Part shown: positions 1-64,000 of the stretch, one piece after another
Numbering within the stretch: the stretch's first letter is position 1
Layout of the letters: the number at the start of each line of letters is the position of its first letter
Origin: Robiginitomaculum antarcticum DSM 21748
GTDB taxonomy: Bacteria; Pseudomonadota; Alphaproteobacteria; Caulobacterales; Maricaulaceae
Direction of reading: 5' to 3'
Assembly (NCBI RefSeq): GCF_000365025.1
Contig: NZ_KB823011.1
Coordinates: forward strand, 1,012,621-1,076,620
DNA: 64,000 bases
The notes under the pieces: generated by a model
Database searches by the model: none
The model's input: the letters and a program-made list of their open reading frames with translations, nothing else
Told to the model about the DNA's origin: nothing
Program-made: the position numbers and the translations under genes

Positions 1-538
1 TCAGCTCGCGGCCTTTAATCAGCGGCTCGATAAGTACATATTCGCCCATTTGCGGCATATCCGCGATCTCATTTGGCGGAGTCTTGGCTCCCGCCTCAAC
101 CATAAAGACGCCGACGCTGGAGCCTTGGGCATTGGGCTTAATAACATAAGGCAGCGGCATGGGATGCCCGGCGGATAGGCTATCGCGCGCAACAAGCCGC
201 CCCTGCGGTACAGTAATCCCAGCATCGGACAGAACGGCTTTGGCGCGCTGCTTATCCATCGCCAGAGCCGAGGCCATAACCCCGCTATGGGTGTAAGGTT
301 TGCCGTAGAGATCAAGCACGCCCTGCACGCGGCCATCTTCGCCCCATTCACCATGCAGCGCGTTAAATATCACATCGGGCGCGGCGTCACGTAGCTGGTT
401 CATCAGGCTGGTCGTCATATCGATCATGACCACATCATAGCCCTCTTCGCGCAGAGCTTTGCCGCAGGCCGTGCCGGACCTCAGCGAAACTTCGCGTTCA
501 GCAGACAATCCACCATAAAGAACCGCGACCCGGGTCAT
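1..538 (-). CDS. ddl: D-alanine--D-alanine ligase, C-terminal part outside the window
   Basis: Cytoplasmic ATP-dependent ligase that joins two D-alanines for the peptidoglycan pentapeptide. The first 179 codons are visible and open to the window edge. The start ATG at 538 overlaps the murB stop (ATGA). Visible family motifs are AEREVS near residue 13 (the catalytic Glu segment), HGEWGEDG near residue 62, and [11 protein letters not shown] near residue 143, the region of the ATP-binding Ser loop. As the last gene of the dcw cluster after murB it fits DdlB. The identification is secure; only the rest of the ATP-grasp domain is missing because of the window boundary. Confidence 0.95.
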
Positions 539-1455
539 GACGAAACTCCAATACGCTTAATTTCCCAGTGCAGGTCGACGCCTTCACTGGCTTTGACTTT
601 GGCGCGTATATCCTCGCCTAGGCTTTCCAAATCGCCCGCCGTGGCGTTATTAGTATTGATCATAAAATTACAATGCAGCTCGCTCATCTGCGCGCCGCCC
701 ACACGATAGCCGCGTCCGCCCGCAGCGTCGATGACTTGCCATGCCCCCCGGCCGCCGGACTGTTTGGGGTCAGGATTTTTAAATGTCGAGCCGCCGGTTT
801 TTTCGCGAATGGGCTGGCTCTCCTCGCGCTTCGCTGTGATGTCGTTCATTCGGGCCGTTATAGCGGTGGGATCATCGGCGCCGCCTTCAAATGTCGCTTC
901 GATAAAGATCAAATCCTCCGGCGCGCCGCAATGACGATAGGCGTAATTCATCTCGGCCACTTCCATAATCTGGCGACGCCCTCGGCGGTCGAGTGCCGTT
1001 ATGGTTTTGACGACGTCTTTAGTTTCCGCCCCGTAGCACCCCGCATTCATGCGCAGCGCCCCGCCGATTGTGCCGGGAATACCAGCGTAAAATTCCAGCC
1101 CTCCAATACCCGCCCTGGCCGCCGCTTTAGCTGCCATATTGTCCAGCGCCGCTGCGCCCGCCGTAACGGTTATCCCGTCACAGGACACTTTTCCAAATGA
1201 CGGGCCAAGACGTATGGTGACGCCTGCCACGCCGCCATCGCGCACTAATGTATTGGACGCGACGCCCATAATGTTGACGGGAATATGCGGCGGCAAAGCA
1301 CCTAGAAACAGCGATAAATCCGCAGCGTTCTTGGGTATGAAAAAGGCCTGCGCAGGTCCGCCGACCCGTAGCCATGTATAAGGCGCAAGCTCCACATTCG
1401 CCTTAAGGCTGCCGCGCACCGGCGGAAGGTTGGATATGATATTAGGGAAAGTCAC
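535..1455 (-). CDS. murB: UDP-N-acetylenolpyruvoylglucosamine reductase
   Basis: FAD- and NADPH-dependent reduction of enolpyruvyl-UDP-GlcNAc to UDP-MurNAc in the cytoplasm. The 306-residue length is normal for type I MurB. The FAD domain shows [10 protein letters not shown] near residue 26 and [12 protein letters not shown] near 122. YRHC near 173 and GGSTFKNP at 221-228 (Ser223 as the expected proton donor) mark the catalytic part, followed by [11 protein letters not shown]. The start is GTG at 1455, one base after the murC stop (TAG-C-GTG), so translation is probably coupled. The 3' end overlaps ddl by four bases. Confidence 0.96.
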
Positions 1456-1456
1456 G

Positions 1457-2866
1457 CTACCCCATCGCTTTGGTTAACGTCTCAGGGAGCTCATGCGCCC
1501 AAGCGGTAATATCGCCAGCGCCGAGACAGACAACGACATCTCCCGCCTCGACCTTATCCGCCAATATCTCTGCGAGATCATCTCGCGTTACGGCTGTTAC
1601 GTCGCGGTGACCATAGGCGCGAATCCCCTCGACCAGCGAGTTGCGGTCTATTCCTTCTATTGACGCCTCGCCTGCGGCGTAAACATCAGCGACGCAAACC
1701 CCGTCAGCGGCGTTGAAACAGGTGCAAAAGTCCTCAAACAGATCGCGTAGACGCGAATAGCGATGGGGCTGCACGACCGCCCACACCTTACCTTGCGTGA
1801 CTTCGCGGGCCGCTTGCAGCACGGCTTTAATCTCAACAGGATGGTGGCCATAATCATCTATAATGCGCACGCCATGAGCATCTCCGACATGGGTGAAGCG
1901 GCGCTTGACCCCGCCAAAGCTGGCCAGGCCTTCGCGGACCTGCGTCTCGCCTGCTCCCATTTCGCGCACAACGGCAATCGCGGACAGAACATTTTGAGTA
2001 TTGTGACGCCCCGCCATAGGCAGGAACATATTGCTCCAACGCGTTTCCTCACGGGTAACTACGTCGCGGAACACGACTTCGAATTTTGTGCCGCCATTTT
2101 CACTGTGTAGGTTTTCGGCGCGTATATCGGCCTGCGGGTTAAACCCATATGTGATGACGCGGCGATCGCTGATGCGGCTGACCAGCGCCTGCACTTCAGG
2201 GTGGTCAATGCACAGCACGGCAAAGCCATAAAATGGCAAGTTCTCAATGAAGCTGTCAAAGGCGGCACGCAGCGTATCAAAATCGCCATAATGCTCCATA
2301 TGCTCGGGGTCGATATTAGTGACAACAGCAACGGTAGAGAACAGCTTTAGAAACGAGCCGTCAGACTCGTCAGCTTCGACCACCATCCATTTCGACGCCC
2401 CTAATTTGGCGTTAGAGCCATAGGCGTTGATTATGCCGCCATTAATCACGGTCGGGTCAAATCCCCCGCCTTCCATGAGGGCAGCTATCATTGTCGTTGT
2501 CGTCGTTTTGCCGTGTGTTCCGCCCACAGCGACAGCCCATTTCAAGCGCATGAGTTCGGCCAGCATTTCAGCACGACGCACGACAGGTATCTTTTGGCGG
2601 CGGGCTTCGACCAGTTCAGCATTGTCCGGCTTAATAGCCGAGGACATCACGATCGCGCCTGCCCCCGTAACCTGCTCTGATTTTTGGCCGATAAAGATTG
2701 TCGCGCCGCGTGATTGTAGACGGTTTGTGATCGGGGTCTCGCGCATATCGCTGCCCTGCACTGTATAGCCCAGATTGAGCATGACCTCGGCAATGCCGCT
2801 CATGCCTATCCCGCCAATACCGACAAAATGAATGGGACCGGGTTCAAATGGCAGGGAGGGTGTCAT
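1457..2866 (-). CDS. murC: UDP-N-acetylmuramate--L-alanine ligase
   Basis: Adds L-Ala to UDP-MurNAc, the first amino acid of the stem peptide. The 469-residue product has the N-terminal Rossmann motif GIGGIGMSG near residue 16, the Mur ligase P-loop GGTHGKTTT near 115, and DDYGHHP in the C-terminal part. The open frame continues upstream to 3103, but that extension runs through murG and is low-complexity, while homology begins right after the ATG at 2866, so that start is chosen. This leaves 49 bases between murG and murC, the largest gap in this part of the cluster. Confidence 0.95.
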
Positions 2867-2915
2867 AACTATCGTTTCTTTTTGGGCTCTCGCCGGAGCC
2901 GGATGAGACGCAGAC

Positions 2916-4004
2916 CTAGGACGGGGCTCCGACAACAGCCTTGACCAAGTCGGCCAATCGGGCTGTTGCGTCGGGGCGGGCCGCATTAAGGGCTGCACGG
3001 GATGCAGTTTCGAGATAAGTCGAATCACAGAGTTTATCCAAGAGGATATTTTTAACAGTCTCTGGGGTAAACTCCGATTCCGGCAAAAGGTCGGCGCAAC
3101 CAAGGTTTTTTAGTGCTTTTGCATTTTCTGTTTGATGATCGTCCATCGCTATAGCCAAAGGAACCAGCAATGATGGCAATCCCATCAATGCAATTTCGCT
3201 CACTGAACTGGCCCCTGCGCGTGCAATAATAAAATGCGCTTTAGCGAGATAAGTCTGAATATCAGCAAAGAACGGCGCGCACCGGGCGTCAACGCCTGCC
3301 GCTTTATAGAGCTTAGTCGCCTCGTCCAAATCAGCCGCGCGGGTTTGCTGCACAATATGCAGCCGCGCGCGCAAACTCTCCGGTAAAGCGCTAATGGCTT
3401 TGGGCACCGTGGTTGAAATGATCGTGGAGCCGAGACTACCGCCGACAATAAGCAAGTTAATCGGTCCCGTCTTTCCTGGCGGGGTATAAGGACGTTTCGA
3501 GGCGCTCAATACGGCGTCGCGCATCGGATTACCGATCGGCCTGATTTTGGCTTTTGCGGGTGCGCGCAACAGACAGTCAAAGCCGCAGGCGACGTATTCG
3601 GCCTTAGCGGCAAAAACGCGGTTGACCCGCCCAAGGACAGCATTTTGTTCATGGAGTATCGTTGGAATGCCCAGCGCTTGCGCCGCGCGAATGGCTGGAA
3701 AGGCGGGGTAGCCGCCAAAGCCAATGACAACATCGGGTTTCCAGCTTTTAATAAACCGCTTAGCCTGCCCCACGCCGCGTAGAAGTTTCAATATCCCGCC
3801 CGGCACTTTGTGCGGTAAGCGCGGGGAAAGTGTTGCTGCGCTCACCCTGATGATCGGATCGGCCGGAATGCGTCCGGCATGTTTTTCACCGCGCGTATCG
3901 GTCATCATGGCGATGTCCCAGCCCTGTGCTTTCAACGTCTCTGCCAGTGCCTGCGCGGGGAACATATGTCCGCCTGTCCCGCCGGCGGCAAGCAAGGCGC
4001 GCAT
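2916..4004 (-). CDS. murG: UDP-N-acetylglucosamine--N-acetylmuramyl-(pentapeptide) pyrophosphoryl-undecaprenol transferase
   Basis: GT28 glycosyltransferase at the inner face of the cytoplasmic membrane that converts lipid I to lipid II. The 362 residues carry the glycine-rich loop GGTGGH at 8-13, GFGGYPAFP near 105 (membrane/lipid side), [11 protein letters not shown], and the UDP-GlcNAc site GGSLGS plus [10 protein letters not shown] in the C-terminal domain. Its ATG overlaps the ftsW stop by one base (TAATG). Placement between ftsW and murC is the standard order. Confidence 0.96.
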
Positions 4005-5140
4005 TAATAGACTCCATATCCATAAGCGCCCGCGCGTTTACGGGTGAACGCCAGTATCAATCCCATTGAAAAGCACAGCGCGAGCATGGATGAGCCGCCA
4101 TAGCTGATAAACGGCAGCGTCATGCCTTTGGGCGGCACCATATTCAGATTTACGGCCAGATTGATGATAGTCTGCACCCCGATCATAGTTGCCAAACCCG
4201 CCACGGCGAGTTGCGCGAAATGGTCGTTCAGGCGCAAAGCTTTGCGAAAGGCTTGAATCACGAGGGCCGCGAGCAGGGCAATCAAGAGAAGCGAGATGAG
4301 AAAGCCGAATTCCTCGACGGCGACGGCGAAGATAAAGTCGGTATGCGCGTCTGGCAGTTGCTCTTTGACACGCCCTTCGCCCGGACCGCGGCCAAATATG
4401 CCGCCATTCGAGATCGCTTCCAGAGCTTTATCGGTCTGGTAAGTATCACTGCCCTCGGGATTTAAAAACCGCATCAAACGGTCTTGCACATGTGGCAAAG
4501 CGAAAAACGCAACCACTGCACCTGCCATTGACACGCATCCCAGAAACAGCATCCAACCCAGTGATAAACCGGCGAAGAAGAAAATTGCGCCAAAGCATAG
4601 GGTCAGTAAGAAACTCTGACCGAAATCAGGCTGCCGGAGCAGCATTAAAACAAGCAGGATGTAAACGCCAAAAACGATTGCAATGCCGGGAAATGTTATG
4701 TCTTTTTTGCGCTGCGCAAACATCCATGCGGCAAAGACGATAAATCCGGGCTTGGCAAATTCACTGGGCTGTAGGGAAAACGACCCGATTTTGACCCAAC
4801 GCGTAGCGCCTTTGACCTCGTGGCCAATAAAATTAAGCGCAAACATAACAATAATCGCCCCCAGCAAAGCCAGCACAGCCAGCCGCCGCGCATTCATCGG
4901 CGAGAACATGGACAATATCATCGCCCCGCTTATCCCGACAAAGACGAAAAACAAATGACGCGTAAAGAAATAAAAGGGATCAGTTCCGCCCAATTTCGCT
5001 GCAGCGGCAGGGCTGGCTGCCAGTGACAAAATTAAACCGGCCAAGATGAGCGTAGCGAAAATACCTATCAGGACGCGGTCTACACTGCGCCACCATTCGA
5101 GCAGAAACGAGCGGTTAGAGCGTTGGGCCGTCAAAATCAT
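4004..5140 (-). CDS. ftsW: Septal peptidoglycan glycosyltransferase FtsW (SEDS family)
   Basis: Polytopic membrane protein that polymerises lipid II at the septum together with FtsI. The 378 residues contain about ten hydrophobic segments. SEDS landmarks are visible: a segment with LQPSEFAKPG near residue 125, the extracytoplasmic stretch DAHTDFIFAVAVEEFG near 265, and the C-terminal NMVPPKGMTLPFISYGGSS. The ATG at 5140 overlaps the murD stop (ATGA). The cognate FtsI is encoded upstream in the same cluster. Confidence 0.95.
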   Translation of the reverse strand: MILTAQRSNRSFLLEWWRSVDRVLIGIFATLILAGLILSLAASPAAAAKLGGTDPFYFFTRHLFFVFVGISGAMILSMFSPMNARRLAVLALLGAIIVMFALNFIGHEVKGATRWVKIGSFSLQPSEFAKPGFIVFAAWMFAQRKKDITFPGIAIVFGVYILLVLMLLRQPDFGQSFLLTLCFGAIFFFAGLSLGWMLFLGCVSMAGAVVAFFALPHVQDRLMRFLNPEGSDTYQTDKALEAISNGGIFGRGPGEGRVKEQLPDAHTDFIFAVAVEEFGFLISLLLIALLAALVIQAFRKALRLNDHFAQLAVAGLATMIGVQTIINLAVNLNMVPPKGMTLPFISYGGSSMLALCFSMGLILAFTRKRAGAYGYGVY

Positions 5141-6570
5141 GCCGCGTGACCTTTTGCCTTTTCGGCTTCAAACATATCAATTATGGCTTGGGCTTCGCTG
5201 CGAAATGCGTCTCCGCGCAGTTCAAAATTCTTGAACTGGTCAAAGCTGGCGCAGGCCGGACTTAGTAAAATAACGGGGTCATCATCGCCGCTAGATAGCG
5301 CATCGCGCGTCGCGCATAAAACGGCGCGGCGCAGATCGCCGCTGATTTTATGGGCAATTTTCTGTTTTTTTAATACGCTGCGAAATGCTGGCGCAGCCTC
5401 GCCAATCAAATACGCTTTGCGGACGCCGGCAAGCTCAGTGGCCAACGGCGCGATACCGCCGTCTTTCGCCACACCGCCGGCAATCCAATATATATTTCTA
5501 TAGGCGCGAAGAGCCTGTCTTGCGGCTTCAGCATTGGTGGCTTTGCTATCATTTATATAGCTTACGCTTAGCACTTTGCCGAGGCGTTCCATGCGGTGCG
5601 CCAGACCGCCAAAGGACAATATCGCTTTGCCGATCTGTTCTGGATCAAGGCCCAGCCCCTGCACCGCTGCAAATGCAGCAGCTGCGTTTTGCCAATTATG
5701 CTGCCCGTCCAGCGCGCGCGCCTTACGCAGATCGCAAATTTCAACGGATGTTCGGTTGATAGAGGCATATAATTTACCGTTAATGACGGAGACTCCGCGG
5801 CCTAATGCGCGGCTTCCGGAAATTGGAATAATCCGGCGTCCGTTTTTCGCTATCAGCTCCGTGGCCAGATGCTGTCCGCTTTCATCATCAACGCCGACGA
5901 CCGCGATGTCATCAGTCTGTTGATTGTCGAAAATTCGCATTTTTGCAGCGCGGTAGCCCGCCATATCGCCGTGACGTTCAATATGATCCGGCGTTAAATT
6001 GATAAACACGGCGCTGTTGGCCCGCAGCGAATATGTCCTCTCGAGCTGGTATGATGATAGCTCCAACACATAATGCGTCCCGCTATGCATAGCTTCCAAA
6101 TCCAGAACGCCGCGGCCAATATTGCCACCGATTTGCGCGTCACGGCCACAGCTATTGAGGATATGGCCGATCAGGGACGTCGTCGTACTTTTACCGTTTG
6201 TGCCGGTAATCGCGATAATAACAGGGCGGCGCTCCGGCGCGCGGGCGGCGATTTCTTTCGCGAATATTTCAATGTCGCAAATAATTGGAATATTATTCTC
6301 GCGGGCGCGCTGCGCCGTCCAATGCGGAGCGGGCTTATCATGGGCTATGCCGGGCGACAGGACGAGCGCGTCAATTGCGCTCCAGTCTGCCCCGTTCAAA
6401 TCCGACAGCGTTAGGCCGTCAGCCTGTGCAGCGTCGCGGCTCGCCTCCATATCGTCCCAAGCCAAAACCTTCGCGCCGCCTTTGGATAGCGATTTCGCCG
6501 CAGTAATGCCGGTTCGGCCCAGCCCAAAAACGGCAATGGTCTGACCTTTATAACTTTGCGCGACAATCAC
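5137..6570 (-). CDS. murD: UDP-N-acetylmuramoyl-L-alanine--D-glutamate ligase
   Basis: Adds D-Glu to UDP-MurNAc-L-Ala. The 477-residue product has an N-terminal Rossmann motif FGLGRTG near residue 15, the P-loop ITGTNGKSTT at 121-130, NLTPDHIERHG in the central domain, NDSKATN, and LLSPACASFDQFKNFELRGD near the end, a MurD signature. The start is GTG at 6570, preceded by a strong GGGGGA ribosome site in the 9-base gap after mraY. Confidence 0.95.
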   Translation of the reverse strand: MIVAQSYKGQTIAVFGLGRTGITAAKSLSKGGAKVLAWDDMEASRDAAQADGLTLSDLNGADWSAIDALVLSPGIAHDKPAPHWTAQRARENNIPIICDIEIFAKEIAARAPERRPVIIAITGTNGKSTTTSLIGHILNSCGRDAQIGGNIGRGVLDLEAMHSGTHYVLELSSYQLERTYSLRANSAVFINLTPDHIERHGDMAGYRAAKMRIFDNQQTDDIAVVGVDDESGQHLATELIAKNGRRIIPISGSRALGRGVSVINGKLYASINRTSVEICDLRKARALDGQHNWQNAAAAFAAVQGLGLDPEQIGKAILSFGGLAHRMERLGKVLSVSYINDSKATNAEAARQALRAYRNIYWIAGGVAKDGGIAPLATELAGVRKAYLIGEAAPAFRSVLKKQKIAHKISGDLRRAVLCATRDALSSGDDDPVILLSPACASFDQFKNFELRGDAFRSEAQAIIDMFEAEKAKGHAA

Positions 6571-6579
6571 AATATCCCC

Positions 6580-7674
6580 CTAGCGCAGCTTCAATGTGGA
6601 CAGGCCAATTAAGGCCAAAATAACAGCGATAATCCAAAACCGGATCACAATCGTCGGCTCGGCCCAGCCTTTTTTCTCAAAATGATGGTGGATCGGCGCC
6701 ATACGAAACACGCGTTTTCCCGTAAGCTTAAATGAGGCGACCTGCACGATCACGCTGACCGCTTCGAGCACAAATAAGCCGCCAATGATGGCCAGCACAA
6801 TTTCGTGCTTAACGGCAACGGCTGCGCTTCCCAAAGCGCCGCCAAGCGCCAGAGATCCCGTATCACCCATAAAGACCATAGCGGGCGGAGCATTGTACCA
6901 AAGAAAACCGAGGCCTGCGCCCAGAAGCGCGCCCAGTACGATGACAATTTCCGCTGTGCCCGGCACATAAGGAATGCCCAGATAAGACGAATATACGGAG
7001 TTGCCGACCAGATAGGCTATGGCTGAAAAACTGGCAGCCGCAATCATCACCGGAACGATCGCCAGTCCGTCCAGCCCGTCCGTTAAATTAACAGCATTAG
7101 ACGCGCCGACAATCACAATACAGCCAAAGGGAATGAAGAATATACCCAAATTTAAGGTAAAGTCCTTGAGGAAAGGAAAAGCCAGACCGGTATGATAACC
7201 ATCCGCCGCCGGCGTCGACTGTACGCAGACATAAACCGCCGCCGCCGCGATTAAAAATTCGAGAATTAATTTGATTTTACTGTTCAAGCCTTGAGGATTT
7301 TGTGTCGAGACTTTTAGATAGTCATCAGCATAACCGATCGCGCCAAAGCCAACCGTAACCAACATCACGACCCATAGAAACGGATTGGTCAAATCCCCCC
7401 ATAGAAGTGTTGATACAACAAGGCTGACAAGAATTAAAAGCCCGCCCATTGTCGGCGTTCCGGCCTTTGCAATAATATGGCCTTCAGGCCCGTCAAGGCG
7501 AATGGGCTGGCCTTTACCTTGCTTGGAGCGCAGCACATCTATGAGCTTTGGGCCAAAAATAAAGGCAATCAGCATAGAGGTCATCACCGCACCGCCAACA
7601 CGGAATGTAATATAATTAAATAAATTAAACATCTGATATTGTTCAGATAATTCTGAAAGTAAGTGATAAAGCAT
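6580..7674 (-). CDS. mraY: Phospho-N-acetylmuramoyl-pentapeptide-transferase
   Basis: Integral membrane enzyme that moves phospho-MurNAc-pentapeptide to undecaprenyl phosphate, making lipid I. The 364 residues form about ten membrane helices. Motifs seen: GTPTMGG near 75, GYADDYLKV near 119 (Mg-binding Asp pair), [13 protein letters not shown] near 195, [12 protein letters not shown], and the C-terminal [12 protein letters not shown]. Three bases separate it from murF. Confidence 0.96.
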
Positions 7675-7677
7675 GAT

Positions 7678-8955
7678 TTATTTTCCCCGAAGTTCTTTGA
7701 TGACAGATCCCAGACCCACGCTATTCGAGGCTTTGAGCAGTACACTATCATTGTCTTTGATTATGGATTTTAGCGCCGTAATAACACCTGATTTATCTGC
7801 CAGATGCGTCGCGTGGTATTTTTCGGGTAACGCATCCGCCAAAGCCTGGCTATGCTGTCCGACAGTGATGACTTGACTAAAGCCAGCATCAATCAAGGCT
7901 TTGGCTAAGCCGGCATGGAGCTGCACGCTCTGCGTTCCGAGTTCTAACATATCACCGATGACCGCGATCTTGCGGCCCTGACCTGAAACCGCTGAAATAG
8001 CTGCCGCTACAGAAACAGGATTGGCGTTATAACTCTCGTCAATGACTGTAAATTTATGACCGGCCAAATTTGCCGTAAACCGTTCGCCACGACCGGCTGG
8101 TGGTGTCAGTTTTGATAAAACGGCACGCGCTTGTTTTCTATCTCCGCTCGCAGCTTTCACAGCCGCCATCACCAGCGCAGCATTCATGCGGTTATGCGCG
8201 CCGGAAAGTTTTAGCCCCCCTTTAAAATCAGCAGCGTGAACCCCCACAACGGTCAAGCCTTTGGCTTTCGCCTCACTCGACAGATAGTCGAAATAGCTGT
8301 CATCTGCGTTCAGGATTGCTACCCCGCCTTTCGCCATACCGTCAAAAATCTCCGCTTTCGCTGCAGCGATATGATCGACACTTTCGAAAAACTCCAAATG
8401 CGCCGGCGCGATTTTGGTGATGATTGCGATATCAGGCGCGATTAGACCGGATAAATCACTTAGCTCTCCGGCATGGTTCATCCCCGCCTCAAGCACTGCA
8501 TATTGAGTGTCGCGTGGCATGGCGGCCATCATCAGGGGGACGCCCCAATGATTATTATAGGATTTGATCGATTTATGGGTCGGGCCGGATGGAGCGAGCG
8601 CGGCACCAAGCATTTCCTTAACCGATGTCTTTCCGACGCTTCCCGTTACCGCAATGCGTTTAGCCAAGCAGCGCTCCCGAGAGGCCCTGGCCAGATCGCG
8701 TAAGGCCAGTATGGCATCGTTTACACGCAGCGCCGGCACATCGGCAATCGCGCGTTCGCTGATGACAGCAGCTGCACCTTTTTCAAGCGCCATAGGAATG
8801 AAATCATGACCATCACGCACATCTTTCAACGGCACGAAGAGATCACCCTCACAAATTGTACGCGTATCGATAGACAGGCCGGACACAGTCCACGGCCCTG
8901 TAATTTTACCGCCTGTGGCTGCCGCAGCCTCGTGTGATGTCCAGAGCGCGCTCAT
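7678..8955 (-). CDS. murF: UDP-N-acetylmuramoyl-tripeptide--D-alanyl-D-alanine ligase
   Basis: Adds the D-Ala-D-Ala dipeptide to the UDP-MurNAc tripeptide. The product has 425 residues with the Mur P-loop TGSVGKTS near 104-111, SYNNHWGVPL near 144, NADD near 244, and DESYNANP near 315 in the C-terminal domain. The ATG at 8955 overlaps the murE stop (ATGA). It works on the product of MurE encoded just upstream. Confidence 0.95.
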   Translation of the reverse strand: MSALWTSHEAAAATGGKITGPWTVSGLSIDTRTICEGDLFVPLKDVRDGHDFIPMALEKGAAAVISERAIADVPALRVNDAILALRDLARASRERCLAKRIAVTGSVGKTSVKEMLGAALAPSGPTHKSIKSYNNHWGVPLMMAAMPRDTQYAVLEAGMNHAGELSDLSGLIAPDIAIITKIAPAHLEFFESVDHIAAAKAEIFDGMAKGGVAILNADDSYFDYLSSEAKAKGLTVVGVHAADFKGGLKLSGAHNRMNAALVMAAVKAASGDRKQARAVLSKLTPPAGRGERFTANLAGHKFTVIDESYNANPVSVAAAISAVSGQGRKIAVIGDMLELGTQSVQLHAGLAKALIDAGFSQVITVGQHSQALADALPEKYHATHLADKSGVITALKSIIKDNDSVLLKASNSVGLGSVIKELRGK

Positions 8956-10394
8956 GACTGCGCCTTTAATAAGCGGCGAACGACATCAGCATCTTTAAAA
9001 GGTATAATGTGAGTCCCGACAATCTGGCCTGACTCATGACCTTTGCCCGCAATGACGAGGCAGTCGCCTGCCTGCACCATATCAAGTCCGGCCAAGATAG
9101 CGGCCTCGCGGTCTCCGGTTTCGATTGCGTTCGGACAGCCCGACATGACAGCTTTCCGGATTTTTGCGGCGTCTTCCGTGCGTGGATTATCATCGGTCAC
9201 AATTTGGATATCAGAATAGTGATGCGCTATCGCGCCCATTTTTGGACGCTTGCCCGGATCGCGATCCCCGCCACATCCAAAGACAACGACAATTCGGCCC
9301 TGCGTGTGTGGACGTACGCCGCGTAACAGCTTTTCAAGCCCGTCGGGCGTATGGGCAAAATCAACAAAAACAGGCGCTCCGGTCTTGGTCACGCCCGCCC
9401 TGTCCATACGGCCATTAACACCCTTTAAATGGCTCAGAGCTGAAAAGACTGCATCAGAATTAACCCCTGTGGCCATGGCCAAACCCGCGGCGCTTACCGC
9501 GTTTAAAACTTGAAACTCTCCGGCAAGCGGAAGCTCGATTGTATGGCGCACGCCCTTATGGATGAGCAAAAGACTTTGGCTCGCGCTGCGCGGGGTGACT
9601 TCGGCAATACGCAGATCATCACCGTTCCATCCAGTTGTTATAACCTTCAGTCCAGCTTCACCCGCGAGCTTCGCCATGCGCTGCCCGTATTCGCTATCAA
9701 CATTGATAATCGCGGGAATGCCCTGCGGTGCGAGCGATTTGAACAGCCTCGCTTTGGACATAAAATAGTCTTCAACATTCGGATGGTAATCAAAATGATC
9801 CTGCGTAAGATTTGTAAAAGCCACCGCTGACAGGCGCGCGCCATCAAGGCGGTATTGTTTCAGACCGTGGGAGCTGGCCTCCATGGCGGCATAGGTGACG
9901 CCGGAGTCTTTTAAATCGCGCAATGTCATTTGCAGCGCCGCAGCATCGGGCGTGGTATGCGAAAGCGGGGTTACGCCCTTCTGTGTCGCGATGCCCAGCG
10001 TCCCGAAACAGGCGGCGTTTAATCCTGCTTCGCTCCAGATTTGGCGTAAAAATTCAACGGTTGAGCTTTTACCGTTCGTGCCCGTGACCGCCACCAAGGT
10101 TTCGGGCTGCCCTGCATAAAGCCGCGCTGCCAAATAGGCATATGTTTCGCGCGCGTTTTCGGTTTCAATTACGGGAACGCGCGTCTCTGTCAATCCGGGG
10201 CGCGACAGTATAGCAACGGCGCCGTTTTCAATCGCCTGGCCGACATAATCCCATCCATCCGCGCTCACACCTTTTAGCGCCGCAAATAGCGCGCCGGGCT
10301 TTACGGCCCGGCTATCTGCCGTAAGTGAGGTGATTTCGACGTCTTTGGCTCCGTCCGGCAAAGGCAATGTCGCGATAAGCATGGAGAGCTTCAT
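8952..10394 (-). CDS. murE: UDP-N-acetylmuramoyl-L-alanyl-D-glutamate--2,6-diaminopimelate ligase
   Basis: Adds the third amino acid of the stem peptide. The 480 residues include the P-loop TGTNGKSS at 104-111, TTPDA and ASSHGL substrate motifs, and DNPRTED in the C-terminal domain. The DNPR motif is the known determinant for meso-diaminopimelate rather than lysine, so the wall is of the Gram-negative DAP type. ATG at 10394 overlaps the ftsI stop by four bases. Confidence 0.96.
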   Translation of the reverse strand: MKLSMLIATLPLPDGAKDVEITSLTADSRAVKPGALFAALKGVSADGWDYVGQAIENGAVAILSRPGLTETRVPVIETENARETYAYLAARLYAGQPETLVAVTGTNGKSSTVEFLRQIWSEAGLNAACFGTLGIATQKGVTPLSHTTPDAAALQMTLRDLKDSGVTYAAMEASSHGLKQYRLDGARLSAVAFTNLTQDHFDYHPNVEDYFMSKARLFKSLAPQGIPAIINVDSEYGQRMAKLAGEAGLKVITTGWNGDDLRIAEVTPRSASQSLLLIHKGVRHTIELPLAGEFQVLNAVSAAGLAMATGVNSDAVFSALSHLKGVNGRMDRAGVTKTGAPVFVDFAHTPDGLEKLLRGVRPHTQGRIVVVFGCGGDRDPGKRPKMGAIAHHYSDIQIVTDDNPRTEDAAKIRKAVMSGCPNAIETGDREAAILAGLDMVQAGDCLVIAGKGHESGQIVGTHIIPFKDADVVRRLLKAQS

Positions 10395-12091
10395 CTTTGC
10401 CCTCCTGTTGTAGTGGGCAGCAACTCAGCAAGCTGGCGTTCGGGCGGCATTCCAGTCAGCGTAATAACACGCTCGGCCACTTGCCCCGCAGTCGGCGCAG
10501 CGTTCCAGCCTGCTGTCGCATATCCATAAGTGCCGGGCGCAGCTTTGGGTTCGTCATAGGTGACAAAAATAAGATATTTGGGCTGGCTATGCGGGAACGC
10601 CGCGACAAATGACGTCACTAATTTACGCTCTTGATATCCGCCGCGCCCGGGCTTTTCCGCAGTGCCGGTTTTACCCATCAGGCCGAAACCTGGCACATCA
10701 GCATTGCGGCCTGTGCCATCTGTCACCACATAGCGCATCATATCGCGCATCATGTCCGACGTCTCCGGTTTGATAACGCGGCTACGGGGCTGAACCTGTC
10801 CGACGCTGCGATATTGCAAAGTTGGAACAATAAGCTCGCCGCCATTAAGCAGTGCAGATAGAGCCGTTGCCAGCGCCAGTGGGCTGACCGCTATGCCGTG
10901 ACCAAAAGAGACTGTGGCCGTTGTCAGATCCTGCCATTCGCGTGGTAATTGCGGGGCGGCGCTTTCGGCAAGCTCAATCGGAACACGGTCAAACAGGCCA
11001 AATTTACGCAAAAAATCCTGCTGCGCCACATCGCCTGCATTTAGCGCATACATCGCCGTCCCGCGATTAGAACTATCAGAGAGGATTTTAAACATGGCCA
11101 GTGGAGTTGAGCTTTTATGATCATCACGAATAGATTTTCGGCGGATAACGAGCGGGTTTTGGACGGGCATAAGCGTATTCGGATCCGCGCCGGTTTCCAG
11201 CGCCAGCGCCATAGTCAGGGGTTTGAAAGTCGAACCCAGCTCATACGTTCCCATTGTGGCACGATTAAACTTTGTTTGTGGCGATGCTGCGGCGTAACTG
11301 TTCGGATCAAAATCCGGCAGGCTAACTAACGACAAAATTTCGCCGCTCTGCACATCAAGAATAACGCCCGCAGCGCCGCTAGCTTTGAACCTGCCCATCC
11401 CCCATTGCAGCTCTTCAGTTAGAACATTTTGAAACCGAATATCTATCGAAAGCTTTTTAGGACTGCCAGGCTTTTCCATCAGCTCGGTTTCAAATGCGCG
11501 TTCGGCGCCCGCTGCGCCGTTCATGTCGACATCCGTCCATCCCAATACATGGGCCGCGGTCCGTCCGGAGGGGTAAACGCGGCGCGGCTCGACTCTAAAA
11601 AATAAACCCGGCTGCCCAAGCTCGAAAACAGCTTGCCGCTCTTTGGGTGTCAGATTGCGCTTAATCCATACAAAGTCTTTGCCGGAAGTCAGACGCTTAT
11701 ACACTTTGTCGTAATTTAGATAAGGCAACACAGTGACGATAAGCTCTGCGGTGTGATCCGCATCACTCACCAATTTAGAATTAGCGTGCAGCGAGAAAGT
11801 TTCCAGCGTTGTGGCCAGCAAAACGCCGTTACGATCCAATATATCAGCCCGGGTTTTTATATCGGCCTGAACGCTATCATAAGGCGGTGGTGCGTCATGC
11901 CAGACCGCAACCTCCGCCAGACGGCCCAGAATAATCAGAAAGACACCGAAAAACACAAGCACACCTATGATAATGCGCGTGCGACCTTCTCTTACGGCTT
12001 TAAACTCCAGATCCTCCACCACTAATTGTCGCGCGGGAATAAATTCTGAAAGCCCCCGCGCCATGCGGGCGTTATTCTTTGAATCGTTCAT
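10391..12091 (-). CDS. ftsI: Septal peptidoglycan transpeptidase FtsI (PBP3)
   Basis: Class B penicillin-binding protein that crosslinks septal peptidoglycan. The 566 residues show a short cytoplasmic tail, one membrane anchor near 38-57, a dimerisation domain, then the transpeptidase motifs S-T-F-K with catalytic Ser287, S-S-N at 340-342 and K-T-G-T at 474-477, all intact. ATG at 12091 overlaps the ftsL stop. Domain order and length are normal for alphaproteobacterial FtsI. Confidence 0.96.
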   Translation of the reverse strand: MNDSKNNARMARGLSEFIPARQLVVEDLEFKAVREGRTRIIIGVLVFFGVFLIILGRLAEVAVWHDAPPPYDSVQADIKTRADILDRNGVLLATTLETFSLHANSKLVSDADHTAELIVTVLPYLNYDKVYKRLTSGKDFVWIKRNLTPKERQAVFELGQPGLFFRVEPRRVYPSGRTAAHVLGWTDVDMNGAAGAERAFETELMEKPGSPKKLSIDIRFQNVLTEELQWGMGRFKASGAAGVILDVQSGEILSLVSLPDFDPNSYAAASPQTKFNRATMGTYELGSTFKPLTMALALETGADPNTLMPVQNPLVIRRKSIRDDHKSSTPLAMFKILSDSSNRGTAMYALNAGDVAQQDFLRKFGLFDRVPIELAESAAPQLPREWQDLTTATVSFGHGIAVSPLALATALSALLNGGELIVPTLQYRSVGQVQPRSRVIKPETSDMMRDMMRYVVTDGTGRNADVPGFGLMGKTGTAEKPGRGGYQERKLVTSFVAAFPHSQPKYLIFVTYDEPKAAPGTYGYATAGWNAAPTAGQVAERVITLTGMPPERQLAELLPTTTGGQR

Positions 12092-12390
12092 TTTGTCACC
12101 TGCGCTTTAACAGGGACGCGGACAACGAGGTCGTCCAGCGTAATCATTTGATCAGCCTTAGTGGGGCGAAGCTCCAGATAGGTTCTAGACAGATCCGACA
12201 AGCGCGCGGGATTTTGCAAATACGCAATCTCGGCCTCTAAAACACGTATTGCGTAAATTTCAGCCTGGAGGTCTGATTGCAGCCGCTCCATATCTTTGCC
12301 CACGCTTTTCGCCTCGGTCTTGGTTATATATAGCGCTGCAACAAGTCCGAAGCCGATTAAAATCAGGAGTGCAAAGCCGATCCGCCGCAT
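12088..12390 (-). CDS. ftsL: Cell division protein FtsL
   Basis: Small bitopic divisome protein. From the ATG at 12390 it has 100 residues: a hydrophobic segment at about 4-22 followed by a coiled-coil-like stretch (VGKDMERLQSDLQAEIYAI) and a short C-terminal region ending in a basic tail. The frame is open for 23 further codons upstream, but those overlap the end of rsmH, while this ATG directly overlaps the rsmH stop (TGATG). Sequence similarity in FtsL is low, so the call rests on position, topology and length. Confidence 0.85.
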   Translation of the reverse strand: MRRIGFALLILIGFGLVAALYITKTEAKSVGKDMERLQSDLQAEIYAIRVLEAEIAYLQNPARLSDLSRTYLELRPTKADQMITLDDLVVRVPVKAQVTK

Positions 12391-13388
12391 CACGCCACCT
12401 TCCCTAACATGGCCAATGACGGCGCGCGGGGCAGTAAGGTCTCGCCTTCCGTTGGCCATTCCGGCGCATCAGTCCGCACGGCGCTGCGCAATTTGGCCGA
12501 GCGAGATCGAACATTCTCGGATAGTTCCGACTTAGACGCCGTCAGCGCAGAGCGGTGCGGCAATATGAAGGAGGGCGCGGGCGATGTATCAGCGCTTTCC
12601 GGCATATAGCGTGACTGCCCTTGCGTCTCGCCTGCGCGGCGACGAAGGAAGCTTTTCACAATACGGTCTTCAAGCGAATGAAAGGACACGACAACCAAGC
12701 GCCCGCCCGGAGTCAAAAGTGCTTCGGCCGCGATAAGCGCGCGGTAAAGCTCACCCAGCTCGTCATTGATAAAAATACGCAAAGCCTGAAACACCCGCGT
12801 TGCAGGATTGATTTTACCGCTCTTACCAAGGGCCTGGGCCATGAGATCCGCGAGTTGAGCCGTTGTTGTAATCGGGGCCTCTTCGCGCGCGCGCATGATA
12901 AAATCTGCGCAGCGTTTAGCGCGGCGCTCTTCGCCATACACCCGGAAAATCTGAATAAGATCACTATGGGAAAGATGGGCGATTGCGTCGGCGGCGTCGG
13001 GGCCGTCTTGCGCCATACGCATATCTAGAGGTCCGTCTTTTTGGAACGAAAATCCGCGAATAGCCTGATCGATTTGCATTGATGACACGCCAATATCCAA
13101 GACTATGCCGTCAACAGCGCGCCCCTGCGCCGCCTCGCTCATGTCGGAAAAAGCTCCATTATAAAATGTGAAGCGCTCGCCGAACTCTTCGCTCATAGCG
13201 GCAACCGTTGCAGCGACATTTGGATCGCGATCTATAGCAATGACATAGGCGCCGTCGCATTCCAAAATAGCGCGACTATAGCCGCCATTACCGAATGTGC
13301 CGTCTATGAAGAGCTCCCCTGACTTTGGCGATAAGGCGTGCATCACCTCAGGCAGCATGACCGGATAATGAGGCCGCGCGGCGCTCAT
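12390..13388 (-). CDS. rsmH: 16S rRNA (cytosine1402-N4)-methyltransferase
   Basis: Methylates C1402 in the 16S decoding site using SAM. The 332 residues begin with HYPVMLPEVM; the SAM-binding segment DGTFGNGGYS follows near residue 30, then IDRDPN, the signature DIGVSSMQIDQAIRGFSF, and LVVVSFHSLEDRIVK. ATG at 13388 overlaps the mraZ stop (ATGA). The order mraZ-rsmH-ftsL is conserved. Confidence 0.96.
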   Translation of the reverse strand: MSAARPHYPVMLPEVMHALSPKSGELFIDGTFGNGGYSRAILECDGAYVIAIDRDPNVAATVAAMSEEFGERFTFYNGAFSDMSEAAQGRAVDGIVLDIGVSSMQIDQAIRGFSFQKDGPLDMRMAQDGPDAADAIAHLSHSDLIQIFRVYGEERRAKRCADFIMRAREEAPITTTAQLADLMAQALGKSGKINPATRVFQALRIFINDELGELYRALIAAEALLTPGGRLVVVSFHSLEDRIVKSFLRRRAGETQGQSRYMPESADTSPAPSFILPHRSALTASKSELSENVRSRSAKLRSAVRTDAPEWPTEGETLLPRAPSLAMLGKVA

Positions 13389-13849
13389 TGTACTTGGCCG
13401 GAGTTGCGCCCTTGAAGCCGTAAACGGTGGCGGTTCTCGCGCGCCATTTTGCGGGCTGTTTCAGCGTGGGATTGGTAGGCTTCAGGAGACCATATCTCAA
13501 ATCGGCGGCCAAGCCCTATAAATGTCGCGCGGCCGTTAAGTCCGGCATATTCCGCCAGATCTTTGGGCAGCGTAACCCGGCCTGTCCCGTCAAATGACAA
13601 GCGGCGGCTTTCGGCAAATATAGCGCGTTCAAATGCGATGCGCGCCTCATCATAAGGATCCATAGTCTCGAGTAAAGATTGATAATCCTGTAAAAGCGCG
13701 ATTCCGCCGCCCTCAAGATAGGCACCGTCAAAGCTGGGCCAAACAACAATGCCGTCGAAGTTTCCATCACCGACAACGGCGCGAAAATCCGCGGGCACAG
13801 ATAACCGCCCCTTAGCGTCCAGCGTATTCGTGGCCGTCGATAAAAACAT
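13385..13849 (-). CDS. mraZ: Transcriptional regulator MraZ
   Basis: First gene of the dcw cluster. The 154-residue protein has two SpoVT/AbrB-like MraZ repeats, each with the family motif: LDAKGRLSVPADFR near residue 10 and FDGTGRVTLPKDLAEYAG near 85. MraZ proteins form ring-shaped oligomers and repress their own operon by binding short repeats; such an array lies 58-100 bases upstream here. ATG at 13849. Confidence 0.95.
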   Translation of the reverse strand: MFLSTATNTLDAKGRLSVPADFRAVVGDGNFDGIVVWPSFDGAYLEGGGIALLQDYQSLLETMDPYDEARIAFERAIFAESRRLSFDGTGRVTLPKDLAEYAGLNGRATFIGLGRRFEIWSPEAYQSHAETARKMARENRHRLRLQGRNSGQVQ

Positions 13850-13906
13850 GCAAAACTAACCGTCCCCGCAAGCGCAGCCCTCCCGCGCTTATAGACCTGC
13901 CTATCA

Positions 13907-13951
13907 TGGGATATTATGGTATTCAATGGGAAATTAAGGGATAATTAGGTA
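13907..13951 (+). promoter_or_regulatory. Probable MraZ operator: five 10-bp-spaced repeats
   Basis: On the plus strand, pentamers TGGGA, TGGTA, TGGGA, AGGGA and AGGTA begin at 13907, 13917, 13927, 13937 and 13947, that is, at exactly one per 10 bp. MraZ of Escherichia coli is known to bind TGGGN repeats separated by 5 bases ahead of its own gene. The spacing matches; the last two copies are degenerate. The G-rich strand is opposite to the mraZ coding strand. Confidence 0.75.
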
Positions 13952-14042
13952 TAAATATAGGTTTATCCATAGCAACTACGCAAATCCGCAATGCGGAAGT
14001 CCCTCTATTTATGATATTCGTTAAATTAAACGGCTTGGCGAT

Positions 14043-14681
14043 TTAGCCTTGAGCGGCAAAAAACTCAGACAAGAGGCGCTGCGCAGCGTCTTTATCTTCA
14101 GACCAATACGGAATAATCTGTATAAGAGCAGAATAAACACCGCGGTTAATCAAGGCTTTAGGCTGCATATCTGCATATCGCAGATCACAATGCGCCAGCC
14201 AATATGTAAAGTGCATTGTCAGGCGTTCCGCAAGCGCCGCCGCTTCAGCGTCCGACATCTCGATAAATTTCCTGCCGAGCAGCGTTGCAATCATGCTGTC
14301 GAAAGCGTTTTGCTTGGCAGACAGCAGGCGGGAGAATTGCGGAGCAAGCTCCGGTACTTTTTCAAAAACCCAGCCTAAATTACGATAGAAAAACCGAAAA
14401 TCATATATCTCTTCAAATATGATATAAAGATAGACCCAATTATCTTCGAGCTGGAGCGGATTGTTAAGCGGCGCACACAGAACCATACGCATTTCAGTTT
14501 CGAAGCGCGCGTAAAGCTCCTCGATTATAAGCGGTTTGCCCTGAAAGTGGTAATGTAGATTGCCCGGGCTGATGCCCATCACGCTGGCAATATCGACACT
14601 GCTGATTTCTGCCAGACCTTCCTCATTAAAGAGGGTCAATCCGGTCGACAAGATCAGCTCGCGCGTGGGACGGCGGGCCAT
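14043..14681 (-). CDS. PhaD-like TetR family transcriptional regulator
   Basis: 212 residues with an N-terminal TetR helix-turn-helix at about 7-55, including the recognition segment MGISPGNLHYHFQGK, which closely resembles Pseudomonas PhaD. The C-terminal ligand domain is not diagnostic. It is the last gene of the PHA operon, six bases after the PhaF-like phasin gene, as phaD closes the phaC1ZC2D cluster of pseudomonads. PhaD is known there as an activator of pha genes responding to a PHA-related metabolite; the same role here is inferred. No other function is suggested by context. Confidence 0.75.
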   Translation of the reverse strand: MARRPTRELILSTGLTLFNEEGLAEISSVDIASVMGISPGNLHYHFQGKPLIIEELYARFETEMRMVLCAPLNNPLQLEDNWVYLYIIFEEIYDFRFFYRNLGWVFEKVPELAPQFSRLLSAKQNAFDSMIATLLGRKFIEMSDAEAAALAERLTMHFTYWLAHCDLRYADMQPKALINRGVYSALIQIIPYWSEDKDAAQRLLSEFFAAQG

Positions 14682-14687
14682 TACGTC

Positions 14688-15353
14688 TTAAGCCTTTTTG
14701 GACTTTTTCGATGTGGTTTTTTTAGCGGCGGGTTTCTTCGTGGTCGGCTTCTTTACTGCCGCCTTCTTAGCTGGCGGTTTTTTTGTCGGCGGCTTTTTAG
14801 CAGCAGTCTTCTTTGCCGCAGGCTTCGACACGACAGGTTTTGCCGGTGTCCTTTGGGTCTTAATCTTCTTAACCGGCTGCTTTTTCACGGCTCGTTTTTT
14901 CGCGGCAACCTTCGGTGCGACTTTAACATTGAGCACACGCATGACAGCATCCAGTTTGGCCTCAATAACGTCCAAACGCGACTCTATATCCGTTTTAGCG
15001 CTGTCTTTGCGGCCAAAATCCGGAACATGGTCTTCGACCCAATCGGACGATTTTGACCCTGCCTCTTTGATCTTTTCGCGCATGGATTTGATGCGAGAGT
15101 CAATATCAATGTCAGGCACCTGGGCTTTTGAAACAATTTCCTTACCCTTGGCCTTACCGACGGCTTCAAACACTTGACCTTTCTGGACAAGTTCGTCAAA
15201 AACAGCGCTGGATTTTCCCGTCACATCTTTGATCGCGCCTTGCGCTTCCGTGAAAGCCCGGCCATATGCGCCTATCCCCGCTAGCCAGATACGGCGGGCC
15301 GTATCACTTGTGCTGCGTTTTTCAGATCCGGATTTTTCGCTTTTTTTTGCCAT
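14688..15353 (-). CDS. phaF: PhaF-like phasin with histone H1-like C-terminal tail
   Basis: 221 residues in two parts. Residues about 15-135 are a phasin domain with the PhaF/PhaI signature ARRIWLAGIGAYGRAF and a helical, coiled-coil-like region (ESRLDVIEAKLDAVMRVL). Residues about 140-221 are Lys/Ala/Pro-rich tandem repeats of the type PAAKK and PTKKP, as in Pseudomonas PhaF, where the tail binds DNA and helps segregate PHA granules. A GGA-containing ribosome site precedes the ATG. It lies between phaZ and the PhaD-like gene in one operon. Confidence 0.82.
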   Translation of the reverse strand: MAKKSEKSGSEKRSTSDTARRIWLAGIGAYGRAFTEAQGAIKDVTGKSSAVFDELVQKGQVFEAVGKAKGKEIVSKAQVPDIDIDSRIKSMREKIKEAGSKSSDWVEDHVPDFGRKDSAKTDIESRLDVIEAKLDAVMRVLNVKVAPKVAAKKRAVKKQPVKKIKTQRTPAKPVVSKPAAKKTAAKKPPTKKPPAKKAAVKKPTTKKPAAKKTTSKKSKKA

Positions 15354-15371
15354 AGAATTTCCTAACAGATA

Positions 15372-16262
15372 TTACGCCGCCGCGATAGATGCCTTTACGG
15401 ACGGGACGCGTTCCAGTTCAACATCGGGCATTGGCACAGCCGGCTCTCCGAAAAAGTCGCGAATATGCGCGACCGTCTCGGCCCGCCGGGTCAGCAGGAA
15501 CAAATGCCCTGCTCCGTCAATAACTTTCAGGCGAGAGCGGCGGATAAGTGTGTTAAGTATCTTACCGTTAACAACAGGAACAATATGATCATTACTCCCC
15601 ATAATCACGAGCGTTTTCGCCTTAATACGCCGAATAAAAGGGATACTGGACCAGCCGATCATAGCCGACAATTGGAACAGATAACCTTTAATACTCGGCG
15701 GCACCATATTGATCGAGAACGCATCGACGCCCCCATTGGCCGCGTCGCCGTAAAGCGTCTCAAAGTTTTTGGCGAGGAAATCACGGTCAATATATCGTTT
15801 TGGCGACATCATCTTAGACAGCGCCTTGGGATTGCCGGGAACCATTGTAAAGCCAGTTGTCGTCGCGCAAAGCACAAGGCGGCCGGTCATATCTTTATTT
15901 TGCCACGCAAATTGCTGCGCAGGGCCGCCTCCCCACGAGACTCCCAGTACATCGACTTTGTGATAGTCGTTTTCCTGCAGAATTTGCTTCGCCGCCTTAG
16001 CGACCCACCACGGACGGTAAGGCACTGTCGGATCAGGCGAGCCGCCGACGCCGGGCATATCGAATGTTATGATATCGCGACCGGAAAATGTGTCGGCAAA
16101 AACCTGCGCTATTTCAAGGTTAGCGCCTATGCCGTTAAAAAATAAAAGCGGCGTGCGTTTGCCACGCCCTTTATCAGCACCCGACCATATGGCGGTGCGA
16201 AGCTTTTGATTGCCAACTTTACTAAAAAAGATCTTTGGCAGATTGGGGTGAAAATCGCTCAC
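15372..16262 (-). CDS. phaZ: Intracellular poly(3-hydroxyalkanoate) depolymerase PhaZ
   Basis: Alpha/beta hydrolase that breaks down stored PHA. Signature stretches closely match the medium-chain PhaZ of Pseudomonas: LLFFNGIGANLE, FDMPGVGGS, the nucleophile elbow GVSWGGGPAQQFA, MVPGNPK, the Asp in GSNDHIVP, and the His in GAGHLFLLTRRAE. The preferred start is GTG at 16262 because an excellent AAGGAGT ribosome site lies 6 bases upstream (16268-16274); an ATG at 16289 in frame lacks one. From the GTG the protein has 296 residues. It follows phaC by about 125 bases. Confidence 0.88.
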   Translation of the reverse strand: MSDFHPNLPKIFFSKVGNQKLRTAIWSGADKGRGKRTPLLFFNGIGANLEIAQVFADTFSGRDIITFDMPGVGGSPDPTVPYRPWWVAKAAKQILQENDYHKVDVLGVSWGGGPAQQFAWQNKDMTGRLVLCATTTGFTMVPGNPKALSKMMSPKRYIDRDFLAKNFETLYGDAANGGVDAFSINMVPPSIKGYLFQLSAMIGWSSIPFIRRIKAKTLVIMGSNDHIVPVVNGKILNTLIRRSRLKVIDGAGHLFLLTRRAETVAHIRDFFGEPAVPMPDVELERVPSVKASIAAA

Positions 16263-16310
16263 CGAAAACTCCTTATGTGGAGGCTGCATAGAAAATTATG
16301 CAACCCAATA

Positions 16311-16371
16311 AGCGACCCCCCAACCGCGTATATATTTTAGGTGGGTCGCTTCGCATTCGAAGTAAAGACCC
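16311..16371 (-). promoter_or_regulatory. Competing inverted repeats between phaC and phaZ
   Basis: An 8-base arm at 16311-16318 is perfectly complementary to 16343-16350. The start of the second arm (16343-16347) can instead pair with 16367-16371, enclosing a further 5-bp stem (16349-16353 with 16358-16362). The two folds exclude each other. No T-run follows, so this is not a standard terminator; it could adjust phaZ expression or mRNA stability within the operon. Function is unproven. Confidence 0.35.
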
Positions 16372-16387
16372 GCTCTGTTATCAACAG

Positions 16388-18067
16388 CTAAGTAAAAACA
16401 TATTCACCCGGCGCTTGACTGATAGGCGGATGGGCCTTGTTTCCCAATGATTTCGGCGCAGCTTTCATCTCTCCGGACCGTTCTGACAACCATTTATCCC
16501 ACCTCAGCCACCAACTCTCATCATGAGTTTGGGCGCCTTTGAGCCAGTCAGTTGCTTTGGGTGGATGATCGGCATTGCTGAAATATCGCGCTTTAGGGTT
16601 TCCGGGCGGATTAAGCAGCGATTGGATATGTCCGCTATTGGACAGCACAAAGTCAATCTCGCCGCCAAGGAGGCGGATATTGCGATAACAGGCCATCCAC
16701 GGCGTAATATGATCGGTCACGCCCGCTACCATAAACCCGTCTTGTGTGACATTGGATAGATCGACCATATGACCCATGAATTCAGTCGTCCGGTCAGGCC
16801 GGAAGCTGCGTTCTTTAAAAATATCCAGATAATCAGAATGGAGTTGCGCCGGAAGATTGGTCGTATCGGCATTCCAGAACAAAACGTCATATGGCGGCGG
16901 ATCGTTACCCAAAAGGTAATTATTGACGACATAATTCCAGATGAGATCATTTGGCCGCATCCATGCAAACATGCGGCCCAGCTCATCCCCGTCCAAAACG
17001 CCCTTGCGTTTACTGTGGGCGCGGGACGCTTCGATTGCGGCGTCCGTTACGAATAGACCCACTTCACTGTCTGATTTTTTTCCGTCCAACACGGAGACAA
17101 ACAAGCTGTAACAATTGACGCTGTCATCACCGCGCGCCGCAAGTTCATTGAGCAGCAGCGCCATCGTCGTACCGCCGGAGCAAGCGCCGATGACATTAAC
17201 ACGCGAAGAACGCGTAATCTTCTTCGTCACGCCGACGGCTTCTATCAATTCCCTGACATAAGCTTCCAGGCCCCAATGACAGTGCTGCCGGCCGGGATTG
17301 CGCCACGAGACGGCAAATACCTGATAGCCGCATGCGGTGAGAAACCGAATAATGGATTTATCCGGGCAGAGATCGTTAGCGTAGAATTTATTGATTTGCG
17401 GCGGCACAATAATGATCGGAATTTTACGAACTTCGGGCGTAGACGGCTCATATTGCAAAAGCTCGATCATCTCATCTTTATAGACAACCGCGCCTTTGGA
17501 TATGGCTATATTTTCGCCGATCTTAAACGGGCGCTTGTCGACCATTGACGGCATGCCGCCATTATTGCGTAGATCGTCATAGGCATTTTTCAGCCCCTTC
17601 AATACGGATTGACCGCCGCTCTCATAAAACCGCTTCATAGCGGCAGGGTTGCCGAGCAGTGTATTAGTCGGGGCCAGTGTGTCCGCCATAATATCAAGAA
17701 CATAATTTGCGCGCGCTTTATCCGGCGTCGAAATGCGCGCGTCCTCGATCCAACCCTTTAGCTCGCGACGCATGGCCATCCAGCTTTGCAAGCCGCGCTT
17801 GTAGATCGGATTATAGGTCCAAGTCGGGTCTTTAAACCTGCGGTCGCGCGGATCCGGCGCAAGGTCCGATGTGCCCTTCGTAATATCGACCAGCTCTTTG
17901 GCATAAGCGCCGACATGTTTTGCAAATGGGATAGGCTGCGCCGCGGCTGTTTTTACTAAAACGCCCAGAGATTTGACAAAATCGGATCGCCTCACGCCTA
18001 CCAGCGAATTTACCGCCGTCGTTGTTTGCGAAGCTGTGTTGCTGATGTCACTGGGTTTACGCGCCAT
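16388..18067 (-). CDS. phaC: Class II poly(3-hydroxyalkanoate) polymerase
   Basis: Polymerises (R)-3-hydroxyacyl-CoA into PHA on the granule surface. The 559-residue length equals that of Pseudomonas PhaC1. The lipase-like box GACSGG places the catalytic Cys at 296, with Asp452 in GVTDHITPW and His480 in SNSGHIQS: the same numbering as the known triad of the Pseudomonas class II enzymes. Other near-identical blocks include VPPQINKFY, FAWMRPNDLIWNY and LNPPGNPKAR. Class II enzymes prefer medium-chain (C6-C14) substrates. A GAGAG ribosome site precedes ATG 18067. Finding this type in an alphaproteobacterium is notable, since class I is usual there. Confidence 0.92.
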   Translation of the reverse strand: MARKPSDISNTASQTTTAVNSLVGVRRSDFVKSLGVLVKTAAAQPIPFAKHVGAYAKELVDITKGTSDLAPDPRDRRFKDPTWTYNPIYKRGLQSWMAMRRELKGWIEDARISTPDKARANYVLDIMADTLAPTNTLLGNPAAMKRFYESGGQSVLKGLKNAYDDLRNNGGMPSMVDKRPFKIGENIAISKGAVVYKDEMIELLQYEPSTPEVRKIPIIIVPPQINKFYANDLCPDKSIIRFLTACGYQVFAVSWRNPGRQHCHWGLEAYVRELIEAVGVTKKITRSSRVNVIGACSGGTTMALLLNELAARGDDSVNCYSLFVSVLDGKKSDSEVGLFVTDAAIEASRAHSKRKGVLDGDELGRMFAWMRPNDLIWNYVVNNYLLGNDPPPYDVLFWNADTTNLPAQLHSDYLDIFKERSFRPDRTTEFMGHMVDLSNVTQDGFMVAGVTDHITPWMACYRNIRLLGGEIDFVLSNSGHIQSLLNPPGNPKARYFSNADHPPKATDWLKGAQTHDESWWLRWDKWLSERSGEMKAAPKSLGNKAHPPISQAPGEYVFT

Positions 18068-18120
18068 ATTGCTCTCTCAAAAGCTAAGTTTCTCGACATG
18101 TTACCGCAAATAACAGTTGA

Positions 18121-18160
18121 GGCAAAAGAAAAGCGGCACCGGAGACCCGAATGCCGCTTC
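18121..18160 (-). terminator. Rho-independent terminator after the upstream phasin gene
   Basis: Perfect 8-bp inverted repeat, 18152-18159 with 18131-18138, loop of 13 bases. Read on the minus strand it is followed by a T-rich tract (TTTTCTTTT). It lies between the phasin gene (stop 18182) and phaC (start 18067), so phaC probably has its own promoter or depends on readthrough. Confidence 0.75.
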
Positions 18161-18181
18161 GCTTCTAAAAATTGGTATCGC

Positions 18182-18616
18182 TTAAGCGGCTTTTTTAGCC
18201 GTCGTTTTTTGCGTCTTCACTTTTTTCGCCTGCGTTGCAGATTTTGCTTTTGCAGCTACTTTTTTATTCAATTTTGCAATTTCATTTTCCAGCTCTTCGA
18301 CGCGGTCATTAGCAATGACAGGCATGGCTTGACGGGCTTTTGCAGCCATTGCGAAGGCGCGGGTTTTAGCTGTTACGGCGACATCGGCAGCTTGAGCTTC
18401 GACAATTTCGCCTTTTTCAACCAGTTCACCGAAAAACTTTTCGGCTTTTTCACCCGTATTAGCTACGATCGGTTTTACGCGGTCATAAGCTGCAACATAA
18501 AGGCCGACATAGGCCAGCGCGCTTTTACGCAACATTGTGCCAACGTTACGGGCTTCTGTTTCCACGGTATTTACAGCTTTTTTGGGCGCTGATGTTTTTG
18601 TCTTTTTGGTCGCCAT
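18182..18616 (-). CDS. Phasin family protein
   Basis: 144-residue Lys/Ala-rich granule-associated protein. Residues about 20-100 are strongly helical with the alphaproteobacterial phasin pattern (ALAYVGLYVAAYDRVKP, then AEKFFGELVEKGE), followed by a leucine-heptad stretch (DRVEELENEIAKLNKKV) and a basic tail. The ATG at 18616 is chosen because AGGAGG ends 5 bases before it; an upstream in-frame ATG would add ten residues without a better site. It precedes phaC and has its own terminator, typical for abundant phasins made in excess over the synthase. Confidence 0.8.
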   Translation of the reverse strand: MATKKTKTSAPKKAVNTVETEARNVGTMLRKSALAYVGLYVAAYDRVKPIVANTGEKAEKFFGELVEKGEIVEAQAADVAVTAKTRAFAMAAKARQAMPVIANDRVEELENEIAKLNKKVAAKAKSATQAKKVKTQKTTAKKAA

Positions 18617-18721
18617 GATGGCCTCCTGAATTCTTATTACGGGCACATGCCCTTTGGTTCATGAAAGCAATATAGGCAGCAATATTAGAAACCGCGTCCT
18701 AAACCTTATGATTCCTAATAA

Positions 18722-19429
18722 TTAGTGCAGGGCTGCCAGATCAAAGAGAATAAACTCACAGCCACGCCCATGTGTTATTTCAAGGGCCCCGTCGGTCAAA
18801 GCGCAGGCGTCTCCAGCGGATAACGAATGTCCATTTATAGCGGCTTGCCCTTTGACAATCTGTACCCAGCCACTACGCCCTTGGGTCACTTCAAATTTTA
18901 CTGTTTCATCGCCGTCCAGAAGTGCGGAATATATACTTACGTCCTGGTTCATCTTCATGGAGCCGGCACGACCGTCACCGGACAGAAATAGCTGCAACCG
19001 GCCACGGCGGAGGCTATCATCAAGCTGCAGGGTCTCATAGCGCGGCGGCGCGCCGGTGCGGTTCGGCAACAGCCAAATCTGTAAAAAATGAACGGCATTT
19101 TCGTCATCAGGATTAAACTCGCTATGCGATACGCCTGTGCCTGCCGCCATATATTGAACGCCTCCGGCTCCCACGACCGAGCCATTGCCTAATGTGTCTT
19201 TATGCTCAAGCTGTCCGTCAATTATGTATGAGAATATTTCGGCGTCTTTATGGCTGTGGGTTGGAAATCCGCTCCCGCCGGAGACAATGTCTTCATTGAT
19301 AACCCGCAGGCTTTCGAACTGCATCATGTGCGGGTTATGGTAGTCCGCAAATGAAAACGTATGGCGTGATCGCAGCCATCCGTGATCAGCCATGCCGCGC
19401 GACTTGGATTTAATTATGTGTAGCGTCAT
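18722..19429 (-). CDS. Pirin family protein
   Basis: 235-residue bicupin of the YhhW/pirin type. The N-terminal cupin has the metal-binding pattern FPTHSHKDAEIFSYI with His ligands near residues 57-61 and a later HSEFN, and pirin motifs SRHTFSFADY and LRVINEDIV near the start. Some family members show quercetin 2,3-dioxygenase activity in vitro; the physiological role is unknown. Single gene between the phasin and the RNase P RNA. Confidence 0.88.
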   Translation of the reverse strand: MTLHIIKSKSRGMADHGWLRSRHTFSFADYHNPHMMQFESLRVINEDIVSGGSGFPTHSHKDAEIFSYIIDGQLEHKDTLGNGSVVGAGGVQYMAAGTGVSHSEFNPDDENAVHFLQIWLLPNRTGAPPRYETLQLDDSLRRGRLQLFLSGDGRAGSMKMNQDVSIYSALLDGDETVKFEVTQGRSGWVQIVKGQAAINGHSLSAGDACALTDGALEITHGRGCEFILFDLAALH

Positions 19430-19590
19430 TTTACGTCCTACTTAACCCAATGATAAGCTGAAATGCGTTTAAGTGCCGATCATTGGCGTTACAATATTTA
19501 TCCAGATACGGCTTTTAAATCAACCTGGTCCGGCACTCACATATCCATGTAAATAATCACGGCATTTCGCCCGTACCGTAATAATGAAGT

Positions 19591-19970
19591 GAATCAACGG
19601 GCCTATAAGCCGGGTTCTGTACTCTTTGAAAAGAGCAGCGATCATTCATCTGGCCCCGACTTTACAGACGGGGTCTAGCATTCAACCCGGGCAGAGGATG
19701 TGACCCCTATAGCTGCCCCTATTTGAATTTGCTCCGGATGGGGTTTGCCATGCCATCTGTGTTGCCACAGATGCGGTGCGCTCTTACCGCACCCTTTCAC
19801 CTTTTCCATACCCGCGCCGAAGCGCCGGCAGGTAGTTTACTTTCTGTGGCACTTTCCCTTGAAGATTAGCTTTCGCCAATCAACCGCCGGGCGTTACCCG
19901 GCATCCTGTCACAATGGAGCCCGGACTTTCCTCGACATTTGCATGCCGCGACCGCCCAGCCCGTTGATTC
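19591..19970 (-). ncRNA. rnpB: RNase P RNA, bacterial type A
   Basis: Catalytic RNA that trims tRNA 5' ends. Read on the minus strand, the 5' part carries the universal GAGGAAAGTCCGGGCTCC segment (around 19916-19934) and the 3' part carries AACCCGGCTTATAGGCCC (around 19599-19616). The two ends, 19959-19970 and 19591-19602, are complementary and form helix P1, which sets the boundaries to within a few bases. Length about 380 nt is normal. The gene is divergent from the HxlR regulator. Confidence 0.95.
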
Positions 19971-20074
19971 GCAACGCTTCTGGATTGAGACTTGCAACCT
20001 TGTCAACACAGGTTAATGCAAGACTTGCGTTTTTAGCGTTAAAAATACGGAATTGGGGGCGATTCAAGTATAAT

Positions 20075-20581
20075 ATGGGCTGGCGAGATTTGATTAATGA
20101 AAAGTCGGCGCTGGCAACAGCGCTCGACATTGTGGGTGACCGGTGGAGTCTGATGATTCTAGCCGGAAGCTTTTACAACGCGCATCGCTTTAACGATCTG
20201 GAGCGGGCTCTAGGCATAAACCGTAACCTATTATCACAGCGTCTAAGCCGTCTGACTGAGGAATGTTTACTGGAACGGCGTAAGTACCAAAATAAGCCGG
20301 AACGCTTTGAATATCACCTTACCCCACAAGGGCTGGCCCTGCGCCCGGTTATTGTTGCATTGGCCCGGTGGGGACGCGATCATTATACAAAAGATGACAC
20401 GCCCATTATATTGGTTCACAATGATTGCGGAGGGCATGTGCGCTCTGATGTTATATGTGACAAATGCGACATACATGTACCGCATTTGGATATTGAGACT
20501 CACTTCCAAGGGACGCCCCCAGAGCATTCCTGGTCGAATTATTTGCAGAGCTTGCAAGCTCAAAACCGGAATATATCTTAG
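20075..20581 (+). CDS. HxlR family transcriptional regulator
   Basis: 168 residues from ATG 20075. Winged helix-turn-helix of the HxlR type: ATALDIVGDRWSLMILAGSF near residue 14, then RFNDLERALGINRNLLSQRLSRL and the wing YHLTPQG. A C-terminal extension contains a Cys cluster (DCGG, then ICDKC about 11 residues later) that may bind a metal. Many HxlR proteins sense aldehydes, quinones or redox stress; the ligand here is unknown. The frame stays open upstream into rnpB, but the family domain starts at this ATG. No strong ribosome site is seen. Confidence 0.85.
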   Translation: MGWRDLINEKSALATALDIVGDRWSLMILAGSFYNAHRFNDLERALGINRNLLSQRLSRLTEECLLERRKYQNKPERFEYHLTPQGLALRPVIVALARWGRDHYTKDDTPIILVHNDCGGHVRSDVICDKCDIHVPHLDIETHFQGTPPEHSWSNYLQSLQAQNRNIS

Positions 20582-20683
20582 CCTAAGTTAAAATACTGTA
20601 CAAAGACTGTCGCTAGGCTGTGAAAAAACACATATTGCCATTTACAAGCCGGAAATTCTGCCTATCTAAAATGCACAGAATCG

Positions 20684-20698
20684 GTACAAAAATTGTAC
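20684..20698. promoter_or_regulatory. GTACAA-AAA-TTGTAC palindrome
   Basis: A perfect 6-bp inverted repeat with a 3-base centre, about 100 bases after the HxlR gene; a second GTACAA occurs near 20598. HxlR-type repressors are known to bind GTAC-containing repeats, so it may be an operator. It could equally be part of a hairpin ending the HxlR transcript, since a small GCC/GGC stem and TTTTT follow at about 20700-20716. Confidence 0.3.
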
Positions 20699-20818
20699 GG
20701 CCAATCGGCTTTTTAATTTCATCCGTATATAGAATAGTCAGAAGCGCTAGACGTTATGACTTAGGGCGCGTAACGGCCAAAGGTTGCCCCACATCGGCCT
20801 TCCCGTTGCGCGCCCGCT

Positions 20819-21556
20819 TTACTTCCGGTTTAGGGGTTCCAGCAAACCATTTAATTCGGAGATGACAGCTAACGTCTCGACATCCAGCTTACCGTCAACG
20901 CGGTCAGGTCTGAATCGGCGCTGGAAGGCCGTAAATACCTGTTCGGTCCGTAAGTCAAAAATGCCGTTCACAGGCAGGTGATAGCCAATCTGGGCCAGAC
21001 CACGCTGCGCAACCGCTATGCCGCGATCCCGGTCTCCCGGTTGAAATAATACACGTTGATCCGTTTCGGTCGCAGCTGGCCAGAGTCCTATCCCAATTTG
21101 CGCCAGTCGGGCCCATGGAAACTTCTCTCCAGGATCATATTTGCGATCCGGCGCAAGATCGCTGTGACCAATGATGCTGAACGGAGTGATATTATGACGG
21201 GACAGAATATCTCTAGACAAAGCCATTACCGCATCAATTTGTATATCAGGGTAATCAGGCAGGCCATAATCATGCCCGCCATTGACGATTTCTATTCCGA
21301 TTGAAGCGGAGTTCACATCAGTAATCGCGCCCCATTGCCCGACGCCGGCATGCCATGCCCGCTTTTCCTCATCCACCAGTGCGAAGACCCGCCCGTCTTC
21401 TTCAACGAGATAATGGGCCGAGACTTGCGCGGCTTGGTCACTCAAGCGCTGGAGCGCCGCGACGCCTGTTTCCATGCCGGTATAGTGATAAACCAGCAGG
21501 CTAACAGCGGATTTACGCTCGTTGAAATTCGGGGATGGCGCAGAAATTATGTCCAT
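20819..21556 (-). CDS. N-acetylmuramoyl-L-alanine amidase, AmpD/AmiD type
   Basis: Zinc amidase that cleaves the bond between MurNAc and L-Ala in muropeptides. The 245 residues comprise an amidase_2 domain (about 15-155) with Zn ligands in VYHYTG near residue 24 and in the GHSDLAPDRKYDPG motif near 128, and a C-terminal peptidoglycan-binding domain (about 175-240; GIFDLRTEQVFTAFQRRF). No signal peptide is visible, so a cytoplasmic recycling role (AmpD-like) is likelier than a periplasmic one. The 5' end overlaps the DUF1801 gene by 10 bases. Confidence 0.87.
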   Translation of the reverse strand: MDIISAPSPNFNERKSAVSLLVYHYTGMETGVAALQRLSDQAAQVSAHYLVEEDGRVFALVDEEKRAWHAGVGQWGAITDVNSASIGIEIVNGGHDYGLPDYPDIQIDAVMALSRDILSRHNITPFSIIGHSDLAPDRKYDPGEKFPWARLAQIGIGLWPAATETDQRVLFQPGDRDRGIAVAQRGLAQIGYHLPVNGIFDLRTEQVFTAFQRRFRPDRVDGKLDVETLAVISELNGLLEPLNRK

Positions 21557-21981
21557 TTGTCGTCCGGGTATTTTTGCCCCATTATAGCCAAACCCTTTAG
21601 GACAATCTCTTCAAAAACCTCTAGATCAACATGCGAGAGACGTTTAATGTACAGGCATGATTTACCGAATTTGTGTTTGCCCAATTGTGAAAGCTCTTCG
21701 CTAAGCTCCTCATAACCCGCAATAATATAGATTGATAGATCTTGAGCACGCGGCGCAAACCCGATCCGGAAAAAATCTCCTTCACGTCCGCTTTCATAAA
21801 TGTAGTGATAGCCACCAAAGCCGACGATCTTGCCCCACATGACGGGCGGGTATCCGGACAGCCGCTCCATGAGGCCCAGAAGGATTTGGCAATCAGCGCG
21901 TTTAATCGGATCCTCTATCGCGGCGACGAAATTGGCGGGCGATTGAGGTGTGGGTTTGGTTTTATTCTCTGACATAGCCAT
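21547..21981 (-). CDS. DUF1801 domain protein
   Basis: 144 residues matching the DUF1801 (YdhG-like) pattern: MWGKIVGFGGYHYIY near residue 47, then DLSIYII, and GKHKFGKSCLYIKRLSHVD near 104. No enzymatic function is established for the family. The ATG at 21981 has a GGGGAG site 7 bases upstream; a second ATG at 21975 is less well placed. The start overlaps the end of the upstream transporter gene by 20 bases and the end overlaps the amidase start, so the three genes are probably co-transcribed. Confidence 0.8.
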   Translation of the reverse strand: MAMSENKTKPTPQSPANFVAAIEDPIKRADCQILLGLMERLSGYPPVMWGKIVGFGGYHYIYESGREGDFFRIGFAPRAQDLSIYIIAGYEELSEELSQLGKHKFGKSCLYIKRLSHVDLEVFEEIVLKGLAIMGQKYPDDKWT

Positions 21982-22858
21982 CTGCAGTCTCCCCTGCCGC
22001 TATTTCGGGTTGTCTCGTAGCGATAATATACACGCAGGGTAAAATGAAAAGCGCGCCCAGCACAAGTTTGGGTGACAAATTTTCGCCCAAAAAAGTCAGG
22101 CCTAATAATGCCGTGAAAAGCGGAGTTATAATAGTCAGCGGAACAATGCGGTTTACCGTATAATGTTGCAGTAAGGCAAAATACTGACCATGCGCTACAA
22201 TAGATACGCCAAGGGCTGCGTACAACCCGGCAATCATTAACGGCCATGTCGCTTGGTTTATAATTTGCGTATGTCCCGTCTCAAAAAACAAGCTTGCCGC
22301 TATCATAACCGGCAGGATGATGACGGCAACCCAGACCACATAAATGCGCCAATCCACCCTTCCAACTGTGCGAATAAGCACTGACCCGATTGCCAGAGCA
22401 AAATATGCGCCGCCAATATATAAAAGTCCGGTATCCGCCGACAACCCGCCCGGTTCATAAATCATAAGGCAGCTACCGAAAAATGCCCCTATTATTGCCG
22501 TGAAAGTGATCACGCTAGGCCGCTCGCGTAAAAATATTACGGAGAGAACCGCGGCGAAAGGCACCAGCATTTGGCTGACTATACCGGCGCCTGTCGCGCT
22601 GGCGGTCTGCAGCCCTGTATATAATAAGCCTAAATGAAGCGGCCCGACGCAAAAACACACAAGCATTAATTTTGAAAAGTGTTCAGGGCGCGGGCGAAAT
22701 AAAAATGGCGTCATGATCACAAAGACAATGACAGCCCGCAATGCCGCCAGCATAAAGGGCGGTACGCCGTGGCGACCCAAAGCCCAAGCGCTGACAGCCA
22801 AATTTCCCGCCCAAAGCAGGTTACACATTATGAAAATTAAAAAATCTCGGGCGGCCAT
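21962..22858 (-). CDS. EamA/DMT family transporter
   Basis: 298-residue drug/metabolite transporter with about ten predicted membrane helices arranged as two EamA repeats (about 5-135 and 150-280). The first repeat has WAGNLAVSAWALGRHGVPPF and the second ends with TFLGENLSPKLVLGALFI, both family-like. The substrate cannot be read from sequence; metabolite efflux is typical. It is first of a three-gene overlapping set with the DUF1801 and amidase genes. Confidence 0.85.
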   Translation of the reverse strand: MAARDFLIFIMCNLLWAGNLAVSAWALGRHGVPPFMLAALRAVIVFVIMTPFLFRPRPEHFSKLMLVCFCVGPLHLGLLYTGLQTASATGAGIVSQMLVPFAAVLSVIFLRERPSVITFTAIIGAFFGSCLMIYEPGGLSADTGLLYIGGAYFALAIGSVLIRTVGRVDWRIYVVWVAVIILPVMIAASLFFETGHTQIINQATWPLMIAGLYAALGVSIVAHGQYFALLQHYTVNRIVPLTIITPLFTALLGLTFLGENLSPKLVLGALFILPCVYIIATRQPEIAAGETADGYVRE

Positions 22859-22902
22859 AGGCTGCCCATAGAGCGCGAGACTAAGAAGTCAATAAAAGCA
22901 AT

Positions 22903-23271
22903 CTACTGACCCACTGTCCAGCCATCCGGCGTTTTACGTGCATCCAGAACGATCTCGTCACCGTCTGCGACGTCACTCTCGGGAGCGCTGAAATGGGCCT
23001 GACGTGCACCAAACTTTTTCTCGAGGTCTTCAAAAGCCTTTTCGCGCACTGTCTTGCCAAATATCTTTGCGCGGATCCAAAACCCGGCAAATGCAATAAC
23101 AGCCAGAAATGCGATGGCTAAGACGACGAACAAGGCCGCCGAAGCCGTAACGAGCAACAGCCCTAAACCGACAATTGCGCCCATAATCAACAGGGCTGTT
23201 CGGCCTATACGCTGCATCAACCCAGCAGGACGGGCGTTCTGCATATTTGAAACTCTGATATATGTTGTCAT
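22903..23271 (-). CDS. Hypothetical small membrane protein
   Basis: 122 residues, not recognised as a named family. Two adjoining hydrophobic segments at about 25-46 and 47-68 form a helical hairpin; the C-terminal half is soluble, charged (VREKAFEDLEKKFGARQ) and ends DGWTVGQ. The last 20 residues resemble short inner-membrane accessory proteins, but I cannot assign a role. Start ATG 23271. Stands alone between the transporter and the J-domain gene. Confidence 0.6.
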   Translation of the reverse strand: MTTYIRVSNMQNARPAGLMQRIGRTALLIMGAIVGLGLLLVTASAALFVVLAIAFLAVIAFAGFWIRAKIFGKTVREKAFEDLEKKFGARQAHFSAPESDVADGDEIVLDARKTPDGWTVGQ

Positions 23272-23338
23272 AGTCTAATCGCTCCTACCCCTAATTTGGC
23301 GTGATTTTCGCCAAGGTCAAGTCACACCGTATTACAAT

Positions 23339-24049
23339 TCAGTTACGCCTGCGCTTCACTACGATCCCAGACGCGGCCTGTCTCTCAGCCAAAACCTGTG
23401 CGTATGCGCCATTTATCATTGCCATTTTATGATTGGCGAGACCTTGAAACTGCTCCGGCAGACCGCGCGCCATCAGGCGGTCAGGATGGTTTGCCGCAGC
23501 CTGTCGCCGGTAAGCGCGCTTCAAGTCCACGTCGGAAATATCTTCATCAACACCTAAAATGAGATAAGGATCATCAGCCGCCCGGCCCATATGGGACGCT
23601 TTGAGACGGTTAAACTCCCGGTCGGAAAACCCAAAAATATCCGAGGTTTTTTGCAAGAACTCCATTTCCGGCGCACTCAGCACGCCGTCCGCCAAGGCGA
23701 TATGGAATAGCCCGTCCATAACATCTTCAAGGGCCGCAGGACGTGCGCGGAATTTGCGCGCGACAATTTTGGCATAGCTTTCAAAGCCTGCTGTGGTTTG
23801 CTTGGCTAGATCGAAAAACCGTGCAATGCCGTCTTGTGCGTCGGGTGGCACCGTAAAAATACTGCGAAAGGCATCGATCTCTTCGCGCGTAACCACACCA
23901 TCTGCCTTGGCCAATTTAGCTGAAAGCGCGATAAGCGCAGCGGCAAAACCGGCATCGTCAATCCGGCCGGGCTGCCCGTCTATGTCGGGCCGCGCCGCCG
24001 GACCGAACAGTCCGGCCGCAGCAGAGAATATGCGCGTCCAAAAACTCAT
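23339..24049 (-). CDS. TerB/DjlA-like protein with C-terminal J domain
   Basis: Putative DnaK co-chaperone. From ATG 24049 (AAGGGCGG just upstream; a TTG six codons earlier is less likely) the protein has 236 residues: an N-terminal amphipathic/hydrophobic segment, a TerB-like helical domain at about 30-150 (AKADGVVTREEIDAFR and ALADGVLSAPEMEFL repeats), and a J domain at about 160-225 with the essential HPD in ANHPDRL. Same architecture as DjlA but without its clear N-terminal membrane helix. Confidence 0.85.
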   Translation of the reverse strand: MSFWTRIFSAAAGLFGPAARPDIDGQPGRIDDAGFAAALIALSAKLAKADGVVTREEIDAFRSIFTVPPDAQDGIARFFDLAKQTTAGFESYAKIVARKFRARPAALEDVMDGLFHIALADGVLSAPEMEFLQKTSDIFGFSDREFNRLKASHMGRAADDPYLILGVDEDISDVDLKRAYRRQAAANHPDRLMARGLPEQFQGLANHKMAMINGAYAQVLAERQAASGIVVKRRRN

Positions 24050-24143
24050 GACCCGCCCTTGCCGCAATTCCGCATGGCGAGCAAGAGCCTGCCGGAGCGC
24101 CTAGGCAATTGGCCGCATTTAAACAGATATTCACCTCTGCAAA

Positions 24144-24632
24144 TCACTCTGCGCTAGATGTGTGATCAGATACGATCTGCCATTGCCCGCCGCTCTTGCG
24201 CATATGAAGTGTAAATAGGCCATGGGGGTTATCCGCCGCGCGTGCCAATGACCACCGACCAAAAATCAGGGCATCGATCTCCCCTAATATCTCAATCTCA
24301 AGATCAGAAAATGCCAGCACCCCCATAGCTTCGCCGTCCGGGTAGCGTGCCAGATAACGGTCTTTGGTGACCTGCCAGCCAAGATTAATGTTGCCGCCTG
24401 AGGCGAAGCGGAGATCATCGGACTTCATATAATCCTGCATGAAGGCGTCAATATCTCCGTCATTCCATGCCGCCTGTTGACGGGCTAGAACCGCTTTAAC
24501 CTCAGTCTTCGCTGCGGCTATGTCGACGGGTTTAGGCGCCCAGACACTGCGGCCCAGATAGCTGCCACCCGCAATTAATGCGACCGCTAAAATAATGGGC
24601 AGTAATATATGTCTTGTGACCGAAAATTTCAT
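24144..24632 (-). CDS. Exported SnoaL/DUF4440-like (NTF2 fold) protein
   Basis: 162 residues. Residues 1-28 form a signal sequence or membrane anchor (basic start, hydrophobic LLPIILAVALIAGG). The rest is an NTF2-like domain: AVLARQQAAWNDGDIDAFMQDY near residue 47, and a final strand GGQWQIVSDHTS. Such proteins are often small-ligand binders or lack known activity. It lies 40 bases after the metH large subunit on the same strand and may be carried on that transcript. Confidence 0.72.
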   Translation of the reverse strand: MKFSVTRHILLPIILAVALIAGGSYLGRSVWAPKPVDIAAAKTEVKAVLARQQAAWNDGDIDAFMQDYMKSDDLRFASGGNINLGWQVTKDRYLARYPDGEAMGVLAFSDLEIEILGEIDALIFGRWSLARAADNPHGLFTLHMRKSGGQWQIVSDHTSSAE

Positions 24633-24672
24633 GAGTGCCTCCGAAAAACCTCAAATAACAAAGTCAAATGCC

Positions 24673-27318
24673 TCAATAGTTGAGTATCGGCGAGAGCCAG
24701 CGCTCTACATCTGCAATGTCCATATCTTTACGGCGGGCATAGTCTTCAACCTGATCTTTTTCAATCTTGCCGACACCGAAATAAACAGATTCCGGATGGG
24801 AGAGATACAAACCTGAAACCGAACTGGCCGGATGCATGGCAAAGCTTTGAGTAAGAGTTATACCGACCTGTTTGGTCGCATCGAGTAAACGGAAAAGTGT
24901 CGCTTTTTCCGTGTGGTCAGGCTGGGCGGGATAACCGGGCGCAGGTCGAATGCCGTCATATTTTTCCGCGATCAGGTCATCGCCCGCAAAGCCTTCCTCG
25001 GGCGTATAGCCCCAAAATTCACGACGTACACGTTGATGCATATGCTCGGCAAAAGCTTCGGCCAGACGGTCGGTAAGTGATTGGAACAGAATTGCGTTAT
25101 AATCATCGCCCTTATCTTTGAACGCCTGAATGCGTCCACCTTCTCCCAGCCCTGCAGTGACACAAAAGCCTCCGACATAATCCGCTTTACCGCTCTCAGG
25201 TCCCGCGACGAAATCTGAAATAGAATAATTGGGTTTTGCCGCGCTGCCTTTGCTGATTTGTTGGCGCAATCCATGGAAACGCGCTAACACGCCCGTGCGG
25301 CTCTCATCTGTGAACATGGTGATATCATCACCATCGCGGCGCGCCGGCCAGAAGCCAATGACGGCCTGCGCCTTAACCCAGTTTTCCGCAATTATTTGAT
25401 CCAGCATGACGTTGGCATCGGCAAACAAATCGCGCGCAGCTTCGCCATAGCGCGGGTTTTCCAGAACAGCGGGATAGCGGCCCTTGATCTCCCATGTCGC
25501 AAAAAACGGCGTCCAGTCGATAAAGGGGCGCAAAGCCTTCAGGTCGTATGACACAAAATTGCGCGTACCCAGAAAGTTGGGCTTAGGGGGCGTGTAGTCT
25601 TTGAAATCCGGCTTGAACCGATTATCCTGCGCTTCTTTAAGAGTCAGGCGCGCTTTCTTCGATTGTCCAGCCAGATGGGCTTTGCGGGCCTTATCATACT
25701 CGCCGCGCAGGGACGTTTTATACGTCTCTGCGCCCTCGCCCAATAATGTTCCAACAACGCCTACGGCGCGCGAGGCGTCCGTCACATAAACCGTAGAATT
25801 ATTCGTATAAGCGGGTTCAATCTTAACCGCCGTATGGGTTTTAGACGTTGTCGCGCCGCCGATGAGCAACGGTATATCCATGCCGAGGCGCTGCATTTCT
25901 GCGCCGACATAAACCATTTCATCCAGCGACGGCGTAATCAAACCCGACAAGCCGATCATATCAACATCATGCTCTTTGGCCGCCGCGAGTATTTTCTCGC
26001 ATGGCACCATCACGCCTAAATCGACAACATCATAGCCATTGCACTGCAGCACCACGCCAACAATGTTTTTGCCAATATCGTGCACGTCACCTTTGACCGT
26101 TGCCATCAAAATTTTGCCATTGGATTTCCCGACTGTGCCAAGCTCAACTTTCTCGGCCTCCATATAAGGCATGAGATGCGCGACGGCGGCTTTCATGACG
26201 CGGGCCGATTTGACAACCTGTGGCAGGAACATTTTGCCTGACCCGAACAAATCTCCGACGACATTCATGCCGTCCATAAGCGGCCCTTCAATGACATGAA
26301 GCGGGCGCTGCGCCGCTTGGCGGGCCTCTTCAGTGTCTTCGACGATAAAGTCGGTAATGCCGCGCACAAGCGCATGCTCGAGCCGCTTACCCACCTTAAA
26401 TTTGCGCCATTCCAGATCCACAACATGAGCTTTGACTTTGGCATCGCCGCGATATTTCTCCGCGACTTCCAGCAAACGGTCCGTCGCATCATCGCGGCGG
26501 TTCAAAATAACGTCCTCGACCCGCTCGCGAAGCTCGTCCGGAATATCGTCATAAATAGTCAGCTGCCCCGCATTAACGATGGCCATGTCAAGGCCGGCGG
26601 GAATGGCGTGATATAAAAACACACTATGCATAGCTTCGCGCACGGGATTATTACCGCGAAAAGCGAAGCTTACATTGGACAGGCCGCCGGAAATACGCGC
26701 GTGCGGAAGCTCGGCCTTGATACGCTTGCAAGCATCGAAAAATGCAACGGCATAATTATTATGCATCTCAATGCCTGTCGCCACAGCGAAAATATTCGGA
26801 TCAAATATAATATCTTGTGGCGGGAAATTAAGGGTCTGTGTCAGAAGGTCATAAGCCCTCTTGCAACATTCAAATTTATGTTCTGCCGTCTCGGCTTGAC
26901 CGTTTTCATCAAAGGCCATGATAACCGTGGCCGCGCCCAGATCGCGCACTTTTTTGGCATGGGCGAGAAACTCTTCTTCACCCTCTTTTAGCGAGATCGA
27001 ATTGACGACCGCTTTGCCCTGCACGCATTTCAGGCCCGCTTCGATGATGGCCCATTTAGAGCTGTCGATCATGATGGGAACACGCGAAATATCCGGCTCA
27101 CCCGCTATCAGTTTGAGGAAGCGCACCATAGCCGCTTCCCCGTCAATTAATCCGTCATCCATATTTATGTCGATGATTTGTGCGCCGGATTCGACCTGTT
27201 GCCGCGCGACAGCCAAAGCGTCTTCAAACTTGCCGTCTTTGATCAGCCGTTTGAACTGCGCCGAACCGGCGACATTTGTGCGCTCGCCAATATTGATAAA
27301 TTGTGCCGTAGATGTCAT
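24673..27318 (-). CDS. metH: Cobalamin-dependent methionine synthase, large C-terminal subunit
   Basis: 881 residues carrying the methyltetrahydrofolate (pterin-binding) domain (about 5-260, from [12 protein letters not shown]), the cap and B12-binding domains with the cobalamin motif [10 protein letters not shown] near 418, GLSGL and [13 protein letters not shown], and the reactivation domain with the SAM motif [12 protein letters not shown] near 805. It lacks the homocysteine-binding N-terminal module, which is the separate gene just upstream. This two-gene MetH is known in several alphaproteobacteria. Requires cobalamin; a cobT gene is at the other end of the window. Confidence 0.95.
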
Positions 27319-27336
27319 TATATATTTCCTGAACCC

Positions 27337-28404
27337 TTAAACCGCAATCGCAAACGGCTCTAGACCTGACAGGCGAAGAGTCGGCTTAATTACCGGAACA
27401 GCACGCGGCGCGGACTGCTGTGCGGCCGTCGCAATGGCGTTGATGTGATCGGGCGATGTGCCGCAGCACCCGCCGATAATATTGATCAGCCCTTGTTCCA
27501 TCCATGGCGCAATTTGACTGGCCATATCTGACGGAGACTCGTCATATTCTCCGAAGGCATTGGGCAGGCCTGCATTAGGAAAAGACAATATGCGTGTATC
27601 GGCGACCTTGGATAAAGTCGCGATATGGGGACGCATTTCGTCTGCGCCCAGCGCGCAGTTCAGTCCGACGGCATAGGGCCGGGCATGAGCGATGGACAGC
27701 CAGAAAGCTTCGGCGGTCTGTCCTGACAATGTTCGGCCTGAGCGGTCAGTTATTGTACCGGAAATCAAAAGAGGCCGCTCATATCCAACAGCGTCAAATG
27801 TCGTCCGCGCCGCCGCGATAGCCGCTTTGCAATTGAGCGTATCAAACACCGTCTCGATCAATATCGCGTCAACCAGATCAATGAAGGCTTCCATTTGCTC
27901 TTGATAAGCCTCCTTGACCTCGTCAAATGTCACATCGCGGTAACCGGGGTCTTCGACCTTGGGCGAGATGGACAAGGTCTTATTCATTGGCCCGACAGAA
28001 CCGAGCACGGCGCGCGGTTTGTCCGGCGTTTTAGCCGTATAATCATCAGCGCATTTGCGGGCCAGCTTGGCTGACGCGCGGGCAATTTGGGGGGCATATT
28101 CGTCAAGATCATAATCGGCCTGACTGATGGAGGTGGCGTTAAAGCTATTGGTCTCGATAAGGTCTGCGCCCGCATCTAAAAAAGCATTGTGGACTTTGGC
28201 AACAGCGTCCGGCTTAGTTAGCACCAGCAGGTCATTATTGCCTTTAAGCGGGCTCGGCCAATCGGCGAATTGCGCGCCGCGAAAATCGGCCTCTTCGAGC
28301 TTTTGACACTGGAGCATTGTGCCCATTGCGCCGTCCAAGATCAGAATATGCGCCTCAGCCCGCGCTGTAACGGCGTCCCAACGCTGTGTCGTATTTTTTG
28401 TCAC
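27337..28404 (-). CDS. Homocysteine S-methyltransferase subunit of split MetH
   Basis: 355 residues equivalent to the N-terminal zinc/homocysteine domain of MetH. LDGAMGTMLQ near residue 23 and the Cys ligands in GLNCALGADEMRP and GGCCGTSPDH are all present. It should deliver homocysteine to the cobalamin subunit encoded 18 bases downstream. GTG start at 28404 overlaps the metF stop by one base (TAGTG). The last 35 residues (PRAVPVIKPTLRLSGLEPF) match the linker found just before the pterin domain in full-length MetH, so the split falls at the domain boundary. Confidence 0.93.
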   Translation of the reverse strand: MTKNTTQRWDAVTARAEAHILILDGAMGTMLQCQKLEEADFRGAQFADWPSPLKGNNDLLVLTKPDAVAKVHNAFLDAGADLIETNSFNATSISQADYDLDEYAPQIARASAKLARKCADDYTAKTPDKPRAVLGSVGPMNKTLSISPKVEDPGYRDVTFDEVKEAYQEQMEAFIDLVDAILIETVFDTLNCKAAIAAARTTFDAVGYERPLLISGTITDRSGRTLSGQTAEAFWLSIAHARPYAVGLNCALGADEMRPHIATLSKVADTRILSFPNAGLPNAFGEYDESPSDMASQIAPWMEQGLINIIGGCCGTSPDHINAIATAAQQSAPRAVPVIKPTLRLSGLEPFAIAV

Positions 28405-29345
28405 TATGGCGTCCTCATTCTATTATGCAGGCCCAAAACGCGGCTTACAGCATAAGCCAGCTCTGCGCGGTTGAGCGTGTAAAGATGGAAATGGCGTACG
28501 CCGCGGTCATGCAACTCAGCCGTTAATTCAGACGCCAAGGACGCCGTCAAAAGCTGCCGCGTATCTACGTCATCGTCCAGCCCTTCAAACAAATCTTCGT
28601 ACCATTCCGGCACGGTTACGCCGCACATTTTAGCCATGCGCCTCAGCCCACTAAAATTGGGTTGAAGCATTAGGCCCGGCACAATGGGAATATTAATTCC
28701 GGCGTCCAGAACACGGTCTTGAAAACGCATAAATGTATCGGGCGAGAAGAAAAACTGCGTGATAGCACGGCTGGCTCCGGCGTCGATTTTACGTTTCAGA
28801 TTATCAATTTCGGTGTCCCAGCTGGGGCTTTCGGGGTGACGCTCAGGGTAGGCGCTAACCGAAATTTCGAAATCATGATACTCTTTGAGTCCCGCCACAA
28901 GATCAGAGCTATAGGAAAAGCCGTCTCCCGCAGGCTTATAACTTTGGTCAATTCCGGCAGGTGGATCGCCCCGCAGAGCCACGATATGGCGCACGCCGCT
29001 CGTCCAGTAATCTTCGGCAATCTGTTTGATCTCGTCACGGCTGGACCCCACACAAGTGAGGTGCGCGGCAGGGCGAAGAGACGTTTCGGCGGCCATGCGC
29101 GTTACTGTGCGATGGGTGCGCTTGCGGGTTGAGCCGCCTGCACCGTAAGTCACCGAGACGAAATCAGGGCCGAGCCGTTCCAATTTGCGGACGCATTCCC
29201 ACAGGCGCTCTTCCATCGCTTCGCTTTTAGGCGGAAAAAACTCATATGAAACATGCACGTCGCTGGCGTCGGCATGGGCCGTGCGCGCGACGGGGCCTAG
29301 GTTGCGGTCTACAAAGCGCTGTGTATTGGCGACGCTCGTGTTCAT
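28404..29345 (-). CDS. metF: Methylenetetrahydrofolate reductase
   Basis: Flavoenzyme that makes 5-methyl-tetrahydrofolate, the methyl donor for the MetH encoded next. 313 residues, TIM barrel, with VSYEFFPPKSE near residue 32, FVSVTYGAGGSTR near 60, HLTCVGSSRDEI, and IVALRGDPP near 123. The C-terminal LHDRGVRHFHLYTLNRAELA is typical. ATG at 29345 overlaps the stop of the ArsR-methyltransferase gene (ATGA). Confidence 0.95.
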   Translation of the reverse strand: MNTSVANTQRFVDRNLGPVARTAHADASDVHVSYEFFPPKSEAMEERLWECVRKLERLGPDFVSVTYGAGGSTRKRTHRTVTRMAAETSLRPAAHLTCVGSSRDEIKQIAEDYWTSGVRHIVALRGDPPAGIDQSYKPAGDGFSYSSDLVAGLKEYHDFEISVSAYPERHPESPSWDTEIDNLKRKIDAGASRAITQFFFSPDTFMRFQDRVLDAGINIPIVPGLMLQPNFSGLRRMAKMCGVTVPEWYEDLFEGLDDDVDTRQLLTASLASELTAELHDRGVRHFHLYTLNRAELAYAVSRVLGLHNRMRTP

Positions 29346-30301
29346 TGGAGTGATCCTTTATTTTCGGTCGATTTAACTGCCAGCCATAACATTACGGCGG
29401 GGGCATCATCCTGCGGTTTAACCTTGCGCTCTTCGGTCACTGTCAGCCCGTGCTGGCGGGCAAAGGCGCTGATTTCTGCACTATCAAAGCCCAAACGCCG
29501 ATGTGCGTAACTATCTCGAAACTCATCACGGTCATGGGCGGCAAAGTCGACAATCAGCAGCTTGCCATTATCTCCGAGCAGCCGCGCGGCTTCGCGTATC
29601 GCCTCGTCCGGATCATCAAGAAAGTGCAGCACCTGATGCAACGTGACCAAATCCGCCGTACCCGCATTAAGGGGCGTCTGAGTCAGATCACCGGCCTGTA
29701 CGGATAAATGATGAAACCCGGTTTGTGCCAGATTAGGCCGCGCCACCCGAAGCATATCATGATTACTGTCTATGCCCGTCCCGCGCTTAGCGATGTCAGC
29801 AAAGACCTTTAAAATACGCCCTGTTCCAGTGCCAAGATCGACCATATGGTTAAACGGCCCCGGCCCCGCCATAGCGCGCATATGGCTTTCTATATCGCCG
29901 CGGGGCAGGTATTCAGCCGACAAATTATCCTTATCCTGAGCCAGATCCGCAAAGAATTCTGTCGCCGCTTTTGCTCTGTTCGCTCGGACGGACTCCAGAC
30001 GGCGGCGGTCTGCCGTAATATCTCCATCGTCTTGTGGCAAAGCCGTAATGACAGCGTCCAAAATCCCGACGGTCTGCACATCACTGCGTTTTAGCCGCGA
30101 AAATACCCAGCTGCCTTCTTTTAAACGCTGAACAACCCCTGCGGCTTCGAGCGTTTTGATATATTGTGTGACGCGTGGCTGTGACAGGCCGAGAACCTGC
30201 GTGATCTCGCTCACCGTTAGCTCACCGCGCGAAAGTAGCGCTACAATGCGCAGGCGCTCCGGATGCCCGAGGGCTTTTAAGGCTGTGGCCAAGTGTTCCA
30301 T
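29342..30301 (-). CDS. ArsR-type regulator fused to a class I methyltransferase domain
   Basis: 319 residues: an ArsR winged helix at about 1-85 (HPERLRIVALLSRGELTVSEI, recognition helix LSQPRVTQYIKTLEAAGVV) and a SAM-dependent methyltransferase domain at about 120-290 (motif I VDLGTGTGRIL near 154, then LHQVLHFLDDPDEAI). No metal-binding Cys cluster is visible. As first gene of an operon with metF and split metH, it is likely the local regulator; an ArsR-family regulator of the SAM cycle responding to S-adenosylhomocysteine (SahR) is known in proteobacteria, and the methyltransferase domain could act as the SAM/SAH sensor. That role is inferred. Confidence 0.85.
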   Translation of the reverse strand: MEHLATALKALGHPERLRIVALLSRGELTVSEITQVLGLSQPRVTQYIKTLEAAGVVQRLKEGSWVFSRLKRSDVQTVGILDAVITALPQDDGDITADRRRLESVRANRAKAATEFFADLAQDKDNLSAEYLPRGDIESHMRAMAGPGPFNHMVDLGTGTGRILKVFADIAKRGTGIDSNHDMLRVARPNLAQTGFHHLSVQAGDLTQTPLNAGTADLVTLHQVLHFLDDPDEAIREAARLLGDNGKLLIVDFAAHDRDEFRDSYAHRRLGFDSAEISAFARQHGLTVTEERKVKPQDDAPAVMLWLAVKSTENKGSLQ

Positions 30302-30333
30302 TCGTGCTCGTTAGCAGTCTTGAATGGATATGT

Positions 30334-30353
30334 ATATAAAGAAATCGTTATAT
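30334..30353. promoter_or_regulatory. ATATAA-N8-TTATAT inverted repeat, possible ArsR-type operator
   Basis: A 6-bp inverted repeat in a very AT-rich stretch 33-52 bases upstream of the ArsR-methyltransferase start. Size and position fit an autoregulatory ArsR-family operator overlapping the promoter of the met operon. AT-rich promoters make such repeats by chance fairly often. Confidence 0.35.
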
Positions 30354-30369
30354 GTTTATAATATAAGAA

Positions 30370-31230
30370 TTATTCCACCCGCTTTAAGTATCCGTATTCA
30401 TACAGAAAATCATAAATCGTATGACGCGCCCGGATTTTATCCGCCTCCGCGACGTCAAAATCTGATTCTTGGTTGTCCAAATTGCGAGTCAAAAGGTGTC
30501 CGACATCTTGGAAGGCTTCAATCCGGCACTCCGTATTGAAGGATTTTAATTTTTCGCAATATTCTACAGCATATTTATGCGGCGTTAAGGTGTCAGACAT
30601 GCCGCTGATTATCAGCGTGGGCGCAATGTTACCTTTGACATTTTGTAATGGAGAATACGCGCTAGGGTCTGACGGACTACCCATTAACCGTAGAAACCAG
30701 CCATCTTTAGCTGTATTTATAGCCGGGGAATAAAGCACAAAAAGATCGGGCGGCGCTACTGTTTCCGCACAGCCAACCGTCGCCGTGGACGCGGATAAAT
30801 GCCCGCCTGCTGATACGCCATAGGCCGCAATTTTACCCGGATCAATATGCAGGTTTTTAGCATTTTTCCTGACCCATTTCAGCGATTCACAAACATCGTT
30901 GAAAGCCTGAACAGGCGTGACATCATCCAATGACAAGCGGTATTCCACCGCAATCGTGACGGCCCCTCGGTTTGATAACGCCGTGGCCACATCCGTCATC
31001 CAGTCCGGCGATCCATAGCGCCAGCCACCTCCATGGTATATTACAATAGCGGGCGCTTTTTCACCCTCCAACATCTCAGGCCGGATGACATTGACCTTCA
31101 AATTGTGTCCCGCCGGGCCGCTGTAGATTTCAGTATAACTAGCGGTTGGAACAACCGGAGGCGTCACTACGCAAGATGAAAGAGCCGCTGATATCATACA
31201 GCCCACTGTAATGAGAAAATATTGATACAT
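30370..31230 (-). CDS. Lipoprotein alpha/beta hydrolase (esterase)
   Basis: 286 residues. A lipoprotein signal ends in the lipobox LSSC with Cys20 as the lipidation site. The catalytic domain resembles the BD-FAE/hormone-sensitive-lipase type: oxyanion-hole motif YHGGGW near residue 65, nucleophile elbow GVSAGGHLS near 138, an acid in SGMSDTLTP near 219, and His in VGHLL near 246. Acyl or carbohydrate ester hydrolysis at the cell envelope is likely; substrate unknown. Separate from neighbours in function. Confidence 0.85.
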   Translation of the reverse strand: MYQYFLITVGCMISAALSSCVVTPPVVPTASYTEIYSGPAGHNLKVNVIRPEMLEGEKAPAIVIYHGGGWRYGSPDWMTDVATALSNRGAVTIAVEYRLSLDDVTPVQAFNDVCESLKWVRKNAKNLHIDPGKIAAYGVSAGGHLSASTATVGCAETVAPPDLFVLYSPAINTAKDGWFLRLMGSPSDPSAYSPLQNVKGNIAPTLIISGMSDTLTPHKYAVEYCEKLKSFNTECRIEAFQDVGHLLTRNLDNQESDFDVAEADKIRARHTIYDFLYEYGYLKRVE

Positions 31231-31259
31231 AAATTTGCTTAAAGCATCCTGTTATAGGG

Positions 31260-32921
31260 CTACCGATCAAATTTCATAAATTTAAGCTTACGCGGAATAT
31301 CGGCATCGGGGCCGAGGCGGCGTTTTTTGTCTTCAATATAATCGGCGAAGTTGCCTTCAAACCACTCGACATGGCTGTCGCCTTCATAGGCCAGAATATG
31401 CGTGGCAATACGGTCAAGGAAGAAGCGATCATGGGAGATGATAACGGCACAGCCTGCAAATTTCTCCAGCGCGACTTCCAGCGCCGATAATGTTTCGCGG
31501 TCAAGGTCATTCGTCGGCTCATCGAGCAGCAGCAGGTTCGCCGGCTTGGACAGCATTTTAGCCAGATGGACGCGGTTACGCTCCCCGCCCGAGAGCTTGC
31601 CGACGTTTTTCTGCTGATCCGTACCCTTAAAATTAAACGCGCCGACATAAGCGCGCGAGGGCACGTCGCCGCGCGGGCCCATATTGATCACGTCAAGCCC
31701 GTCGGAGATTGCTTCCCAGACATTTTTAGTCGGGTCTAGCGCATCGCGGCTCTGATCGACATAACCGAGCTTAACGGTCGGGCCGACGCGAAAGCTGCCT
31801 TCATCGGGCTGTTCTTCACCCGTAATCATTTTAAACAGCGTCGTTTTACCTGCGCCGTTCGGGCCGATCACGCCGACAATGCCGCCGGGCGGGAGGTTGA
31901 AGGACAGGTCTTTGATCAGGGTTTTATCCCCAAACCCTTTGGTGACATTTTTCACTTCAACAACGACATTGCCGAGACGCTCGGCCACCGGAATACGAAT
32001 CTCGGCCACGCCCACAACTTCGCGTTCGGCTTCATCCGCCATTTCATTATAGGATTTAATCCGCGCTTTGGATTTCGTCTGGCGCGCTTTGGGTGAGCTG
32101 CGAATCCAGTCCAGTTCGCGCTTTAGCGCCCGCTCTTTGGCATCACCCTCACGGCCTTCCTGAACCATGCGTTTCGATTTCGCCGCTAGCCATGACGAAT
32201 AATTGCCTTCATGCGGAAGGCCACGGCCGCGGTCGAGCTCCAGCGTCCAGTCTGTCAGATTATCAAGAAAGTAACGGTCATGGGTAATCAATATGATAGC
32301 GCCGGGGAATTTAGACAGATAGTTTTCCAGCCACGCGACAGTCTCGGCGTCCAGATGGTTGGTCGGCTCATCCATAAGAAGCAAATCGGGTTTGGACAGC
32401 AAAAGCTGGCAAATCGCAACGCGGCGCGCCTCACCCCCGGATAGATTATCGACGGGCCAATCTGCGGGCGGGCAGCGCAGCGCGCCCATCGCCATTTCGA
32501 TCTTGCTGTCAATGTCCCACGCATCACGCGCATCGACCTGCTCTTGCAGCGCGGTCATTTCTTCCATCAATTCGTCAGTATACTCTTCAGCCATTTTAAC
32601 GGCGACAGCATTATAAGCATCAAAAATTTGCTTGTCTTCACAGCCGACAATCACATTGCCCCAGACGTCTTTTGTCGGGTCAAGGCGCGGCTCCTGCGGG
32701 AGGTAGCCAATTTTGGTGCCTTCGGCGGCCCAATGCTCCCCCGTCACCTCTTGGTCAACACCGGCCATAATTTTAAGAAGCGTCGATTTACCCGAGCCGT
32801 TAACACCGACAACGCCAATTTTAGCATCGGGGTAAAAAGACAGATGGACATTATCAAGGATGGTTTTATTAGCGAATTTCTTGCTCAACCCCTGCATATG
32901 ATAGATAAATTGACGCGCCAT
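31260..32921 (-). CDS. ettA: Energy-dependent translational throttle protein EttA (ABC-F)
   Basis: Ribosome-binding ABC-F ATPase acting at the E site. 553 residues from ATG 32921, which has AGGA 7 bases upstream; the frame extends 16 codons further without a better site. Two ABC domains: first with GVNGSGKST near residue 38, LSGGEARR and LLMDEPTNHLD; second with GPNGAGKTT near 355, LSGGERNR and LLLDEPTNDLD. The inter-domain linker contains the basic P-site tRNA-interaction segment (SPKARQTKSKARI). Length matches E. coli EttA. Confidence 0.93.
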   Translation of the reverse strand: MARQFIYHMQGLSKKFANKTILDNVHLSFYPDAKIGVVGVNGSGKSTLLKIMAGVDQEVTGEHWAAEGTKIGYLPQEPRLDPTKDVWGNVIVGCEDKQIFDAYNAVAVKMAEEYTDELMEEMTALQEQVDARDAWDIDSKIEMAMGALRCPPADWPVDNLSGGEARRVAICQLLLSKPDLLLMDEPTNHLDAETVAWLENYLSKFPGAIILITHDRYFLDNLTDWTLELDRGRGLPHEGNYSSWLAAKSKRMVQEGREGDAKERALKRELDWIRSSPKARQTKSKARIKSYNEMADEAEREVVGVAEIRIPVAERLGNVVVEVKNVTKGFGDKTLIKDLSFNLPPGGIVGVIGPNGAGKTTLFKMITGEEQPDEGSFRVGPTVKLGYVDQSRDALDPTKNVWEAISDGLDVINMGPRGDVPSRAYVGAFNFKGTDQQKNVGKLSGGERNRVHLAKMLSKPANLLLLDEPTNDLDRETLSALEVALEKFAGCAVIISHDRFFLDRIATHILAYEGDSHVEWFEGNFADYIEDKKRRLGPDADIPRKLKFMKFDR

Positions 32922-33104
32922 GACGATGTCCTGAATTATGGTGATTATATGGCCGCGATATGCGGTCAAAGCGTCACTTTTGCAAGGGCTAGTCGACAGT
33001 TAAAGGGCGGGCATAGGGATTATGCGATGGCCCATCGGGTGACCACGAAATAAAAAGAAGGAGGCCTGCGGGGCGGCAGCTCCGAAGGCTGCCAAAGGTT
33101 TTTC

Positions 33105-33275
33105 TAGTGTTTACGAAGATGCCACCCCCGCAGCGATATCTCACGGCCGATACGCGGCTCTCGCTAAGGTCACACTCCGCAGCGCAGAATGCTCCCAAAC
33201 CCGTTTGATGTGAGCCGTAACCCCACCTCGCCCGGATCCAATACCGTCTTGTGGCAGAAAAGAAACGTCTTCCCC
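33105..33275 (-). ncRNA. ssrS: Probable 6S RNA
   Basis: This gap between ettA and the GNAT-nitrilase gene holds no convincing protein gene. On the minus strand the 3' part reads CTGCGGGGGTGGCATCTTCG (about 33115-33134), close to the 3' segment of E. coli 6S RNA (CTGCGGCGGCATCTCGGAG). The ends can form the closing stem of 6S: GAAGA with TCTTC (33268-33272 with 33115-33119) and GCCAC with GTGGC (33251-33255 with 33121-33125), separated by an asymmetric loop. Length about 170 nt fits. A strong hairpin (33075-33080 with 33088-33093) lies just 3' of it, followed by a pyrimidine-rich tract. 6S RNA binds RNA polymerase holoenzyme; assignment is by resemblance only. Confidence 0.58.
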
Positions 33276-33387
33276 GTCCTGACCAAAAGAACAGTTTAAA
33301 CATAGGCGGTAATGGAGAGGCGGGGATTATTCTTTTTATTGGTACAGGTCTGTGGGGACAACTGCCAATAAGGGTGAGGATTAGAAC

Positions 33388-34935
33388 CTACAAATCGCTC
33401 CACTGTGTTTGGTAAAGATCAAAGCGCCGGTCGCGCAGATTGCGAACTGTGCCATTGGCCCGTGCCCAAGATAGATCGGTGAGGTCCAGATCAGCAATGG
33501 CGACGGTTTCCACATTTTCGCTACATTCGGCGGCAATGCCGTCACGCGCAAAGGGGAAATCGCACGGCGTCAGGATGCAGCTCTCGGCGTAATTAACGTC
33601 CATATTCTCCACGCCCGGAAGGTTGCCGACATTTCCCGACAAGACCACATAGCACTGGTTTTCAATCGCGCGGGCCTGTGAGCAATAACGCACACGCAGA
33701 TAGCCTTGACGGTTATCCGTACAGAACGGCACGAATAAAATACGCGCGCCCTCGTCTGCCATACGGCGGGCCAGTTCCGGAAACTCGCTGTCGTAACAGA
33801 TCAGCACGCCAATCGGGCCGCAATCCGTATCAATTGTTGAAACTTCGTCGCCGCCTTTGATATTCCAGTAATGCCGCTCATTGGGCGTCGGATGGATTTT
33901 CTCCTGCGCGTGGACAGAGCCGTCACGCAGGAATACATAAGCGATATTTTGGACATCACCGTCATCGGTACGTGTTGGGTGAGACCCGCCAATAATATTG
34001 GTATTATAACTGACGGCCAGCTTGCGCATGGCTTCGATGAAGACGGGAGTATATTCGGTTAGTTTTTCAATTGAATCCGATGGCGACAAGCGGGTTTCGG
34101 CAAGCGCCAAAAGCGGCAATGTAAACAGTTCAGGAAAAACCACGAAGTCGGATTTATAAGCCGTTACGCTGTCGACGAAATATTCAATACTGCTCATGAA
34201 ATCTTCAAAGCTTGTCACCTTGCGCATTTGAAGCTGCACAGTCGCGACGCGGATAACGTCTTTTTGCGCGGCTTCGCTATGCACGCTTTTGCGAACTTCG
34301 GGAGCGTAAGCGTTGCGCCACATCATCTGCGCTGCAAAACCGCCGGATTCTTTGTCGACGGGCAAGTAATTTTCTAAAATCGCAAAAGGCTCAAAGCCCT
34401 GACGGTATTGAAAATTAACGACAGGGTCAGAGACTTTTTTATCTTTAACCGCGAGCAAATAATCCATCGGATCAGGATAGGCTTTCTTGCGCTTGGCCCA
34501 GCCCGGCATACGTCCGCCAAAGACGATGCCTTTCAGCTCCAGACTTTCAACCAGCGCCTTACGGGCATCATAAAGCCGCTCGCCAATACGCAGTCGGCGG
34601 CGCGCGGGATCGACGCAGATTTCCATGCCGTAGAGCCACTCGCCATTAGGATTATGCGACGAGCCATACCCGCCGCCGGTTATACCCGCCCAATTATGCG
34701 GGGCGAGCGCAACATCTTCGCGCAACATGATACTGGCTGCGTAGCCGACGATCTCGCCCTCATATTCGACGACAAATTGACCCTCGGCGAAGTTGGAAAT
34801 TTGCCCCTTTAGCATGGGCACGGGATATGTGCCCATAACCGGATAGGCGCGGTCAACAAGGGCCGCAATAGCGCGCACATCTTTGGACGTGGCGGTGCGA
34901 ATAGTCAGCTGCGCGGTGACGCGTTTTTGTGCCAT
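33388..34935 (-). CDS. Bifunctional GNAT acetyltransferase / carbon-nitrogen hydrolase
   Basis: 515 residues in two domains. Residues about 10-190 are a GNAT acetyltransferase (ARRRLRIGERLYDARKAL around 111-128 as the acetyl-CoA loop region). Residues about 227-500 are a nitrilase-superfamily amidase with an intact Glu-Lys-Cys triad: Glu269 in VFPELFT, Lys346 in EKIHPTPNE, Cys380 in ICYDSEFPE. Last gene of a polyamine operon, 22 bases after the agmatinase-like gene, so a polyamine or N-carbamoylputrescine-like substrate is plausible but unproven. The fusion itself occurs in other proteobacteria. Confidence 0.88.
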   Translation of the reverse strand: MAQKRVTAQLTIRTATSKDVRAIAALVDRAYPVMGTYPVPMLKGQISNFAEGQFVVEYEGEIVGYAASIMLREDVALAPHNWAGITGGGYGSSHNPNGEWLYGMEICVDPARRRLRIGERLYDARKALVESLELKGIVFGGRMPGWAKRKKAYPDPMDYLLAVKDKKVSDPVVNFQYRQGFEPFAILENYLPVDKESGGFAAQMMWRNAYAPEVRKSVHSEAAQKDVIRVATVQLQMRKVTSFEDFMSSIEYFVDSVTAYKSDFVVFPELFTLPLLALAETRLSPSDSIEKLTEYTPVFIEAMRKLAVSYNTNIIGGSHPTRTDDGDVQNIAYVFLRDGSVHAQEKIHPTPNERHYWNIKGGDEVSTIDTDCGPIGVLICYDSEFPELARRMADEGARILFVPFCTDNRQGYLRVRYCSQARAIENQCYVVLSGNVGNLPGVENMDVNYAESCILTPCDFPFARDGIAAECSENVETVAIADLDLTDLSWARANGTVRNLRDRRFDLYQTQWSDL

Positions 34936-34957
34936 GAGAATCTTTCAAACCGTCCGT

Positions 34958-35860
34958 TTAGGCGCGGCCAAGGGTGTAATTTAAAATTTTATAGGCCAGT
35001 TTTGCCGCCAGAAAGTCGGGGCCGTGCAGACCGTCAATAGGCGCCAACTCATTAATGTCCGCGCCGACAATCGTGCCCACTTCTGAGGCGCGTTTGATGA
35101 TCGCCATGGCGTCAGGCCAAAACACACCGCCCGGCTCCGGCGTTCCGGTGGACGGCATAACGGAGCTGTCAAATCCGTCGAGATCAAAGGTCAGATAGAT
35201 CCGGCGACCTTTGAGCGGGGTAACGATCTGCTCCACATCCCAGTTTTTGATATCCTTACCCCAATGGATTGTGATGCGGTGTTTATTGGCTTCGTAGAAC
35301 GGAATTTCCTCTTTGGAAATATTGCGAATGCCGCATGATATGATCGGCACGGTCGGGTGATCAAGGACGCGCCGCATTGCAGCGGCATGGGAGAAATGCT
35401 CTCCGTCATAGCCGTCACGCAAATCGGCATGGGCATCAAAATGCAGGATGATCAGATCATCATATTTAGCCAGAAACGGACGGATTGCGCCGGGCGTGAT
35501 GGAATGTTCTCCTCCAAAGACAAGCGGGAACTTGCCGTCATTTAGCACAGCGCCCGTCAGCGCGGCCAGACCGTCCAAAGCCGCCGGGATATCCGACGGA
35601 TCAATCTTAGGCTCCGTCAGCGTCACAAGCCCGTAGCGGTCAATCGGTTCGTCCCACAGATCCTCGTCAAACAGCTCGACCTCGTGACTGGCGGCAATCA
35701 TCGCCGCAGGACCGTCTTTCGTCCCGCCGCCATAGGAAACTGAGGCTTCTAGGCCAAATGGAATGATGACAGCTCCGGCATCAGCGTAGCTGATGGCCTT
35801 ATCGTCTTGCAGCGCCAAAAAGGCGCTGCTTGCGGGCATTAACGGACGGGGAGATTGCAT
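34958..35860 (-). CDS. speB: Agmatinase-like ureohydrolase
   Basis: 300-residue member of the arginase/agmatinase family, releasing urea from a guanidino group. The binuclear Mn site is complete: GGEHS near residue 117, HFDAHADLRD near 140, and FDLDGFDSSVMPSTGTPEPGG near 224. The strict substrate may be agmatine or a guanidino-polyamine: it starts two bases after the deoxyhypusine-synthase-like gene, and that pairing is the one expected for making homospermidine from agmatine through a bis-guanidino intermediate. Context makes simple putrescine production less certain, because a type III PLP decarboxylase is also in the operon. Confidence 0.9.
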   Translation of the reverse strand: MQSPRPLMPASSAFLALQDDKAISYADAGAVIIPFGLEASVSYGGGTKDGPAAMIAASHEVELFDEDLWDEPIDRYGLVTLTEPKIDPSDIPAALDGLAALTGAVLNDGKFPLVFGGEHSITPGAIRPFLAKYDDLIILHFDAHADLRDGYDGEHFSHAAAMRRVLDHPTVPIISCGIRNISKEEIPFYEANKHRITIHWGKDIKNWDVEQIVTPLKGRRIYLTFDLDGFDSSVMPSTGTPEPGGVFWPDAMAIIKRASEVGTIVGADINELAPIDGLHGPDFLAAKLAYKILNYTLGRA

Positions 35861-35862
35861 GA

Positions 35863-36897
35863 CTATTTCTCAAATAATTTTGAGAAGTTGCGGCGTGGAC
35901 GGTTTTTCCAATCACAACTATGATAGGCGTCAGACGCCAAAAGCGGAATGACAGAGCCGGCTTCGGCAAAAACCATTTGTTCCTGCGTGGTCTGCACTTT
36001 GCCCCAACTTGCCGCTTCTTTGAGCGTGGAGCTTGAACACGCACCGTCGCGCACATCAGCCACACTAATCTGCACGGCATATTTGTGCATTTCCGCTTCG
36101 ACGCCGAGGATTTCCGCGCAAACAACCGTGTCTTGCACAAAGTTCTTAGGCACGCCGCCGCCGACCATTAACAGGCCCGTTGAGCCGGCTTTGATCTTCA
36201 CATCAGTCAGCTCGCGGAAGTCTGCCACAGAATCGATAGACAGATAATTGCCCGGGTTTTCGACCTGATGTTTAACAAGGCCGAAACCGGCTGAGCAATC
36301 AGAGAATGCGGGTACAAAGATCGGCACATTATGGTCATAGCAGGTCTCGACAAGGCTGCCTTTTTTAACGGCATTGGTTTTCAGCCATTTGCCCATTTCC
36401 CAGATGAATTCACGCGATGAATAGGGACGGCGCTCCAGGCTGTCTGTGATGTCTTTAATGACATGATCACAGGACTGCAGCTCTTCTTCGTCAATATAGG
36501 TGTCGTAAATCCGGTCAATATAAAGACCGCGCAGGACGTTATCATCGACCTCACTATCGGCTTGATAATGCTTGTATCCAAGCGCTTCGAAGAAATCCAT
36601 ATCAACGATCGACGCGCCTGTTGAGACGATCGCGTCAACCATGCCGTATTTTACAAGGTCGCGGTAAACATGCATGCAGCCGCCGGCAGAGGTCGACCCC
36701 GCCAATGTCAGAATGACGGAGCACTCTTTATCATCAACGGCTTGTTTAAAAATGTCTGTCGCGCGCGCGAGGTCGCGTGAAGAAAATGACATTTTGCTCA
36801 TCGCCTCTATAATCGGGCGGGCGTCAATTTTTGTGATATCGACATGCTCGACAGGATTGCTGAGCAGCTGGGCTTTGGTGTTTTTAGTCATGGTCAT
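35863..36897 (-). CDS. Deoxyhypusine-synthase-like polyamine synthase
   Basis: 344 residues of the deoxyhypusine synthase family (NAD-dependent aminobutyl transfer). The imine-forming Lys is present: Lys300 in ASWGK, equivalent to Lys329 of the human enzyme. Other family landmarks are LAGSTSAGG near 66, DAIVSTGAS near 88, and GGGVPKN at 246-252; at the position of the human active-site His288 this protein has Asn252. Bacteria have no hypusinated eIF5A, so a free polyamine acceptor is expected; homospermidine or 1,9-bis(guanidino)-5-aza-nonane synthesis is the best guess. Start may be ATG 36897 or 36891 (the latter better spaced from AGGA). Confidence 0.85.
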   Translation of the reverse strand: MTMTKNTKAQLLSNPVEHVDITKIDARPIIEAMSKMSFSSRDLARATDIFKQAVDDKECSVILTLAGSTSAGGCMHVYRDLVKYGMVDAIVSTGASIVDMDFFEALGYKHYQADSEVDDNVLRGLYIDRIYDTYIDEEELQSCDHVIKDITDSLERRPYSSREFIWEMGKWLKTNAVKKGSLVETCYDHNVPIFVPAFSDCSAGFGLVKHQVENPGNYLSIDSVADFRELTDVKIKAGSTGLLMVGGGVPKNFVQDTVVCAEILGVEAEMHKYAVQISVADVRDGACSSSTLKEAASWGKVQTTQEQMVFAEAGSVIPLLASDAYHSCDWKNRPRRNFSKLFEK

Positions 36898-36909
36898 AAG
36901 TCCTGAAAA

Positions 36910-38109
36910 TTAAAGAGTTTCGTCGGTAATGACGACGGTGTGGGTTGAATAAAACCCGTTAAATTGTGTGGCCAAAGTCTGGCCGTATGCGCCCAGGTTT
37001 TGAATTTCGATCCAGTCCCCTTCGCAGGCGTCTGACGGCAATGGGAACGGGCCGTTCATCGTGTCCGCACTATCGCATGTCGGGCCGAAAAAGCGAAACC
37101 CGGTTAGAAATTGCGACGGCGCAGGCGGGCGGCGGCGATGCAGCGTGACCGGAAACTTCCACGCAAATTGCCCTGCGTCAAACAATGATCCATATGTCCC
37201 GTCATTAAGATAGAGATCATGGCCTTTGCGCAGTTCAATGCGCGCGAGTGTAGCGCCGCCTTCGGCGCATAAAGCGCGGCCCGGCTCGCCAATAATCTCA
37301 ACGGCGCCGAACTCGTTGGCGATGAGTGAGCTGCGGATTGCATCGAAATATTCGTCCATAGGGCGGACGGGCATATCTGGATAAGCGACAGGAAAGCCGC
37401 CGCCTATATCGACGCTGTCAATATCGACGCCGGACGCGTCTACGATAGTGCGGCCATAGCTGATCGCGCGGTCATAGGCGCCGGGCGACAAGCACTGCGA
37501 GCCGACATGAAAGCAAATGCCGAGGCTTTTTACGCGCGGGCGGGCGGATTTTAACAGCGCCACTGCAGCGTCAAACTCTGCGCCAAATTTCCCTGATAAA
37601 GGCATGACGGCTCCGCCGGACGGTAGCGACAAACGCAGGTGCAGGTTTAGGTCGCCCGCCTCGCCTGTGCAGTCATAGATCTTTTGCAGCTCGTCTTCAT
37701 GGTCAAATGAAAAATCGCGAATGCCCAGACTGTAAGCGCGCGCGATTGTAGCGCGCGATTTGATCGGGTGCATCAGATACATTTTCGCACCCGGGAACAG
37801 ACCGCTTACCAATTCCATCTCGCGAATAGAGGCAACGTCGAATGTATCAACGCCTTCTTCCCATAATATTTTTAGCATTTCGGGATGCGGGTTTGACTTA
37901 ACTGCAAACAAAATTCGGCCCGGAAAGCGACCGACAAAACGGCGCGCAGCAGCTTTGATCTTCGATGGATAAAGCGCGTAAATATGGTCATCACCCGAAT
38001 AGGCAGCAATCGCGTCTGCCGCTGTGGAAAATGCAGGCAGCGCGGGAGCTTCAGTATGGACAGGCGCAAAAGGCTGCAGTGCAGCCGGCATAAGATTTGA
38101 ATTGAACAT
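36910..38109 (-). CDS. Type III PLP-dependent decarboxylase (ornithine decarboxylase-like)
   Basis: 399 residues, alanine-racemase-like barrel plus beta domain. PLP Lys71 in FAVKSNPHP, the His of GICFHVGSQ near 198, the phosphate loop GGGFPVAYP and GEPGRAL near 275, and the intersubunit active-site Cys in GPTCDSADTM near 343 all match ornithine/lysine decarboxylases of this fold. It would supply putrescine (or cadaverine). First gene of the polyamine operon, 12 bases ahead of the deoxyhypusine-synthase-like gene, preceded by a long structured leader. No clear ribosome site precedes ATG 38109. Confidence 0.9.
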   Translation of the reverse strand: MFNSNLMPAALQPFAPVHTEAPALPAFSTAADAIAAYSGDDHIYALYPSKIKAAARRFVGRFPGRILFAVKSNPHPEMLKILWEEGVDTFDVASIREMELVSGLFPGAKMYLMHPIKSRATIARAYSLGIRDFSFDHEDELQKIYDCTGEAGDLNLHLRLSLPSGGAVMPLSGKFGAEFDAAVALLKSARPRVKSLGICFHVGSQCLSPGAYDRAISYGRTIVDASGVDIDSVDIGGGFPVAYPDMPVRPMDEYFDAIRSSLIANEFGAVEIIGEPGRALCAEGGATLARIELRKGHDLYLNDGTYGSLFDAGQFAWKFPVTLHRRRPPAPSQFLTGFRFFGPTCDSADTMNGPFPLPSDACEGDWIEIQNLGAYGQTLATQFNGFYSTHTVVITDETL

Positions 38110-38156
38110 TATCGGACTTACAAGAAAAACGCTAATATGCGTAAAGCTCTGGAAAA

Positions 38157-38194
38157 CCGGTTATCTCGGGAGCGCCGCAGCGCTATTAAACCGG
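38157..38194 (-). terminator. Terminator-like attenuator hairpin ahead of the decarboxylase gene
   Basis: Minus-strand stem CCGGTT (38194-38189) with AACCGG (38162-38157), enclosing a second stem AGCGC/GCGCT (38184-38180 with 38175-38171, loop TGCG), followed directly by TTTT. The stop codon of the 24-codon small frame (38163-38161) overlaps the 3' arm, so a ribosome held there would prevent folding. Confidence 0.45.
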
Positions 38195-38235
38195 AAGGCG
38201 AATTTCAGGCGGGACTTAAAGGGCCCGCTTCGCAC
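38161..38235 (-). CDS. Possible 24-residue leader peptide
   Basis: GTG-initiated frame with GGCGGA about 8 bases upstream, ending in TAA inside the terminator-like hairpin. The peptide is basic and aromatic, with LKFAFRFN near residues 10-17. In E. coli the leader peptide SpeFL senses ornithine by stalling near its stop codon and switches on ornithine decarboxylase; this frame is in the corresponding place but its sequence is not demonstrably homologous. Too short to be supported by coding statistics. Confidence 0.3.
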   Translation of the reverse strand: MRSGPFKSRLKFAFRFNSAAALPR

Positions 38236-38356
38236 TACTGAGTTCCGCCACAGCGACCAGATATTCTTGATGTTTAGACGACAGGAACATGTCTCCTACC
38301 TGCGCTTGCAGGGAGATAAGAGCGCTTTTGCGGCTATTATGCAGGGCTTTACCCAT
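38216..38356 (-). CDS. Possible 46-residue small protein or upstream ORF
   Basis: ATG at 38356 with GAGAG 8 bases upstream; 46 codons to TAA. The composition (HNSRKSALISLQAQVGDMF, then SKHQEYLVAVAELSSAKRAL) is that of a plausible helical peptide rather than random translation. Its last 20 bases overlap the start of the 24-codon frame, so the two could be translationally coupled in the operon leader. Not recognised as a known protein. Confidence 0.35.
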   Translation of the reverse strand: MGKALHNSRKSALISLQAQVGDMFLSSKHQEYLVAVAELSSAKRAL

Positions 38357-38465
38357 AGCAATAACTCTCAATTTCCAAACGTCGTCTGACGTAACAAAAC
38401 CAAGACGTTACCGGCGGCTATTCGATGAAGAGTTAGCTTCATCATGGCTGACAGATTCCCCATGC

Positions 38466-38483
38466 AAAACCCTCAAATAAGGG
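38466..38483 (-). terminator. Weak Rho-independent terminator after uvrB
   Basis: On the minus strand CCCT pairs with AGGG across a short loop and is followed by TTTT. The stem is only 4-5 bp, so efficiency is doubtful. It lies about 120 bases past the uvrB stop and before the polyamine leader. Confidence 0.4.
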
Positions 38484-38600
38484 CGTGTTCAGGGCTCGCT
38501 GTAGCTCGCTTTATCGTCGAAAATGGATATATTCATTGCCTGCAAAATCTGCAAGAGCTTTGTTGAAGAAAAATGCAGGTGAAACATCATATTTAGCATC

Positions 38601-40733
38601 CTACTGCGCTTTTAACTTCGCTATCTCGTCACGCAGTTTCGCGGCGTCTTCAAACTCCAGATTTTCTGCCGCCTCGAACATGCGTTTTTCCATATCGGCG
38701 AGGACAGCTAGCAGGTTCGGACCGGCATAAGCTGCCTGTTCGCTTTCAGCCACTTCACGCATGCCGCGTTTGGATTTTTTCTTTTGCCCCGACGGCGTAT
38801 ATGTATCGCGCTGCCGCTGGATTTCTTTGCCCGACTCGCTATCGCCGACAATATCCGCCACGCCGCGCGCAATGGTGGTTGGAGTGATTCCGTGCTCTAA
38901 ATTATGAGCAACCTGACGCTCGCGGCGGCGGTCAGTCTCTTCAATGGCGCGCTCCATCGATCCGGTGACTTTATCGGCATAAAGCACGACTTTAGACTCA
39001 GAGTTTCGCGCCGCCCGGCCAATGGTTTGGATCAGCGAGGTTTCGCTCCGCAAAAACCCTTCTTTATCCGCGTCTAAAATACCAACAAAGGCGCATTCGG
39101 GAATATCCAAGCCTTCGCGCAAGAGGTTGATCCCGATCATGACATCGAACACGCCCATGCGCAGATCGCGGATCAGCTCAATCCGTTCCAGCGTGTCGAC
39201 ATCACTATGCATATAGCGCACCTTGATGCCTTGATCGTGCATATATTCGGTCAGGTCTTCCGACATTTTTTTGGTCAGGGTCGTCACGAGCGAACGGTAA
39301 CCCGCCGCTGTCGTTTTGCGCACTTCGTCAATCACATCATCGACCTGCGACGCGCCGTCTTTGGCGACGGGGCGGATTTCGACCGGCGGATCAATCAGGC
39401 CCGTCGGGCGAATGACCTGCTCAACAAAAACGCCGCCCGTGCGCTCCATTTCCCAGTTCGATGGCGTGGCGGAAACATGCACGCTTTGCGGGCGCATCGC
39501 GTCCCATTCGCCGAAAGTCAGCGGGCGGTTATCCATCGCGCTGGGCAGGCGAAAACCATGCTCGGTCAGGGTAAATTTACGGCTGCGGTCGCCTTTGCTC
39601 ATCGCGCCGATTTGCGGCACAGAGACATGGCTCTCATCGGTAAAGATTATCGCGTTTTCGGGCAAATATTCAAACAGTGTGGGCGGCGGCTCGCCGGGCG
39701 CGCGGCCCGTCAGATAGCGGCTGTAGTTTTCAATGCCGCTGCAAAATCCCTGCGCGGCCATCATTTCCAGATCAAATTCCGTGCGCTGGGCAATGCGCTG
39801 GGCTTCGAGCAAGCGGCCCTCAGACTCATATTGTTTAAGACGCAAGTCGAGCTCTTTTTTTATACTTTTAATGGCTTGATGAATGGTCGGGCGCGGCGTT
39901 ACGTAATGGCTGTTGGCATAAATGCGGACAGACTTTAGATCGTCTTGCGTGCGCCCGGTCAGGGGATCAAATTCGACTAATGTGTCGACTTCGTCGCCAA
40001 AGAAATCAATACGCCATGCGCGATCATCATAATGTGCTGGAAAGATTTCAATCGTATCGCCACGCACGCGAAATGTGCCACGTGAAAAGGCCAGATCATT
40101 ACGTTTATACTGAAGCTGGACAAGCTGCGCCATTAATCCACGCTGATCTATGCTTTGGCCACGGGCAATATCCACGGTCATGGCGGTATAGGTTTCAACC
40201 GAGCCGATACCGTAAATGCACGAGACCGAGGCGACGATGATCACATCATCGCGTTCCAAAATAGCGCGCGTAGCGGCGTGGCGCATACGGTCAATTTGCT
40301 CATTCACGCTGCTGTCTTTTTCGATGAATGTGTCTGTGCGCGGCACATAAGCTTCAGGCTGATAATAATCATAATAGCTGACGAAATATTCGACGGCATT
40401 GTCAGGGAAGAAACTTTTAAATTCGCCATAAAGCTGAGCCGCGAGCGTTTTATTGGGCGCAAGGATCAGCGCGGGGCGCTGCGTTTGCTCAATGACTTTG
40501 GCCATGGTGAATGTCTTGCCGGAGCCCGTAACGCCAAGCAAAACCTGATCGCGTTCGCCTTCATTGAGGCCCGCGACCAGTTCTTTAATGGCTGCGGGCT
40601 GATCGCCTTTGGGCGTAAACGGACTGACGAGGCGAAACGGCTTGCCGCCTTCCACTTTTTTCGGACGTTTGGGGCGGTGCGGCACCCATAGAGCGGGCGC
40701 TTCGGCAACAGACATTTCAACAGGTGTAGACAT
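38601..40733 (-). CDS. uvrB: Excinuclease ABC subunit B
   Basis: DNA helicase-like damage-verification subunit of nucleotide excision repair. 710 residues with Walker A GVTGSGKT at 67-74, the beta-hairpin region [12 protein letters not shown] near 125, DEXH-type DESHVSVPQ, helicase motif [11 protein letters not shown] near 575, and a C-terminal UVR (UvrC-binding) motif [20 protein letters not shown]. The start ATG at 40733 gives an N-terminus about 30 residues longer than E. coli UvrB, common in alphaproteobacteria. Confidence 0.96.
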
Positions 40734-40994
40734 GGGTTGAAAATAGGGAACAAAAGCAGAATTGCAAGCTGTCTATTCGGCATCTATCTGCGAAATATAG
40801 GGCTATAATCTCCCAAATCCGAAGACGGCATAATCTAGCAGACGTACCACCACAGCTTTTATCTTCGTCACCACTAGGGTTGAACATCAGACCCAAGGCT
40901 CTGAAGGCCTTCACCATTTCGCGAGTCATGCCGCTTCGGCTATTAATCTTCATCATGTCTGCTATACAATATGCCATAAAGAAAGGACGCCGGC

Positions 40995-41642
40995 TTGCCA
41001 AAACCGCCTGAAATAACGACAATGCCTGTCAAGGTCTCAATCAAAGACCGGCGCAGTATGACGGTTTCACCAAAATCAATAAGTGCGGCCAAGCGTGATG
41101 CCCTATGGCTGGCGGCAATTGCGACCCACCGTGACGTCAAAGCGCTGACAGAGCTTTTCAAAATATACGGGCCCAAACTTAAGGGCTGGTTGATGGCGCG
41201 GGGCGCCGGCTCAGGAACAGCCGAGGATATCGTTCAGGATATTATGATCACATGTTGGACCCGGGCGCATATGTATGATCCGGCCAAAGCCAGCTTCGCA
41301 ACCTGGGTATATCGCATGACCCGTAATCGCTGGATTGATCATCGCCGCAAGCATGGGCGCATGGATATTCGCGACCCTGAACTGATGAAGATCATCGCCG
41401 ACGATGTTGTGCCTTCAGCCGAGTATAATTTTATCTTCAAACAGGACAGTACGGATTTGCAAGAGCGCATAGATACCCTGTCAGACGCGCAGTCCAGCGC
41501 GCTGCGTATGGCCTTTATGGAATATAAAACCCATCAGGAAATTTCTGATGAAATCGGCGTGCCGCTCGGTACGGTCAAAACACGTATTCGCAGCGCGATT
41601 GCCGCATTACGAAAACAGATGGACGCGCAACCGCTTACGTAA
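40995..41642 (+). CDS. ECF-family RNA polymerase sigma factor
   Basis: 215 residues from a TTG start that has AAAGGA 7 bases upstream; ATGs at 41022 and 41058 lack a ribosome site and are alternatives. Region 2 lies at about 55-120 (EDIVQDIMITCWTRAHMYDP, then FATWVYRMTRNRWIDHRR) and region 4 at about 155-208 (the helix-turn-helix THQEISDEIGVPLGTVKTRIRSA). No anti-sigma gene is next to it; the convergent downstream gene encodes an exported DUF3617 protein. The regulated stress is not readable from the sequence. Confidence 0.9.
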   Translation: MPKPPEITTMPVKVSIKDRRSMTVSPKSISAAKRDALWLAAIATHRDVKALTELFKIYGPKLKGWLMARGAGSGTAEDIVQDIMITCWTRAHMYDPAKASFATWVYRMTRNRWIDHRRKHGRMDIRDPELMKIIADDVVPSAEYNFIFKQDSTDLQERIDTLSDAQSSALRMAFMEYKTHQEISDEIGVPLGTVKTRIRSAIAALRKQMDAQPLT

Positions 41643-41668
41643 AAGCCGTCCTGAGGATGGCTTTTTAG
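41641..41668. terminator. Bidirectional terminator between the sigma factor and DUF3617 genes
   Basis: Inverted repeat AAAAGCC-GTCC-TGA-GGAT-GGCTTTTT starting at the sigma factor stop codon. The A-run and T-run on either side allow it to end both convergent transcripts. Confidence 0.8.
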
Positions 41669-41684
41669 CGCTTAGAATAATGGA

Positions 41685-42128
41685 TTAACTACAGCTATCA
41701 GAAATCTGAACACCTGAAATATCCAATTCGACCGGTGCGGCGCTTCCAAACACGTCCGTGGTGCCATCGAAATTTAAATCAAATGATGTTTGGGTATGCT
41801 CAACAACAGCGCGGCCTGACAAATCGCCTTCAATGTCCGACATTTTACAAGAGACATCGGTTGCGATGCGGTTTGACGTTTCGGACATATTATCAAAGCT
41901 GCAGCTAAAATCATCGCCCATCATCTCTTCTAATTTTGCGTAACTCACCGTGCTCTCCTCTTCGGTCAGACATTCCACACTGACATCATCATTGACGGAT
42001 TGACCCCCCATTTTGAGAGATGTCGTTATCTGATATTGGCCTGCCTCAAACGTCAGCGAGTCCTTCGCGGCGGCGAGCGACGACAGACCTAGTGCAGTGA
42101 CCGCGGCGGCCATGATAGCATATTTCAT
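41685..42128 (-). CDS. Exported DUF3617 domain protein
   Basis: 147 residues with a Sec signal peptide (hydrophobic 4-20, cleavage probably after LAAA). The mature part has the DUF3617 pattern: FEAGQYQITTSLKM, a conserved Cys in VECLTEEE, later Cys residues in FSCSF and SCKM, and a terminal SDSCS; four or more Cys suggest periplasmic disulfides. Function of the family is unknown. Monocistronic, convergent with the sigma factor gene. Confidence 0.78.
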   Translation of the reverse strand: MKYAIMAAAVTALGLSSLAAAKDSLTFEAGQYQITTSLKMGGQSVNDDVSVECLTEEESTVSYAKLEEMMGDDFSCSFDNMSETSNRIATDVSCKMSDIEGDLSGRAVVEHTQTSFDLNFDGTTDVFGSAAPVELDISGVQISDSCS

Positions 42129-42261
42129 GATTTTTCCTTTTGGTTCTCTAAATCATAGCGTGCCAAGCTGAATGCGAAATGAAAATTACCGCGTATTACC
42201 GAAGTCTAATGTTATAAGGTATAAGCACTTGCGGTCCGCATAATATGTATAGGATTTGACC

Positions 42262-42759
42262 ATGTTAGAAACACTCCTGCTGATGCGGCATGCTAAATCG
42301 TCTTGGGAAAATAAGGGTTTGGTGGATCATGCGAGGCCGCTAAATTCACGCGGTCGCAAGTCTGCTGATATCGTCGGACGGACATTAACGGCGCGCGGAT
42401 TCGCGCCCAATGAAATCTGGAGCAGTGATAGTGCTCGGACACTGGAGACGGCAAAGCGTCTCATCCGCATTATTCCCGGCGCGCAATCAATCCGCCATAT
42501 ACCGGATTTATACCACAGCAGCGCCGCAGACATCCGGAAGATTCTGAAGAATTACGGCGAGCCGGACTGCACCTCGCTTATGGTTTTGGCGCACAATCCC
42601 GGAATATCTGAATTTTTCGAAGACTTTTCGAGGCGCGCTCACCCTTTTCCAACCGCCTGTTGCGCCGTCTTCAAACGAAAAAATGACGGGGATTGGCTTA
42701 ATCAAAACAACTGGTTGCTAACTGACATTCTCGTCGCGCGACAGCTCATGGAAGAATAG
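42262..42759 (+). CDS. SixA-like histidine phosphatase
   Basis: 165-residue phosphohistidine phosphatase of the branch 2 phosphoglycerate-mutase fold. The RH motif is at the N-terminus (LLMRHAKSSW, His10), followed by DHARPLNSRGRKSA, SSDSARTLETA and the second catalytic His in VLAHNPGISEF. ATG at 42262 is chosen: AGGA ends 7 bases before it, whereas the TTG two codons upstream does not. It ends one base before the next small gene, so the two are co-transcribed. Confidence 0.88.
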   Translation: MLETLLLMRHAKSSWENKGLVDHARPLNSRGRKSADIVGRTLTARGFAPNEIWSSDSARTLETAKRLIRIIPGAQSIRHIPDLYHSSAADIRKILKNYGEPDCTSLMVLAHNPGISEFFEDFSRRAHPFPTACCAVFKRKNDGDWLNQNNWLLTDILVARQLMEE

Positions 42760-42760
42760 A

Positions 42761-42997
42761 GTGGCGCGACCGCCCAAAGATACAGCGCCCACACCCGGCG
42801 GTATAATAAAGGCGCTCTGGCGTATGACACTTGTGACCGTGTTTTACCCGCTAAGTCTGGGGCTGTTCTTTTATATCTGGTGGAAGGGCTATCACTGGGG
42901 ATGGGGCGCGCTTATTGTGGCCGCGATTATTATATTTGACCCCATCTGGATCATTTTCGTGCGAAATCTCTTGGGATGGAAAAGCAAAAAACACTGA
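42761..42997 (+). CDS. Hypothetical small membrane protein
   Basis: 78 residues starting at GTG 42761, with GGAAGA about 5-10 bases upstream inside the end of the SixA-like gene. Two hydrophobic segments at about 21-40 and 47-68 with a Trp-rich loop (YIWWKGYHWGWG) between them. Not recognised as a named family. Position directly behind the phosphatase gene suggests co-expression only. Confidence 0.65.
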   Translation: MARPPKDTAPTPGGIIKALWRMTLVTVFYPLSLGLFFYIWWKGYHWGWGALIVAAIIIFDPIWIIFVRNLLGWKSKKH

Positions 42998-43097
42998 TTT
43001 ATCGGGTCACAGTGAGCGGCGCGGATGAGGCAAGCTTTTACACGCGCTTTACTATGGCCACTCGTTTTAAATGAAAATTACATCCAATCGGCGTATT

Positions 43098-43227
43098 TAA
43101 AGAGTGCTGAAGGTGCGCTTCATCTCTGCACTGCCCGTACACTGAACACCCAATGTGTTTAGCAAACTCGCTAGGCAGTTTGCCCTCGGTAAATTCATCC
43201 CGACCGGCGGCGACTGCCTAACTTTTT
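43098..43227 (+). ncRNA. Candidate structured RNA with terminal hairpin and T-run
   Basis: In the 228-base gap before the DoxX-like gene, three consecutive hairpins can form on the plus strand: near 43101-43133 (AGTGC/GCACT enclosing TGAAG/CTTCA), 43147-43161 (AACAC/GTGTT), and 43173-43219 (AGGCAGT/ACTGCCT enclosing GCC/GGC and CGGT/ACCG), the last followed by TTTTT at 43223-43227. A competing stem GCAAAC/GTTTGC (about 43163-43182) uses part of the last hairpin. It may be an independent small RNA or an elaborate 3' end of the SixA operon transcript. On the minus strand the same stretch is open for about 59 codons without a good start. Confidence 0.35.
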
Positions 43228-43648
43228 ATCTATCGATCGTCAGAAACAAATCTTGCTTCCGTAATATGTAAAGCAGAAACATCGCGGCGGCAGTCGGCAG
43301 CGCCGCCATAAACAGGATATTAAATGGGGTGTTCGGAAATATCCCAAATTTATCGAAATAATCAGGCACCAGATAAGGCAAGGCCATCAATGTTCCAACG
43401 GCGTGAATCCCAAATATCAACCCATATGAAATTCGCTTTTTAAAGCCGAGTAAAAATGCGAGAAGCAGGAGAAGACCAAGCCCGCCAATAGCATAGGCCA
43501 AGGCGTCAGGCAGGTGATCCACATTGTAATATTTAGCGAACAATCCCTTGGTCAAATCAATATTAACAGCCTTACCTATCCACCACGGCGCTAGAAATAG
43601 AGCAATGAAAAGACGCGTTAAAAATAGGGGTAGTTTCAAATTCGGCAT
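43226..43648 (-). CDS. DoxX-like integral membrane protein
   Basis: 140 residues from ATG 43648, which follows AGGAGAG by 5 bases. The frame is open further upstream into gltX, but that ribosome site decides the start. Four hydrophobic segments (about 7-22, 48-68, 74-92, 108-128) make a small four-helix membrane protein resembling the DoxX superfamily; no catalytic motif is visible. A role in redox or lipid metabolism is sometimes proposed for the superfamily. Downstream of gltX, possibly with its own promoter. Confidence 0.6.
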   Translation of the reverse strand: MPNLKLPLFLTRLFIALFLAPWWIGKAVNIDLTKGLFAKYYNVDHLPDALAYAIGGLGLLLLLAFLLGFKKRISYGLIFGIHAVGTLMALPYLVPDYFDKFGIFPNTPFNILFMAALPTAAAMFLLYILRKQDLFLTIDR

Positions 43649-43724
43649 AATATCTCTCCTCATAAACTCGGCTATGAGGAGGTTTAATCCAAAGACAAAA
43701 TCAAGATTTTGTGAAACCGGGCAT

Positions 43725-45074
43725 TTAGCCTTTTTCCCCGCGAAGGCGCGCCGCGCTCGCCTTATGTCCCAGCAAGAGCAGTATCTCGTCCATGGCCGGG
43801 CCATTCTGACGCCCGGTTAAAGCTTTACGAAGCGGCATAAAAAGCCCGCGGCCTTTGCGCCCTGTTTTAGACTTTAGCTCCGACGTCCATATTCCCCATG
43901 TTTCATCGGTAATTTTTTCGGGCAGGCAATCTGCGGCCTCTTTGCAAAATTCCACATCCTCGTCATCAATTTGCCCCTGCATGGGCGCATAGAGCGTCTT
44001 CGCCCAACCGGCCACGTCGCGGAACTTTTCAATATTAGCGCGAACAAGTGTCCAGAACGCTTCGCCATGATCTGCGCCCATTTCCGCCAGGCGCGGCTTG
44101 GCGGATTTATACGGCAAGTCATGGAGGTAGCGTGCATTGACCAGAGCCAGCTCGGCTTCGTCAAACCGGGCCGGCGCGCGGCCGATTTTATCAAATGAAA
44201 ACTCGTCAATCAGGATATCCAGCGACGGCTTCGCTTCAACCGGATCGGAGGTTCCGATTTTACCCAGCAGTGACAGCAATGCAGTCGGCTCCAGCCCTTG
44301 ATCGCGTAATTGATCCATAGACAGGCTGCCCAACCGTTTGGACAGGCTTTTACCGTCCGCGCCGACGAGAAGTGGCGTGTGGGCAAATTGGGGAACAGGG
44401 CCGCCCAAAGCTTCAAAAATCTCAATCTGCGCGCCGCTATTGGTGACATGATCTTCGCCGCGAATGACATGGGTAATTTTGGCGTCAATATCGTCGACGA
44501 CGCTCGGCAAGGTATATAAAAATGAGCCGTCATCACGAATCAAAATAGGATCAGAGATCGATCCGGTATCAATGCTTTGATCGCCGCGCACCAGATCGGT
44601 CCAGCTTGCGCTCTCACCGGAGAGTTTAAAACGCCAATGCGGCTTACGGCCCTGGCTTTCCAACGCGGCGCGGTCGTCATCGGACAAGCCTAATGCCGCG
44701 CGGTTATAGATGGGCGCCTGCCCCTGCGCGCGGCGTAATTTACGCTGTTTATCCAGCTCTTCCGGCGTCTCGAAACACGCATATAATAGACCCGCTTCGC
44801 GTAGCTTACCGGCAGCGGCTTCGTATTGTGAAAAGCGCGCGGATTGGTTGAACGTATCGTCCCAGTCAAGACCCAGCCATTTCAGATCCGTTTTAAGACC
44901 GTCTTCAAAGGCTTTTGTTGAGCGCTCCAGATCCGTATCATCAATACGCAGGACGAATTTACCGTCCTGGCCGCGCGCGAACAGAACGTTCATCAGCGCG
45001 GTGCGGACATTACCGACGTGAAGCTTGCCCGTGGGCGACGGCGCAAAACGGACGATGGGAGTAGAAGACGTCAT
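43725..45074 (-). CDS. gltX: Glutamate--tRNA ligase
   Basis: Class I aminoacyl-tRNA synthetase, 449 residues. HIGH-type motif HVGN at 19-22 within FAPSPTGKLHVGN, LRIDDTDLERS near 43, THVIRGEDHVTNS near 195, and the KMSKS-type KSLSKRLGS near 252. Alphaproteobacteria often have two GluRS paralogues, one acting on tRNA-Gln as well; which this is cannot be told. ATG 45074 lies three bases after the nadE stop, so the two are co-transcribed. Confidence 0.94.
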   Translation of the reverse strand: MTSSTPIVRFAPSPTGKLHVGNVRTALMNVLFARGQDGKFVLRIDDTDLERSTKAFEDGLKTDLKWLGLDWDDTFNQSARFSQYEAAAGKLREAGLLYACFETPEELDKQRKLRRAQGQAPIYNRAALGLSDDDRAALESQGRKPHWRFKLSGESASWTDLVRGDQSIDTGSISDPILIRDDGSFLYTLPSVVDDIDAKITHVIRGEDHVTNSGAQIEIFEALGGPVPQFAHTPLLVGADGKSLSKRLGSLSMDQLRDQGLEPTALLSLLGKIGTSDPVEAKPSLDILIDEFSFDKIGRAPARFDEAELALVNARYLHDLPYKSAKPRLAEMGADHGEAFWTLVRANIEKFRDVAGWAKTLYAPMQGQIDDEDVEFCKEAADCLPEKITDETWGIWTSELKSKTGRKGRGLFMPLRKALTGRQNGPAMDEILLLLGHKASAARLRGEKG

Positions 45075-45077
45075 AAT

Positions 45078-46745
45078 CTAGCTTTCTAACGGGATATGAT
45101 CCCGGTATTTATTTGTAATCGGATAACGGCGGTCTCGCCCGAAATTTTTATTGCCGATTTTCACGCCGGGCGGGGCCTGTCTACGCTTATATTCATTAAT
45201 GTAGAGCAGGTTCTGAATACGCGAAACCAGTTTCGGGTCATGCCCGCGCGCAATGACAGTTTCTACCGCCTCTTCGCGCTCAATCAATCCCATCAGAATA
45301 TCGTCCAGAACCTCGTAAGGCGGCAGGCTGTCACTGTCTTTTTGATCAGGGCGAAGCTCGGCGCTCGGCGGTTTGGTGATGATCCGCTGCGGGCAGGGTT
45401 TGTCTCCTCCCAGTAGGTCCTCGGGGTTAAGGGCATTGCGCCATTTTACCAGCCGGAAGACCTCGGTTTTATAGACGTCTTTGAGCGGATTATAGCCCCC
45501 GCACATATCCCCATAAAGGGTAGCGTATCCGACTGCCATTTCGCTTTTATTACCCGTTGTGACCAACATAGGGCCGAATTTATTCGACAAAGCCATAAGG
45601 GTCACAGCGCGGCTGCGCGACTGTATATTTTCTTCTGCCGTTCCGGGCTGCGTGCCGTCAAACATCGGGCCAAGCATGTCCATAAACCCGGTTACAGCGG
45701 GCGAAATCGGTATAATATCGTAGCGGCAGCCAATACGGCTCGCGCAGGCTTTGGCATCCTCCAAGCTATCCGAGCTGGTATAGTCATAAGGCAGCATCAC
45801 GCACCAGACCCGGTCAGGGCCAAGGGCGTCGGCGGCAATACTCGCCACGGCCGCGCTATCAATGCCGCCGGACAGACCTAATATGATCTGTTTGAAGCCG
45901 TTTTTATTGACATAATCGCCCAGGCCCAGACACATGGCGCGCCAGTCGGCCTCGTCGCCGCTTAATTGTTTTTCCAGCTTGGCCGACGTGCACGTCCAGC
46001 CGCCTTTGCCTTTCTCCCAAGTTGCAATGTCATAATCTTCGACAAAGCTTTTCAGCGCTTGAACGACGCGTCCATCCGCTTCCATTGACCAAGATGAGCC
46101 GTCAAAGACCAGCTCGTCCTGCCCGCCGATTTGATTGACATAAATGAGCGGCAAACCTTCATTATGCACTTTGGCGCCCAGTGCTTGCGTGCGCTCAACG
46201 TGGGCGGTGCGCCTCCACGGCGATCCATTCGGCGATATTAATAATTCCGCGCCTTGGTCTTTCAAATGTGCGGCCACGCCGTCCTGCCAGAGATCTTCGC
46301 AGATCGGCAGGCCGATTTTTACACCTTTAAACTCGACAGGTTGCGGCAGCGGGCCGCGCGAAAACAGACGGGCTTCATCAAAGACGCCGTAATTGGGAAG
46401 GTGATGCTTAAACCGGGCATCCGTGATGGCGCCATCACGCATAAACAGCGCAGCATTATAAAGCCGCCCGCCGTCCAGCCATGGCAGGTTAAATACTGCC
46501 GCCGGGCCGCCATCTGTCAGCTTGGCGAAATCTTCTGCCAAAGCCCGGCAGTCTTCGACGGCAGCAGGCTTTAAAACCAAATCCTCGGCCGGATAGCCGA
46601 TAATAAATTGCTCAGGCAGCACCAAAATATCTGCGCCGTCTGTTTTTGCGCGCGCATAGACGGCTGCCGCCTTATCGAAATTGGCCTGCAATGCGCCCAC
46701 GGTGGGGTTGAGTTGCGCAGATGCGATTTTTAGCGTTGTTGTCAT
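45078..46745 (-). CDS. nadE: Glutamine-dependent NAD+ synthase
   Basis: Last step of NAD synthesis. 555 residues in two domains: an N-terminal nitrilase-fold glutaminase with triad Glu45 (LPEQF), Lys113 (KHHLPNYG) and Cys149 (LPICEDLW), and a C-terminal ATP-PPi synthetase with the P-loop LGLSGGIDSAAVA near 292 and GNKSEMAVGY near 398. The glutaminase domain supplies ammonia by channelling. Upstream neighbour of gltX in one transcript. Confidence 0.95.
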   Translation of the reverse strand: MTTTLKIASAQLNPTVGALQANFDKAAAVYARAKTDGADILVLPEQFIIGYPAEDLVLKPAAVEDCRALAEDFAKLTDGGPAAVFNLPWLDGGRLYNAALFMRDGAITDARFKHHLPNYGVFDEARLFSRGPLPQPVEFKGVKIGLPICEDLWQDGVAAHLKDQGAELLISPNGSPWRRTAHVERTQALGAKVHNEGLPLIYVNQIGGQDELVFDGSSWSMEADGRVVQALKSFVEDYDIATWEKGKGGWTCTSAKLEKQLSGDEADWRAMCLGLGDYVNKNGFKQIILGLSGGIDSAAVASIAADALGPDRVWCVMLPYDYTSSDSLEDAKACASRIGCRYDIIPISPAVTGFMDMLGPMFDGTQPGTAEENIQSRSRAVTLMALSNKFGPMLVTTGNKSEMAVGYATLYGDMCGGYNPLKDVYKTEVFRLVKWRNALNPEDLLGGDKPCPQRIITKPPSAELRPDQKDSDSLPPYEVLDDILMGLIEREEAVETVIARGHDPKLVSRIQNLLYINEYKRRQAPPGVKIGNKNFGRDRRYPITNKYRDHIPLES

Positions 46746-46825
46746 AAATTGTATTTAAGACTCTTATAAGGCGGGGCAAGCTTTCGCTGACTTTACTGCG
46801 CGTATTATTAGCTGCAATGATGAGT

Positions 46826-48025
46826 CTATCGGCTGTAATGCTCCGAAATCTGCTGAGAGACCAAAACCCCTTCATGTTTGGGGGACATGCCGCGCGGGCC
46901 GGCTTCGGTAAACTCACGGTCGGCGGAGTTTTTGACAATTACGATATTGGCCTTTGGATTGATATATATGGTCTGCCCATAAATGCCGTTGGCATAAAAA
47001 TCACCATCGGCATTTTCGGGTACCCACCATTGATATCCATAGTCGAAAGGATCTGCGATGTCCGGCGACGGTGCGGATTTAGCCGTGCTGGCCGCGACCC
47101 AGTCCGCCGGAACAACCTGCTCTCCGTTCCATTTACCGCCGTCACGAAATAGCGCGCCGAACAGCGCATAATCGCGCGTCGTCATATTCAGCCCGCCAAG
47201 CACAAAGGCGACGCCGCCTTCATCCGTGATGTAATAGCCGCTATGGGACGCGCCGAGTTTAGACCATAGCCGCGTTTCAAAAAGCTCGTGAAAGGTTTCT
47301 CCCGTCGCGCTGCGCAAAACCATGCCCAGTATATGGGTATCAATAGAAACATAATGACGGGCCGTGCCGGGCGCGCGGTCCTGCACCTTTAAAGAACGCG
47401 AAAAGCCGTCCATGCTGTCGCCCCACGCTATGGCGCGGCCCATACGGTTAATATCGCTGTCCTGATCCATATAATCTTCGTTAAACCCGACGCCCGAGCT
47501 CATATTCAGAACATTAAGCAATGTCGCATCGCTGTATGCGCTATCAGCCATCTCCGGTATATAATCCGTGACCTTATCGTCCAGACTGCTGATCTCGCCG
47601 CGCTCCAGCGCTGTGCCGAATATAGCAGAGACAAAGCTCTTGCTCATGGACCAACTAATGCGGCGGTCATCAGCATGAGTGCCTTTATAATAGTCTTCGA
47701 ACACAATATCATTGCCGCGAATAACCAAGAAGGCGGTTGTGTCTGTCTCCTCTAACCAGTCCGTCAGACGAACCTGCTCTCCGCCTAAAGTGACGAATTC
47801 TGGCAAGTCTTCGGGTGTCTTGCCCCAGACATGGGGATTCTCTGAGGCTGCGTAGCGCTGGACAGGAAAAACCTTATCCATATTGGAGAAATTGGCGACG
47901 ATACGGTCATAATCAAACAGATGTTTAACGGCTAAAGCCCGCTTGACCTGCGGGCCTTTAATGACAGCCGCAGCAATCCCGATTATTAACAAAACGACTA
48001 ATAAGCCTATGATAATGCGTTTCAT
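46826..48025 (-). CDS. Serine hydrolase of the beta-lactamase/transpeptidase-like family
   Basis: 399 residues with an N-terminal membrane anchor or signal (about 3-22). The family SxxK motif is SMSKS near 128 (Ser nucleophile and Lys base); the Tyr of RHYVSIDTHILG near 223 is the likely YxN-type residue. The pattern NMSSGVGFNEDY near 174 and YGYQWWVPEN near 335 resembles class C-like hydrolases such as 6-aminohexanoate-dimer hydrolase rather than true beta-lactamases. Substrate unknown. ATG overlaps the stop of the Gfo/Idh gene (ATGA). Confidence 0.85.
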   Translation of the reverse strand: MKRIIIGLLVVLLIIGIAAAVIKGPQVKRALAVKHLFDYDRIVANFSNMDKVFPVQRYAASENPHVWGKTPEDLPEFVTLGGEQVRLTDWLEETDTTAFLVIRGNDIVFEDYYKGTHADDRRISWSMSKSFVSAIFGTALERGEISSLDDKVTDYIPEMADSAYSDATLLNVLNMSSGVGFNEDYMDQDSDINRMGRAIAWGDSMDGFSRSLKVQDRAPGTARHYVSIDTHILGMVLRSATGETFHELFETRLWSKLGASHSGYYITDEGGVAFVLGGLNMTTRDYALFGALFRDGGKWNGEQVVPADWVAASTAKSAPSPDIADPFDYGYQWWVPENADGDFYANGIYGQTIYINPKANIVIVKNSADREFTEAGPRGMSPKHEGVLVSQQISEHYSR

Positions 48026-48939
48026 GACACCTCCCCGTCTATCTCCAGCGCAGCCATCATGGCCAGTAGTCCATCCTCGCCTGTTACGGGCGGAGCGCTG
48101 TTTGTTTTTATCGCCGTGATAAAGGCGTCTGTTCCCGCGCCAAGACTGTCAGCGGCGCGCGGGTCATCACCGAAGCCGGCGTTAAATCCATATCCCGTTG
48201 TGTCTTCGAACGTCTTATTAACGAAATCAATCTTGAGCACGCCCGTGGGATAATGAATTTCCATCATCCGGTCACGGCCGTCTTCAACGCGGCTGGCTTC
48301 CAGCTCCGCTTTAGCGCCACCATCAAAGTATAAGCTGGCCTGCGCGGCGTCCGGCGTTTGTGACCGGACGGCGATGGATTGTCCGTCAATACGCTGCGCC
48401 GGGCCGCCCATAATCCAAAAGACCATATCCAGATCATGTGTCATCAGATCCAATGTCACGGACACATCCGTCCCGCGCGGAGAAAACGGGCCCATACGCT
48501 TAGCTTTAATGAAGACCGGTTTTTCTGTCGCTTTTTCAATTCCAATCGCTTGCATGACAAAACGTTCCTGATGCCCGATTTGCAAAATGACATTATGCGT
48601 CTTCGCAGCCTCGACAATGGCGCGGCCATCTTTTGCGTTCGTCGCAATCGGCTTTTCGATCAGAACATGTTTGCCGGATTTGATCGCACTGAGTGCGGCA
48701 TCGGCATGAAAGCTGGCGGAACAGGCAATGATCAAACCATCAACTTGCGCAATGAGATTGGAGAGGCGCGTGAAAGGTTTACACCCGAATTGACTTGCGG
48801 AAGCCTTGCAGCGCGTCTGATCCGAATCGTAAATCCCGACCAATTCAGCGTCTCTGTGCGCCGCAACTTTGCCGGTATGATAGCCGCCAAAGACCCCCGC
48901 ACCGACGATTCCAAGCCTGATTTTCTTTTCCTGTGTCAC
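48022..48939 (-). CDS. Gfo/Idh/MocA family oxidoreductase
   Basis: 305-residue NAD(P)-dependent dehydrogenase. N-terminal Rossmann motif GIVGAGVFGGYHTGK near residue 10 and the family motif HVLIEKPIATNAKDG near 92, where the EKP Lys is catalytic; MTHDLDMVFWIMGG near 167 contains the DxxH-like site. Substrate, probably a sugar or inositol derivative, is unknown. GTG start at 48939 with GAAAGG upstream. Overlaps the hydrolase gene, so both may act on one envelope-derived compound; this is a guess. Confidence 0.88.
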   Translation of the reverse strand: MTQEKKIRLGIVGAGVFGGYHTGKVAAHRDAELVGIYDSDQTRCKASASQFGCKPFTRLSNLIAQVDGLIIACSASFHADAALSAIKSGKHVLIEKPIATNAKDGRAIVEAAKTHNVILQIGHQERFVMQAIGIEKATEKPVFIKAKRMGPFSPRGTDVSVTLDLMTHDLDMVFWIMGGPAQRIDGQSIAVRSQTPDAAQASLYFDGGAKAELEASRVEDGRDRMMEIHYPTGVLKIDFVNKTFEDTTGYGFNAGFGDDPRAADSLGAGTDAFITAIKTNSAPPVTGEDGLLAMMAALEIDGEVS

Positions 48940-49055
48940 ATATAGCCTTTCCGTTCCGACTCACCTTATAACGTGGCAGACGGTGATTTGGCGGTTAAAT
49001 GACAAGTAATTTGTCCTTAATTTCTAAATAATCGTCCAAAAGGCCCATAAAATGG

Positions 49056-49077
49056 GAGTCGTTAACCTTTTGTTAAC
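49056..49077 (+). promoter_or_regulatory. CtrA-type box with adjoining GANTC site upstream of HU
   Basis: TTAA (49062-49065), seven bases, TTAAC (49073-49077): a perfect match to the CtrA consensus TTAA-N7-TTAAC known from Caulobacter. A GAGTC site (49056-49060), the target pattern of the cell-cycle methylase CcrM, lies directly beside it. This places the HU gene under probable cell-cycle control, 68-89 bases before its start. Confidence 0.65.
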
Positions 49078-49103
49078 CAAATCAACGGCGCTCTAGGGTT
49101 AAG

Positions 49104-49125
49104 GTTTATGCAAATTCGCATAAAC
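49104..49125 (+). repeat. Perfect 8-bp inverted repeat in the HU leader
   Basis: GTTTATGC (49104-49111) and GCATAAAC (49118-49125) with a 6-base centre, ending about 7 bases before the AAGGAG ribosome site. It could be an operator or an RNA hairpin that modulates HU translation. Confidence 0.45.
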
Positions 49126-49144
49126 GGTTCTCAAGGAGATAACG

Positions 49145-49411
49145 ATGAACAAAAAAGAACTTGTAGGCGCACTCGCCAGCAAATGTGACATGACGCAGGC
49201 TGCGGCCACTGAAACGCTAAATGCATTTTGCGATATTGTCGTCAGCGAGCTTAAAGACGGTAATGGCGTTGCCATCCCCGGCTTTGGTCAATTTATTGCC
49301 AAGCACCGTCCGTCGCGCGAAATGCGCAATCCGGCCACCGGAAAAATGATGATGAGCAAGGCGAAAACATCTGCCCAGTTCAAGCCGTCTATTGGCCTTA
49401 AAGACCTTTAG
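49145..49411 (+). CDS. HU family DNA-binding protein
   Basis: 88-residue nucleoid protein. Dimerisation helices at 2-40 (MNKKELVGALASKCDMTQAA) and the DNA-bending beta arms around 53-75 with RNPATGK, whose Pro intercalates into DNA. AAGGAG lies 6-7 bases ahead of ATG 49145. Single gene with its own promoter region and terminator. HU versus IHF: the sequence fits HU better than IHF alpha or beta. Confidence 0.93.
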   Translation: MNKKELVGALASKCDMTQAAATETLNAFCDIVVSELKDGNGVAIPGFGQFIAKHRPSREMRNPATGKMMMSKAKTSAQFKPSIGLKDL

Positions 49412-49427
49412 GGTTTCTAGTATTTTG

Positions 49428-49457
49428 AAAAGCCGTCCATTTTGGGCGGCTTTTTTT
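49428..49457 (+). terminator. Rho-independent terminator of the HU gene
   Basis: An 11-bp stem (49428-49438 with 49444-49454, one G-T pair) with a 5-base loop and a T-run to 49457. A strong intrinsic terminator 17 bases after the HU stop. Confidence 0.9.
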
Positions 49458-49520
49458 ATGTTCGACGACTTAAGTCCCATCGTGCGTTTTATCAAATTAG
49501 ATTATAACTTTGCACTACAG

Positions 49521-50897
49521 CTAGCTGGCCAGACGCGCGCTGTTAGCGACGCGGTAACTGCGCAATTGTTCACTGATTAGAAAAGCCAGCTCGAGCGCCT
49601 GATCGGCATTCAGCCGCGGATCGCAATGCGTATGATAGCGTGAGGAGAGATCCTCTTCGCGCACGGCAATCGCGCCGCCAATGCATTCGGTGACGTTCTG
49701 GCCGGTCATTTCAAAATGAACGCCGCCCGGCCATAGATTCTCGCTATGCAGTACATCCATAAAGCTTTTGACCTCACCCATGATGCGGTCAAACGGGCGG
49801 GTTTTATAGCCTGATGCCGTCTTTAGCGTATTGCCGTGCATCGGGTCACAGGACCAAACAACAGTTTTCCCCGCCCGCTCGATTGCGCGGGCCAGATTTG
49901 GCAGATGCTGTCCAACTTTATCATGGCCAAATCGGCAAATCAGGGTCAAGCGGCCTGCTTCATTAGCCGGGTTAAGCTTGTCACATAAGCGCAGAAGATC
50001 ATCCGGCTCCATTGTCGGGCCGCATTTCATGGCGATCGGGTTTTCAATGCCGCTCATAAAATCAACATGGGCGCCGTCAAGCTGGCGCGTGCGATCGCCG
50101 ATCCAGAGTAAATGAGCAGAGGTATCATACCACCGTCCCGACGTACTATCGATGCGGGTCATAGCCTGCTCATATCCAAGCAATAGGCCCTCGTGAGAAG
50201 TATAAAGTTCCGTACTAGACATTTGCGGCGTGGTTTCCGCCGTCACGCCGCAGGCCTGCATAAACTCCATCGCGTCGGAGATTTTATCGCAAACCTCTTG
50301 ATATTTTCGCGTTTGCTCGGATCCGGCCACAAAGCCGAGTGTCCAGTCATGAATATTGCGCAGATCGGCGTAACCGCCCGTCGAAAACGCGCGCAGCAGG
50401 TTCAGCGTCGAGGCGCTTTGCCCGTAAGCTTTCAGTAGGCGCTTGGGATTTGGAATGCGGGATTTTTCGTTAAAATCCATACCGTTAATATTGTCACCGC
50501 GATAACTGGGCAATTCTACGCCATCACGCACTTCAACAGCGCTGCTGCGCGGCTTGCCAAATTGTCCGGCAATGCGGCCGACTTTAACAACAGGCTTACC
50601 CGCCCCATAAGTCAACACGACAGCCATCTGCATGAGAACGCGGAACATATCGCGTAGATTATCGGGATGGAACTCGCGGAAGCTCTCCGCGCAATCCCCG
50701 CCTTGCAGCAGGAAACTTTCCCCGCGCGCGACAGCGCCGAGGCGCTGCTTTAAACGGCGCGCCTCACCGGCAAAAACCAGCGGCGGATAGCCTGACAACG
50801 TCGCTTCAATCTCGGCCAATTTATCCAGATCCGGGTAGTCGGTCGGAATATGTTTGGCGGGGAGTTTGCGCCAATTTGAAGGAGTCCATTTTGTCAT
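49521..50897 (-). CDS. aroF: 3-deoxy-7-phosphoheptulonate synthase, class II
   Basis: First enzyme of the shikimate pathway (PEP plus erythrose 4-phosphate). 458 residues of the plant-type class II family: WRKLPAKHIPTDYPD near residue 9, the metal Cys in LQGGDCAESF near 80, GRIAGQFGKPRS near 123, LWIGDRTRQLDGAHVDF near 275, and WSCDPMHGNTLKT near 355. It is unrelated in sequence to the E. coli AroFGH isozymes. Monocistronic; ATG 50897. Confidence 0.94.
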   Translation of the reverse strand: MTKWTPSNWRKLPAKHIPTDYPDLDKLAEIEATLSGYPPLVFAGEARRLKQRLGAVARGESFLLQGGDCAESFREFHPDNLRDMFRVLMQMAVVLTYGAGKPVVKVGRIAGQFGKPRSSAVEVRDGVELPSYRGDNINGMDFNEKSRIPNPKRLLKAYGQSASTLNLLRAFSTGGYADLRNIHDWTLGFVAGSEQTRKYQEVCDKISDAMEFMQACGVTAETTPQMSSTELYTSHEGLLLGYEQAMTRIDSTSGRWYDTSAHLLWIGDRTRQLDGAHVDFMSGIENPIAMKCGPTMEPDDLLRLCDKLNPANEAGRLTLICRFGHDKVGQHLPNLARAIERAGKTVVWSCDPMHGNTLKTASGYKTRPFDRIMGEVKSFMDVLHSENLWPGGVHFEMTGQNVTECIGGAIAVREEDLSSRYHTHCDPRLNADQALELAFLISEQLRSYRVANSARLAS

Positions 50898-51031
50898 ATT
50901 TACAGCTCAGCAATTTTCATATGCATAAATTATCAATTTCTGCCGTCAGTCTTAGCAAATAATTGCGTTAGCGGCTATAAAAAGGCACGTTTGTGGAAAA
51001 TTTTTCTCAGCTTGGGTCAGCCAAGATCCGT

Positions 51032-52414
51032 CTAACTCACAATCGTCGTTTTGTTTGGCTCGCGCGGCTTTAGCGTCACGATTTCTTCAGCCAGAGTCGG
51101 GTGAACAGCGCAGGTCTCATCAAAATCTGTCTTGGTCAAACCCGCTTTCACACAAATACCGAGCGCCTGAATAATCTCCGGGCTGTCATCGCCGACAATA
51201 TGGATGCCGATGACTTTCTCATCTTCACCGACTGTGATGAGCTTCATAAAGCAGCGCTGCGATTTATCAGCTAAAACATTTTTCATCGGGCGGAATGAGG
51301 TCGTGTAAACCGTCAAGGCTTCTCCATGTTTTTGCCGCGCGTCATGTTCAGTCATACCCACCACACCGATAGGCGGGCGCGTAAAGACCGCACTGGCAAT
51401 ATTATCATGGTCATAAGCGGTTTTATTATTTTTAAAGACCGTCTCAACAAAAGCCGCGCCTTCGCGAATAGCGACAGGGGTTAAGTTCACACGGTCGGTT
51501 ACATCGCCCACAGCATAGATATTATTCACCGATGTTTTTGAGTATTTATCAACCTTAATCGCGCCGTTATCCGCAAGCTTTACGCCCGCATTTTCCAGGC
51601 CCAACCCGGTGGTGTGGGGCTTACGCCCTGTCGCCATGAAAACCAGGTCTGTTCCGATTTTCGTGCCGTTATCAAAAGTGACAATATAGCCGCCTTTGGT
51701 TTTTTTAATTTCCGTGGGTGAAGCATTGAAGCGCACGTCAATGCCGTTATTGCGCTGCACGTCCAAAACCGCGTCGCGCACCTCAGCGTCAAAACCATTA
51801 AGCAGTCGCCCGCCCCGGTAAACCTGCGTGACTTCGACGTCCATGCCGGCAAAAATTCCGGCAAATTCGCACGCTATATAGCCGCCGCCAATCATCAAGA
51901 CGCGCTCCGGCAATTGATCCAGAAGAAATGCATCATCTGACATAATGGCGTGTTCGTGACCGGAGATGTCAGGCATCCATGGACGTCCGCCAACCGCGAT
52001 AAGGATCGTTTTGGCTGTGATGGTTTTACCGCTGTCTTTAAGTTTAACTGTATGCGCATCCTTGATCTCAGCGCGTTCTTTGAACAAATCCGCGCCGTTT
52101 TTCTCAAGCATGGTTGCATAAATTCCGGACAGGCGGTTGACCTCTGCTTGTATGGAATCGCGCAAACTTCTCCAATCAAACGACGTTTTACCCACGGTCC
52201 AGCCATATTTCTGCGCGTCTTTGATCGCGCCGCCAAACTCCGCGCCATAGACCAGAAATTTCTTAGGAACGCAGCCGCGTACAACGCATGTTCCGCCCGG
52301 TTTGCTTTCTTCAGCCACCGCTACGCGTTTTCCCAGTTGAGCGGCCAGCCGCCCGGCGCGCACGCCGCCAGAGCCTGCACCAATAACAAATAAGTCGTAG
52401 TCATACTTGGCCAT
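51032..52414 (-). CDS. gor: Glutathione-disulfide reductase
   Basis: NADPH- and FAD-dependent reduction of glutathione disulfide. 460 residues: FAD motif FVIGAGSGGVRAGR near 9, redox disulfide GGTCVVRGCVPKK with Cys43 and Cys48, NADPH-binding GGGYIACEFAGIFAGM followed by a basic residue (RGGR), and the catalytic His-Glu pair in AVHPTLAEE near 433. Follows rpiA by 50 bases on the same strand. Confidence 0.93.
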   Translation of the reverse strand: MAKYDYDLFVIGAGSGGVRAGRLAAQLGKRVAVAEESKPGGTCVVRGCVPKKFLVYGAEFGGAIKDAQKYGWTVGKTSFDWRSLRDSIQAEVNRLSGIYATMLEKNGADLFKERAEIKDAHTVKLKDSGKTITAKTILIAVGGRPWMPDISGHEHAIMSDDAFLLDQLPERVLMIGGGYIACEFAGIFAGMDVEVTQVYRGGRLLNGFDAEVRDAVLDVQRNNGIDVRFNASPTEIKKTKGGYIVTFDNGTKIGTDLVFMATGRKPHTTGLGLENAGVKLADNGAIKVDKYSKTSVNNIYAVGDVTDRVNLTPVAIREGAAFVETVFKNNKTAYDHDNIASAVFTRPPIGVVGMTEHDARQKHGEALTVYTTSFRPMKNVLADKSQRCFMKLITVGEDEKVIGIHIVGDDSPEIIQALGICVKAGLTKTDFDETCAVHPTLAEEIVTLKPREPNKTTIVS

Positions 52415-52464
52415 AAGGCCTCCTCTATCTCGTGTCAGGGCGCGGAGTTAGCGCCAAGGGCGGC

Positions 52465-53169
52465 TCAAGCCGCCTTGATTTCCATGATTTTTGCGTGGTC
52501 TGGCGCGCCTACTATGACGTATGCGGCAAGGCCAATAAAAAGTCCGTGTTCCATCACGCCGGGTATCTGGCTCAGCAACTGTGCCGTCTGGGCAGGATCG
52601 GGGATGAGCTCGCATTTACAATCGAGAATATAATGCCCGCCATCGGTGATCAGCGGCCCGGTCCCCGCCTTATTCTGGCGCAATGTGGTATCCGTGCCGC
52701 GACACTTGCTCTCTTGCAAGGCGAGGAGGATTTTCTCTGCCGTCAGCGCCATACCAAAGGGATCAACCTCCACCGGTAAGGGGAAAGCTCCCAGATTTTT
52801 TTTCATCTTAGACGCGTCAACAATAACGGCCATACGGTCAGACGCATGGGCAATGATTTTCTCGCGCAGCAGGCAGGCGCCGCCGCCTTTAATCAGATTA
52901 AACTCCGGATCAACCTCATCTGCGCCGTCTACCGTTAAATGGATGCGGTCCACCTTGTCCGGTTCTATCAAAGGCACATTATGCTGGCGCGCACAATCCG
53001 CCGTCGCCTCAGAGGTCGGGACGCCGCGCAGGCTCATACCTTGCCGGATTTGTTTGCCGAGCAAAGCTATGAACAACTCTGCTGTCGATCCCGATCCCAG
53101 CCCCAAGGTCATGCCGTCTTCGACAAGTTCCAGTGCGGCGTGGGCAGCATTTTGTTTAGCTTGGCTCAT
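52465..53169 (-). CDS. rpiA: Ribose-5-phosphate isomerase A
   Basis: Interconverts ribose 5-phosphate and ribulose 5-phosphate in the pentose phosphate pathway. 234 residues with LGLGSGSTAELFI near 23, PTSEATADCAR near 51, TVDGADEVDPEFNLIKGGGACLLREKI near 79-105 (catalytic Asp/Lys/Glu region), and GVMEHGLF. Ten bases separate it from glmU upstream. The 3' end forms a perfect GC-rich inverted repeat across the stop codon. Confidence 0.95.
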   Translation of the reverse strand: MSQAKQNAAHAALELVEDGMTLGLGSGSTAELFIALLGKQIRQGMSLRGVPTSEATADCARQHNVPLIEPDKVDRIHLTVDGADEVDPEFNLIKGGGACLLREKIIAHASDRMAVIVDASKMKKNLGAFPLPVEVDPFGMALTAEKILLALQESKCRGTDTTLRQNKAGTGPLITDGGHYILDCKCELIPDPAQTAQLLSQIPGVMEHGLFIGLAAYVIVGAPDHAKIMEIKAA

Positions 53170-53179
53170 CTGTTCTCTC

Positions 53180-54535
53180 TTAGGATTTAGATTTTTTACG
53201 GGCGTCTTGGGCCGTTCGGTAACGCTTCGCCCAGCCCTCTTTGTTCACTTGCACCGCGCGGGCAACAGCCAGCGCATCTACGGGGACATCTTTGGTAATA
53301 ACCCCGCCGGAGCCGAGGTAAGCTCCTGCGCCCAATGTCACTGGCGCGACAAGTGAGCTGTTGGAGCCGACAAAGACCCCGTCCCCGATAATGGTTTTAT
53401 GTTTGTTATAGCCGTCATAATTACAGGTGATTGTGCCCGCGCCGATATTCGCGCCTTCGCCGACTTCGGCATCACCGATATAAGACAGATGGTTGATCTT
53501 GCTGCCCTTGCCGATGATCGATTTCTTCGTCTCGACAAAGTTGCCGGCCTTTGAGCCCTCGCCCATCACCGTGCCGGGGCGCAAGCGCGCAAAAGGACCA
53601 ATTTGGGCGTTCTCGCCGATCTGCGTGCCTTCAATATGACAGAAAGGGTGAATTACCGCGCCGGACGCAATTGTGACATTCGGGCCAAACACAACATTGG
53701 CGCCGATTTCTGCGTCTGATTCAATCTGTGTATCATAGCAAAAATAGGTCGTCTCGGGATCGCGCAATGTGACGCCATTATCCATAATCGCGGCGCGCTT
53801 ACGGCGTTGAAATGACGTTTCGGCGATGGCCAAATCGGTGCGGGAATTAACGCCGACAACTTCGTCCGGGTCGGCGGCGGTCACGGCAGCAATTTTATGT
53901 CCCGCGCTGCGGCCAATTTCGACCACGTCGGTGAGATAATATTCCCCTTTAACATTGTCGTTTGTGACTTTGGACAAGGCGTCAAACATGATCGCGGCAT
54001 TGCCTGCCATGATACCGCTATTGCATAGATTAACCGCTAGCTCTTCGTCGCTGGCCTCTTTGGCCTCAACTATCTTGAGCAGATCCCCATCTTGAGTCAC
54101 CAAGCGGCCATAAGCGCCTGCGTCATCCGGGATGAACCCCAGAACAGCAATATCGGCCCCGTCATCCAATGCGGCAAACACATCAGCCAAGGTTTGCGCG
54201 CGGATCAGCGGCGCGTCTGCGCACAGCACAATCATATCACCGTCAAAATCACCCATCGCACCTTTGGCGCAAAGTACGGCATGGCCTGTGCCGTGTTGCG
54301 GCTCTTGCACGGCAATATCCAGACCCAACGTTTCAGCCGCGGCGCGGACATCATTATTATGCTCGCCCACGACGCAGACGACTTTATCTGCCCCGGCCTG
54401 ACGGGCCAGATCAGCCACCCATGCTAGCAATGAACGGCCGCCAACATTATGCAATACCTTAGAGCGCGCGGATTTCATTCGTGTGGATTTACCGGCCGCA
54501 AGAATAATCGCTGCGCGTTGCTTGTGTTTACTCAT
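53180..54535 (-). CDS. glmU: Bifunctional UDP-GlcNAc pyrophosphorylase / glucosamine-1-phosphate N-acetyltransferase
   Basis: Makes UDP-N-acetylglucosamine, the precursor for the Mur pathway encoded at the window start. 451 residues: uridyltransferase domain with IILAAGKSTRMKS near 10 and LCADAPLIR near 103, and a left-handed beta-helix acetyltransferase domain from about 250 (hexapeptide repeats, with FVETKKSIIGKGSKINHLSYIGDA near 342 containing the catalytic His). ATG 54535. Divergent from gph. Confidence 0.95.
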   Translation of the reverse strand: MSKHKQRAAIILAAGKSTRMKSARSKVLHNVGGRSLLAWVADLARQAGADKVVCVVGEHNNDVRAAAETLGLDIAVQEPQHGTGHAVLCAKGAMGDFDGDMIVLCADAPLIRAQTLADVFAALDDGADIAVLGFIPDDAGAYGRLVTQDGDLLKIVEAKEASDEELAVNLCNSGIMAGNAAIMFDALSKVTNDNVKGEYYLTDVVEIGRSAGHKIAAVTAADPDEVVGVNSRTDLAIAETSFQRRKRAAIMDNGVTLRDPETTYFCYDTQIESDAEIGANVVFGPNVTIASGAVIHPFCHIEGTQIGENAQIGPFARLRPGTVMGEGSKAGNFVETKKSIIGKGSKINHLSYIGDAEVGEGANIGAGTITCNYDGYNKHKTIIGDGVFVGSNSSLVAPVTLGAGAYLGSGGVITKDVPVDALAVARAVQVNKEGWAKRYRTAQDARKKSKS

Positions 54536-54685
54536 AAGACCCGCTTCATGGTTTTAGTATCAGATCGCGCTATCAACGCATTTCCCCGTGTCTATAAAGG
54601 GATTTATTTGCATCGGCCACCGCTTTGCTTCCATATAGTCATTAAACTGCGGAGACATAAGTGTGACATTTTCAAAGGCGATTAA

Positions 54686-55348
54686 ATGAGCCGGGCCTCC
54701 CTTGTCTTCGACCTTGACGGAACACTGGTCGACACCGCTCCTGATCTGGTGCGCGTTCTGGATACAGTTGTGGCGCGGCACGGCGTCAAGGCTGTTAATT
54801 ATAACAGGATTCGAAATCTGATCGGGTTTGGCGCGCGGGCGCTCATCACAAAAGCGCTGAGCGATGCCTGCGTGGTTGTGCCGGACAGTGAAGTTGATGA
54901 TATGCAGGCCGAGTTTCTAACACTCTACAGTCAGGATATTGCACAATTATCCAGACCCTTCGACGGAGTCGAAGAAACGCTGGCCGTCTTGAAACGGCGC
55001 GGGTTTGACTTGTCAGTTGCGACAAATAAGCCGGGCTGGCTGGCGCGTCCGCTTTTAGAGGCGCTTGATATGAGCCTGTATTTTGACACAGTGATTGGCG
55101 GAGATGAACCGGACGCCAAAAAGCCGGACGCGGCCCATATATATGCGGCCTGTGGACACCGCGCGACGCGGCCCATTGTCGTTATCGGCGATAGTCCACC
55201 TGACGCAGGCGCGGCGCGAAACGCCGGAGCCACATGTATATTGATGAGCTATGGATACAGTGCGGTGGCCATAGAATCACTAAAGGCGGACGTGATCTTG
55301 CGAAAATTTCGCGAGATCCCATCCGCCTTACAGTCTTTGCTTAAATAG
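54686..55348 (+). CDS. gph: Phosphoglycolate phosphatase (HAD family)
   Basis: 220-residue HAD-superfamily phosphatase. Motif I FDLDGTLVDT with nucleophile Asp9 and Asp11, motif II SVATNKPG near 112, motif III Lys in DAKKPDAAH near 148, and motif IV VIGDSPPDAGAARNAG near 170. Phosphoglycolate from DNA 3' repair is the usual substrate. Divergent from glmU, an arrangement seen in other alphaproteobacteria. Confidence 0.86.
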   Translation: MSRASLVFDLDGTLVDTAPDLVRVLDTVVARHGVKAVNYNRIRNLIGFGARALITKALSDACVVVPDSEVDDMQAEFLTLYSQDIAQLSRPFDGVEETLAVLKRRGFDLSVATNKPGWLARPLLEALDMSLYFDTVIGGDEPDAKKPDAAHIYAACGHRATRPIVVIGDSPPDAGAARNAGATCILMSYGYSAVAIESLKADVILRKFREIPSALQSLLK

Positions 55349-55382
55349 GGTCTAAAGAGAGAGAGAGGACCCTAAAGAGAGA

Positions 55383-55583
55383 TTAAGCAAAGTTTTCTGA
55401 ATTACTTGACGGTACACCGTTCACCATATTTGAACGAACATCGGTGCGCGCAGAGCGCATAGATGCCAGAAAGCCGCCGGGTACGAGGTCGACTTTAACA
55501 TCTTTACCGCGTTCAGCCCAATAAGCTTCGATTTTTTCTTTGATGCGAAGGGCACCGTCTTTTGTACAATAGTCACCAGTCAT
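55383..55583 (-). CDS. Small conserved-type hypothetical protein
   Basis: 66 residues with a good ribosome site (AGAGG, 5 bases before ATG 55583). Compact pattern: YCTKDGALRIKEKIEAYWAERGKDVKV, then LVPGGFLASMRSARTDVRSNMVNGVP. Short proteins with this AYWAERG and RSxMVNG pattern occur in other alphaproteobacteria as far as I recall, without known function. It converges with gph and has a strong palindrome in its upstream region. Confidence 0.7.
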   Translation of the reverse strand: MTGDYCTKDGALRIKEKIEAYWAERGKDVKVDLVPGGFLASMRSARTDVRSNMVNGVPSSNSENFA

Positions 55584-55636
55584 GTGAACCTCTTTTGGTT
55601 ATCGGCCCCGCCCCAAGGCGTGACGATTAAATTTCG

Positions 55637-55653
55637 ATGGAAAGCGTTTCCAT
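55637..55653. promoter_or_regulatory. 17-bp palindrome ATGGAAA-GCG-TTTCCAT
   Basis: Perfect 7-bp inverted repeat around GCG, 54-70 bases upstream of the 66-residue gene. Sequence style (GGAAAGCGTTTCC) is that of LacI-family or related operators. The rest of the gap to 55882 is AT-rich with no further gene; it should hold the promoter of the XRE-type regulator gene. Confidence 0.55.
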
Positions 55654-55882
55654 GTCTTAGAGGTAACATTTGTTATTAGTATTTCAACCTAAATCTATAA
55701 AAAAATTTGTTATAAAATTGTAATAGTTTTTATTGAAACCCTTCAGTCTACGTTCATAAATCACTATTCTGTCCACGATTCGATGAATTTACAGGCTAAA
55801 TTGCTGATTTTATACGGATAAGGCTTTCAATATTATCTGATATTTAATAGGTTTTACTAATAATTTTAGGATAGGATTGATT

Positions 55883-56479
55883 ATGGCACGAAAATTTGGA
55901 GATATTCTTCGCGCCGCCCGCCTTGAACATGCCCTGTCACAGGCGCAGCTTGCCGGACTTTGCGACGTGAGCCAGCCCACAATCGCCAGTTGGGAGCGCG
56001 GTGCACATGCCCCCCGCCGCGCCGCCGTGATCAAATTAGCCTCCGCATTAGGTCTGACGCCCTCAAGTTTTTTTGAGGATGGACCACCGCCTGCACGGCC
56101 CTTGAATACGCTTCCACTCATGCAGGTTCCCGTTCTGGATTGGCCGGAGCGGTTTGCAGCTCTCGCGACCTCACCCATAAGACGCTATTTACCGATAGGC
56201 GTCGATGCTGCCCGCCCCATTGCCCTGCCCCTCGCTGATATCCAGATGAATGCGCTCGCCCCGTTAGGCAGCCTGACAGTCATCGACATCGGAAGCGCCA
56301 CACTTAAAGACGGAGATGTGGCTTTGATCGCGCAGACCGGCGGCGTGCCCATATTGCGACGCATATCCGGCGGCGGCTCTGTTGTAGAGACCGCGCCCCT
56401 GCGCGGCCCGTCTATATCATCTCCCATCGGCGCACATACTATTCGCGGGCGCGCCGTGATGATGGTCAGCGAGCTTTAA
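55883..56479 (+). CDS. XRE-family regulator with S24/LexA-like C-terminal domain
   Basis: 198 residues. Helix-turn-helix at about 8-60 (SQAQLAGLCDVSQPTIASWERG) and a C-terminal beta-rich domain at about 110-195 resembling the S24 fold (LKDGDVALIAQTGGVPILRRI). The GxSM nucleophile motif of LexA/CI is not present and no Ser-Lys pair is evident, so self-cleavage is unlikely. ATG 55883 has AGGA 6 bases upstream; a TTG two codons earlier is discarded. Its stop overlaps the stop of the convergent MFS gene by four bases. Confidence 0.8.
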   Translation: MARKFGDILRAARLEHALSQAQLAGLCDVSQPTIASWERGAHAPRRAAVIKLASALGLTPSSFFEDGPPPARPLNTLPLMQVPVLDWPERFAALATSPIRRYLPIGVDAARPIALPLADIQMNALAPLGSLTVIDIGSATLKDGDVALIAQTGGVPILRRISGGGSVVETAPLRGPSISSPIGAHTIRGRAVMMVSEL

Positions 56480-57897
56480 GGTTCGTAAGTCTTCGTTAGC
56501 GCAACATGCTCGCCCGCTCCCGCCGCAACCTGCTTGCGCATTACAAACAGCACTACAAAGGCTAGAATTAGGATAAGCGGGAACAATGCCAGATTCGACA
56601 TTGCGGTTTGTCCCGCAACAACTTCCGCTGCGTCGCCTGTCACGCCTGCCGCATTGGCTTGCTTTCGCGCAGCGTCAATCCAGCCGCCAATGACGGGATT
56701 CCAAAATGTGAGGGCGAACATGCCCGAGGCACCCAGAAGCGACATACCTAACGCGCCTGAGCGCGGAATATATTCGGACACAAAACCGACCATTGTCGGC
56801 CAGAAGTAGCAGACCCCAATCGCAAATACGATTGCGGCCAGATAGATCATTCCACCTGTCGCTATGCTCATTAGGAACAATCCTGCGCTCGTCACAACCG
56901 CTGACATAAGCAAGACACCGACAGGGTTAAGTGCATGGATTACAGGTCCGGCAAAGAATCGGCCAACAGCCATCAATCCTGTCACCATGGCTAAAACTAA
57001 CATGGAGCTTGCGCCTGTGCTCCCCAAAATACGCTCAACCCATTGCTGCGTACCTAGCTCTGATGTGGTCGTCAGCGTCATCAAAGCCATCATGACGAAG
57101 AGCAAGATGACATCACGCCAGCTGTTGCCGCGCTGCCGCAGCAACACAGCAAGCAAGACGAAAACAATTGCCAGAACAGCAAGTTTACCGCCTACTGTCT
57201 TAATGAAGGCCAGCGCTGGAGACAAATTCACCAATGCGAAAAGCGCCAGCAGCGCCATAACGGCAATCAGCATGAGCAATGTAAATACATTAACAGGTGA
57301 GCTTTTAATTCTTTCGGGGAACTGAGTTGTAAAAATCATATAACCATAAATTGCGGTAGGAATGAGCATGATTCCGATTTGCGATTGCCAGCTCATATCT
57401 AGCTTGGTGCCCATAATATAAGCGATAACAGCGCCAATAACTATTCCGCCCGGAAACCAAACGTGGAAACGGTTCAGCATAGTAGATTTATTGTTCTTAT
57501 ACATATCGGCGATCATCGGATTACATGCCGCTTCAACACTGCCATTTGCAAACCCAATGAAGAAAGTAGAGACCAAGAGTCCTAAAAACCCACTGGCGGC
57601 CATCGTTAAAATAAGGCCCAGTAAGTGTCCTGCAAAAGCCAGGATCATGATTAATCTTGGGCCAAGCTGGGTGTAAAGATAACCTAAAAGTACCATGGCT
57701 AAAGGAAAGCCTAAAAATGCCATAGCATTTACAAAGCCGAGTTCTGTATCTGTAAGCCCTATGGTCTCATTAAGCTGGCCTAGAATACCGGCACGGATCG
57801 CAAATGTCATTGCCGTTACGATCAATGATATACAGCTAAGTAGGAACAAGCGGTCGGGGTTTATCCCGTGCTTCATATCCATTGTATCTGTTGCCAT
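56476..57897 (-). CDS. MFS transporter
   Basis: 473 residues with twelve or more hydrophobic segments. The loop after helix 2 (YLYTQLGPRLIM) is a divergent form of the MFS signature, and helix 4 region has FIGFANGSVEAACNP. Third gene of a set with a Gfo/Idh oxidoreductase and a sugar isomerase-like protein, so a sugar or cyclitol is the probable substrate. Last gene of that operon, 27 bases after the isomerase gene. Confidence 0.85.
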   Translation of the reverse strand: MATDTMDMKHGINPDRLFLLSCISLIVTAMTFAIRAGILGQLNETIGLTDTELGFVNAMAFLGFPLAMVLLGYLYTQLGPRLIMILAFAGHLLGLILTMAASGFLGLLVSTFFIGFANGSVEAACNPMIADMYKNNKSTMLNRFHVWFPGGIVIGAVIAYIMGTKLDMSWQSQIGIMLIPTAIYGYMIFTTQFPERIKSSPVNVFTLLMLIAVMALLALFALVNLSPALAFIKTVGGKLAVLAIVFVLLAVLLRQRGNSWRDVILLFVMMALMTLTTTSELGTQQWVERILGSTGASSMLVLAMVTGLMAVGRFFAGPVIHALNPVGVLLMSAVVTSAGLFLMSIATGGMIYLAAIVFAIGVCYFWPTMVGFVSEYIPRSGALGMSLLGASGMFALTFWNPVIGGWIDAARKQANAAGVTGDAAEVVAGQTAMSNLALFPLILILAFVVLFVMRKQVAAGAGEHVALTKTYEP

Positions 57898-57924
57898 GTT
57901 TACTCTCCCCTGTGTTTCTTTTAT

Positions 57925-58977
57925 TTAGTCCAGCCCCAACATTTTGCGGTTGGTGGCTTTATCGGCGGCGCCTCCGGCAAAGTCGTCAAAGGCTTTGTCG
58001 GTCACGCGAATAATGTGATCCGCGACGAATTGTGCACCTTCGCGCGCGCCGTCCTGATTGTGTTTGAGCGCGCATTCCCATTCGACAACGGCCCAGCCGT
58101 CAAAATCATAGGCGGCGAGCTTTGAAAAAATGGCTTTGAAATCAATCTGTCCGTCGCCCAGAGATCTGAACCGCCCCGGACGGTCGACCCACGGGAGATA
58201 GCCGCCATATACGCCGGCCCGCCCGTTTGGACGAAACTCGGCATCTTTGACGTGAAACATCTTGATGCGCTCGTGATAGAGGTCGATATATTGCAAATAA
58301 TCCAGCTGCTGCAGGATAAAATGAGACGGATCATAAAGAATATTGCAGCGCGGATGATTGTCCACCAGTTCTAAGAAGCGCTCGAATGTCGCCCCGTCAT
58401 GCAGGTCTTCGCCCGGATGGATTTCATAGCAAATATCAACGCCGCATTCGTCGTAATAATCCAGTATGGGCCGCCAGCGGCGCGCCAATTCCTCAAACCC
58501 TTCTTCAACCAGTCCTGCAGGGCGTTGCGGCCATGGATACATAAAGGGCCAGACCAGAGCGCCGGAAAAGGATACGGATTGCGTCAGGCCGAGATGTTGG
58601 CTCGCTTTGGCGGCATATTTGACCTGCTGCACCGCCCATTTTTGGCGCTCGTCAGGTTTGCCGTGAAGCTCTTTGGGCGCAAAGGCGTCAAAAGCCGTGT
58701 CATAGGCCGGATGGACGGCCACAAGTTGCCCTTGAATATGGGTGGATAATTCTGTGATCTCGACGCCCCACTGCGCGCAACTGCCCTTAAGCTCGTCGCA
58801 ATAATCCTGGCTTTCAGCGGCCAGCTTCAAATCCATACATAATGGATTATCGGTCGGGATCTGCACGCCCTTATAGCCCGCGCCGGCCATCCAGCGACAG
58901 GCATTTTCCATCGTATCGAACGGCGCATCGCCCATAAATTGCGCCAGAAAAATGGCCGGACCCTTCATCGTTTTCAT
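57925..58977 (-). CDS. Sugar phosphate isomerase/epimerase family protein
   Basis: 350-residue xylose-isomerase-like TIM barrel. Metal-binding residues are visible in YEIHPGEDLHDG near 198 (Glu, His), ILYDPSHF near 227 (Asp, His), MFHVKDAEF near 255 (His, Asp) and VVEWECA near 308 (Glu). Start ATG 58977 is chosen because it overlaps the stop of the upstream dehydrogenase (ATGA) and has GGTGGA upstream; the frame extends five codons further. Likely acts with the adjacent Gfo/Idh enzyme on a keto-sugar or inositol derivative. Confidence 0.87.
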   Translation of the reverse strand: MKTMKGPAIFLAQFMGDAPFDTMENACRWMAGAGYKGVQIPTDNPLCMDLKLAAESQDYCDELKGSCAQWGVEITELSTHIQGQLVAVHPAYDTAFDAFAPKELHGKPDERQKWAVQQVKYAAKASQHLGLTQSVSFSGALVWPFMYPWPQRPAGLVEEGFEELARRWRPILDYYDECGVDICYEIHPGEDLHDGATFERFLELVDNHPRCNILYDPSHFILQQLDYLQYIDLYHERIKMFHVKDAEFRPNGRAGVYGGYLPWVDRPGRFRSLGDGQIDFKAIFSKLAAYDFDGWAVVEWECALKHNQDGAREGAQFVADHIIRVTDKAFDDFAGGAADKATNRKMLGLD

Positions 58978-60092
58978 TTGATTTCCACCCATTTTGAATG
59001 TTTAGCCGAGGACTTGAGCAGCGCCTCGACAAAAGCCATGCCGCGCACGCCGCCCTCTATCCCTGTGACTACTCCGCCACCGCTGCGTAGCGCGCGCGCA
59101 AAGTCCAAATAGACATTGGCAAAAGCTTCCAGATAACCTTCGGGATGGCCCGGCGGTGTGCGAAACCCATCCTGCGCGCCCTCAGACAAATAGCCCTGCG
59201 CGGCGCGTAGTATTTCTGTCGGACGATCGGCATATGTGCGGATCAGCGTATTAGGTTCTTCCTGCCGCCATTCCAGCCCGCCGATCTCACCGTAAATCCG
59301 GATGGACAGGCTGTTCTCTTTACCGACGCAAATTTGGCTGGCAGATAATGTCCCCTTCACGCCATCTTCCATTCGGAACAGGCATGACCCGTCATCATCA
59401 AGACGGCGGCCCTCGACAAATGTCGTTAGATCCGCCGCGACATGCGTCATGCGCTTGCCTGTCATAAATTCGGCCAGATTATGCGCGTGTGTTCCGATAT
59501 CGCCCATACAGCCTGATCCGCCCGAGCGCTTAGGATCAGTGCGCCAATCGGCCTGTTTCGTCTCAATCGGCGTGGCCAGCCAGCCTTGGATATATTCGAC
59601 ATAAACTTTGCGCACTTCGCCGATACCGCCCGCCTCGATAATACCGCGCGCCTCACCGACCAGCGGATAGCCCAGATAGGTATGGGTCAGACCGTAAGCT
59701 TTCCCGGATTTTTCAACGATTTTGCGAAGCGCCCTGGCCTCTTTGACGTCCAGCGTTGCAGGCTTGTCCGACAGCACAGCAAAGCCCGCCTGCAGCGCTG
59801 CTTTGGCGACCGGGAAATGCATATGATTAGGCGTCACGATTGAGACAAATTCCATGCGTTGGGATTGGGGCAGCGCCGCCTCACCCGCCATCATGTCGGA
59901 ATATGATGCATAGCATCGCGCCGGATCAAGGCTCAGCTCTTCCGCCATGGATTTGGATTTTTCAGCTGAAGATGAAAACGCGCCGCAGACCAGTTCGATC
60001 TCGCCGTCCAGACGCGCGGCAAATCTGTGGATCGCCCCGATAAAGGCGCCCGGTCCGCCGCCCACCATCCCCATGCGTACGCGATTGCTCAC
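58974..60092 (-). CDS. Gfo/Idh/MocA family oxidoreductase
   Basis: 372 residues. Rossmann motif MVGGGPGAFIGAIHR near residue 9, the family Lys in VLSDKPATLDVKEA near 117, GGSGCMGDIGTHAHNLAEF near 192 with the catalytic Asp/His. GTG 60092 is preferred (GAGAG 5 bases upstream) over the adjacent TTG. First gene of the operon with the isomerase-like and MFS genes; such trios typically handle uptake and oxidation of sugars or cyclitols. Exact substrate cannot be inferred. Confidence 0.87.
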   Translation of the reverse strand: MSNRVRMGMVGGGPGAFIGAIHRFAARLDGEIELVCGAFSSSAEKSKSMAEELSLDPARCYASYSDMMAGEAALPQSQRMEFVSIVTPNHMHFPVAKAALQAGFAVLSDKPATLDVKEARALRKIVEKSGKAYGLTHTYLGYPLVGEARGIIEAGGIGEVRKVYVEYIQGWLATPIETKQADWRTDPKRSGGSGCMGDIGTHAHNLAEFMTGKRMTHVAADLTTFVEGRRLDDDGSCLFRMEDGVKGTLSASQICVGKENSLSIRIYGEIGGLEWRQEEPNTLIRTYADRPTEILRAAQGYLSEGAQDGFRTPPGHPEGYLEAFANVYLDFARALRSGGGVVTGIEGGVRGMAFVEALLKSSAKHSKWVEIK

Positions 60093-60204
60093 CAATTCTC
60101 TCCCCGTTCGCCGCGCCTGTTTCGGCGTCTAGCGTGTAAATGACAGCGCTATCATGCTGGCATTATCCACTAATTGCAAGATAGCGCGAGAGAAAATATG
60201 GTCC

Positions 60205-61518
60205 TTATTTGGCAGTGACTCTCCAGATAATATTTCCGACGTCGTCTGTGACCAGAAGCGCGCCGTCTTTGGCAAAACCAACATCGACAGGACGGCCCAT
60301 GGCCGTATCACCGGCCACAAAGCCGGATAAAATATCTACCGGCTCACCTGATGGACTGCCTGCGGTGAAAGGAATGAATATCACTTTATAGCCGCTGCGG
60401 GGCTTGCGGTTCCATGAGCCGTGCTGGCCGACAAACAGTCCGTTTGAATAATCTGCGCCTAGCGTTTCATCCTCGGCAAAGGCAATTCCTAATGAGGCCG
60501 TATGCGATCCCAAGGCGTAATCCGGCGAAATGGCGCGCGCAACCATTTGCGGATTAGCAGGTGTCACCCGCGTGTCGACGGTTTGCCCATAATAGCTCCA
60601 CGGCCAGCCATAAAATGCGCCGTCTTTCACCGTCGTCACATAGTCCGGCACCAGATTATCGCCGAGTTCGTCACGCTCATTCACTGCCGTCCATAGCTCG
60701 CCATTATCAGGATTCCAAGCCAGACCGTTCGGATTGCGCAAACCCGCCGCAAATAGCCGCTTATAGCCTGTGGCAATGTCGACTTCCCAGATTGCGGCGC
60801 GGCCCTGCTCAGCTGCAAGGCCGTTTTCAGCAATATTGCTGTTCGAACCGACCGTAGCGTAGAGCTTTTTGCCGTCCGGTGAGGCAATAATATTTTTGGT
60901 CCAGTGATGATTAATGTCTCCAGCGGGCAAATCAGTAATAGGCGTGGCGTTTGCCGTAATTTGTTTTGCAGCGGAGTTATAGGGAAAGCTGACAATGCCA
61001 TCCGTATTGGCAACGAAAAGCGTGTCGTCGACCAATGCCATGCCGAAGGGTGAATGCAGGCCCGTCAGATAAGCTGTCTTTTCATCGGCAATCCCGTCGC
61101 CATTTGTATCACGCAGCAGGCTGATGCGGTTCGCGCTGGGCACGCCGGCTCCGGCCTTCTCCATATAACGTTTCATGAAAAAGCCTTTTATCCCGTTTCC
61201 GTCATCAGGACGTTTCGGGGCATTACTTTCGGCCACTAGCACATCGCCATTTGGAAGCACATATAGCCATCTGGGATGGTCCAGACCGGACGCAAAAGCA
61301 TTCACCGTCAAACCGGTTGCGGCTATAGGCGTCTGCCCCGCGGGCCAGCCTTTGGCATCGGCAACGTTAACAGTCGGGATCAATTTACTCTCCGGCTTCG
61401 GCAAAACCGGTGTGGCTCCGTATCCGATGGATACCGGCGCGGGTTGCGCCGAAGAGCACGCCACAAGAATGCATATGGAAACGGTAGAGGCGATATATCT
61501 GTGAAGTCGTTTGGTCAT
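60205..61518 (-). CDS. PQQ-dependent sugar dehydrogenase-like lipoprotein (sorbosone dehydrogenase family)
   Basis: 437 residues, periplasmic beta-propeller. Lipoprotein signal with lipobox LVAC, Cys21. Propeller motifs include [22 protein letters not shown] near 78, [13 protein letters not shown] near 135 (Ca-binding-like), [10 protein letters not shown] near 153, [12 protein letters not shown] near 262, and [14 protein letters not shown] near 365. The architecture matches soluble aldose or L-sorbosone dehydrogenases that use PQQ. Whether a cofactor is bound here is not shown. Stands alone after the LysE gene; a link to the neighbouring sugar operon is plausible. Confidence 0.82.
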
Positions 61519-61666
61519 GCTCGTGCCTTAAAATAAAGGGTGTACTCTATATATAATGCGCGACACGCAGCCGGGTTGCGCAAGACATAACCGATGGTCT
61601 TACAGTCTGATCGCTGAGCGCGGCTAATCTTGCCCTTTGGTCCACATCCTAAAAGCGTTTACATAT

Positions 61667-62287
61667 TTATGCCGTCGTAACGGCTATCCAGATCGCTATG
61701 GCAATGAGAGATACCGAAAATATAAGCCGCGCCCAAAGCGATTTACGCCATTTCTCAAACGCTCCGCCAAAACTGGACGCTGTCATGACGATTGCAATGT
61801 GGATGACAGTCGCAACCAATAAATGGATGCTACCCAAAATAAGGATTTGCCACCACAGGCTTCCGATGGAGGGGGTCGCAAATTGACCGACCACCGCAAT
61901 GTAAAACACCAGTGCTTTCGGATTTAAAACATTGGCGATGAAACCGCGCAGAAAGCCTTTTGAGGACAGACCTTTGACGGGCGAGGATATACCGGAGTCA
62001 GAGAACGCTTCCCATGCCAGATATAGCATGAATACCACGCCTGCCCAGCGTATAAATTGATAGGCGACCGGGAAGCTATTGATCACTGTCGAGAGCCCCG
62101 TCGCCGCAGCAACGATTTGCAAAGCCAGCCCCAGCGCTACCCCTAATACGGCGGTCAGACCAATCTTGCGCCCATATTGGGCAGACAATGTCGCAAGCCA
62201 GCCCATATTCGGGCCGGGCGTTAGCTCGACAATCAACATGGCGGCAAGAAATGCCGTCCAATTCATCTGCGAAAGGAATTCAGTCAT
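61667..62287 (-). CDS. LysE/RhtB family amino acid exporter
   Basis: 206 residues with six hydrophobic segments. Family signature near the N-terminus: VELTPGPNMGWLATLSAQYGRK at about 20-41, including the G-P-N element, then GLALGLALQ-like helix 2 and NPKALVFYIAVVGQF near 119. Exports amino acids such as lysine, threonine or homoserine lactone in known members. No clear ribosome site; the ATG 62287 follows a small AAGCCC/GGGCTT hairpin. Confidence 0.85.
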   Translation of the reverse strand: MTEFLSQMNWTAFLAAMLIVELTPGPNMGWLATLSAQYGRKIGLTAVLGVALGLALQIVAAATGLSTVINSFPVAYQFIRWAGVVFMLYLAWEAFSDSGISSPVKGLSSKGFLRGFIANVLNPKALVFYIAVVGQFATPSIGSLWWQILILGSIHLLVATVIHIAIVMTASSFGGAFEKWRKSLWARLIFSVSLIAIAIWIAVTTA

Positions 62288-62342
62288 ATTAAGCCCTTAT
62301 GGGCTTTTAACCGTTTAACGCCCTGTGTCTCTATTGATTAAA

Positions 62343-63386
62343 TCAGGCGCGACCCAAGCGCTGGCGCGCCATGTCATCAGCGATTTCATTGGTCGGCCGC
62401 TTGGCCCGTTCGGCTTTGGCAAAAACATCACGCGTCGTCGCTTCAAGCTCATCAAGTTTTGAGGCCACCCATGCCGGATCATATGTGCCGGAGATTTCCG
62501 AGGCAATATTGATGATCCCGCCGGCATTGATGACGTAATCCGGTGCGAACAAGATATTATTGCGGTGTAACGCAGCGCCCATTTCCGGCGTGCTAAGCTG
62601 GTTATTGGCTGCGCCAGCGACAATTTTAACCTTCAGCTGTGGCAGAGTATCGGGATTGATTGCACGGCCCAGCGCGCAAGGCGCAAATATGTCGGCCTGT
62701 TGGCGGTAAATGTCATTGGGCGCGACAATAACAGCGCCCAGCTCATCGCGCGCTTTCTGCAAGGCTTCAGTGTTGATGTCTGTAACAATCAGCCGGGCGC
62801 CGGCTTTGTGCACATGCTCACACAATGCATAGCCGACATGACCAATGCCCTGTACAGCGACAGTTAAGCCGTTGAGACCGTCGCGACCCAGCCTATGCTG
62901 CACCGCCGCGCGCATGCCGCGATAAACGCCTTCCGCCGTAATGGGGGACGGGTCTCCAGAGGCAGCTTCGCCGCTATTTAATCCGGCCACATAAGGGGTT
63001 TGGGCGTGGATAATTTCCATATCCGCCGGAGAAACGCCGACATCTTCGGCCGTGATATACCGCCCGCCAAGCTGGTCAATAAATTTGCCGAAGGCCGTAA
63101 AAAGTGCCGTACGGTTAAATTCACCTTCGGGTTTAATAATAACAGCCTTGCCCCCGCCCAAATCCAGATTGGCCATGGCATTTTTATAGCTCATCCCTTT
63201 GGACAAGCGCAGCACATCGTCAATAGCGGCGTCTTCACTGACGTAGGACCAAAGTCGGCATCCACCGGATGCCGGGCCGCGGGCTGTGCTGTGAATGGCG
63301 ACAATCGCTTTTAGTCCGCTGGCCGGATCGGCGAAGGCGTGAACGCCTTCATGGTCATCGAAGGAAGGGTGATCAAAAACAAACAT
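62343..63386 (-). CDS. Leucine dehydrogenase (Glu/Leu/Phe/Val dehydrogenase family)
   Basis: NAD-dependent oxidative deamination of branched-chain amino acids. 347 residues from ATG 63386, which has GGAG 5 bases upstream; the frame extends seven codons more. Catalytic Lys68 (SYKNA) and Lys80 (GGGK) have the numbering known from Bacillus leucine dehydrogenase, and the NAD motif VQGIGHVGYA lies near 182. Substrate range among aliphatic amino acids is inferred. Next to a LysE-type exporter, but separated by 55 bases. Confidence 0.9.
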   Translation of the reverse strand: MFVFDHPSFDDHEGVHAFADPASGLKAIVAIHSTARGPASGGCRLWSYVSEDAAIDDVLRLSKGMSYKNAMANLDLGGGKAVIIKPEGEFNRTALFTAFGKFIDQLGGRYITAEDVGVSPADMEIIHAQTPYVAGLNSGEAASGDPSPITAEGVYRGMRAAVQHRLGRDGLNGLTVAVQGIGHVGYALCEHVHKAGARLIVTDINTEALQKARDELGAVIVAPNDIYRQQADIFAPCALGRAINPDTLPQLKVKIVAGAANNQLSTPEMGAALHRNNILFAPDYVINAGGIINIASEISGTYDPAWVASKLDELEATTRDVFAKAERAKRPTNEIADDMARQRLGRA

Positions 63387-63465
63387 GCTGACTCCGCATG
63401 AAATCAAAAATTATAATGCGCTATAACGAGAGTGCAGCGCAAAATCACCAGCGATTTTCATTGCT

Positions 63466-64000
63466 TTACGAGAAGTTTTGCCCATCCGCCATAGTTGTGG
63501 CAGCGCGGCAAGCGGATTGCAACATACCCATAGCGAGAATAGCGCCGGAGCCGTCACCAACACCAATCCCCAAATCAAGAAATGGCGGCTTACCGATACG
63601 CTCCAAAAGCGCTTTGTGTCCGGGTTCACGCGTGGCGTGGGCCGCATAGCAATTCGCAATGGCGTCGGGATTGATATGGTGCAAAATCGCTGCCGCTGTG
63701 CAGCAGACAAAGCCGTCGAGTAAAACCGGAATATGTTGATGTCGCGCCGCCAGCAGCGCGCCGACCATACCGGAAATATCGCGCCCACCCATACGGGCGA
63801 GAATCTCCAGTGGGTCAGTCAAATGATCAGAATGCAGTTTCGTTGCTGCCGAGACCGCCGCAATACGTTTGGGCGCAATGTCGGCGCTCCCGCCGGCCCA
63901 GTATTCAGTTTGTCCGCCATAGAGTCCGCGCGCGACGGCCGCCGCCGCTGTTGCTGCGCCATATCCGGCATTGCCCAGCACCAGAACATCTGCGCCTTCG
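63466..64000 (-). CDS. cobT: Nicotinate-nucleotide--dimethylbenzimidazole phosphoribosyltransferase, N-terminal part outside the window
   Basis: Activates the lower ligand of cobalamin. About 178 C-terminal residues are visible; the frame is open to the window edge. GNAGYGAATAAAAV, GGRDISGMVGALLAA and LLDGFVCCTAAAIL match CobT/CobU. Near the C-terminus the family motif LGEGSGA, whose Glu is the catalytic base in Salmonella CobT (Glu317), reads VGDGSGA here, with Asp in place of Glu; the preceding Arg is Gly. The codon is GAC. Cobalamin from this pathway would serve the MetH in this window. Confidence 0.88.
   Translation of the reverse strand, partial: EGADVLVLGNAGYGAATAAAAVARGLYGGQTEYWAGGSADIAPKRIAAVSAATKLHSDHLTDPLEILARMGGRDISGMVGALLAARHQHIPVLLDGFVCCTAAAILHHINPDAIANCYAAHATREPGHKALLERIGKPPFLDLGIGVGDGSGAILAMGMLQSACRAATTMADGQNFS

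Follow-up and report, generated by a model that had tools for sequence, protein, structure and literature searches.

A structured leader RNA and a conserved leader peptide ahead of a predicted agmatine-based polyamine operon in Robiginitomaculum antarcticum

The speF RNA of alphaproteobacteria was described in 2005 as an orphan element, and its conservation starts near the transcription start, an arrangement also predicted for the leader described here; tests of ornithine, lysine, diaminopimelate, putrescine, cadaverine and spermidine were negative (PMC1273637). In the speF leader of Salmonella, for which no intrinsic terminator could be identified, Rho termination is averted when orf34 is translated; expression depends on translation of this short ORF (PMC6386406). 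The stretch of 64,000 nucleotides analysed here (the window) carries on its minus strand a leader for which an initial annotation had proposed a speF-type, ornithine-sensing arrangement with two nested small frames and two hairpins, A and B. These frames and hairpins are present, and comparison upholds the view of a regulatory leader upstream of a polyamine operon, in which one of the small frames is real and conserved. The strongest feature of the leader, a structured RNA at its 5´ end, was missed by that annotation. Both the RNA and the leader peptide that follows it are well supported by comparison with related sequences. The coordinates of all features are summarized in Table 1.

The operon and its relation to speF leaders

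Homospermidine is an important polyamine in alphaproteobacteria, and its control is, to our knowledge, little understood. The operon starts with a decarboxylase whose nearest solved chains are lysine/ornithine decarboxylases. Its second enzyme couples two agmatines into a homospermidine precursor (PMC10981699), and the gene order therefore suggests a route from arginine through agmatine to homospermidine, with arginine as the putative substrate of the decarboxylase.

Loci for comparison were fetched with the decarboxylase as query from 99 relatives and one public genome collection, in which Hellea, Algimonas and an uncultured Hyphomonadaceae bacterium are the closest named relatives. The leaders of the relatives keep a block from GACGA(U/A)AAAGCGAGCUACAGCGAGCCC, the 46-codon frame and hairpin A; uvrB was not found upstream of the homologous leader in the nearest relatives. 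In relatives, a CTTG(C/A)-type hexamer precedes the GACGA block by the same spacing. Since the distance from the promoter-like hexamers to GACGA is almost constant in the leaders compared, the RNA start is expected at about 38519.

This placement resembles that of speF RNA, with a COG0019-type decarboxylase (PF02784/PF00278) downstream and a promoter-like spacing that is kept in relatives. The covariance model RF00518 (gathering score 37 bits), however, has no match in the window (E up to 10), in the whole genome or in 11 relatives, so that the proposed speF motif is not borne out. The same model, run over 240 genomes of the class, finds speF RNA in 13, only in other lineages, where it precedes a distant decarboxylase (about 32–36% identical); no conserved small frame was seen in those leaders. 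The suggestion of a SpeFL-like ornithine sensor fares no better, because E. coli SpeFL and the 46-residue peptide do not align at E up to 100, and the operon, for its part, seems to be built around agmatine and arginine.

In all of L036–L043, the Rfam sRNA ar45 (RF02347) precedes the speF match by about 10 nt on the same strand; from this constant adjacency, ar45 seems to be the 5´ portion of the speF leader rather than an sRNA in its own right. Paralogous decarboxylases of other genera (45–48% identical) carry a different conserved element just before the decarboxylase, approximately CCGGCGGACC[hairpin]..CTAACGCCGGYCTGGGTT ahead of the start, which by eye forms a pseudoknot and in some genomes comprises two tandem units (L011, L012, L014, L016–L019, L022, L024 and L026–L028; those loci that were scanned gave no Rfam match at E up to 2). 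Other leaders (L015, L020, L021, L025 and L030; position 861 of the extracted leader) share a conserved frame of 12 codons, MPDWVNxxQGVT, preceded by a good Shine-Dalgarno (SD) sequence, and its TGA overlaps a GTG that may start the decarboxylase.

Table 1. Features of the leader and the operon, with positions counted within the window.
Feature	Position	Strand	Sequence detail or basis
Promoter-like site	38526..38554	-	TTGCAG (38554-38549), 17 nt, TATATC (38531-38526); predicted start ~38519
Structured leader RNA: predicted three-way junction (P0, P1-P2 arm, P3 arm) and P4	38354..38518	-	model R1, 162 bits
P1-P2 arm	38445..38509	-	GCG.A.GCTACAG / CTGTC.AGC, CCC/GGG, variable hairpin; folds, covariation
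P3 variable hairpin	38424..38443	-	compensatory changes at 5/5 pairs
Conserved joining strand AATAGCCGCC	38413..38422	-	CGC can pair with GCG 38509-38507 (P0), closing the junction
P4, CGTCTTGGTTTT / GGAAATTGAGAG, burying the SD of the 46-codon frame	38365..38407	-	folds; same arrangement in sister family
46-codon ATG leader ORF, MGKALHNSRKSALISLQAQVGDMFLSSKHQEYLVAVAELSSAKRAL	38216..38356	-	conserved in 15 leaders
Hairpin A, around the leader-ORF stop codon	38209..38228	-	GCGGG..CCCGC; recurrence in relatives
24-codon GTG frame	38235-38161	-	overlaps 46-codon frame
Hairpin B	38194-38157	-	CCGGTT..AACCGG; TTTT next; 3´ arm overlaps TAA of 24-codon frame
PLP-dependent decarboxylase (Orn/Arg/DAP type), first gene of operon	36910..38109	-	PF02784, PF00278
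Operon gene after the decarboxylase	35863..36897	-	NF002699, 571 bits (cut-off 500)
Agmatinase-family ureohydrolase	34958..35860	-	TIGR01230, 198 bits (cut-off 174)
GNAT-nitrilase fusion, last gene of the run	33388..34935	-	PF00583, PF00795

The predicted three-way junction of the leader RNA

The individual folds of eight leaders mostly agree, and a covariance model built from six of them (R1) found more leaders, both within that family and in a second one of the order. Outside the model-building genomes, R1 matches score 145 (L056), 125 (L057), 122 (L058), 97 (L033) and 62 bits (L065), followed by weaker ones of 57 (L066), 48 (L067), 41 (L032) and 38 bits (L061). All of these precede the same decarboxylase, except that of L057, where the contig ends just after the decarboxylase start. 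Matches below about 20 bits (L062–L064 and L068–L071) lie away from the decarboxylase and were taken as chance. Every credible homologue found stands before the same decarboxylase and is accompanied by the same kind of peptide.

The structure was assessed in a 15-sequence alignment fitted to the model, which favours the structure. In this alignment 91% of the cells are paired, the covariation score is 0.261 versus 0.140, and 20 pairs are double-changed, compared with 10.2 ± 1.8 in shuffled and 4 to 10 in slid controls; none of 500 shuffles reaches 20. Replacing the outer P1 pairs by a GCG/CGC closure raises the paired share to 92.7%, with P1 98% and P3 98.3% paired and all five P3 pairs double-changed. 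P0 is paired in 15 of 15 sequences without variation and, because it never varies, receives no support from covariation. Alternatively, GCGAGCUA could pair with UAGCCGC, which would preclude part of P1; this helix shows one compensatory change, and from the sequence alone it is indistinguishable from P0 as the one that closes the junction. The unpaired junction blocks CGAG/AAAU and AAUAG are near-invariant within this covarying scaffold.

An Rfam scan of the window and the relatives returned only RNase P and chance matches; the bacterial class A RNase P RNA of the window lies at 19590-19967 on the minus strand.

P4, the leader peptide and a sister form

P4 comes directly after the junction. 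In it, CGUCUUGGUUUU pairs with GGAAUUGAGAG, which bears the SD of the 46-codon frame (GAGAG, 38369-38365), and the end of the stem adjoins the start codon of the frame. The SD lies within P4 in nearly all sequences. The pairing strands of P4 hardly vary, so its conservation is partly a sequence constraint. A stem this long and nearly invariant could be a static RNA clamp or a 5´ stabilising structure that keeps expression low without a metabolite signal; however, a simple clamp would need neither the conserved junction nor the peptide, which makes this reading quite improbable.

Comparison of 15 leaders shows that the 46-codon frame encodes a true leader peptide, conserved in its C-terminal half. 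The median dN/dS is 0.24 in the C-terminal half (around AQLGDTFLSSKHQDYLAAIAEFSSEVRA) and 0.64 in the N-terminal half, and the differences at codon positions 1:2:3 amount to 444:543:911, a third-position excess that indicates codon-level constraint. A variable N-terminal half combined with a constrained C-terminal half is typical of nascent-chain regulators. The peptide has no match in Pfam or NCBIfam.

The stop codon of the frame lies in, or at most 12 nt from, a GCGGGC..GCCCGC-type hairpin in 44 of 45 leaders. Hairpin A taken singly is matched by 13% of shuffles, and its weight comes from this recurrence in related sequences. It lacks a U run and does not represent an intrinsic terminator. 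In some relatives the 3´ side of hairpin A can be paired by eye with UUCGG near the decarboxylase start, a pairing that is absent in others.

The codon-level constraint, which spans about 25 residues, would also be expected if the 46-residue product were a working small protein, one that binds an operon enzyme for example, with P4 serving as ordinary translation control. We regard this as unlikely, since conservation is found only in the C-terminal half and is fixed beside the stop-codon hairpin, and since all the cases examined have the frame as a leader in front of this decarboxylase.

The nested architecture of the initial annotation survives in part. Alignment of the two small frames with those of relatives upholds the 46-codon frame and leaves the 24-codon frame without a counterpart in any relative examined; the same GTG soon meets a stop codon in relatives, and the peptide matches only itself. 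The 24-codon leader peptide was therefore rejected. The two hairpins divide in the same way: hairpin A, which sits within the 24-codon frame, recurs at the leader-ORF stop, whereas the sequence of hairpin B is found in no relative examined, and its proposed role as a conserved terminator or antiterminator was abandoned. Judged from this one sequence, the frames and hairpins would not be conspicuous, and the fold of the whole leader has only a modest advantage over shuffles (z = -1.75). Once relatives are compared, the 46-codon frame and hairpin A stand far beyond chance, and the 24-codon frame and hairpin B do not. A terminator scan of the leader gave nothing above chance, the terminator-like sites that relatives have ahead of the decarboxylase, after the small frame, are sporadic and mutually unrelated, and the conserved G+C hairpin with a U run before the gene that marks an intrinsic-terminator attenuator was not found. 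It is thus very improbable that hairpin B is an intrinsic terminator opened by a ribosome on the 24-codon frame of a speF RNA: the hairpin with its TTTT and the overlapping frames do exist in the window, yet both frame and hairpin are unconserved and RF00518 has no match.

Most of a set of 29 loci for the decarboxylase came from one genus, which belongs to another family of the same order. The leaders of this sister form share AGCGA(G/A)C(U/C)AC at the same place and fold differently; across 23 distinct leaders, the 34 predicted pairs are 97.7% paired and nine are double-changed. The sister form also buries the SD of its small frame, by pairing of CCAACUGUCUUC with GAGGAUACUUGG directly before the AUG. 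The sister small frames end in DYMAAVAELIRP or similar, and those of L095 and L096 have the ending (S)DFLSxKHKDYLAxVAELIRQ, a bridge from one peptide type to the other. The two RNA forms probably share a common origin. Neither form matches Rfam 15. An exact-pattern search of 385 genomes of the class returned no sister RNA, a result to be read with the strictness of the pattern and a perhaps unsampled carrier genus in mind.

Two leaders matched by R1, L067 and L032, lack parts of the fold. The L067 leader (L067:1501-1632) has the conserved P4 and the peptide together with a reduced and different junction that lacks GGGAAAUCUGUC, and it may stand midway from one RNA form to the other.

A covarying structured domain coupled to P4, a stem that hides a ribosome-binding site (RBS), gives the leader the anatomy of a translational riboswitch, with putative binding of a small molecule. 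The leader could be a riboswitch proper, in which the junction would recognise one of the pathway's small molecules (arginine, agmatine, the bis-guanidino intermediate or homospermidine) and the peptide would only report this, linking translation to the operon with no arrest involved. The near-invariant unpaired blocks of the covarying junction, next to an RBS-hiding stem, speak for such a mechanism. However, the constraint on the C-terminal residues of the peptide exceeds the need of a mere read-out, and the sister family combines a different junction with the same peptide logic; we consider this reading possible but doubtful.

A two-step model and comparison with known systems

We favour, with moderate confidence, a two-step cis-acting leader that controls an operon for homospermidine derived from arginine via agmatine. 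Comparison of the leaders shows the RNA structure, sequestration of the SD, conservation of the peptide, the stop hairpin and the constant link to the operon; the signal or ligand, ribosome arrest, Rho termination and the direction of control are inferred. In the first step, RNA from about 38519 would fold into the three-way junction stacked on P4, which would hide the SD of the peptide. A signal that stabilises or opens this fold, whether a pathway metabolite, a polyamine or a protein, would set how frequently the peptide is translated. In the second step, a ribosome that has passed through the conserved C-terminal half would stop at the stop codon or stall near it. The terminating or stalled ribosome would hold hairpin A open and cover the RNA, allowing transcription or translation to continue into the decarboxylase about 100 nt downstream. 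The simplest route would be a block to Rho, as by orf34 translation in the Salmonella speF leader. Rho would fit because there is no conserved terminator and the stretch after the small frame is richer in C than in G in most relatives; the excess of C fails in some (L033 and L010), so that a Rho site is only plausible. By this two-step model, the leader RNA probably sets how much polyamine the cell makes.

A more specific version can be offered tentatively, although we think it somewhat unlikely: a riboswitch class absent from Rfam, responding to a metabolite of the agmatine-to-homospermidine route, would act on an arrest peptide and not on the start of the enzyme, placing two serial sensors in one leader that occurs in at least three families of the order and in two divergent forms. 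If the RNA binds one metabolite and the peptide senses another, this would be a rare riboswitch-like domain that gates a leader peptide. We found no description of this leader in the open-access literature, which is weak evidence as to subscription papers.

Translational riboswitches likewise place a conserved junction next to a stem that sequesters an SD. In contrast to these, the site sequestered here is that of the leader peptide and not that of the enzyme, and the ligand is putative. TnaC/ErmC-type attenuators resemble this leader in having a small frame that is conserved in its C-terminal half and ends at an RNA structure; here, however, a separate RNA domain gates the SD, and no conserved terminator lies downstream. 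The speF RNA (RF00518, with ar45, RF02347) is also alphaproteobacterial and also has a COG0019-type decarboxylase downstream, but the present leader has no match to its covariance model, the decarboxylase differs, and no conserved small frame was seen in the RF00518 leaders. By analogy, the closest worked-out case is the speF leader of Salmonella and E. coli (orf34/SpeFL), which shares with the present one a long leader without an intrinsic terminator, a polyamine decarboxylase operon and a short ORF with a conserved domain. It differs in that the peptide here is dissimilar to SpeFL, a junction RNA buries the SD of the small frame, and the operon has a different type of decarboxylase and an agmatine-based pathway.
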